Below are positions 1 to 25,280 of a stretch of DNA of 25,280 nucleotides, one piece after another; position 1 is the stretch's first letter; each line of letters opens with the position of its first letter. Source of the stretch: a virus. A model generated the notes under the pieces. The model did not search any database. It saw only the letters and a program-made list of their open reading frames with translations, and was not told the DNA's origin. The stretch lies in IMG/VR virus record IMGVR_UViG_3300046507_000296, positions 1 to 25,280 of that record; one strand, 5' to 3'. The translations under genes and the position numbers were made by a program.

Positions 1-27
1 TCCCTGAACATCACTGGAGACCCACGC

Positions 28-1254
28 ATGATCGACGGCGAAAGAAAACTCGCGACCATCAGACGGATCGCTGACATCAATCCGATCCCCGGCGCTGACG
101 CCATCATCCGCCTGACGGTGGACGGCTGGGAGCTGGTGTCCGCCAAGGACAACGGCTTTCAGATCGGCGACCTGATCGTTTACTTCGAGATCGACTCGTT
201 CCTCCCGGTCATCCCTGCATTCGAGTTCCTGCGCTCGCGCTGCTACAAGTCGACCGCCCATCTGGGTGAAGGCTTCCGACTGAAGACCATCAAGCTCCGC
301 GGTCAGATCTCGCAGGGCCTGGCAATGCCGCTCGGCGAGTTCTTCGAACTCAATGAGCAGGACAACAACTGGTACACGCCGAACGGGGTTTGCCTGCAAG
401 AAGGCGACGACGTTACCGACTACATCGGCGTCAAGAAGTGGGAAGCCGCCCCGGAGCGCGAGGGCAACAGCTTCGGCCCGACCAAGGCCCGCGGCACCTT
501 CCCGTCGTTCCTGCGCAAGACCGATCAGGACCGTGTCCAGAACTGCTACGGCAAGGTCAAGAGCTGGGCGACCGTCTCGATCCAGAACGAAATCCTGGAG
601 CTGCCGGAAGACGCTGCCATCCCCGATGGCGTCTACAAGATGGCCGATGGCCGCTACGTCCGGAAGACGGTCGTGGCGCTGAACGACAACGAGCTGCTGG
701 AGCGCGGTCAGTTTGAGGCCACCCTGAAGCTCGATGGCTCGTCGATGACCATCTACAACTACGATGGCCAGTACGGCGTCTGCTCGCGCAATCTCGAACT
801 GAAGCGCGATGCTGAAAACACGTTCTGGAAGACCGCGATCAACACTCGCATCCTGCCGGCGCTGGTCCACGGTGGCTACAACGTCGCGGTCCAGGGCGAG
901 CTGATGGGTCCGAACATCCAGGGCAACCGCGAGAACCTGGCCGTCCATACGTTCTTCATCTTCGACGTGTTCGACATCGATCGTCAGGTCTACCTGGCGC
1001 CGGCCGAACGTCTCGAGTTTTTGGTGAAGTTGGCCAACGAGGGACTCATCGACCTGCAACACTTCAACCGGGTGCCGAACCTGGGCGTCGTGTCGCTCTC
1101 GGATTATCCGAGCGTGAAGGACTTCCTCGCCGCGGCCAACCGCCCCTCGATCTCGCACAAGATCGCCGAGGGCGTCGTCTACAAGTCGATGGTCGAAGGC
1201 GGCCCGACCTTCAAGGCGATCAACGACAACTACCTGCTGGCAGAAGCTGGCTGA
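28..1254 (+). CDS. RNA ligase, Rnl5 / DRB0094 family
   Basis: 408-aa ATP-dependent RNA ligase that seals RNA 3'-OH/5'-phosphate nicks through lysine-AMP and RNA-adenylate intermediates. The nucleotidyltransferase motifs are all visible: motif I KLDGSS with the adenylated lysine at K234, Ia SRNLEL at 253-258, III FFIFDVFD at 309-316, IV EGVVYKS at 381-387 and V FKAIND at 395-400. Residues 1 to about 110 form the N-terminal OB-like module typical of Deinococcus DraRnl (Rnl5), followed by a conserved-looking FPSFLRKTDQDRVQN segment at 158-172. It is longer than DraRnl (about 340 aa), mainly because of extra sequence around 187-227. A GGAGA Shine-Dalgarno lies just upstream. Phage RNA ligases commonly repair tRNAs cut by host anticodon nucleases; that role is inferred, and no end-healing kinase/phosphatase is in view. 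The next gene starts on the stop codon. Confidence 0.92.
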   Translation: MIDGERKLATIRRIADINPIPGADAIIRLTVDGWELVSAKDNGFQIGDLIVYFEIDSFLPVIPAFEFLRSRCYKSTAHLGEGFRLKTIKLRGQISQGLAMPLGEFFELNEQDNNWYTPNGVCLQEGDDVTDYIGVKKWEAAPEREGNSFGPTKARGTFPSFLRKTDQDRVQNCYGKVKSWATVSIQNEILELPEDAAIPDGVYKMADGRYVRKTVVALNDNELLERGQFEATLKLDGSSMTIYNYDGQYGVCSRNLELKRDAENTFWKTAINTRILPALVHGGYNVAVQGELMGPNIQGNRENLAVHTFFIFDVFDIDRQVYLAPAERLEFLVKLANEGLIDLQHFNRVPNLGVVSLSDYPSVKDFLAAANRPSISHKIAEGVVYKSMVEGGPTFKAINDNYLLAEAG

Positions 1255-1472
1255 TGTTCGCGGCGGTCAAGAGGAACAAGCGCCTCTGGATCATCGACAA
1301 GGAAACGGATCAGGCGGTCTACACGCCGCCTGACTTCGTGCAGCTCCCGTCCAGAGAGCCAATGCACAAGTTGGCGTCCGACCTGACCGAGGCTGGGCGC
1401 CGAGATATCAATCTGATTGCTGCATTCGAAGCCGAGTTTAGCAAGCGCACAGGTTCAGATAGGGATAAATGA
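1254..1472 (+). CDS. hypothetical protein, 72 aa
   Basis: Small protein not recognised. Its ATG shares one base with the RNA ligase stop (TGATG), so it is translationally coupled to it. The sequence is charged, with no membrane segment and no cysteines, and has a short N-terminal stretch (KRLWIIDKETDQAVYTPP) that could be a beta hairpin, followed by a predicted helix. The following gene overlaps its end by ATGA. The coupling suggests it is real; no function is proposed. Confidence 0.6.
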   Translation: MFAAVKRNKRLWIIDKETDQAVYTPPDFVQLPSREPMHKLASDLTEAGRRDINLIAAFEAEFSKRTGSDRDK

Positions 1473-2398
1473 TGCGGCCGAAATTGATACAATTCAACGA
1501 CAAATACCTGATGCGAGGCCTTCATCGCGATGCCACGATGCTGCTGTCAGTTTGGGATTTCAATAACGCAGAACTGCACAACGCATTCGGCCGAACGATC
1601 GATGAAAGGACCGATACGGCAAAGCAATGTGGACTGGAGGTCGTAACTGGTCGTTCACTCATGCGTTCGATCGGTCACTACTCCGATAGCATGCTGTTTA
1701 TCGACGCATCCAAGCTCGATCGCGCCTACGAGTGCTTCGACCTGTACTCCCATAGGGCTCAGCGATCCTATCTCAAGCACGTCCTAAAACAGACTGTCGA
1801 TGTCCTGCGCGATGGTGTCAAAATTCTCGCCTTCGACCAAAGAAGGTGGGTTCGGTACGTTAACGAGAGCGTTAACGATCAGGTTGATTGGGATAAACGA
1901 CGCGAGGAGGTGGCAAGGCAGGCAAAAGCCTCTTTGCAGTCGATCGTCGAAGGCCGATTTCCATCGGATTGCGAGTTGGAAGTTGAGTTTTGGTTAGCCG
2001 GTCACGGTGTGGAGGCATCAAAGTCGATCTTCGACACGGACGCGCTGTTTATGAAGATAGGGCTCAACGAGCGCTCGTCAACTCTGGTCGTCTCCGACGA
2101 CAGCTTCAGCTGTCAATTGGATAACGGCAGGTCTGTTAAGGTTCCTTTCTGCGCAATCACTGAAGCGACCCAGGTTAAAATAGGCATTGCCGAGAGTCCT
2201 CAGGATGCGAACAACGATCGAACTGAGAGTAACTTCAAGGCTGCTGTTGTAGCGAAGGCGCGGGCTGACCGAACCTACTACAGGTCCAAGATGCTTTACA
2301 AAAAGGCAAGCAATCTCCTGAGCCTGCTCCCTCCGGATCTGCAAACCAAGGTGCCGGAGGCAGCGAAACAGCTCAATGCCGAGCTGAGAGATAATTAG
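1469..2398 (+). CDS. orphan hypothetical protein, 309 aa
   Basis: No family recognised. It starts at ATGATG overlapping the upstream stop. The protein looks soluble, with no signal peptide or membrane segment. The N-terminal 150 residues are mixed alpha/beta, there is a charged helical stretch around 140-160 (DWDKRREEVARQAK), and a C-terminal helical region (260-309) rich in K/A/L. Codon usage differs from the neighbours: many third positions are A or T, and the gene is visibly less GC-rich than the ligase before it or the MazG-like gene after it. This suggests separate acquisition. It lies among early or nucleotide-related genes, so anti-host or anti-defence roles are possible but unsupported. 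Confidence 0.75.
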   Translation: MMRPKLIQFNDKYLMRGLHRDATMLLSVWDFNNAELHNAFGRTIDERTDTAKQCGLEVVTGRSLMRSIGHYSDSMLFIDASKLDRAYECFDLYSHRAQRSYLKHVLKQTVDVLRDGVKILAFDQRRWVRYVNESVNDQVDWDKRREEVARQAKASLQSIVEGRFPSDCELEVEFWLAGHGVEASKSIFDTDALFMKIGLNERSSTLVVSDDSFSCQLDNGRSVKVPFCAITEATQVKIGIAESPQDANNDRTESNFKAAVVAKARADRTYYRSKMLYKKASNLLSLLPPDLQTKVPEAAKQLNAELRDN

Positions 2399-2403
2399 AT
2401 TCC

Positions 2404-2733
2404 ATGTTCACCGAACTCGAAATTGTGGAGCGGTGCCTGTCGCTGTTCTCGAAGCCCGGAAGGTGGACCCAGAAGACGTGCGCACGGGATGGGCTTGGTA
2501 AGCCCTGTCCCGTGTTCAGCGACGAGGCCCGAGCCTTCGACATCGAGGGAGCCATCCGGCGAGCCGCTGGCAAAGAAGATCGAGGCGCGTATGCGCGCTT
2601 CGTCAAGCTGATCAAGAGTCAGCTCGCAAAGCATCCGTTCGACTGGAACGACGTGTCGGGTCGCAACCAGCGAGATGTCGTCCGGATGTTTCAAGACCTC
2701 GCCGACGAACTGCGTTTTAAGGAGACGACGTGA
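2404..2733 (+). CDS. DUF6197-like protein
   Basis: 109 aa. The N-terminal half has the layout of the small DUF6197 family: an initial helix, then GRWTQKTCARDGLG (about 19-32), then an acidic segment ending in a D-x-E-GAIRRAAG motif (about 46-56), and a basic helical C-terminal half. The function of that family is unknown to me, and the assignment is by memory of the pattern. The stop overlaps the GTG start of the following MazG-like gene by four bases, so the two are probably co-translated. Confidence 0.65.
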   Translation: MFTELEIVERCLSLFSKPGRWTQKTCARDGLGKPCPVFSDEARAFDIEGAIRRAAGKEDRGAYARFVKLIKSQLAKHPFDWNDVSGRNQRDVVRMFQDLADELRFKETT

Positions 2734-3113
2734 GCATCGTTAACACCAACATCGACACCAAGGCGCCGATCAGAGCTGAAGAGCTGATCCGCGGCTTCGA
2801 CCTCTATCAGGAGCAGTCCATCAAGACGATCGCCTATGGCGACGACATGAAGCTCTGGTACCCGGCGCTGGGCCTCGGCGAGGCCGGCGAAGTCCAGAAC
2901 AAGGTTAAGAAGGTCTTCCGGGACGACGGCGGCGTGCTGACCGAAAAGCGCCGGACTGACATCGTCAAGGAGATGGGCGGAAACCTCTGGTATCTCGCAG
3001 CGCTCGCCCACGGCATGGGCATGAGCCTCGGCGAGATCGCCCTCGCCAACATCCAGGAACTCCGGGGCCGCGTCGATCGCGGAACCCTGCAAGGAGACGG
3101 CGACAATCGTTGA
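2730..3113 (+). CDS. MazG-like nucleotide pyrophosphohydrolase
   Basis: 127 aa, GTG start chosen because AAGGAG (2719-2724) sits five bases upstream. It matches the short single-domain phage MazG type: YPALGLGEAGEVQNKVKKV (44-62) carries the E51-x-x-E54 metal pair, and IVKEMGGNLWYLAAL (78-92) is the second motif. MazG enzymes hydrolyse (d)NTPs to (d)NMP and pyrophosphate, here plausibly cleaning or shifting the phage dNTP pool. The usual ExxD of the second motif reads E81-M-G-G84, so the metal-binding aspartate is replaced by glycine. Activity may be reduced or altered. The C-terminal LRGRVDRGTLQGDGDNR tail is typical of phage members. Confidence 0.85.
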   Translation: MSIVNTNIDTKAPIRAEELIRGFDLYQEQSIKTIAYGDDMKLWYPALGLGEAGEVQNKVKKVFRDDGGVLTEKRRTDIVKEMGGNLWYLAALAHGMGMSLGEIALANIQELRGRVDRGTLQGDGDNR

Positions 3114-3132
3114 GTTTCCTCTTGACGACTCG

Positions 3133-3162
3133 TTCGCTTGAATGCAAATAGATAATGCAAAC
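3133..3162 (+). promoter_or_regulatory. 16-bp palindromic element, copy A, plus half-site
   Basis: TTCGC-TTGAAT-GCAAA at 3133-3148, one mismatch from the repeated consensus TTTGC-TTGAAT-GCAAA. It is followed by a second half-site GATAATGCAAAC at 3151-3162 that directly abuts the AGGAG Shine-Dalgarno of the next gene. The same half-site recurs beside copy G near 21874. Read as an operator or promoter-proximal control site; the binding protein is unknown. Confidence 0.6.
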
Positions 3163-3175
3163 AGGAGCTATCAAC

Positions 3176-3565
3176 TTGGACGCACAGCAAGCACAATACG
3201 CCGCCCTCGGCTTCATCATGGCCGAGCTGGCTCGGCAGAACGAAATGTGGGGCCCTGCCAACGAGCGCGTTGACGTCTCGAATGGCGAGCTGTTCCAGGC
3301 GGGCGTCGCCCAGCTGGACGCCACGTTCGACCGTCGCAACGGTGAGACGGAAGCCTTCGAGTCTGCCCCTGAGATCTATCCGCAGACGTGGAGCGGCTTC
3401 CGCAGCTACGGCGGTGACTTCGCGAACATCGGCGTCGCGGCCACTTTCCTCGTCCAGGAGATGAAGAGATTGGCGATGAACGGAGAAGATCTCACCCGCC
3501 TGAGCCGCACGGCTCAGCAGCCCTACAACCCGGAGACGGGTCTCCCCAACCCGGTGACCGCATGA
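3176..3565 (+). CDS. MazG-superfamily-like phage protein
   Basis: 129 aa from a TTG start. TTG at 3176 is preferred over ATG at 3155 because AGGAG (3163-3167) lies eight bases before it, and the ATG sits inside the regulatory repeat. The segment MAELARQNEMWGP resembles the opening of phage proteins of the form ERxRQxxxWG, which are distant relatives of MazG-type all-alpha NTP pyrophosphohydrolases. The later FRSYGGDFANIGVAATFLVQEMKRL resembles their second helix pair. No complete metal-binding set can be confirmed. It carries its own upstream palindrome, unlike the MazG-like gene before it, so it may be independently controlled. Confidence 0.7.
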   Translation: MDAQQAQYAALGFIMAELARQNEMWGPANERVDVSNGELFQAGVAQLDATFDRRNGETEAFESAPEIYPQTWSGFRSYGGDFANIGVAATFLVQEMKRLAMNGEDLTRLSRTAQQPYNPETGLPNPVTA

Positions 3566-3681
3566 TCGGCATCTTCCTGCTGAACCACGTCCTCGACGCG
3601 CTCGGCCTCTGGTACGCCCTGTCCGTCTGCTGGAAGCTCGCGAAGTTCAAGAAGTACGGGTTCTTCCGCGCTTTTTGGTGA
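3562..3681 (+). CDS. small membrane protein, 39 aa
   Basis: ATG overlaps the upstream stop (ATGA). The translation begins MIGIFLLNHVLDALGLWYAL, a single hydrophobic segment (about residues 2-25), followed by a basic tail (KLAKFKKYGFF) that should stay cytoplasmic. The overlap, codon usage and clean hydrophobic/basic division support it as real. The function is unknown; single-span phage peptides can act in exclusion or lysis control, but nothing here selects between these. Confidence 0.55.
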   Translation: MIGIFLLNHVLDALGLWYALSVCWKLAKFKKYGFFRAFW

Positions 3682-3688
3682 TCTACCG

Positions 3689-3704
3689 TTTGTTCAAAAG
3701 CAAA
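3689..3704 (+). promoter_or_regulatory. 16-bp palindromic element, copy B
   Basis: TTTGT-TCAAAA-GCAAA. It is embedded in a longer inverted repeat CGTTTG-N8-CAAACG (3687-3706). It lies 53 bases before the TAXI-like gene start and is the most diverged spacer of the set. Confidence 0.5.
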
Positions 3705-3723
3705 CGTTCGTTTTTTGGAGAGC

Positions 3724-3742
3724 GGGCCCCCTAGTGGGGCTC
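3724..3742 (+). promoter_or_regulatory. 5'-UTR hairpin before TAXI-like gene
   Basis: GGGCCCC-CTAGT-GGGGCTC can form a seven-pair stem (one G-T wobble) with a five-base loop. It ends just before AAAAGGAG, the Shine-Dalgarno of the gene at 3758. It could stabilise the message or modulate ribosome access. A terminator is less likely because the T-run (3711-3716) precedes rather than follows it. Confidence 0.4.
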
Positions 3743-3757
3743 GCAAAAGGAGACCAC

Positions 3758-4639
3758 ATGAAGAAGCTGTTTTTGTTGATCGCTGCCGCGACCCTCGGTC
3801 TGTCGGCTGCAAGCTCGGCTCAGGCCGCCGAGAAGTTCCGCCTCTGCACCGGCAATGCCAAGCTGAACTACTACGCCGCCGGCCAGCACCTGAAGCGCCA
3901 CGCCGGCAACGTCGATGTCGTCGAGACCAAGGGCTCGCTGGACAACCTCGACAAGGTCACGGCTGGTGAGTGCGACGGCGCCTTCGTCCAGAACGATGCC
4001 CTGCTCGTCTACGCGCAACGCAACGCGAAGGCCATCTCGGCCCTGCAGCGTGCCGGCGTGCTCTACCAGGAGCAGGCGAACCTGCTCTGCAACCGCAAAG
4101 CCTACACGTCGTCCCGCATGGTCGACCTGAACTCCAACTTCACGGTCGCGATCGGCCCCGATGGCTCTGGCGCCAACACCACCTGGGCCGCCTTCGTTGC
4201 CGCCGACAAGGCTCGCTACGGCAAGGTCCGCACGTCCGACCTGACCGGCACCCTCGCGCTCAGCGCCGTCAACGACGGTTCGGAAGTGCAGTGCGCTCTC
4301 ATCATCACCGCGCTCAATGCCTCGATGCTCAAGAACGAAGCCCCGAAGTATGCGAGCGGCCTGGTGCTGGTCGAGACCGACGACCGCGACATGACGAAGA
4401 ACGCCAAGGATGCCCGCAACAACCCGGTCTACACCTACGGTGAGATCCCGGCCGGCACGTACAAGGGCATCCAGCCCTCCGGCATGTTCGGCTCCAAGTC
4501 GGTAGCCACCATCCAGGTTGATGCCGTGTTCGTCGCCAACCGTGACTGGGTCGCAGCCCACACCAGCGACTTCGAGAAGATCGTCGACGGCTTCGCCAAC
4601 GCCAAGCCCGACATCGAGAAGCTGGTCCAGCCGAAGTAA
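3758..4639 (+). CDS. exported TAXI-family TRAP solute-binding-like protein
   Basis: 293 aa. Start chosen after AAGGAG; the translation begins MKKLFLLIAAATLGLSAASS with a signal peptide likely cut after AQA (residue 23). The mature part opens FRLCTGNAKLNYYAAGQ and continues with VVETKGSLDNLDKVTAGECDGAFVQNDAL, the glycine-rich ligand-binding pattern of TAXI (NMT1-like) periplasmic receptors of TRAP transporters. Length fits the family (about 300 aa). No TRAP membrane subunits are nearby, so it is an orphan receptor. Phages rarely carry such genes; an accessory role in the lysogen, or binding of an unknown periplasmic ligand, is inferred. It is flanked by its own palindrome upstream and a strong hairpin downstream, the layout of a moron. 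Confidence 0.85.
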   Translation: MKKLFLLIAAATLGLSAASSAQAAEKFRLCTGNAKLNYYAAGQHLKRHAGNVDVVETKGSLDNLDKVTAGECDGAFVQNDALLVYAQRNAKAISALQRAGVLYQEQANLLCNRKAYTSSRMVDLNSNFTVAIGPDGSGANTTWAAFVAADKARYGKVRTSDLTGTLALSAVNDGSEVQCALIITALNASMLKNEAPKYASGLVLVETDDRDMTKNAKDARNNPVYTYGEIPAGTYKGIQPSGMFGSKSVATIQVDAVFVANRDWVAAHTSDFEKIVDGFANAKPDIEKLVQPK

Positions 4640-4647
4640 CGGACCCC

Positions 4648-4681
4648 GACGCGCCCCCGATGTTCCTGTCTGGGGCGCGTC
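4648..4681 (+). terminator. strong hairpin after TAXI-like gene
   Basis: Perfect ten-base stem GACGCGCCCC / GGGGCGCGTC with a 14-base loop, starting nine bases after the stop codon. No T-run follows, so it is either an atypical terminator or an mRNA 3'-end stabiliser. It separates the exported-protein cassette from the small-gene chain that begins at 4692. Confidence 0.55.
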
Positions 4682-4691
4682 ACGACCGAAC

Positions 4692-5132
4692 ATGACCCAG
4701 CATTTCGATGTCACGCGGCTCGTGAAGTTGATGATGATGACGACGTCATCCAACGACAACGAAGCCTTAGTCGCGATGCGCAAGGCCAACGCTGTGCTCG
4801 GGGCCTCTCAGAAGAACTGGCAGGACATCCTGCTCACGCCTTTCGCGAGAAGACCGGAGCCGCCGCCACGGCCTGAGCCGCAGCCGCAGCAACAACAGCA
4901 TCGGAAGCCTGACCCGAAGCCGGCATCCGATCCGAAGACCGACCTGATCAACGCGATGTTCGAGACCCTGCTGAAGGAAGTCTCTCCCGAGAGCAATTTC
5001 CGCAGCTTCGTCCTGAGCGTCCACGCCCACTGGCTCAAACGGCAACGTCTCACCGACAAGCAGTACCGAGCCATCCGCAAAGCCTATCTCAACTACAAGC
5101 CCGAGGCCGAGACCGACGATGACCGACGCTGA
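4692..5132 (+). CDS. DUF2786-like N-terminal domain protein
   Basis: 146 aa. Residues about 8-47 (RLVKLMMMTTSSNDNEALVAM then RKANAVLGASQKNWQDILL) follow the DUF2786-like pattern of a short helical unit with NEALVALRKAN-type repeats. A proline/glutamine-rich linker follows (about 52-75, PRPEPQPQQQQ). The C-terminal domain (about 80-140) is predicted helical, with FRSFVLSVHAHWLKRQRLTDKQYRAIRKAYL. The C-terminal part looks like a nucleic-acid or protein-interaction module; function unknown. The ATG lies soon after the hairpin at 4648-4681; earlier in-frame codons run through the TAXI gene and are not credible. Confidence 0.7.
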   Translation: MTQHFDVTRLVKLMMMTTSSNDNEALVAMRKANAVLGASQKNWQDILLTPFARRPEPPPRPEPQPQQQQHRKPDPKPASDPKTDLINAMFETLLKEVSPESNFRSFVLSVHAHWLKRQRLTDKQYRAIRKAYLNYKPEAETDDDRR

Positions 5133-5280
5133 ACAGAAGAGATTGAACGACCGCATCACCGAGCTGCTGGAGCACAACAACGCGCAACTCATGGAGAACC
5201 GGAAGCAACGGGCGATCATCGCGCAGCAGAAGGCCCAGATCGCGTGGCTGCTGAGCCAGATCCCGGGAGCCCAGGCATGA
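5119..5280 (+). CDS. coiled-coil hypothetical protein, 53 aa
   Basis: Begins MTDAEQKRLNDRITELLEHN and is almost entirely a charged heptad-like helix rich in Q, K, E and L. ATG overlaps the end of the preceding gene by 14 bases and the stop overlaps the next start (ATGA). No family recognised. Likely a small oligomerising or adaptor protein. Confidence 0.55.
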   Translation: MTDAEQKRLNDRITELLEHNNAQLMENRKQRAIIAQQKAQIAWLLSQIPGAQA

Positions 5281-5444
5281 AGTACATCGTGTTCGGACTC
5301 TTCATGGGCGTGGCTCTGGGTATGGCCATCTCCAACGTGATCGAGGGCCAGCGGCAAGACGCCTGCCAAGCCCGCGTTTCCTCAGAGCACTTCTCGCTCT
5401 GCCTCGATTCCAAAATGCAAAAGGCCAAGGAGTTATTTCGATGA
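5277..5444 (+). CDS. small membrane protein, 55 aa
   Basis: Starts ATG within the preceding stop; translation MKYIVFGLFMGVALGMAISN gives one N-terminal hydrophobic segment (about 3-20). A short periplasm-facing or cytoplasmic tail with two cysteines (CQARVSSEHFSLC) and a basic end follows. The coupling on both sides (the next gene begins ATGATG over its stop) supports it. Function unknown. Confidence 0.55.
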   Translation: MKYIVFGLFMGVALGMAISNVIEGQRQDACQARVSSEHFSLCLDSKMQKAKELFR

Positions 5445-5575
5445 TGAAGGAAGTGTTGTTTGTGGTGCTGATCGTGGTGGCTGGTGCGGCCATCGCCAGC
5501 GCGATCCACGGGAAGCAGCTCTCCTTCTCCACCCAGTTTTCGATCTGCCTCGCGACGAGCTGCTCCAATGACTGA
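5441..5575 (+). CDS. small membrane protein, 44 aa
   Basis: Translation MMKEVLFVVLIVVAGAAIAS shows an N-terminal transmembrane segment or uncleaved signal anchor, followed by a short polar tail ending CLATSCSND. It is the second of two adjacent single-span peptides in this coupled run. The stop overlaps the following ATG. Function unknown. Confidence 0.5.
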   Translation: MMKEVLFVVLIVVAGAAIASAIHGKQLSFSTQFSICLATSCSND

Positions 5576-5813
5576 GGCGGCACTGAACACGACCGAGGTG
5601 AAGTTCCTTCCGCCGGAGGAAGTCGGCGAGGAGCTGTCAGGATGGTGGATCCTCCAGCTGGAGCTGGAAGGCTGCTGGGACGCCATCGGTCCCTACGACA
5701 GCAAGGAAGAAGCTGCACGTCTCGCCAACCCCGCCCCTCAACCCTGCCCGCAAGCACGACACGGAGACTGGTGCGTCTGGCCCCGCTGCGACTGCACCAA
5801 GGAAACCCAATGA
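5568..5813 (+). CDS. hypothetical protein, 81 aa
   Basis: ATG at 5568 overlaps the preceding stop. The protein is acidic ([20 protein letters not shown]), with a [24 protein letters not shown] core that looks like a small beta-beta-alpha fold in which the last segment is a helix. The C-terminal tail is cysteine/tryptophan-rich ([10 protein letters not shown]). This core resembles short phage proteins that present input from a W-x-I-x-x-x pattern, but I cannot name a family. It is coupled to thymidylate synthase by an ATGA overlap. Confidence 0.55.
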
Positions 5814-6667
5814 AGCAATATCACGATCTGCTCGACAAAATCCTGACCGAAGGCGTCCAGAAGGGCGACCGCACCGGCACCGGGACGATCTCTATCTTCG
5901 GTCACCAGATGCGTTTCGATCTGAGTGAGGGCTTCCCGATGCTCACGACGAAGCGCCTGCCGTTCAAGGCCATCGCTGTCGAGTTGCTCTGGTTCCTGCG
6001 CGGCGACACCAACATCAAGTTTCTGCATGACCATGGCGTCACCATCTGGGACGAGTGGGCGGATGCCAACGGTGATCTCGGCCCGGTATACGGCAAGCAG
6101 TGGCGGTCGTGGCCGTCGTTCGAGCAGACCGGTGCTATGACCATCAACCATGGTGAGCATTTCGGTAAGATCCTGAGCGTTGGTTTCACCAAGTCCATCG
6201 ACCAGATCGCCAACGTCGTCGATCAGATCAAGCGCAATCCCAACTCGCGCCGCCTGATGGTCACCGCCTGGAACCCGGCAGAGGTTGACCAGATGGCGCT
6301 GCCGCCCTGCCACTGCCTCTTCCAGTTCTACGTGGCTAACGGCAAGCTGTCCTGCCAACTGTACCAGCGATCGGCAGACGTCTTCCTCGGCGTTCCATTC
6401 AACATCGCCTCGTACGCCCTGCTGACGATGATGATCGCCCATGTGACGGGTCTGCAGCCTGGTGACTTCGTGCATTCGTTCGGCGACACGCACCTGTATC
6501 TGAACCACATCGAGCAGGCGAAGCTCCAGCTCACCCGGGAGACGCGCGCTCTGCCTCGCGTGACCTTCAACCAGGCGATGGACAGCATCTTCGGCTTCCA
6601 GCTCGAAGACATGCAGCTCCAGGGATACGACCCCCACCCTGGCATCAAGGCGGAGGTCTCCGTATGA
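5810..6667 (+). CDS. thyA: thymidylate synthase ThyA
   Basis: 285 aa. Makes dTMP from dUMP with methylene-tetrahydrofolate as methyl donor and reductant. Visible landmarks: phosphate-binding R21 in DRTGTGT, the folate-side WFLRGDTN (61-68), phosphate-binding R147-R148 in [12 protein letters not shown], catalytic Cys167 in [25 protein letters not shown] (186-198) with N198 that selects uracil over cytosine, and HLYLNHIEQ (228-236). Relative to the 264-aa E. coli enzyme, about 20 extra residues lie at 103-127, as in longer bacterial forms. The retained asparagine argues against a dCMP hydroxymethylase. It is tightly coupled to flanking small genes and works with the dCMP deaminase at 12671, which supplies dUMP. 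Confidence 0.96.
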
Positions 6668-6984
6668 CGAGGGTCGCGCAGTCCTACTATTCGACAGCGG
6701 TCAATCATCGGGAGGTGCCGGGCTGCTATCTCGGCTCCTTCGCCATCCCGGGTGAACCAGCCATGTGGGTCACCGACACGGACGGCAGCCCCAAAATCTT
6801 CAGGGATGCCGTCGAGGCGGAGGTCGCCGGCTTCCGCGTGATGATGACCAAGCTGAACCGTGCTCGCGCTGTCCAAAGCTTCGAGATGAAGGGCTACAAG
6901 CGCAAGGGCGGCATCAAGGTGTTCCGGTCTGCGGAGAAGCCGGAGCAGCATACCGTGGAGTCCGTTTTCGGGAGTAAGAAATGA
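6664..6984 (+). CDS. hypothetical protein, 106 aa
   Basis: Starts ATG overlapping the thyA stop and ends overlapping the next ATG. Residues 20-60 ([38 protein letters not shown]) suggest a small mixed fold with a following helix, and the C-terminus is very basic ([13 protein letters not shown]). I recognise no family. The position directly behind thyA suggests co-expression with nucleotide genes only. Confidence 0.6.
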
Positions 6985-7226
6985 GTGAGCACAAGGCCTG
7001 GCTGTTCCGTCCTGACGACTACGTTCCGGAGACGCCTGAGGAGTGGCACGACGTGACCACGTACGGCGACGATTGGGAGGTCGAAATGAACATCTTCGGC
7101 GACGCCAATCTGCGCGGTACCTGGCGCCATCGGCCGGTCAGCTTCACCGATCGCAAGACGGATTGGGTTGTCGGCCGCCCGCCGACCGGCTTCTATGCGA
7201 AGCCCGAGGACAAGGCGGATGCCTGA
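6981..7226 (+). CDS. hypothetical protein, 81 aa
   Basis: Acidic, aromatic-rich small protein ([20 protein letters not shown]). It has several tryptophans and a C-terminal KTDWVVGRPPTGFYAKPED. ATGA overlap with the gene before, and the next start lies inside its last codons. No family recognised. Confidence 0.55.
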   Translation: MSEHKAWLFRPDDYVPETPEEWHDVTTYGDDWEVEMNIFGDANLRGTWRHRPVSFTDRKTDWVVGRPPTGFYAKPEDKADA

Positions 7227-7536
7227 CCCCGCGAACGACAATAAGAAGCTTGGCCAGATCTATACCTTTGACGAGGTCTGCGCCAAGCTGAGGATCAGCA
7301 GACAGTCGCTCACTGACCTGATCGCCGGCACCAACTTCTACAGCAAGAAGGGCCGCGTCTACCGTTTCTCGGACGCGGACCTGATGGCAATTTGGGAATC
7401 CATGAGATGCGCCTCTACCTCTACCAACGTTCACCTGGATCGAACTACGTCATCCGCGGCACCGACAGCGAAGGCTGTAAGGTCTTCAAATCTGCGAAAA
7501 CTACTGACAAAGCCACCGCGGAAAAAATCCGCATAA
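7219..7536 (+). CDS. excisionase-like helix-turn-helix protein
   Basis: 105 aa as open. Residues 12-58 (IYTFDEVCAKLRISRQSLTD, then GRVYRFSDADLMAIWESM) form a MerR/Xis-type winged helix-turn-helix: a first helix pair binding DNA, a wing (KKGRVYRF) and a final helix. Such genes directly before an integrase act as recombination directionality factors or local regulators. The ATG overlaps the end of the previous gene. The last 43 residues overlap the integrase reading frame out of phase and are of low complexity (S/T/K rich), so the functional domain probably ends near residue 62. The same xis-int overlap is familiar from alphaproteobacterial integrative elements. Confidence 0.75.
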   Translation: MPDPANDNKKLGQIYTFDEVCAKLRISRQSLTDLIAGTNFYSKKGRVYRFSDADLMAIWESMRCASTSTNVHLDRTTSSAAPTAKAVRSSNLRKLLTKPPRKKSA

Positions 7537-8564
7537 AGATGGAGAGCGAGCTGCTGTCAGAGGCGGTCCACGGCAAGAAGTCCGTGGTGACCTTCGACCA
7601 GGCAGCGTCGTCCTACATCGAGGCGGGCGGTTCGACGCGCTTTCTCGGCCAGTACGATGAACAGACGGACAAGATGACCGGGATTGCCGGGAAGCTGGAG
7701 GGCGTGAAGCTCAGGTCCATAACCCAGGCGGTGCTCGATAAGGTCGCGCTCGAACTGCTGCCGAATGTCCAGCCCGACACCCTGAACCGCCAGGTCTACA
7801 CCCCGTTCATTGCCGTTTGGAACCACGCGGTCGGCAACGAGTGGGCGGATTTCCGGAAGTGGAAGCGTCCGAAGAAGCCCAAGGGCACCCGCTCCTTCGC
7901 CGTCAAGAAGCGTCGGGTCGGCAGCTTCCCGACGACCTACGACCGGGCCTGCCCGTTCGTGTGCGCCATGTCGCCGGCCAACGCCATCGTTATGACCATC
8001 CTGTTCTACACGGGGATGCGGCCGATCGAGCTGTTCCTGATGGACCGGGAGCAGGTCAACGTCGCGAACCGGTGGATTACCCTGCCGTCGTCCAAGACGG
8101 GCGAGCCCCGCGGCGTGCCGCTGCACGAGTTCCTGGTCCCGCTGATGAAGGGGCTGCTCAAGCGGAAGGACGGCACCCGGCTTGTCAGGACGTGGGAGGG
8201 AGAGCCCTGGACGGTCGTGGAGGGCAATGGCGGCCAGATGAAGAAGGGCATCAAGAACGCCCGCAGCCGCACCGGCATCCTCGACATCGCGCCCTACACG
8301 GCACGCCATACGGTCTCGACCCAGCTCGTGGTCAATGGCGTCCACGAGTACGTCAAGGACCAGATCTTGGGCCACGTCGTCGACGACATGAGCCACAAGT
8401 ACACCGAGGTCCCGCGGGCCGCCCTGATCAAGGCGATCAACACCCTGCCGACCTTCAAGGCCTGGGCGAGTATGCCCTGGATGAGCGAGCCTCTTCGCTA
8501 CGAGTCGGATCGGCTGAAGCCTCTGACCAAGGAGAAGAAGGCCAAGATGGCCAAGTTGGCCTGA
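7407..8564 (+). CDS. int: tyrosine integrase
   Basis: 385 aa from ATG 7407 (MRLYLYQR, a typical N-terminus of this integrase class); an in-frame TTG at 7392 is the alternative. Residues 1-50 are an arm-type DNA-binding beta domain, 58-145 the core-binding helical domain and about 170-370 the catalytic domain. Catalytic residues: R205 in YTGMRPIEL, K230 in SSKTGEPRG, R300 in PYTARHT, H323 in ILGHVV and nucleophile Y332 in SHKYTEV. The histidine of the usual HxxR box is Y297, a substitution tolerated in this superfamily. It catalyses site-specific integration and excision. The tRNA-derived att core lies 88 bases downstream, with phased TGTGCA repeats on either side. Confidence 0.95.
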   Translation: MRLYLYQRSPGSNYVIRGTDSEGCKVFKSAKTTDKATAEKIRIKMESELLSEAVHGKKSVVTFDQAASSYIEAGGSTRFLGQYDEQTDKMTGIAGKLEGVKLRSITQAVLDKVALELLPNVQPDTLNRQVYTPFIAVWNHAVGNEWADFRKWKRPKKPKGTRSFAVKKRRVGSFPTTYDRACPFVCAMSPANAIVMTILFYTGMRPIELFLMDREQVNVANRWITLPSSKTGEPRGVPLHEFLVPLMKGLLKRKDGTRLVRTWEGEPWTVVEGNGGQMKKGIKNARSRTGILDIAPYTARHTVSTQLVVNGVHEYVKDQILGHVVDDMSHKYTEVPRAALIKAINTLPTFKAWASMPWMSEPLRYESDRLKPLTKEKKAKMAKLA

Positions 8565-8573
8565 AAAAGTGGA

Positions 8574-8592
8574 GTGTGCAAAATGTGTGCAG
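8574..8592 (+). repeat. left arm-type repeats (TGTGCA x2)
   Basis: GTGTGCAAAATGTGTGCAG carries TGTGCA at 8575 and 8586, eleven bases apart (one helical turn). It begins ten bases after the integrase stop. The same hexamer recurs three times on the other side of the att core. Best read as integrase arm-type binding sites. Confidence 0.6.
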
Positions 8593-8651
8593 CGATGACG
8601 AGAAGATCAAAAGCCCCCTTGTTTCATAGGGTCAAATGAGTTGGACCCGTG

Positions 8652-8698
8652 CCTTCACACGGGAGAGGTCGTAGGTTCGATCCCTACTGCGCCCACCA
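8652..8698 (+). other. attP core: 3' half of tRNA-Val(CAC)
   Basis: A 47-base stretch equals the 3' part of a tRNA: anticodon loop TTCACAC (anticodon CAC, valine) with GGGAG as the 3' side of the anticodon stem, AGGTC variable region, T-arm GTAGG-TTCGATC-CCTAC, acceptor strand TGCGCCC, discriminator A and encoded CCA. The 5' side of the anticodon stem does not pair properly and no D-arm or 5' acceptor strand exists upstream, so this is not a functional tRNA gene. Integration here would restore an intact host tRNA-Val. An inverted repeat GGGTC-N10-GACCC (8629-8648) sits just before it, possibly the end of the integrase transcript. 8699-8794 holds no gene. Confidence 0.82.
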
Positions 8699-8794
8699 TT
8701 CTAACCCCCTGAAATAACATACGGATTTCGAAACTTCGTGGCATACCACGGGGCTCCGAATACCGTCCAATACCAAGCACAGAACGTGAACCGA

Positions 8795-8821
8795 TGTGCA
8801 AAAGTGTGCAATCGGTGTGCA
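8795..8821 (+). repeat. right arm-type repeats (TGTGCA x3)
   Basis: TGTGCA at 8795, 8805 and 8816, ten and eleven bases apart. With the two copies at 8575 and 8586 they flank the att core about 60-100 bases away on each side, the geometry of integrase arm sites (P and P' arms). Confidence 0.6.
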
Positions 8822-8859
8822 GTCTGTTCTCCACCCGTTCACCCCGAGGACATCAAATC

Positions 8860-9126
8860 ATGATGAAAGTCTGCCGTTTTCTTACGCTCGCTGTAGTTGC
8901 TCTTATGCCATCCATCGCTCTCTCGGAGACGCCTTATCCGACCCCCAGCCGAGACGGCCTGGAGCGCCTCCAGCGCCAAGGGACCTGCCCGTCCGGGTAC
9001 GTCGGCCTGGGCAGCAAGTGCGAGGCGCTCCACCAGGACACCCCCCGCGCCTACCCCAAGATCAAGGGTGCCCCCTGCCCGGCTGGGACCTTCGCCAGCG
9101 GGGACTACTGCAAGGAGTTCCGCTGA
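8860..9126 (+). CDS. exported cysteine-repeat protein, 88 aa
   Basis: Start at ATGATG preceded by GAGGA. Residues 1-23 (MMKVCRFLTLAVVALMPSIA then LS) are a signal peptide, probably cut before ETPYP. The mature protein has two copies of a CP-x-G-x(4-6)-G-x-x-C unit: CPSGYVGLGSKC and CPAGTFASGDYC, each likely a disulfide-closed loop. Similar small secreted repeats are common in Hyphomicrobiales; the function is unknown. It is the first gene after the att region and may be a lysogeny-expressed accessory gene. Confidence 0.7.
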   Translation: MMKVCRFLTLAVVALMPSIALSETPYPTPSRDGLERLQRQGTCPSGYVGLGSKCEALHQDTPRAYPKIKGAPCPAGTFASGDYCKEFR

Positions 9127-9347
9127 TGGCCAAGAAGACGAAGCCCGCCAGCCGGCGCGGTAACTCCGACCTGCACGCCGCCGTCGCCCGCCTGACCGAG
9201 CGGGCCTGGGCCAACACTGTGGCCGACTGGAAGGAGCTGGAGGAAGCCGTAACGCAACTCGGCGCCGCCGCTCCGAAGGCAGCCAAGGACGCCGTCGCGA
9301 GCTGGAAGCGCTCGATGCGGATGATGCCAAACCCCTTTGGGGCTTGA
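9126..9347 (+). CDS. hypothetical helical protein, 73 aa
   Basis: Starts on the stop of the previous gene (TGATG). The N-terminus is very basic (MAKKTKPASRRGN), followed by amphipathic alanine-rich helices (LHAAVARLTERAWANTVADW). Could be a small nucleic-acid-associated protein; no family recognised. A strong hairpin follows it. Confidence 0.55.
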   Translation: MAKKTKPASRRGNSDLHAAVARLTERAWANTVADWKELEEAVTQLGAAAPKAAKDAVASWKRSMRMMPNPFGA

Positions 9348-9355
9348 GCGGGAAG

Positions 9356-9392
9356 CGTTGGGGCCAGTTCGTTCTGTGGACTGGCCCCAACG
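9356..9392 (+). terminator. 13-bp perfect hairpin
   Basis: CGTTGGGGCCAGT pairs perfectly with ACTGGCCCCAACG around an eleven-base loop. It starts nine bases after the stop at 9347 and ends 40 bases before the next gene. No T-run follows. The nonamer GAAGCGTTG occurs before the hairpin (9352-9360) and again after it (9406-9414). Candidate terminator or processing signal. Confidence 0.5.
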
Positions 9393-9432
9393 TGATGCCG
9401 CACCGTGAAGCGTTGCTGAGGATGGAGTCGAA

Positions 9433-9816
9433 ATGAGCGAGACGTTGGACCTGTTCGCCGACCTGGCGCCGGCCCCGAAGGCTGACCCCAAGCTGGACCT
9501 TTGGGCCCGGCAGGCGGTCGTCGCCTCCCTGCTCTACTACCGGCACGACCACTCGTTCATGTCGGACCACGACTTCGACGCCATGTGCCAGCGCCTCGCT
9601 GATGGCTGGGATCACCTCACCCCCGCCCGTCAGTTCATGCTGGGTTCGGCGCACGAGATCAGGTCCAGCGGATTCGGCGTCCGCGTGACGACCTTTGCCG
9701 AGGGCGCAGCCTACAGCTGGATGCGGGCGAACCGCGTGAAGCCGAGCCAGGTGGGCCCGATCACCAACTGGAATTTCGATCAGCTCGTCGGCCACTGGGC
9801 GGGAGTGGCAGCATGA
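9433..9816 (+). CDS. LigA domain Ia-like small protein
   Basis: 127 aa. Residues 25-55 (ARQAVVASLLYYRHDHSFMSD then HDFDAM) resemble domain Ia of NAD-dependent DNA ligase, the helical NMN-binding element with a YYxxDxPxxSDxxYD pattern. The adenylation, OB and BRCT domains are absent, so it cannot be a ligase alone. Proteins of this type occur in databases as LigA-related phage proteins. It might bind NAD or NMN, but this is inference. Preceded by GAGGATGGAG; its stop overlaps the next start. Confidence 0.6.
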   Translation: MSETLDLFADLAPAPKADPKLDLWARQAVVASLLYYRHDHSFMSDHDFDAMCQRLADGWDHLTPARQFMLGSAHEIRSSGFGVRVTTFAEGAAYSWMRANRVKPSQVGPITNWNFDQLVGHWAGVAA

Positions 9817-10235
9817 ACCGGGTAGCATTCGTCTCCTGCGTCAAGACCAAGTCGACGACGCCGGAGCTGGCCGAGCACCTCTACATCTCGCCGTGGTTCC
9901 GGATGGCGAGGGAGTGGGCTCGCCGCAACTCGGAGCGCTGGTTCATCCTGTCGGCCGAGCACGGACTGCTGTCGCCAAGCACGTTGGTCGACCCCTACGA
10001 GACGACGCTCAACCGCATGGGGATCAAGGACCGCAGGGGCTGGGCATCCCGAGTCGAAGGGCAGATGGAAGAGCTGGGCCTCCGCGGTGACCACGCCTTC
10101 GTGTTGGCGGGCGAGAGATATCGCGAGTTCCTCTTGACGCAACTACGGACACGATTTCAGAACGTCAAAATCCCGATGCAGGGACTTCAGATGGGCGAGC
10201 AGCTCAGCTGGATGAAGAATGAACTTGGAGCTTAA
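9813..10235 (+). CDS. DUF6884-like protein
   Basis: 140 aa matching the remembered pattern of DUF6884: VAFVSCVKTKS (4-14), LYISPWFRMAREWA (23-36), WFILSAEHGLLSPS (43-56), VDPYETTLN (59-67), a FVLAGERYREFL segment (about 96-107) and a C-terminal MQGLQMGEQLSWM. The conserved C-K, LSAxxGLL and PY-T-L positions suggest an enzyme-like fold, but the reaction is unknown to me. Overlaps the LigA-like gene by four bases. Confidence 0.7.
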   Translation: MNRVAFVSCVKTKSTTPELAEHLYISPWFRMAREWARRNSERWFILSAEHGLLSPSTLVDPYETTLNRMGIKDRRGWASRVEGQMEELGLRGDHAFVLAGERYREFLLTQLRTRFQNVKIPMQGLQMGEQLSWMKNELGA

Positions 10236-10237
10236 CA

Positions 10238-10534
10238 ATGAAGAAACTGCTGCTGATCGCCCTCGCTCTTGGCATTACTCGGGCCAATGCAGACCCCTCC
10301 TACACCTACATGTGCAAGGATCAGGGCCGCAGGTTGCCGGTGAAGATCGACGAGACGAAGAACACCCTGACCTGGAAGGGCGTCACCTACAGCATCAAGG
10401 TCAAGGAGGACTGCGGTAGGTATGGCTGGCACGCCGAGAAGGACGGAGTCGGATTCGATTTCTGCACCGCCACCCAGGGCGTTGCCGACTTCGAACTGAA
10501 CGGGATTAACCACGACTGCGACATGAAGCGCTGA
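10238..10534 (+). CDS. exported hypothetical protein, 98 aa
   Basis: MKKLLLIALALGITRANA is a clear signal peptide (cut before DPSYTY). The mature part has four cysteines (CKDQG, EDCGRYG, DFCTAT, HDCDMK) and looks like a small beta-rich disulfide-bonded periplasmic protein. TTGGAG precedes the ATG at good spacing. No family recognised, though similar exported proteins are scattered in rhizobial genomes. One of several exported products in this non-structural region. Confidence 0.65.
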   Translation: MKKLLLIALALGITRANADPSYTYMCKDQGRRLPVKIDETKNTLTWKGVTYSIKVKEDCGRYGWHAEKDGVGFDFCTATQGVADFELNGINHDCDMKR

Positions 10535-10536
10535 TC

Positions 10537-10740
10537 ATGGCCAAGATGATGAAGATGGACAGGTCGCAGTACGCGGGCCTGATCCGGAATGGGTCGATCG
10601 AGATCACCTGCGGGAATTGCGGAACAAAGATGCAGCCAAATGCTGACGACTGGGTCGCGTGTCCGAAATGCGAGAAGAAACTGGGCGAGTGGGACGCGGT
10701 CGAGTTCAAGAAGACGGTCACGCTCGGAAAGAAGCACTGA
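10537..10740 (+). CDS. zinc-ribbon protein, 67 aa
   Basis: Two CxxC pairs, C25-G-N-C28 and C42-P-K-C45, form a zinc ribbon between a short basic N-terminal helix and a charged tail. Could bind DNA, RNA or a protein partner. Two bases separate it from the preceding stop, and its own stop is shared with the next ATG. Confidence 0.6.
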   Translation: MAKMMKMDRSQYAGLIRNGSIEITCGNCGTKMQPNADDWVACPKCEKKLGEWDAVEFKKTVTLGKKH

Positions 10741-11396
10741 TGCCTGCACCTCGAGTCTACAACATCCACCACGGGGACGCTCCCCGTGGTAACGTCTACA
10801 TCGGCCGCGGCTCGCACTGGGGCAATCCGTTTGTCATCGGCAAGGATGGCGATCGGGATCAGGTCTGCCGCCGCTTCGAATGCGAGGTGCTGCCGCAGCT
10901 CGACGTGTCAGATCTCGCCGGCAAGGATCTGACCTGCTACTGCGCGCCGCACCACTGCCACGGCGACTCGATCTGGCTGAAGGCGAACTTCCGGGTGCTC
11001 GTGTTCGGTGGCCGGAATTATGACGACAGAAGCACGCTGTATCGCGCTCTCGATGCCGTCCATGCGTTCAGGCGGATCACATGCATCGTTGAGGGCGAGG
11101 CGTCTGGCGCTGACAGGCTGGCTCAGGAATGGGCTGACGAGCGCAATGTCACGGTTGATCCCTACCCGGCTGACTGGGACAACATCGAGCGGCCCGGCGC
11201 GGTCGTTCGTCGGAACAAGCGTGGCAAGCTCTACGACGCTCTCGCCGGCCACGTCCGCAACGAGCAGATGCTGCGGGAAGGTCGCCCGCAGTTCGCAATC
11301 AAATGTCCTGGTGGGACGGGCACCGCTGACATGGCGACGCGGTGCCTCGCGTACGGGATCATCCCAGCCACTGTCGAAGGCGCTCTTCTTCCTTGA
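10740..11396 (+). CDS. DUF4326-SLOG (YspA-like) fusion protein
   Basis: 218 aa with two recognisable domains. Residues 1-83 are DUF4326: APRGNVYIGRGSHWGNPFVIG, then LAGKDLTCYCAPHHCHGDSI. Residues 85-210 are a SLOG/DprA-like Rossmann domain of the YspA type: VLVFGGRNYDD (87-96), EGEASGADRLAQEW (118-131), PADW (143-146), a RN motif at 173-174 and CPGGTGTADMA (189-199). SLOG domains bind or cleave nucleotide-derived ligands; DUF4326 function is unknown. The fusion suggests both act on the same nucleotide signal. Its end overlaps the convergent minus-strand gene by 38 bases. Confidence 0.85.
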   Translation: MPAPRVYNIHHGDAPRGNVYIGRGSHWGNPFVIGKDGDRDQVCRRFECEVLPQLDVSDLAGKDLTCYCAPHHCHGDSIWLKANFRVLVFGGRNYDDRSTLYRALDAVHAFRRITCIVEGEASGADRLAQEWADERNVTVDPYPADWDNIERPGAVVRRNKRGKLYDALAGHVRNEQMLREGRPQFAIKCPGGTGTADMATRCLAYGIIPATVEGALLP

Positions 11397-11955
11397 CGAG
11401 CATCGGGATCACCCAGGCAGCAGCGAAGTTGATCAAGATGTTAACGACCTCGCTGCCAGTCGGCATGCTGAAGACGTACCACGGCTCAACTGCGAAGAAG
11501 TTGACGATGAAGCCAGAGATCCCAGCGGCGACCAGCGCGTAGCTCCGTCCGAACGCCAGGGCGACGGCGCAGACCGCGAGGGTCAACATCACGTCGATCC
11601 TTGCGTCGATCTTAAGGAAGTCCATCGCGAAGGCGACTGGTGCGGACACGCCGAGAGCAGCGAAGCCGAACAGCCAGTGAGGCACGAGCCACGGCATCTT
11701 AGGTGGATCGGTCTCCGATGGAACTGATTCCGGGCCACCTGTTGCGTCGAGGTTTACAATGTCCAAGTCGATTGCGCTGCTGCCGCTGAACCAGGTTGGC
11801 GACCCGCCGCGGTCGAGGCAGTCCCACATCTGGTCGATTGCCTGCATCAGCCGCGCGTGGCTGCGGGAGATCAGCAAGCTGTCGTCGTCATCGGATTGGC
11901 CAACGAAGGTGTCATTGAGCTTCGCGACTTCATAGTTGCGGTAAATGGTTGTCAT
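11359..11955 (-). CDS. membrane protein with KdpD/DUF4118-like domain
   Basis: 198 aa from ATG at 11955, with GAGG upstream on the minus strand. Residues 1-72 are a soluble domain paralogous to the next gene upstream (IYRNYEV, then a helix with AIDQMWDCLDRGGSPTWFSG, then DIVNLDAT). Residues 90-187 contain about four hydrophobic segments; the stretch 135-182 (GRSYALVAAGISGFIVNFFA then VEPWYVFSMPTG) resembles the DUF4118 transmembrane domain of the KdpD sensor (small membrane helices with an NFF-x-x-P signature). No kinase follows. Orientation is opposite to all plus-strand neighbours; a lysogen-expressed membrane function such as exclusion is possible but unproven. Confidence 0.7.
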   Translation of the reverse strand: MTTIYRNYEVAKLNDTFVGQSDDDDSLLISRSHARLMQAIDQMWDCLDRGGSPTWFSGSSAIDLDIVNLDATGGPESVPSETDPPKMPWLVPHWLFGFAALGVSAPVAFAMDFLKIDARIDVMLTLAVCAVALAFGRSYALVAAGISGFIVNFFAVEPWYVFSMPTGSEVVNILINFAAAWVIPMLVKEEERLRQWLG

Positions 11956-11965
11956 GGCGACCACC

Positions 11966-12274
11966 TCAGGCGACTGCTTTGGCCGGGACGACGCACGGCA
12001 CGAGCTGACGGGTGGTGGCTGCGGCTGGCTGGTCGACGACCAGCATGGCTTCGCAGGTGGCGGCGTCGATGTCGATAACGTCCGTGGCCATCAAGAACCA
12101 GGCCGGGAGGGGGATCTTTCCCTCAAGGGCATTCCAGAGAGCGTCGATGGCCCTGGTGACACGCAGTATGTTCTTGGATCTGAGTTGGAACGGCTCCCCG
12201 TCAGCTGCAATGGCATTGTAGGCGCTCCCGTCGTGACTCACGACGTAAGAGCGGTAGTTGATGGACGTTTTCAT
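11966..12274 (-). CDS. paralogue of the soluble domain at 11740-11955, 102 aa
   Basis: Residues 5-70 (INYRSYVV, then a helix with RAIDALWNALEGKIPLPAWF, then DVIDIDAAT) align with the N-terminal domain of the downstream membrane protein. It has the same Y-R-x-Y start, the same R-x-x-x-AID-x-W helix, P-x-WF and the closing D-A-T. It lacks the membrane part. Ten bases separate it from the next gene, so the two form a minus-strand operon that arose by duplication. The Shine-Dalgarno is poor. Function unknown. Confidence 0.65.
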   Translation of the reverse strand: MKTSINYRSYVVSHDGSAYNAIAADGEPFQLRSKNILRVTRAIDALWNALEGKIPLPAWFLMATDVIDIDAATCEAMLVVDQPAAATTRQLVPCVVPAKAVA

Positions 12275-12408
12275 TTTCTAATTTTCTCGTTCGCTGGCCT
12301 ACCAAAGGCCCGCCTCCGCTCGCAGACTGCTAACGGCATTTGCATTGAAACACAAGCGCCACAATTGTCCGTAGAACCACGGATGCGTTTACCCCAAATT
12401 AGGAACAA

Positions 12409-12430
12409 AAGCCCGGAAAATCCCGGGCTT
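12409..12430 (-). terminator. terminator-like hairpin
   Basis: AAGCCCGG / CCGGGCTT, eight pairs with a six-base loop. Read on the minus strand, the stem is followed by a T-rich run (CTTTTGTTCC), the classic intrinsic form. On the plus strand the tail is weak. It would shield the minus-strand pair from transcription entering from the right. Confidence 0.55.
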
Positions 12431-12449
12431 CTGGTTACATCTGAATAAA

Positions 12450-12465
12450 TGTTCAGGGGTGAACA
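12450..12465. promoter_or_regulatory. operator-like inverted repeat
   Basis: TGTTCA-GGGG-TGAACA, perfect six-base arms. It occurs once in the window, in the divergent control region. A repressor operator is plausible. It is not the alphaproteobacterial LexA box (GTTC-N7-GTTC direct repeat). Confidence 0.4.
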
Positions 12466-12497
12466 AAGTAAGGCAACCCCCTTGCCAAGACTCGTGA

Positions 12498-12513
12498 TTT
12501 GCCTTAATGCAAA
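12498..12513 (+). promoter_or_regulatory. 16-bp palindromic element, copy C
   Basis: TTTGC-CTTAAT-GCAAA, perfect arms, upstream of the dCMP deaminase. A further AGCAAA half-site lies at 12522-12527. Confidence 0.6.
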
Positions 12514-12571
12514 CGGCACAAAGCAAATGGAGTGTCGATTGTCAGCCGGTTCCAGAGCCCAGCTTCCTTCA

Positions 12572-12596
12572 GTGTTTCCGCGTGTTTCCGCGTTTC
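12572..12596 (+). repeat. 10-bp tandem repeat
   Basis: GTGTTTCCGC twice in tandem, followed by a partial third copy (GTTTC). About 75 bases before the probable dCMP deaminase start. Possible protein-binding direct repeat or slippage product. Confidence 0.5.
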
Positions 12597-12670
12597 TGAG
12601 CGGCCTCGGATTGGTCAACAGCACTGACGCTTTGCGAACCCGAGTTGCAAACTCCGGTATCATCGCACGT

Positions 12671-13162
12671 TTGACATCATTCCTATCGGAGCCGGACCTC
12701 GATCGGCGCCCTCAGGTCTTCTGGGACCGCTACTTCCTCACCGTGGCCGAGGCGGTCTCCACAGCCTCGAAGGATCCTTCGACTAAAGTCGGTGCCGTCA
12801 TCGTGCGCCCCGACCGGACCATGGCGTCTTTCGGCTACAACGGATTCCCCCGGGGGATCGCCGACACCGAGGAGCGGCTGAACAACCGCGAGGTCAAGTA
12901 CGGCTTGGTCGTCCATGGCGAGATCAACGCCATCCTCACGGCGCGCGAGCCTCTGCACGGCTACACCCTCTACACCTGGCCGTTCATCACCTGCAAAAAC
13001 TGCTCCCTGCTGGTCACGCAGTCCGGCATCAAGCGTGCCGTTGCGCCGCAGCTCCCCGACCATCTGAAGGAGCGCTGGGCTCAGTCTGTCGCCGATGCCG
13101 CCCGCATCTACGACGAAGCCGGCGTTGCCTGGGAACTGATCGAACCCGAGGAGGCAGCATGA
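12671..13162 (+). CDS. dCMP deaminase
   Basis: 163 aa from TTG 12671. Converts dCMP to dUMP, feeding thymidylate synthase. Zinc ligands are H82-G-E84 (VVHGEINAIL, Glu as proton donor) and C108-K-N-C111 (PFITCKNCSLLV). The opening WDRYFLTVAEAVSTASKDPS TKVGAVIV-type core and YNGFPRGI are typical. The start is uncertain. Open frame extends to 12449, with ATG at 12527, but codons before about 12680 lack the GC-rich third positions of the gene and the regulatory palindrome lies within that stretch. No start has a good Shine-Dalgarno. The stop overlaps the next ATG. Confidence 0.88.
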   Translation: MTSFLSEPDLDRRPQVFWDRYFLTVAEAVSTASKDPSTKVGAVIVRPDRTMASFGYNGFPRGIADTEERLNNREVKYGLVVHGEINAILTAREPLHGYTLYTWPFITCKNCSLLVTQSGIKRAVAPQLPDHLKERWAQSVADAARIYDEAGVAWELIEPEEAA

Positions 13163-13458
13163 AGCTCGGCGAGTGGCCGCTGCCTTATGTCCGCGTGAAA
13201 TGTTCGAAGTGTGATCGCGAGGGCCGCCTCAACAAGGATGGTCTGGTCGAGCGCTTCGGACCTGACCGCGAGATGTTCGTGGTGCGGGAGAAGCTGACGC
13301 AACCCTCCTGCAAGCGTCCCGACAAGAAGCAGCCGTGCCAGTCCACCCTGCCAGACGGCGTGCTCGTTCAGGCGATCATGGCGAAGAACGACGACGAGAT
13401 CATCGACAAGCGGCTGACCGCTGAAGCGAAAGAGTGGCGAGCGAAGAATGGAAGTTAA
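13159..13458 (+). CDS. zinc-finger-like hypothetical protein, 99 aa
   Basis: Four cysteines (C15-S-K-C18, C51, C60) in the pattern C-x-x-C-x-R-x-GR-x-x-x-x-x-L-x-x-R-x-G-x-D, followed later by C and C. This recalls a small zinc domain widespread in alphaproteobacteria (CRRCGREGRY...RYG type). Overlaps the deaminase by ATGA. Function unknown; structural zinc is likely. Confidence 0.65.
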   Translation: MKLGEWPLPYVRVKCSKCDREGRLNKDGLVERFGPDREMFVVREKLTQPSCKRPDKKQPCQSTLPDGVLVQAIMAKNDDEIIDKRLTAEAKEWRAKNGS

Positions 13459-13621
13459 GGACAGACCCATCGAAGACCTGCTGGCAGGAGACGAGTTCCG
13501 TCGTTCGCTCAAGCCTCGTGCTGATGCCTGGAACGGCCCTGCTCCGCTCTGGCACGGCTGGGCTGTGATGGACGCTTTCCTCGCTGGCGTCGACCACGCC
13601 CGCAAGGCGGAGAAGACGTGA
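13448..13621 (+). CDS. hypothetical protein, 57 aa
   Basis: ATG at 13448 overlaps the preceding gene by 11 bases; translation begins MEVKDRPIEDLLAGDEFRRS and ends in DAFLAGVDHARKAEKT. Acidic N-terminal helix, tryptophan-rich middle (AWNGPAPLWHGW). Stop overlaps the next GTG. No family recognised. Confidence 0.5.
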   Translation: MEVKDRPIEDLLAGDEFRRSLKPRADAWNGPAPLWHGWAVMDAFLAGVDHARKAEKT

Positions 13622-13821
13622 CGCCGATCTTCATCTCGCCGTCGCTCTACGACGAAGCTGAGAGGCAGGGCATCGACATGACCTGCTTCGAGAAGACCAA
13701 GCCCATACCCATCGGACCCGGAGAATACCGTTTTGAAGATCAATGCACACGTACTCGAAGTAAGCGACAGGGGCGACAAGCTGGCCGTCACAGCTCAGGG
13801 CAAGGCGGTCGGGGCCGCTGA
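13618..13821 (+). CDS. hypothetical protein, up to 67 aa
   Basis: GTG start inside the preceding stop codon. The first 42 residues (MTPIFISPSLYDEAERQGID, then PIGPGEYRFED) look like a real small protein. The remaining 25 residues are arginine/glycine-rich and overlap the next gene in another frame, so they are probably a read-on without constraint. No family recognised. Confidence 0.45.
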   Translation: MTPIFISPSLYDEAERQGIDMTCFEKTKPIPIGPGEYRFEDQCTRTRSKRQGRQAGRHSSGQGGRGR

Positions 13822-13927
13822 TTGGCAGCCCTGCATGAGCATCCTTGTGAACGTTCCGATGACCGACCGGAACAAGCGCGCCTTCTACGTGGGCCGCGAG
13901 ATCGAGATGACGGTGACCCCGCGATGA
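13733..13927 (+). CDS. hypothetical beta-rich protein, 64 aa
   Basis: TTG start chosen because GGAG lies about eight bases upstream and the sequence MKINAHVLEVSDRGDKLAVT is coherent from there. Alternating hydrophobic pattern (ILVNVPMTDRNKRAFYVGREIEMTVTP) suggests a small beta barrel. It overlaps the previous open frame by 89 bases and the next gene by ATGA. Function unknown. Confidence 0.55.
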   Translation: MKINAHVLEVSDRGDKLAVTAQGKAVGAADWQPCMSILVNVPMTDRNKRAFYVGREIEMTVTPR

Positions 13928-14124
13928 ACAAGCGAGAGATGGACGCACTGCGAGATGCCGCTACCCGCCCTGGCGGATGGGGCCTCTTCCACCCCAAGAC
14001 TACCGAGAAGCTCGCCGGCCTCGGCTACTTCGAGAAGGAGCAGCACCCGAGCTACGGCAAGCAGTGGCGCATCACCGCCGCCGGCATCGCCAAGTACGAC
14101 GAGATCAAAGTGAGGCCGCGCTGA
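13924..14124 (+). CDS. winged-helix-like protein, 66 aa
   Basis: Short protein with the outline of a stand-alone winged helix: a first helix MDALRDAA, a LFHPKTTEKLAGLGYFEKEQ helix-turn-helix-like part, a wing with YGKQWRITAAG and a last helix IAKYDEI. The iTaaG-x-x-K/R ending is familiar from MarR-like and phage wHTH proteins. Could be a DNA-binding regulator, and it is one of the few candidates in the window for binding the repeated palindromes. Confidence 0.6.
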   Translation: MNKREMDALRDAATRPGGWGLFHPKTTEKLAGLGYFEKEQHPSYGKQWRITAAGIAKYDEIKVRPR

Positions 14125-14126
14125 AC

Positions 14127-14348
14127 ATGTTTCCATCCGACAAGAACCTGAAGGCAAAGAAGGAGCGCCCGATCGACCCGTGGCGTGATCGCGAGAACTA
14201 CAAGACCGGAAAGCTGGTGAGCTGTGCCGGATGCAAGGCATCGTGCCGCAAAACTCATTGGGGTCCGTGGTGCTACGACTGCAACGTTGCCCGCATCGAT
14301 CGGATCAACGCGACCTTCGCCAAACTGGAAGCCAGCTTCTCCTCCTAA
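14127..14348 (+). CDS. cysteine-rich zinc-binding-like protein, 73 aa
   Basis: Basic N-terminus (MFPSDKNLKAKKERPIDPWR). C33-x-x-C36-x-x-x-C40 and C49-x-x-C52 with a tryptophan-rich turn (HWGPWCYDC) suggest one zinc knuckle. A helix (ARIDRINATFAKLEASF) ends the protein. Two bases after the previous stop. Function unknown. Confidence 0.6.
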   Translation: MFPSDKNLKAKKERPIDPWRDRENYKTGKLVSCAGCKASCRKTHWGPWCYDCNVARIDRINATFAKLEASFSS

Positions 14349-14382
14349 CCCTCCGCGACGACGGGATACGTGTGTCCTGTCG

Positions 14383-14398
14383 TTTGCTTGAATGCAAA
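14383..14398 (+). promoter_or_regulatory. 16-bp palindromic element, copy D
   Basis: TTTGC-TTGAAT-GCAAA, the exact consensus, ending only nine bases before the ATG of the MT-A70 methylase. At that distance it could act on translation as well as transcription. The 59-bp gap it lies in (14349-14407) otherwise holds nothing recognisable. Confidence 0.65.
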
Positions 14399-14407
14399 TG
14401 TGAGCAG

Positions 14408-14998
14408 ATGAACGACAACTTCGCACTCCACCCACTGAAGCGCAGACACTACGGCCTCGCCAAGATCGATCCGCCGTGGGCGTTCAAGACCTACTCGGCC
14501 AAGGGCAAAGGCAAGTCCGCCGAGCAGCACTACGACACGATGACCATCGACGACATCTACGCGATGCCGATCGCTGATCTCGCGCATCGCGACGGCATGT
14601 GGGTTTGGCTCTACGCCACCGCGCCGATGTACGACCAGGCACGCGCCTGCTTCGACAAGTGGGGCGTCTCCTTCGTCACCATGGGTGTCTGGGTGAAGAT
14701 GGTGAAGGACGGCAGCAAGCCGACCTTCGGTACCGGCTACGCGCTCCGCAACTGCCATGAACCCTTCCTGATCGGGAAGGTCGGCAAGCCGAAGATCCAC
14801 GCGCGCAACATCCGCTCTGCAATCCTCTCCCCGCGCCGCGAGCACTCGCGCAAGCCCGACGAGGGCTACGTCGAGGCCGAGAAGATGGCTGGCCCTTATC
14901 CGAAGGCCGACATCTTCAGCCGCGAGCAGCGTCCCGGCTGGGACTCCTGGGGCAACGAAACCTCGAAGTTTAACCCGCAGCAGGAGATCGCAGCATGA
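14408..14998 (+). CDS. MT-A70 family adenine-N6 methyltransferase
   Basis: 196 aa. Transfers methyl from SAM to adenine N6. The catalytic DPPW is at 21-24 (LAKIDPPWAF), followed by the usual Y-x-T-M sequence (HYDTMTIDDIYAMPI). WVWLYATAP (65-73) and FVTMGVWVKM lie in the Rossmann core, and GYALRNCHEPFLIGKVGKP (109-127) matches the family's G-x-x-x-R-x-x-x-E-x-x-L-x-G element. RREHSRKPDEGY (144-155) is the closing SAM/target region. Length is standard for phage members. DNA is the probable target; self-protection against host restriction is likely but inferred. Shine-Dalgarno is weak; the element at 14383 controls it. ATGA overlap with the next gene. Confidence 0.92.
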   Translation: MNDNFALHPLKRRHYGLAKIDPPWAFKTYSAKGKGKSAEQHYDTMTIDDIYAMPIADLAHRDGMWVWLYATAPMYDQARACFDKWGVSFVTMGVWVKMVKDGSKPTFGTGYALRNCHEPFLIGKVGKPKIHARNIRSAILSPRREHSRKPDEGYVEAEKMAGPYPKADIFSREQRPGWDSWGNETSKFNPQQEIAA

Positions 14999-15288
14999 CC
15001 GAGAACATCACCGCCAAGATCACGAACATCACTGTCGTCAGAGCAGGCCCGATCGGCTTCGCCGCGACCAAGGTCGAACGCGAGGGCGAGCAGCCCGTCA
15101 TCAAATTCCGAATGGTCTGCGGGGGCAACGTCCTCGCAGACATGGGTGAGGAGGCTGCGCGCTTCTTCATCAGCCGTGTGCAGGAGGCCTTCGCCATCGA
15201 ACGTGGTGACGAATGGACCCGCCTGCCCACCTACGCCGCGGTCGAAGCCGACCGCCAACGGATCGCTGCCCGCAACTCGGCGGTCTGA
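14995..15288 (+). CDS. hypothetical protein, 97 aa
   Basis: Starts inside the methylase stop. N-terminal half is beta-like (ITAKITNITVVRAGPIGFAA), with FRMVCGGNVLADMG and a C-terminal helix (EEAARFFISRVQEAF). No cysteines in pairs, no membrane segment. No family recognised. Coupling suggests co-expression with the methylase. Confidence 0.6.
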   Translation: MTENITAKITNITVVRAGPIGFAATKVEREGEQPVIKFRMVCGGNVLADMGEEAARFFISRVQEAFAIERGDEWTRLPTYAAVEADRQRIAARNSAV

Positions 15289-15313
15289 TTTACCTCAAAC
15301 GGAGCTACCAAAA

Positions 15314-15829
15314 ATGAAAACCCTGAGCACGGCGCTCGTCGGCGCCGCGATCATCGCTTTGTCTTTTTCGGCCGCTGAAGCACGTCCAAGGCATCATCAC
15401 CACCATCACCACCACGCTCGCGTGGCCAAGATCAACGTCACAGCTCCCCAGGAGCACTCGTTCTTCGGCGACCTTCAGAGCGGCATCAGCGCAGGGGTCG
15501 GCGTCGTCGACCGCGCCCGCCAGTTCGTCGGCGAGACCGCTCACCAGGTGGGCGTTCGCAGCACCCTCTGGTGCTCGGCGTTCCTCCGCAAGGTCACGGG
15601 CGCCCAAGACGTCGATGACCGCGCCCTCTCCTGGGAGAAGCACCAGCGCATCGCCCCGCAGGTTGGAGCAGTCGTGACCATGGGCCGCCGCGGCGGCGGA
15701 CACGTCGGAGTCGTCTCCGGATTCACTGCCAAGGGTGACCCAATCGTCATCAGCGGCAACCACGGCGGTCGAGTGCGCGAGGCGGTCTATTCCCGCAGCC
15801 GCATCCGCGCCTGGGTCTCACCGTCATAA
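15314..15829 (+). CDS. exported TIGR02594-like peptidoglycan hydrolase
   Basis: 171 aa, start after GGAGCTACC. Residues 1-23 are a signal peptide (cut near AEA), followed immediately by eight consecutive histidines (27-34). The C-terminal half resembles the TIGR02594/NlpC-P60-CHAP group: STLWCSAFLRKV with nucleophile C87, GGGHVGVVSGF with H130, and VISGNHGGRV with N149 as the third position, ending in RIRAWVSP. Such enzymes cut peptide bonds in peptidoglycan. It lies away from the lysis genes, so remodelling or competition in the lysogen is as likely as lysis. The histidine run may bind periplasmic metal. Confidence 0.78.
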   Translation: MKTLSTALVGAAIIALSFSAAEARPRHHHHHHHHARVAKINVTAPQEHSFFGDLQSGISAGVGVVDRARQFVGETAHQVGVRSTLWCSAFLRKVTGAQDVDDRALSWEKHQRIAPQVGAVVTMGRRGGGHVGVVSGFTAKGDPIVISGNHGGRVREAVYSRSRIRAWVSPS

Positions 15830-15839
15830 GGAGCCCGCA

Positions 15840-16406
15840 GTGAAGTTCACAACCGAAATGCTTCGGGATGGACTCCTCCGCAGACACAAGCCTGGCGCCG
15901 TCGCGCGCCAGGAACTGCGGATCGGGTGCGGGTACGCGGGCGGTGCAGACCGCTCGATCGACCTGTGGGTCATCGAAGCCGCAGCCACGAAGGGCTGTCC
16001 TGCCACGAGCTACGAGATCAAGGTCTCGCGCTCCGACTTCCAGAAGGACGTGAAGCAGCCGCTCAAGCAGCGCGGCGCGCGGCTGTTCTCCGACCAGTTC
16101 TACTTCGTCACGCCACCTGGGCTGCTGCGGCCGGAAGAGATCCCGGATTGGGCAGGCCTGCTGGAGCCGTCGTCGAAGACGAATTGGCTGCACTGGCCCA
16201 CCTGGCGCGAGGTCGTGCCGGCTCCGATCCGCTCGAAGGACGCGCCGAGCTGGCCGTTGGTCGTCAGCATGCTCCGCAAGGAGCCAATCATCGTCCCCGG
16301 CGAGATCGAGCCGGAGGTCAACATCACCGTCAGCGGTTCGCTCGACATCGACTTCGATGCCGTCGCCGCTGAAATCGCCCGCGAGTGCTCGGAGGCAGGT
16401 TGCTGA
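15840..16406 (+). CDS. MmcB-like PD-(D/E)XK nuclease-family protein
   Basis: 188 aa from GTG 15840, with AAGGAG seven bases upstream. The core ADRSIDLWVIEAA (36-48) and TSYEIKVSRSDFQKD (56-70) gives the D41 and E59-x-K61 triad of the PD-(D/E)XK fold. QFYFVTPPGLL then EEIPDWAGLLE matches the MmcB/DUF-type DNA-repair family. MmcB family members take part in DNA damage repair in Caulobacter. A phage homologue may process DNA, or act with the methylase two genes upstream. The C-terminal 40 residues are extra to the core. Its stop is shared with the next ATG. Confidence 0.78.
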   Translation: MKFTTEMLRDGLLRRHKPGAVARQELRIGCGYAGGADRSIDLWVIEAAATKGCPATSYEIKVSRSDFQKDVKQPLKQRGARLFSDQFYFVTPPGLLRPEEIPDWAGLLEPSSKTNWLHWPTWREVVPAPIRSKDAPSWPLVVSMLRKEPIIVPGEIEPEVNITVSGSLDIDFDAVAAEIARECSEAGC

Positions 16407-16897
16407 TGCCCATCATCAGACAGAAGTGGATCGACCGCAAAGATCTGAAGGCGAACCCGGACAGGTTCTACGTCTTCGGCGACAACGTCGAACGCCGGGG
16501 CTACGGCGGGCAGGCAGCGCAGATGCGCGGCGAGCCCAACGCGATCGGCGTCGTCACCAAATGGAAGCCCAGCATGGCTCCTGGGGCTTTCTTCGACGAC
16601 AGCATCCAGTGCCAGATCCTCGTCTTGCAGGATCTGCATGTCGTCCAGAAGGTGCTCGATGAGGGTAAGACGGTCGTGGTGCCGGAGGATGGCATCGGTA
16701 CCGGTCTCTCTCGCCTGCATGCCACGGCTCCGAAGCTCGACCACAAGATCAAGACGTGGTTCGCCGAGCGAGAGAAGCGACTCGGACTCGGGTTCTGCCC
16801 GACCTGCGGGGAGCCCGGCAACATGATGGAGAAGCGTCCGAACGGCGACACCATCTGCACCGAGGGCCACAAGCACCCGTCAGTGGAGTTCCGCTGA
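16406..16897 (+). CDS. DUF7831-like protein with C-terminal zinc ribbon
   Basis: 163 aa. Residues 5-65 (WIDRKDLKANPDRFYVFGDN, GYGGQAAQMRGEPNAIGVVT) follow a phage family I recall as DUF7831, marked by YVFGDN and GGQA-x-x-MRGEPNAIG. VVPEDGIGTGLSRL (90-103) is a second conserved-looking glycine loop. A zinc ribbon follows at the C-terminus: C131-P-T-C134, C151, H155. The glycine-rich loops hint at nucleotide or phosphate binding; no reaction is assigned. Overlaps the genes on both sides by one base. Confidence 0.7.
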   Translation: MPIIRQKWIDRKDLKANPDRFYVFGDNVERRGYGGQAAQMRGEPNAIGVVTKWKPSMAPGAFFDDSIQCQILVLQDLHVVQKVLDEGKTVVVPEDGIGTGLSRLHATAPKLDHKIKTWFAEREKRLGLGFCPTCGEPGNMMEKRPNGDTICTEGHKHPSVEFR

Positions 16898-17139
16898 TGG
16901 GGCCGGAGCAACAGCGACTGATGAATCGGCTCTTCAACGATCCGACCCGCAAGGTGCGCAACTTCAAGATCACCCCCGGCGACAAGCCCTCCACCAAGGA
17001 GGAGCTGTGCGCCGAGATCAACAAGGCGATGGACGAAGTCGAGCGGCGGCGCGCTGCCGGCGACCGCGGCGATGGCCCTGTTCGCACGAAGAAGGCCCCC
17101 GTCGACGTGCGGGAGCTGGTCAAGAACCTGGAGGCCTGA
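16897..17139 (+). CDS. hypothetical protein, 80 aa
   Basis: Basic/charged, mostly helical (MGPEQQRLMNRLFNDPTRKV; EELCAEINKAMDEVERRRAA; VDVRELVKNLEA). The central helix has coiled-coil character. No family recognised. One-base overlap with the previous gene and zero gap to the next. Confidence 0.55.
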   Translation: MGPEQQRLMNRLFNDPTRKVRNFKITPGDKPSTKEELCAEINKAMDEVERRRAAGDRGDGPVRTKKAPVDVRELVKNLEA

Positions 17140-17328
17140 ATGCCCTTTCGACCTCGACCGGTTCCGACCGCCGAGCAGCTCGCGCGCATCGAGGCCGGCG
17201 ACATGTACCGCGCGGGCGGTGATGTCGTCTGCAACGTGTGCGGCAAGCTCTACTACGACCATCCCTACTTCGCGGAGCCCTACGAGTGGCTCACCATCAA
17301 ATGCAACGGAGACATCGTAAAGCTATGA
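17140..17328 (+). CDS. zinc-binding-like protein, 62 aa
   Basis: MPFRPRPVPTAEQLARIEAG opens the protein; C31-N-V-C34 with Y-Y-D-H following, and a later C55, resemble a small zinc finger (CxxC...H...C). Begins directly after the previous stop and ends overlapping the next ATG. Function unknown. Confidence 0.55.
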   Translation: MPFRPRPVPTAEQLARIEAGDMYRAGGDVVCNVCGKLYYDHPYFAEPYEWLTIKCNGDIVKL

Positions 17329-17537
17329 GAAACGGCGAGCACCGAAAAACTGTCTACGGGTATCCCCTCTGCGACGTGATCAAGATCCTGGAGACACACG
17401 GCTACGCCGTGATCCCGAAGGCTGACATCCATAACCACGATCTGTTCATCCACGCCCTGACCAAGGACTCCTCGATCCCGGCGTGGATCCAGACGCTGGC
17501 GAGCGCCGCCCGGCTGCCGCGAGAGTCGCGCCAATGA
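17325..17537 (+). CDS. hypothetical protein, 70 aa
   Basis: MRNGEHRKTVYGYPLCDVIK leads into an amphipathic helix, then an IPKADIHNHDLFIHALTKDS middle and a helical end. Three histidines and one cysteine could bind metal, but the spacing is not a known motif. ATGA overlaps on both sides support it as real. Confidence 0.55.
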   Translation: MRNGEHRKTVYGYPLCDVIKILETHGYAVIPKADIHNHDLFIHALTKDSSIPAWIQTLASAARLPRESRQ

Positions 17538-17734
17538 ATGTCTACGAGATCACCTTCGACGGCATGTGGCTGGGCGGGAAGTCGATCGTCATCGCGGAGT
17601 CCGAAGCCCGCGCGCTGGCAATGGTCAAGTTCGACCTGACCGAGCGGAAGATCAGCACGAACGGAATCCAGGTCGTGCGATCCGCACCCCACGACAAAGA
17701 ACAGATCGTCTATCTCGACAGCGGGGACTACTGA
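17534..17734 (+). CDS. hypothetical protein, 66 aa
   Basis: MNVYEITFDGMWLGGKSIVI followed by a helix (AESEARALAMVKFDL) and a beta end (GIQVVRSAPHDKEQIVYLDS). This is the beta-alpha-beta outline of many small phage proteins. It ends the long coupled run; a structured 177-bp gap follows. Function unknown. Confidence 0.55.
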   Translation: MNVYEITFDGMWLGGKSIVIAESEARALAMVKFDLTERKISTNGIQVVRSAPHDKEQIVYLDSGDY

Positions 17735-17809
17735 CGCCAAGGCGCTGGGCGAGCTGGAGTCCTCCGTGATCGGCATGACCAAACGGTGGTGGGTCAGGCC
17801 AAAATAAAT

Positions 17810-17886
17810 CTCGAAAATCTCTTTCGAGGGGCTTCCATATAGCTCACTTAGGGTATTGGCACGGACGGGGCGTGAATGCTCCGTCC
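17810..17886 (+). promoter_or_regulatory. structured leader with two hairpins
   Basis: In the 177-bp gap 17735-17911. Stem 1 is CTCGAAA-ATCTC-TTTCGAG (17810-17828), without a T-run. Stem 2 is GGACGGGGC-GTGAAT-GCTCCGTCC (17863-17886), nine pairs with one G-T, ending 25 bases before the ATG at 17912. Between them lie TATAGC and GGGTAT, possible -10-like sites. Candidate own promoter plus 5'-UTR control for the next gene. No gene is seen in the gap. Confidence 0.4.
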
Positions 17887-17911
17887 GGATGCCTCACCCA
17901 AAGAGGTTCTT

Positions 17912-18187
17912 ATGTCTGTTACCCTTCAAGCTTTCCTTGTCGTCTTCCGCCAAGTCCGCTCCCGCAACCTGATCAACATCGCCGCAGAAGAGGAAATCCC
18001 GGCCCTCGCCGTGTTGCAGAAGGTGATCCGTGACCACTTCGGCATCCTCACTGACGGTGAGCTGGCAACGGCCGGAAAGGCCGTGCGCATCGTGGCTGAG
18101 GAGCTGGGGCACCCGCACCTGCGGTACAGCGTCCCGTTCAACGTCCCCGGCGCGCAGCACGGCAGCGGTTCGACCTACCGCCACTAA
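17912..18187 (+). CDS. hypothetical protein, 91 aa
   Basis: ATG 17912 is chosen for its AGAGG upstream; earlier in-frame codons lie within the hairpin. Translation begins MSVTLQAFLVVFRQVRSRNL, continues with helical NIAAEEEIPALAVLQKVIRD and DGELATAGKAVRIVAEELG, and ends in a glycine/histidine tail. Soluble, helical. No family recognised. It has its own leader and is followed by a terminator, so it is a single-gene unit, the last on the plus strand before the convergent arm. Confidence 0.6.
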   Translation: MSVTLQAFLVVFRQVRSRNLINIAAEEEIPALAVLQKVIRDHFGILTDGELATAGKAVRIVAEELGHPHLRYSVPFNVPGAQHGSGSTYRH

Positions 18188-18194
18188 CGACGAA

Positions 18195-18216
18195 GGCCCC
18201 GCGAGGGGCCGTTGCC
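18195..18216. terminator. bidirectional intrinsic terminator
   Basis: GGCCCC-GCGA-GGGGCC with GTTGCCTTATT after it on the plus strand and TTCGTCGTT after it on the minus strand. It sits between the convergent stops at 18187 and 18217. Confidence 0.7.
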
Positions 18217-18594
18217 TTATTCGTCTATCAGCTCTTGGATGAGCACCGCCGCCTCACGCCGCTTGGCCGTGTACTTCGCGGTGTGAGACCTGTAGATGGT
18301 CCACGGCTCATCGTTGGGCTGGTAGATCATCGAGTCCATGTCCATGAGCGCGCTTTTCAGCGCCAAGAGCAGGCCCTTGCGGTCGAGCTTCTCCTTCACC
18401 GGCTTCGGCAACTCGTCAGGCATCGCGTACGCACAGTCGGCGCAGATGATCGCCCGCTTGGCGCCGATGAAGCTGGAATCCTCCAGCTCCCGGCACAACT
18501 GACCGACGCAACGGCTATGGACGTACTCACCTGGAGCCCATCCATGCCGCTGCGGCCTGTCGTCATGCTTCCATTTGAGCCCGAGCCCAGCCAT
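18217..18594 (-). CDS. hypothetical protein with HNH-like cysteines, 125 aa
   Basis: Minus strand, ATG overlapping the stop of the kinase gene (TAATG). Residues 20-55 carry a histidine (H17, H26) and four cysteines (SRCVGQLCRELED, IICADCAYAMPDELP), enough for a zinc site. The C-terminal half is helical with KRREAAVLIQELIDE at the end. I cannot name a family. Last gene of the minus-strand arm before the terminator. Confidence 0.6.
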   Translation of the reverse strand: MAGLGLKWKHDDRPQRHGWAPGEYVHSRCVGQLCRELEDSSFIGAKRAIICADCAYAMPDELPKPVKEKLDRKGLLLALKSALMDMDSMIYQPNDEPWTIYRSHTAKYTAKRREAAVLIQELIDE

Positions 18595-19277
18595 TAGCGG
18601 CTGAACCCGGTGGCGAGTGCGAGGCCGTGCGCAGCCGCGATGGCCTGCCGCGAGTGCTTGAAGCTGATCAGCTGCGTCTTCTCGAAATACTTGGCCATGG
18701 CCGCATCGAGGTCGCGGTACATCGTCTCCACGTCCGCATCGTTGTGGATGATGAAGTCAGGCTTGATCAGGTCGATGCGCTCGCTGGGATGCACGCCCCA
18801 CATGATGCCGAACTTGCTGTAGAGGAACTCGCCCAGCTTGTTCTTGAACTTCGCCGGCTTGGTCCCCGGACGCTTGATCATGATCACGAAGCCGCCGAGC
18901 TGGCGGATCGCCGCGGCCTCATTCGGGAAGCGCACGGAGTCGTTCATCACGGACTCGCCATCCTTGACGCCGGCAGCCCAGGTGTTGGCCCAGAGGTTCT
19001 GGTTGATCATCTCGCGGCCCCACTCGGTGCCGATCGTGATCTGCGCGTAGCGCGAGGTGACGCCCAGGCACGGGATGACCTGCTCCTTCTTGGCGCCCTC
19101 CAGGTATTCCGTGATCTCGTCCGACGACATGCCGTTCGCCTGCAACAGCACGGCGAGCATCGCCCGCAGCGGCTCGGCGATGTGCTTGCGGCGGATGCCG
19201 TACTTCTGCTCCAGGTACAGCGCCGCCGTGGTCTTGCCCGACTGCGCGAAGCCTGAGAGTCCTACCACTACCGTCAT
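18594..19277 (-). CDS. deoxynucleoside monophosphate kinase
   Basis: 227 aa. Phosphorylates dNMPs to dNDPs. The Walker A loop is GFAQSGKTT (9-17). RRKHIAEPLRAMLAVLLQ resembles the substrate-side helix, and TIGTEWGREMINQNLWANTW (81-100) is the characteristic RTLGTEWGRxxIxxDLWV region of phage dNMP kinases. NDSVRFPNEAAAIRQLGG (112-129) is the conserved D-x-RFxNEA lid-like segment. ATG 19277 has GAGGAG upstream. It cooperates with thymidylate synthase and dCMP deaminase to load the dNTP pool. A copy of the palindromic element lies directly before its Shine-Dalgarno. Confidence 0.88.
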   Translation of the reverse strand: MTVVVGLSGFAQSGKTTAALYLEQKYGIRRKHIAEPLRAMLAVLLQANGMSSDEITEYLEGAKKEQVIPCLGVTSRYAQITIGTEWGREMINQNLWANTWAAGVKDGESVMNDSVRFPNEAAAIRQLGGFVIMIKRPGTKPAKFKNKLGEFLYSKFGIMWGVHPSERIDLIKPDFIIHNDADVETMYRDLDAAMAKYFEKTQLISFKHSRQAIAAAHGLALATGFSR

Positions 19278-19291
19278 TTGTCTTCTCCTCG

Positions 19292-19307
19292 TTTCAATTC
19301 AAGCAAA
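19292..19307 (-). promoter_or_regulatory. 16-bp palindromic element, copy E
   Basis: On the minus strand TTTGC-TTGAAT-TGAAA: left arm and spacer exact, right arm degraded. It ends a few bases before GAGGAG, the Shine-Dalgarno of the dNMP kinase. Confidence 0.55.
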
Positions 19308-19778
19308 TCAGCAGGCAAGCAGCTGCCGAGTGACGTCTGCTGCGTCCCAGAGCGACGGGACGCGGAAGCCGATGCAGTCGTTGAGCATCGCGTGCTCGTG
19401 CGGATTGGAGCCGTCCGGCTCGATCGCTGCGACGATGGGTTTGCGCAGCGAGTCGGCCCAGGCGATCTCCATCACGGTGCCGATCGATACGGTCTTCGCG
19501 CCGAGCAGGTTCACCAGCAGCACGTCGCAGCGCATGGCATCCCAGCGGTCCCGCGTCGTGAGGCCCTTGGGCATCGACATCGGAGACTCGAGCCGCGCCG
19601 TCTCAGCGGCGGCGTTCGTGAAGGTGCCGACCTTCCGCAGATGCTCCTGGCTCCGCAGCGGGTTCAGCGTCTTGATCCCGAACTGGCGCAGCAGCTCCTT
19701 CGCTGTCTGGCGCCAGTCGGTAGCTCCATCGAAGTCGAGCCCGGAGATCGGGCCCGCCAGGTAGACGAGCGGCTTCAT
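19308..19778 (-). CDS. DUF4406 / nucleoside deoxyribosyltransferase-like protein
   Basis: 156 aa from ATG 19778, with AAGGAGG just upstream; longer frames would run into the neighbouring gene. YLAGPISG (6-13) is the hallmark of the nucleoside 2-deoxyribosyltransferase fold. Further landmarks are FGIKTLNPLR (33-42), RDRWDAMRCDVLLVNLLG (76-93) with D85 and N90, and SIGTVMEIAWA (98-108) with E104 where the family places its nucleophile. The relatives exchange bases on deoxyribose or hydrolyse dNMPs. It may salvage or swap bases in phage nucleotides; activity is not certain, as DUF4406 members are uncharacterised. Confidence 0.8.
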   Translation of the reverse strand: MKPLVYLAGPISGLDFDGATDWRQTAKELLRQFGIKTLNPLRSQEHLRKVGTFTNAAAETARLESPMSMPKGLTTRDRWDAMRCDVLLVNLLGAKTVSIGTVMEIAWADSLRKPIVAAIEPDGSNPHEHAMLNDCIGFRVPSLWDAADVTRQLLAC

Positions 19779-19788
19779 AGTTCCTCCT

Positions 19789-19804
19789 TTTGCATTCATG
19801 CAAA
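19789..19804 (-). promoter_or_regulatory. 16-bp palindromic element, copy F
   Basis: TTTGC-ATGAAT-GCAAA on the minus strand, perfect arms. It occupies the gap between the A1-like stop and the DUF4406 start and runs directly into the AAGGAGG Shine-Dalgarno. Confidence 0.62.
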
Positions 19805-19807
19805 CGA

Positions 19808-21799
19808 TCAGGCAGCGAGAGACGGCGCAGGCACGCGCACGACCCGACGCCCCGGCCGCCACTTGCCCTTCTGCAACGTCAGCAGCGAGCGCTTGCCGTC
19901 CGGGTACTGGATGATCACGGTGACCGCCCAACCCGACAGGCCCTTGTTGTAGCCATGGCGCAGGTTGATGACGCCGGCCACGTACACGCCCTCCATGATC
20001 TCGGGGCTGTGCTTGTCGCCGATCGACATCTTGCGCCCTGCCCGCGCAAAGCCTGCCACCGTACCCTTGGCGCCGTTCGCGCCGCGGAAGCCGTGGTTGC
20101 CGACCTCGATGCCGTCGATCAGATGGCTGTAGCCGTCATGGCACCAGACCACCCGCTCGCCGAGCTGCGGATACTTCAGGCGGATGGCGTGCTCCAACGT
20201 TGAGAACCGCGGCACCGGCTGGTCATTGTCGATGGCGATGGAGCGCCGCTCGACATAGTCCAGGTAGGCGTCTTCGAGCTGCATGCCGAAGCGGACGTTC
20301 TTGCCGTCGTTTCGGTACCGGCCTTCTCGGGCGTACTTCTCCAGAGCGATGTCGTGGTTGCCTTCCGCAACGACGAAGGTCCGGTCGCCAACCGTGACCA
20401 TCGGCATCAGGTCGCTCAGGCCGACCGCCGTCAGCAGGAATCGACCGCACTGGTCGACCTCCTCCTCCACGCTGTCACGGCCTCGGATGGCCATCTCGTA
20501 GCTGTAGGCGTTGTCGTGGACGTGGTGGTGATTCCGCGCTTCGTTGTCGAAGATGTCGTGGCCGATGAGGTTCTCGGGATCGAGAACGTCGATCATGCTG
20601 TTTCGATACTGCGACCGGCCGCCCCGCATGTCCCACCCGAAGATGGCCATGCAGTTCGCCTGATCCATCTTGCGGACGTGCAGATCCGGCAGCGTGACCG
20701 CACGAGCCCGATGGCCCGTGGTCACCTCTGCGTTCGCCACGTAGGCGTCGAGGTCGTAGAACGCCCCGGTGTCGTCGTCAGCCGTGATCTGCCGGCAGAA
20801 GACGTCTCCGTCCTCGTCGAACTGCACGACGGTCGCGCCCACCACCTGGTGGAACAGCGACTTCACGCCCGCCTTGCGCGGGATGATCTTCGGCCGCGTG
20901 CAGGCGCCCGACGTCATGACCTGATGGGCCTGGACGTTGGGGTCATTCGACGGGACGCTCTTCAGCTGGCGCTTGGCGTGCGGAAACACGGCCCAGCGGC
21001 CCCGGCTGTACGTGACCAGGTCGGAGATCGGCTGCGACGCGGTCGGCAGCGTGTTCATCTCGCCGCAGAACACGAAGTTGCTGCCGATCTTCATCTGGCC
21101 GAAGCACAGGTGCTCAGCCAGCTCGGGGGCATACTCGCGCGCCTGTGGGTCGTTCTCGGACCACCACTGAGTTTCGTAGGTCCAAGGACCAACGATGATC
21201 TCGGCGTCGATGTAGGCAGCATAGGCTTTCAGGTTGACCCAGAACTCCTCGTGCAGGAGCGCATCGTTCTGCGCGCCCGTGAAGATGAAGTTCTTGCCGC
21301 GGGGGTCGCGGTACGGCGCGACGCGCAGGGTCTCGACCATCCAGGTCCGGGGCTTGCCTTCCTTCTCCACGTAGCGGTGGTGCTTGGCAGACCAGCTCCG
21401 CAGCATTGGCGTGTCGACGATGACGGCTTCCGGATTGATGACCGGGTATTTCGATCGGGTGATGAGTTCGGTAACCTCGGCCGAGAGCGTCTTCGCCCGG
21501 ATCAACGGGTCGACTTCTTCGGCGGACAGTTCTTCGCCACCTGAGGTGACGGTAGCCTTGGGTGCAGGCGGAACGTACAGCGACCAGTCGATCGCGTAGT
21601 TCTCTTTGCGCTTGCGCTTCAGCGCCTCTTCGGCGCGGACCCAGTTCGGATAATTGATGTTCTCACGGCGCTCGGCCGTCTTCGTCGCGGACGCGATGCC
21701 GCCGCGCTGCCCCTGGGGGTGATACCCCTGCTTCAGCAGATCTTCGATGACCTGTTTTCTGCGGGCGCGTTCAGCGGATGGCGTTTGCGGCGGAGCCAT
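19808..21799 (-). CDS. T5 A1-like metallophosphoesterase
   Basis: 663 aa from ATG 21799 (GAAGGA upstream; an in-frame extension to 22075 would cross the control region). Calcineurin-like motifs lie in the C-terminal half: PDLH (371-374), GHDIFDNEARNHH (413-425), GNHD (480-483), GNHG (568-571) and GDKHS (594-598). The end IMEGVYVAGVINL then YPDGKRSLL-x-GKW matches the A1 protein of phage T5 and relatives, which controls second-step DNA transfer and host DNA breakdown. The N-terminal 350 residues, beginning with a basic helix (ERARRKQVIEDLLKQGYHPQ) like a small HTH, are less familiar. A role in host takeover or DNA handling is inferred from A1. No A2-like partner is recognised. Confidence 0.8.
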   Translation of the reverse strand: MAPPQTPSAERARRKQVIEDLLKQGYHPQGQRGGIASATKTAERRENINYPNWVRAEEALKRKRKENYAIDWSLYVPPAPKATVTSGGEELSAEEVDPLIRAKTLSAEVTELITRSKYPVINPEAVIVDTPMLRSWSAKHHRYVEKEGKPRTWMVETLRVAPYRDPRGKNFIFTGAQNDALLHEEFWVNLKAYAAYIDAEIIVGPWTYETQWWSENDPQAREYAPELAEHLCFGQMKIGSNFVFCGEMNTLPTASQPISDLVTYSRGRWAVFPHAKRQLKSVPSNDPNVQAHQVMTSGACTRPKIIPRKAGVKSLFHQVVGATVVQFDEDGDVFCRQITADDDTGAFYDLDAYVANAEVTTGHRARAVTLPDLHVRKMDQANCMAIFGWDMRGGRSQYRNSMIDVLDPENLIGHDIFDNEARNHHHVHDNAYSYEMAIRGRDSVEEEVDQCGRFLLTAVGLSDLMPMVTVGDRTFVVAEGNHDIALEKYAREGRYRNDGKNVRFGMQLEDAYLDYVERRSIAIDNDQPVPRFSTLEHAIRLKYPQLGERVVWCHDGYSHLIDGIEVGNHGFRGANGAKGTVAGFARAGRKMSIGDKHSPEIMEGVYVAGVINLRHGYNKGLSGWAVTVIIQYPDGKRSLLTLQKGKWRPGRRVVRVPAPSLAA

Positions 21800-21804
21800 G
21801 GGGT

Positions 21805-21835
21805 CCTTCAGGAGCTGTGGATTTCTTCCTGAGGG
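21805..21835 (-). promoter_or_regulatory. hairpin overlapping the A1-like ribosome site
   Basis: On the minus strand CCCTCAGGA pairs with TCCTGAAGG (one wobble) across a 13-base loop. The second arm contains the GAAGG Shine-Dalgarno of the gene starting at 21799, so folding would hide it. A candidate translational control. Confidence 0.4.
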
Positions 21836-21847
21836 ACTACCATAACT

Positions 21848-21885
21848 TTTGCTTGAATGCAAATGAGCTTCGGGATAATGCAAAC
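21848..21885 (+). promoter_or_regulatory. 16-bp palindromic element, copy G, plus half-site
   Basis: TTTGC-TTGAAT-GCAAA at 21848-21863 (exact consensus), then GATAATGCAAAC at 21874-21885, the same pair as copy A. It lies in the 159-bp divergent gap 21800-21958 between the A1-like gene and the small membrane protein, and may serve both directions. Nothing else recognisable is in the gap apart from the hairpin at 21805-21835. Confidence 0.6.
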
Positions 21886-21958
21886 GGTTGGTCGGAAAGT
21901 CGGGTTGCAACCTCCGGCCGATCGGGATATTGGAACCGCCCACATTGGGGAGGATTCT

Positions 21959-22183
21959 TTGGATAAACGGATTTTCGTTCTCGGCGGTGTGCTCGCCGTG
22001 CTCGGCATTGCCTATGGGATTTTCACGACGATGAACCCGCCTGATCTTGCGACACGCGCTGAACGGGCTTGCCAAAAGGAATACGGCAACGGGCCCGGCG
22101 TCGGCTCCTGCACGGTCGATCTGATCATGCGAGGCTCAAGCGATCGAGAAAAGGTCAACAACGCATATCGTAACATGCGCTAA
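21959..22183 (+). CDS. small membrane-anchored protein, 74 aa
   Basis: TTG 21959 is preferred because GGGGAGGA (21947-21954) lies just before it; earlier in-frame codons run into the palindromic element. The translation, starting (M)DKRIFVLGGVLAVLGIAYG, has one N-terminal hydrophobic segment (about 4-20), then a polar tail with two cysteines (ACQKEYGNGPGVGSC) and a helical end. Probably anchored with the tail in the periplasm. It is the only plus-strand gene in the minus-strand arm. Function unknown. Confidence 0.6.
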   Translation: MDKRIFVLGGVLAVLGIAYGIFTTMNPPDLATRAERACQKEYGNGPGVGSCTVDLIMRGSSDREKVNNAYRNMR

Positions 22184-22204
22184 TGCCGGGCTTTCACCGG
22201 CTGC

Positions 22205-22267
22205 CCCTGAGGCCTCAGGGTCTGCGTGTGCGGTTTGGTGTCGGTAGATGGCCGGGGCGTCCCGGCC
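22205..22267. terminator. convergent-gap hairpins
   Basis: In the 97-bp gap between convergent stops at 22183 and 22281: a perfect 16-base palindrome CCCTGAGGCCTCAGGG (22205-22220) and GGCCGGG-GCGT-CCCGGCC (22250-22267, seven pairs). Neither has a clear T-run. Together they probably end transcription from both sides. Confidence 0.5.
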
Positions 22268-22280
22268 CGCACAGGGCTTA

Positions 22281-22610
22281 TCAGGTCGATTTCAGATTGA
22301 GGAACTTCGTGATGCGGTCGACCACCGCGTCCGGCATGGCCATGACCTGGTTCGAGAGTCCGTCCATCCGCTCGGTCAGACGGGTCTCGATCGAGCGCAC
22401 GGTGTCCCAGGAGGCGTACTCCTCGACGACCTTCATCTTGAAGTTGGACAGTTCCTTCTCGACCGCGTGGACCGAGTCGGCGGCATCGCGGCGGACGCTC
22501 TCCACCTTCGTCTCCATCCGGTACCAGACGCCGGAGATGAGGCCGGTGGCGGCGATGAGGGGGCCGGCGAGGCTCAGGACAGCGTCCAGAGTAACGTCGG
22601 AAAGAGCCAT
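22281..22610 (-). CDS. membrane/coiled-coil lysis-region protein
   Basis: 109 aa. An N-terminal hydrophobic segment (about 8-29, VLSLAGPLIAATGLISGVWY) is followed by a long charged helix with heptad character (ETKVESVRRDAADSVHAVEK, and on to residue 95). This may be a holin-like, holin-accessory or membrane-tethered protein. It is coupled to the lipoprotein gene before it by overlap at 22610. Last gene of the lysis run. No family can be named with confidence. Confidence 0.6.
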   Translation of the reverse strand: MALSDVTLDAVLSLAGPLIAATGLISGVWYRMETKVESVRRDAADSVHAVEKELSNFKMKVVEEYASWDTVRSIETRLTERMDGLSNQVMAMPDAVVDRITKFLNLKST

Positions 22611-22903
22611 TAGAATTTACCGTCCTGTTCTGCCCGGTCGAGCAGGGCCATGCAGGCCTTGGTGTCGTGAATGTTGGCGTTTGCCGCCACGAGGGCGGCC
22701 CGGTAGCGCGCGATCACGATGCGGGCATCCATACCCGCCTTGATCGGGGGAAGCTCCACGGCATTCGCCAGGCGCATGCAGGACTGGATGTCCATCTGCT
22801 CCTGGGGCGTCGCGTCACCGAATGTTTTGCAGGCTGCGAGCGTCAGCGGGAGACAGAGCAAAACTGCCGCCCTTCGCAGGCCGGTGAGCCAGCTGCGTTT
22901 CAT
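22610..22903 (-). CDS. outer-membrane lipoprotein, o-spanin (Rz1-like) candidate
   Basis: 97 aa. Signal peptide with lipobox LAAC at 22-25 (MKRSWLTGLRRAAVLLCLPL then TLAAC), so the mature protein starts at a lipidated Cys25 and is 73 residues long. Its start lies out of frame inside the last 89 bases of the i-spanin-like gene, the classical Rz/Rz1 overlap. It is less proline-rich than lambda Rz1, so the call rests on lipobox and position. It would pair with the i-spanin to fuse inner and outer membranes in the last step of lysis. Confidence 0.68.
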   Translation of the reverse strand: MKRSWLTGLRRAAVLLCLPLTLAACKTFGDATPQEQMDIQSCMRLANAVELPPIKAGMDARIVIARYRAALVAANANIHDTKACMALLDRAEQDGKF

Positions 22904-23243
22904 AGTCCTTGACCTTCTTCTGGAGAGCGGCGTTCGCCGTTTCAGCCTGCTTCAGCTTGCCGGCCTGATCGGCTTCGGCGTCCTCGTCCCGGCAGTTGGG
23001 GTGGCGGGTCTCTTTGGGACCGTTGCACTCCCAGTACGGGGGCTCCTGCTGAACAGGCTTCGCTTGCGCGTCGGCGAGCTGCTGCTTCAGCTGCTCCACC
23101 TGCGCGGTGAACTTTGCGGAGGTCGAGACGACTCCGCGGTGATGGGCGTAGGCGATGATCGCCGCCAGGATGGACAGGGCAACAAGTGCCCTGCCTGCCG
23201 TGGTCGCGAAGAATGCCCTGGCCTTTTCGATGGCCTTATCCAA
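22815..23243 (-). CDS. i-spanin (Rz-like) candidate
   Basis: 142 aa. One N-terminal membrane segment (about 17-36, GRALVALSILAAIIAYAHHR) followed by a periplasmic coiled coil (AKFTAQVEQLKQQLADAQAK) and a second (AGKLKQAETANAALQKKVKD). A proline/cysteine-containing linker with two cysteines separates them. This is the type-II topology of inner-membrane spanins. Its ATG overlaps the endolysin stop by eight bases, and the 3' end overlaps the lipoprotein gene. The position directly after the endolysin supports the call. Confidence 0.7.
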   Translation of the reverse strand: MDKAIEKARAFFATTAGRALVALSILAAIIAYAHHRGVVSTSAKFTAQVEQLKQQLADAQAKPVQQEPPYWECNGPKETRHPNCRDEDAEADQAGKLKQAETANAALQKKVKDYETQLAHRPAKGGSFALSPADARSLQNIR

Positions 23244-24402
23244 GGTGAACTCCTGTCTGGTGATCTTCGAGGCGACGCTTGATCACGTCGCCGTAGAGCC
23301 GCCACATGACGAAGCCGACCACGATCACGCCGACCCACCAGTACGGCGCGAGGCCGGAGGCGAGGTCTTTGACGGAGTCGAGGATGGCCTTGGCGGTCTG
23401 CGCGTGGCCGACCATGTCCTGGGCCTGATCGAGGATGCCGGTCTGCTGCGCGCCGCCGAGGGCGCCAGCACCAACCAGAACCTTCGACACCAGGGATCCC
23501 TTGTCGGCAGCTTCGACCGTCTGGGAGCCAGCAGCGCGGAGGTCGTCGACTGTCGCGGTCTGGCGCTCCGGCGCGGGCTGGCGGGCCTGCTCGGAGCCGA
23601 CGCTGTCGAGGTGCCCGGTCGTTTCATCGTTCGGATGGCCCGTGATCTTCAGGCCTTCCTTGCGCTGGAACGCGGACGTGGCGCCCGTGGTCAGATCGCC
23701 CCAGTCACCGTCGATCTTGCCGATCGGGTAACCCAGCTCCTTGAGCTTGCTCTGGTAGACCAGCGTGATGGTCTTGCCCGGCTTGGCTTCGAAGCCGTTG
23801 ACCAGGCGGCGAGCCCAGACAGCGTCTGCGTTGCGCATCCGGACGTCGTAGTTGTTCTGCTTGTAGCCGGCGCCGTTGTAGCCGCGGGCGAACGAAGCGA
23901 AGTCCTTGGCTTTCAGGAAACGATCCAGCTTGCTGGTCTTGATCTCCCGGACGAGGGCGTCGATCTGCTCGGCGATGCCCTTCGACAACTCGTCCACCAT
24001 GGCGGTGGCGTTGTCGTAGTGCAGGCGTTCGGCATTGAAGCCCATGGTCTGGCCAAGGCCCCAGGACGCCGCTCTGTTGGCGACTTCCTCGTCGATCTGC
24101 CTCGCTTTTGCGATGACATTCAATCGACCGGCCGAGGTGCCCTGGTCCTTGTACTGGGTATTCCGGCTCCACTTCGGGATGGCGAGGCCCGCCTTGATGG
24201 CGTCCTTCAGCTTCAGCGGCTTGTGCGACTGAAGCTCGGAATAAAACTTGTGCCGCTCGAAGAGCAGCGACGGGGTGTGGTTGTCCTGTTCGAACGGCTT
24301 CCCCGAAGTCTCGCATTCGACAACGGCGAGCAGCGCGGACGCCGGCCAGCCGTTCTCGTTCGCCGCCGCCACGATGGCGTCGACAATTTCCTTACTGAAC
24401 AT
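23236..24402 (-). CDS. endolysin: N-acetylmuramidase with PG-binding domain and C-terminal membrane helix
   Basis: 388 aa from ATG 24402. Residues 1-195 are an N-acetylmuramidase domain (PF11860 type): ALLAVVECETSGKPF with probable catalytic E29, LLFERHKFY (46-54), SWGLGQTMGFN (113-123), and FARGYNGAGYKQNNYD (171-186). Residues 213-255 are a peptidoglycan-binding type-1 domain (YQSKLKELGYPIGKIDGDWG). A long Q/A/G linker follows, and a single transmembrane segment at about 354-370 with a basic end (RLYGDVIKRR). It cleaves the glycan backbone. There is no N-terminal signal; the C-terminal helix could tether it to the inner membrane. Fifteen bases separate it from the gpD stop. Confidence 0.88.
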   Translation of the reverse strand: MFSKEIVDAIVAAANENGWPASALLAVVECETSGKPFEQDNHTPSLLFERHKFYSELQSHKPLKLKDAIKAGLAIPKWSRNTQYKDQGTSAGRLNVIAKARQIDEEVANRAASWGLGQTMGFNAERLHYDNATAMVDELSKGIAEQIDALVREIKTSKLDRFLKAKDFASFARGYNGAGYKQNNYDVRMRNADAVWARRLVNGFEAKPGKTITLVYQSKLKELGYPIGKIDGDWGDLTTGATSAFQRKEGLKITGHPNDETTGHLDSVGSEQARQPAPERQTATVDDLRAAGSQTVEAADKGSLVSKVLVGAGALGGAQQTGILDQAQDMVGHAQTAKAILDSVKDLASGLAPYWWVGVIVVGFVMWRLYGDVIKRRLEDHQTGVHLG

Positions 24403-24416
24403 GGTGGGGTCTTTCG

Positions 24417-25280
24417 TTAGAGGTCGTCCGGGAAGTTCCACTTCTCTGGCAGCACGGTGCCCATGGGTTCTCCCGGGAGAGGTGACAGCAGCAGGTCGTC
24501 AGCGCGGTCGCTGACATCGACGCCGTTGCCAGGCGCTCGGCATTCCAGCGTGGTGCGGATACCGGTGCTCTTGATGTACGTGTGGATCGCGCGGTTCACG
24601 ATGTACGAGCCGTTGATACGGTCCCGCATTCCTTCGACCGCGATGGCCTGAGTGTCGCGGATCCACGGATCGCCCTTCGCAAGATCGAACGTCGCCTCGA
24701 CCGAGGCTCGGTTGAAGGCCTGCATCTTGGAGTCGGCCGCCGCTTGCGCTTCGCCGGCAGACTTGAACCAATCGCCGATCGGAAACTCGCCGCCTGATCC
24801 GCTGCCAAACGCCTGGACGCCCGACTGGACCCATTTGCGGACCTTGTCGTGCTCATCCCACCAGAACGCCTTCACGCCGCTGTAGTCGTTGCGCTGTGAG
24901 TAGCGAACCGACCAGTCGCCGAAGTGCTCCGGTTTCAAGACCAGCGTCGGGATGTCCGTTCCGTTGGCGCTCTGCAGCGAGTCCCGCGGCACGAACATCA
25001 ACTTTCCGTCCACGACCTTCGCGACGGCGCCGTAGCGGCGCTCCAGTTCGTGGATCAAGTGGTAGTTGCTGGTGATTTGGTTTTTGGTGGTGACTTCCTG
25101 ATTGGCCAGGTTGCCTGAGATGGCGGTCAGGACGTCGGTGTCCTTGCCCATGCTCTTGAGGATGTCTCCGACCGTCATGTTGATGTATTCGGTCGTGGTC
25201 GGCGTCTTGTTGAGATCGGCGAACTTGGTCGACGTTCCGGTCAGCTGGACGCTGCGGGGCTTACCCTTCCAGGTTACGTC
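24417..25280 (-). CDS. phage late control D / baseplate hub protein, 3' part
   Basis: At least 287 residues; the 5' end lies beyond the right edge. The frame is open through to 25280, and the stretch before Met at 25178 (VTWKGKPRSVQLTGTSTKFA) fits the family, so that Met is probably internal. MTVGDILKSMGKDTDVLTAI (continuing to LIHELERRYGAVAKVVDGKLMF) matches the second and third segments of the gpD/gp27-like hub fold, which forms the tail-tube base and holds the spike. DYSGVKAFWWDEHDKVRKWV and a C-terminal SYIVNRAIHTYIKSTGIRTTLEC follow. The protein assembles into the baseplate of contractile or related tails. Late gene, upstream of lysis. Confidence 0.85.
   Translation of the reverse strand, partial: DVTWKGKPRSVQLTGTSTKFADLNKTPTTTEYINMTVGDILKSMGKDTDVLTAISGNLANQEVTTKNQITSNYHLIHELERRYGAVAKVVDGKLMFVPRDSLQSANGTDIPTLVLKPEHFGDWSVRYSQRNDYSGVKAFWWDEHDKVRKWVQSGVQAFGSGSGGEFPIGDWFKSAGEAQAAADSKMQAFNRASVEATFDLAKGDPWIRDTQAIAVEGMRDRINGSYIVNRAIHTYIKSTGIRTTLECRAPGNGVDVSDRADDLLLSPLPGEPMGTVLPEKWNFPDDL

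Follow-up and report, generated by a model that had tools for sequence, protein, structure and literature searches.

Integration at tRNA genes is well known. Islander (PMC4383910) lists 2083 islands centred on the anticodon, and 3760 that have a 3' fragment. In Bradyrhizobium, two reports (PMC9239051, PMC9174649) place symbiosis ICEs (symICEs) of about 0.5 Mb at a tRNA-Val gene. Here we analysed a viral contig of 25,280 nt, referred to as the window. Its region 8573-8822 is, with a probability of about 0.95, the attP of a temperate phage whose integrase recombines it with a Bradyrhizobium-like tRNA-Val(CAC) gene, the contig carrying the unintegrated P-core-P' arrangement. This model is based on what was observed: the core, the repeats, relatives collinear with the window, and integrated relatives in which both ends are present. 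The following features are used below:

7219..7536, + strand: small helix-turn-helix protein resembling Xis (excisionase candidate), gene overlapping int; Pfam HTH_17, PHROG
7407..8564, + strand: tyrosine integrase (int), 385 aa; Pfam Phage_integrase, PHROG integrase
8573..8592, + strand: P-arm, two TGTGCA 11 bp apart (candidate arm-type integrase sites); repeat search, spacing conservation
8652..8698, + strand: attP core formed by the 3' half of tRNA-Val(CAC), anticodon loop through CCA; sequence, tRNA comparison
8654..8660, + strand: TTCACAC in the anticodon loop, proposed as the 7-bp overlap, flanked by half-sites GGACCCGTGCC and GGGAGAGGTCG; inferred
8795..8822, + strand: P'-arm, three TGTGCA spaced by 10 and 11 bp (candidate arm-type integrase sites); repeat search, conservation

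The attachment module

Positions 8652-8698 read CCTTCACACGGGAGAGGTCGTAGGTTCGATCCCTACTGCGCCCACCA. These 47 nt comprise the anticodon loop, the 3' anticodon strand, the variable loop, the T-arm, the 3' acceptor strand, and an encoded CCA at the end. The int stop codon lies at 8564, leaving 87 nt before the core starts at 8652. A sequence-only reading had described a T-arm, acceptor strand and CCA with no 5' half, 88 bases after the integrase, and this description proved exact. ARAGORN detected no tRNA in the window, in which the 5' half of tRNA-Val is absent. It also detected none in an 11.7-kb left extension taken from a 99.97% identical contig (L004), and none in 2 kb from a second near-identical contig; the phage sequence examined thus contains no full tRNA-Val. 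The record contains a single copy of the 151-bp stretch surrounding the core. Full tRNA-Val(CAC) genes were found by ARAGORN in two viral contigs, L063 and L066 (GGGCGCATAGCTCAGCGGGAGAGCGTTCCCTTCACACGGGAGAGGTCCAAGGTTCGATCCCTTGTGCGCCCACCA). The core matches their entire 3' half except for two compensated T-stem pairs, confirming the proposed Val(CAC) identity. A chance match over 47 nt is not credible.

Among the loci compared, the 3' half occurs as five alleles: two with the T-stem CAAGG/CCTTG, distinguished by the acceptor, and one each with GTAGG/CCTAC (the window and its near-identical contig), GTTGG/CCAAC (L052), and GCAGG/CCTGC (L061). All five T-stem pairs are kept in every allele, showing that the core block behaves as tRNA sequence. 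Since the lone fragment yields no tRNA in the phage, the pairing fits a role in completing a tRNA on integration. The T-stem of the phage departs from the sampled Bradyrhizobium genes in two compensated pairs. It is conceivable, but doubtful, that only the anticodon-loop overlap must match and that integration swaps the host T-arm for one supplied by the phage. In that case, tRNA-Val T-arm alleles would pass between hosts with these phages.

A site-specific integrase with catalytic residues adjoins the core (Pfam Phage_integrase, E 6.6e-15; PHROG integrase, 2.8e-29). Residues R210, K235, Y302, R305, H328, and Y337 (numbering from 7392) are invariant across the alignment, with Y302 occupying the usual place of the first box-II His. 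The overlapping Xis-like protein matches Pfam HTH_17 (E 3.5e-7) and PHROG excisionase (1.8e-6), and its gene adjoins int in L005, L006, L011, L052, L099, and the Bradyrhizobium elements.

Five copies of the motif TGTGCA lie on the + strand between 8575 and 8821, on both sides of the core, where about 0.06 occurrences are expected per strand. The Poisson tail for five copies is 7e-9, an approximate value given that the word was picked after looking. On the same strand, 8560-8830 holds all five copies and every other 271-bp stretch of the window holds at most one. The P-arm spacing is common to L005, L006, and L052; L005 and L006 retain both the position and the spacing of the repeats, L052 nearly retains them, and the intervening sequence varies. 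As sequence, repeated arm-type sites are thus present on both sides of the core in the pattern expected of integrase binding, and the integrase may well bind them. Between the core and the P'-arm there is also a small inverted repeat, CGTGGCATACCACG (8735-8752), which is nearly kept in L005 and partly in L006 and is possibly a binding site.

The half-sites GGACCCGTGCC and GGGAGAGGTCG are complementary at 7 of 11 positions and form an imperfect inverted repeat whose centre is the anticodon loop. When inverted repeats with a 7-nt spacer were compared, GGACCCGTGCC-TTCACAC-GGGAGAGGTCG tied for best with a repeat in the T-arm. Identity among all att sites seen starts at or beside the anticodon loop. 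Our best guess is a crossover inside TTCACAC, in agreement with Islander subsite A (PMC4383910).

Relatives in phage form and in Bradyrhizobium

To the left of int, the window encodes a thymidylate synthase and an RNA ligase, and the extension from L004 adds a ribonucleotide reductase, a RecE-like exonuclease, and a DNA polymerase exonuclease subunit. To the right of the core follow a dCMP deaminase, a DNA methyltransferase, a dNMP kinase, a DNA transfer protein, an endolysin, and a tail protein. Phage-type genes had been described on both sides; the annotation agrees, and no chromosomal genes adjoin the site. Two further genes are of separate interest. The window encodes an NMT1-like protein at 3734-4639 (PF16868, E 7.4e-12; PHROG 6856), which is unusual in a phage and is kept in L005 and L006. 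Left of the window, a protein of the PHROG 'tellurite resistance' family (L144, 10315-10818) adjoins the ribonucleotide reductase.

The block of xis-like gene, int, and tRNA 3' half was found in three related phage contigs. The integrases of L005 and L006 are about 85% and 80% identical to that of the window, and both contigs carry the core in the same place, flanked on either side by homologous phage genes. L052 is more distant (integrase 62% identical) and keeps the order int, P-arm, core, P'-arm. The shared layout indicates that the P-core-P' order belongs to the phage and not to a chromosome junction.

Several viral records have other boundaries. L004 (IMGVR_UViG_3300047446_000083) ends 3 nt past the int stop, at window position 8567, and may be the integrated form of the window phage; the records of many other relatives likewise end at the integrase, as trimmed proviruses would. 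A 47.6-kb contig (L059/L066, IMGVR_UViG_3300021324_000005) contains a full tRNA-Val(CAC) gene and a displaced 3' fragment at separate sites. It represents a provirus at the same tRNA, and the integrase search did not recover it. The viral contigs searched contained no integrated copy of the window phage.

Integrated relatives with a rebuilt tRNA at one end and a displaced fragment at the other were found in Bradyrhizobium. In B. cenepequi (L069, L099), an integrase 75% identical to that of the window (90879-92033) ends 87 nt before a 47-bp tRNA fragment (92121-92167). The rebuilt, intact tRNA-Val(CAC) gene (C80:82534-82608) lies 9.6 kb upstream at the other end of the element. It is followed by TGTGCA repeats, so that repeats related to the P'-arm adjoin attL. 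Among 265 genomes of the genus, eight have an integrase relative at E <= 1e-60, and in seven of these a 47-48 nt tRNA-Val 3' fragment lies beyond int; in the eighth (G045) no linked fragment was found. The intact tRNA is on the same contig as the fragment in six of the seven, at distances of about 9.6, 12, 17, 23, 62, and 62 kb, and the order in these six is tRNA, element, int, fragment without exception. In four of the seven, int and the fragment are separated by 1.5-3 kb, and the fragment may be part of an adjacent element. No clean empty attB for the B. cenepequi element could be assembled from the genomes compared: in G166, about 7 kb separates tRNA-Val from the linked chromosome downstream of the element, and elsewhere that chromosome lies on a different contig or megabases off.

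Additional tRNA-Val 3' fragments were noted. A Bradyrhizobium-group genome without an integrase relative (G169; L142, C1:91617-92728) carries one, possibly left behind by an element since lost, at about 1 kb from its intact tRNA-Val gene. Copies of 45 nt (tRNA positions 31-75) at G045:C1:6159623-6159667 and G057:C4:116166-116210 are far from the intact tRNA and may mark other elements, such as the symbiosis ICEs reported at tRNA-Val.

The predicted alphaproteobacterial host and integration at tRNA-Val(CAC) are in line with these integrase relatives and linked fragments, and with the tail protein at the right end, which is 51% identical to protein D of Bradyrhizobium phage BDU-MI-1. The integrase has relatives in Rhizobiales and in other alphaproteobacteria. 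Together, the relatives support a Bradyrhizobium-like alphaproteobacterium (Hyphomicrobiales) as the putative host. A search for the exact 47-mer in complete host genomes had been proposed; it gave no match in 84,980 species genomes. A 39-base pattern of the window allele gave none in 391 genomes of the family, and no tRNA-Val of the genomes searched has the GTAGG/CCTAC T-stem, indicating that the precise host is unsampled. A 28-mer was also considered as a host marker and was rejected, its sole match, in one Bradyrhizobium genome, falling in a tRNA-Lys(CTT) gene.

Form of the DNA and alternative readings

The sequence-only reading had offered two forms of the DNA, unintegrated or assembled as a circle. 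The record is linear and without end repeats, as opposed to a circular contig or a virion genome with terminal overlap; the relatives are linear too, and the record is probably a fragment. A circular assembly thus gains no support, and an unintegrated form, with P-core-P' order, is the simplest reading of the contig. An identical P-core-P' junction would also arise inside a double lysogen, between two tandem prophages at one tRNA gene, and the linear record is compatible with such an integrated origin. However, this would require independent tandem copies in the lineages of the window, L002, L005, and L006, and the loci examined from these four contain no full tRNA gene, which makes a tandem junction very unlikely.

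The order of int followed by a 3' fragment is also that of attR, in which case the sequence beyond 8698 would be host chromosome or a neighbouring element, and the end of L004 just after int resembles a trimmed provirus border. Against this, L005 and L006, whose cores are identically placed, retain the downstream sequence and gene order, the genes from dCMP deaminase to tail protein lie on that side, and the P'-arm repeats follow the core; the true attR of B. cenepequi has none of these features downstream. As the downstream side is phage sequence and conserved, we rejected the attR reading, which is largely refuted and highly improbable. A tRNA remnant, accidental or decayed, that plays no part in integration is hardly worth considering: the core, the arm repeats, and the pairing of the T-stem are maintained from phage to phage, and the integrated relatives use the same 47 bp. 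An attP in an unintegrated phage contig remains the preferred reading. The attP role proposed from the sequence is supported by the core, the phage-form relatives, and the integrated Bradyrhizobium relatives.

Proposed integration model and comparison with known systems

For arm binding, crossover point, Xis role, and exact host, we infer the following model. The integrase would bind the TGTGCA arm sites and the imperfect inverted repeat at the anticodon loop, and attP would recombine with the tRNA-Val(CAC) gene of the host. The 3' half from the phage would join the 5' half of the host, rebuilding the tRNA at attL, and the host's own 3' half would be displaced to attR, beside int. The Xis-like protein would presumably aid excision.

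The analysis supports positions 8652-8698 as the attP core of a temperate soil phage, an ordinary new example of a standard arrangement. This gives an uncultivated temperate phage a predicted insertion site and, as host type, Bradyrhizobium-like Hyphomicrobiales, and one integrase-attachment module at tRNA-Val(CAC) is seen to be common to phages and small chromosomal elements.

As at the tRNA-gene sites of Islander subsite A (PMC4383910), a 3' tRNA fragment lies beside a tyrosine integrase, the target is rebuilt, the fragment is displaced, and the identity block is anticodon-centred; the principle is the same, whereas the phage, its integrase, and the arm repeats are new. The 9.6-kb element of B. 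cenepequi CNPSo 4026 (L099) shares the integrase (75% identical), the Xis-like gene, the P-arm repeats, and the position of the 47-bp core, but it is integrated, small, and without the structural genes of the phage. The symICEs (PMC9239051, PMC9174649) also integrate at a tRNA-Val gene of Bradyrhizobium, possibly a different one from tRNA-Val(CAC), and differ in their size of about 0.5 Mb. Bradyrhizobium phage BDU-MI-1 (KY940711) is related through tail protein D, but it is 121 kb long and has no match to the window integrase. The kind of site is well known: that of the window phage is a normal tRNA-type attP, and the phage itself is new.
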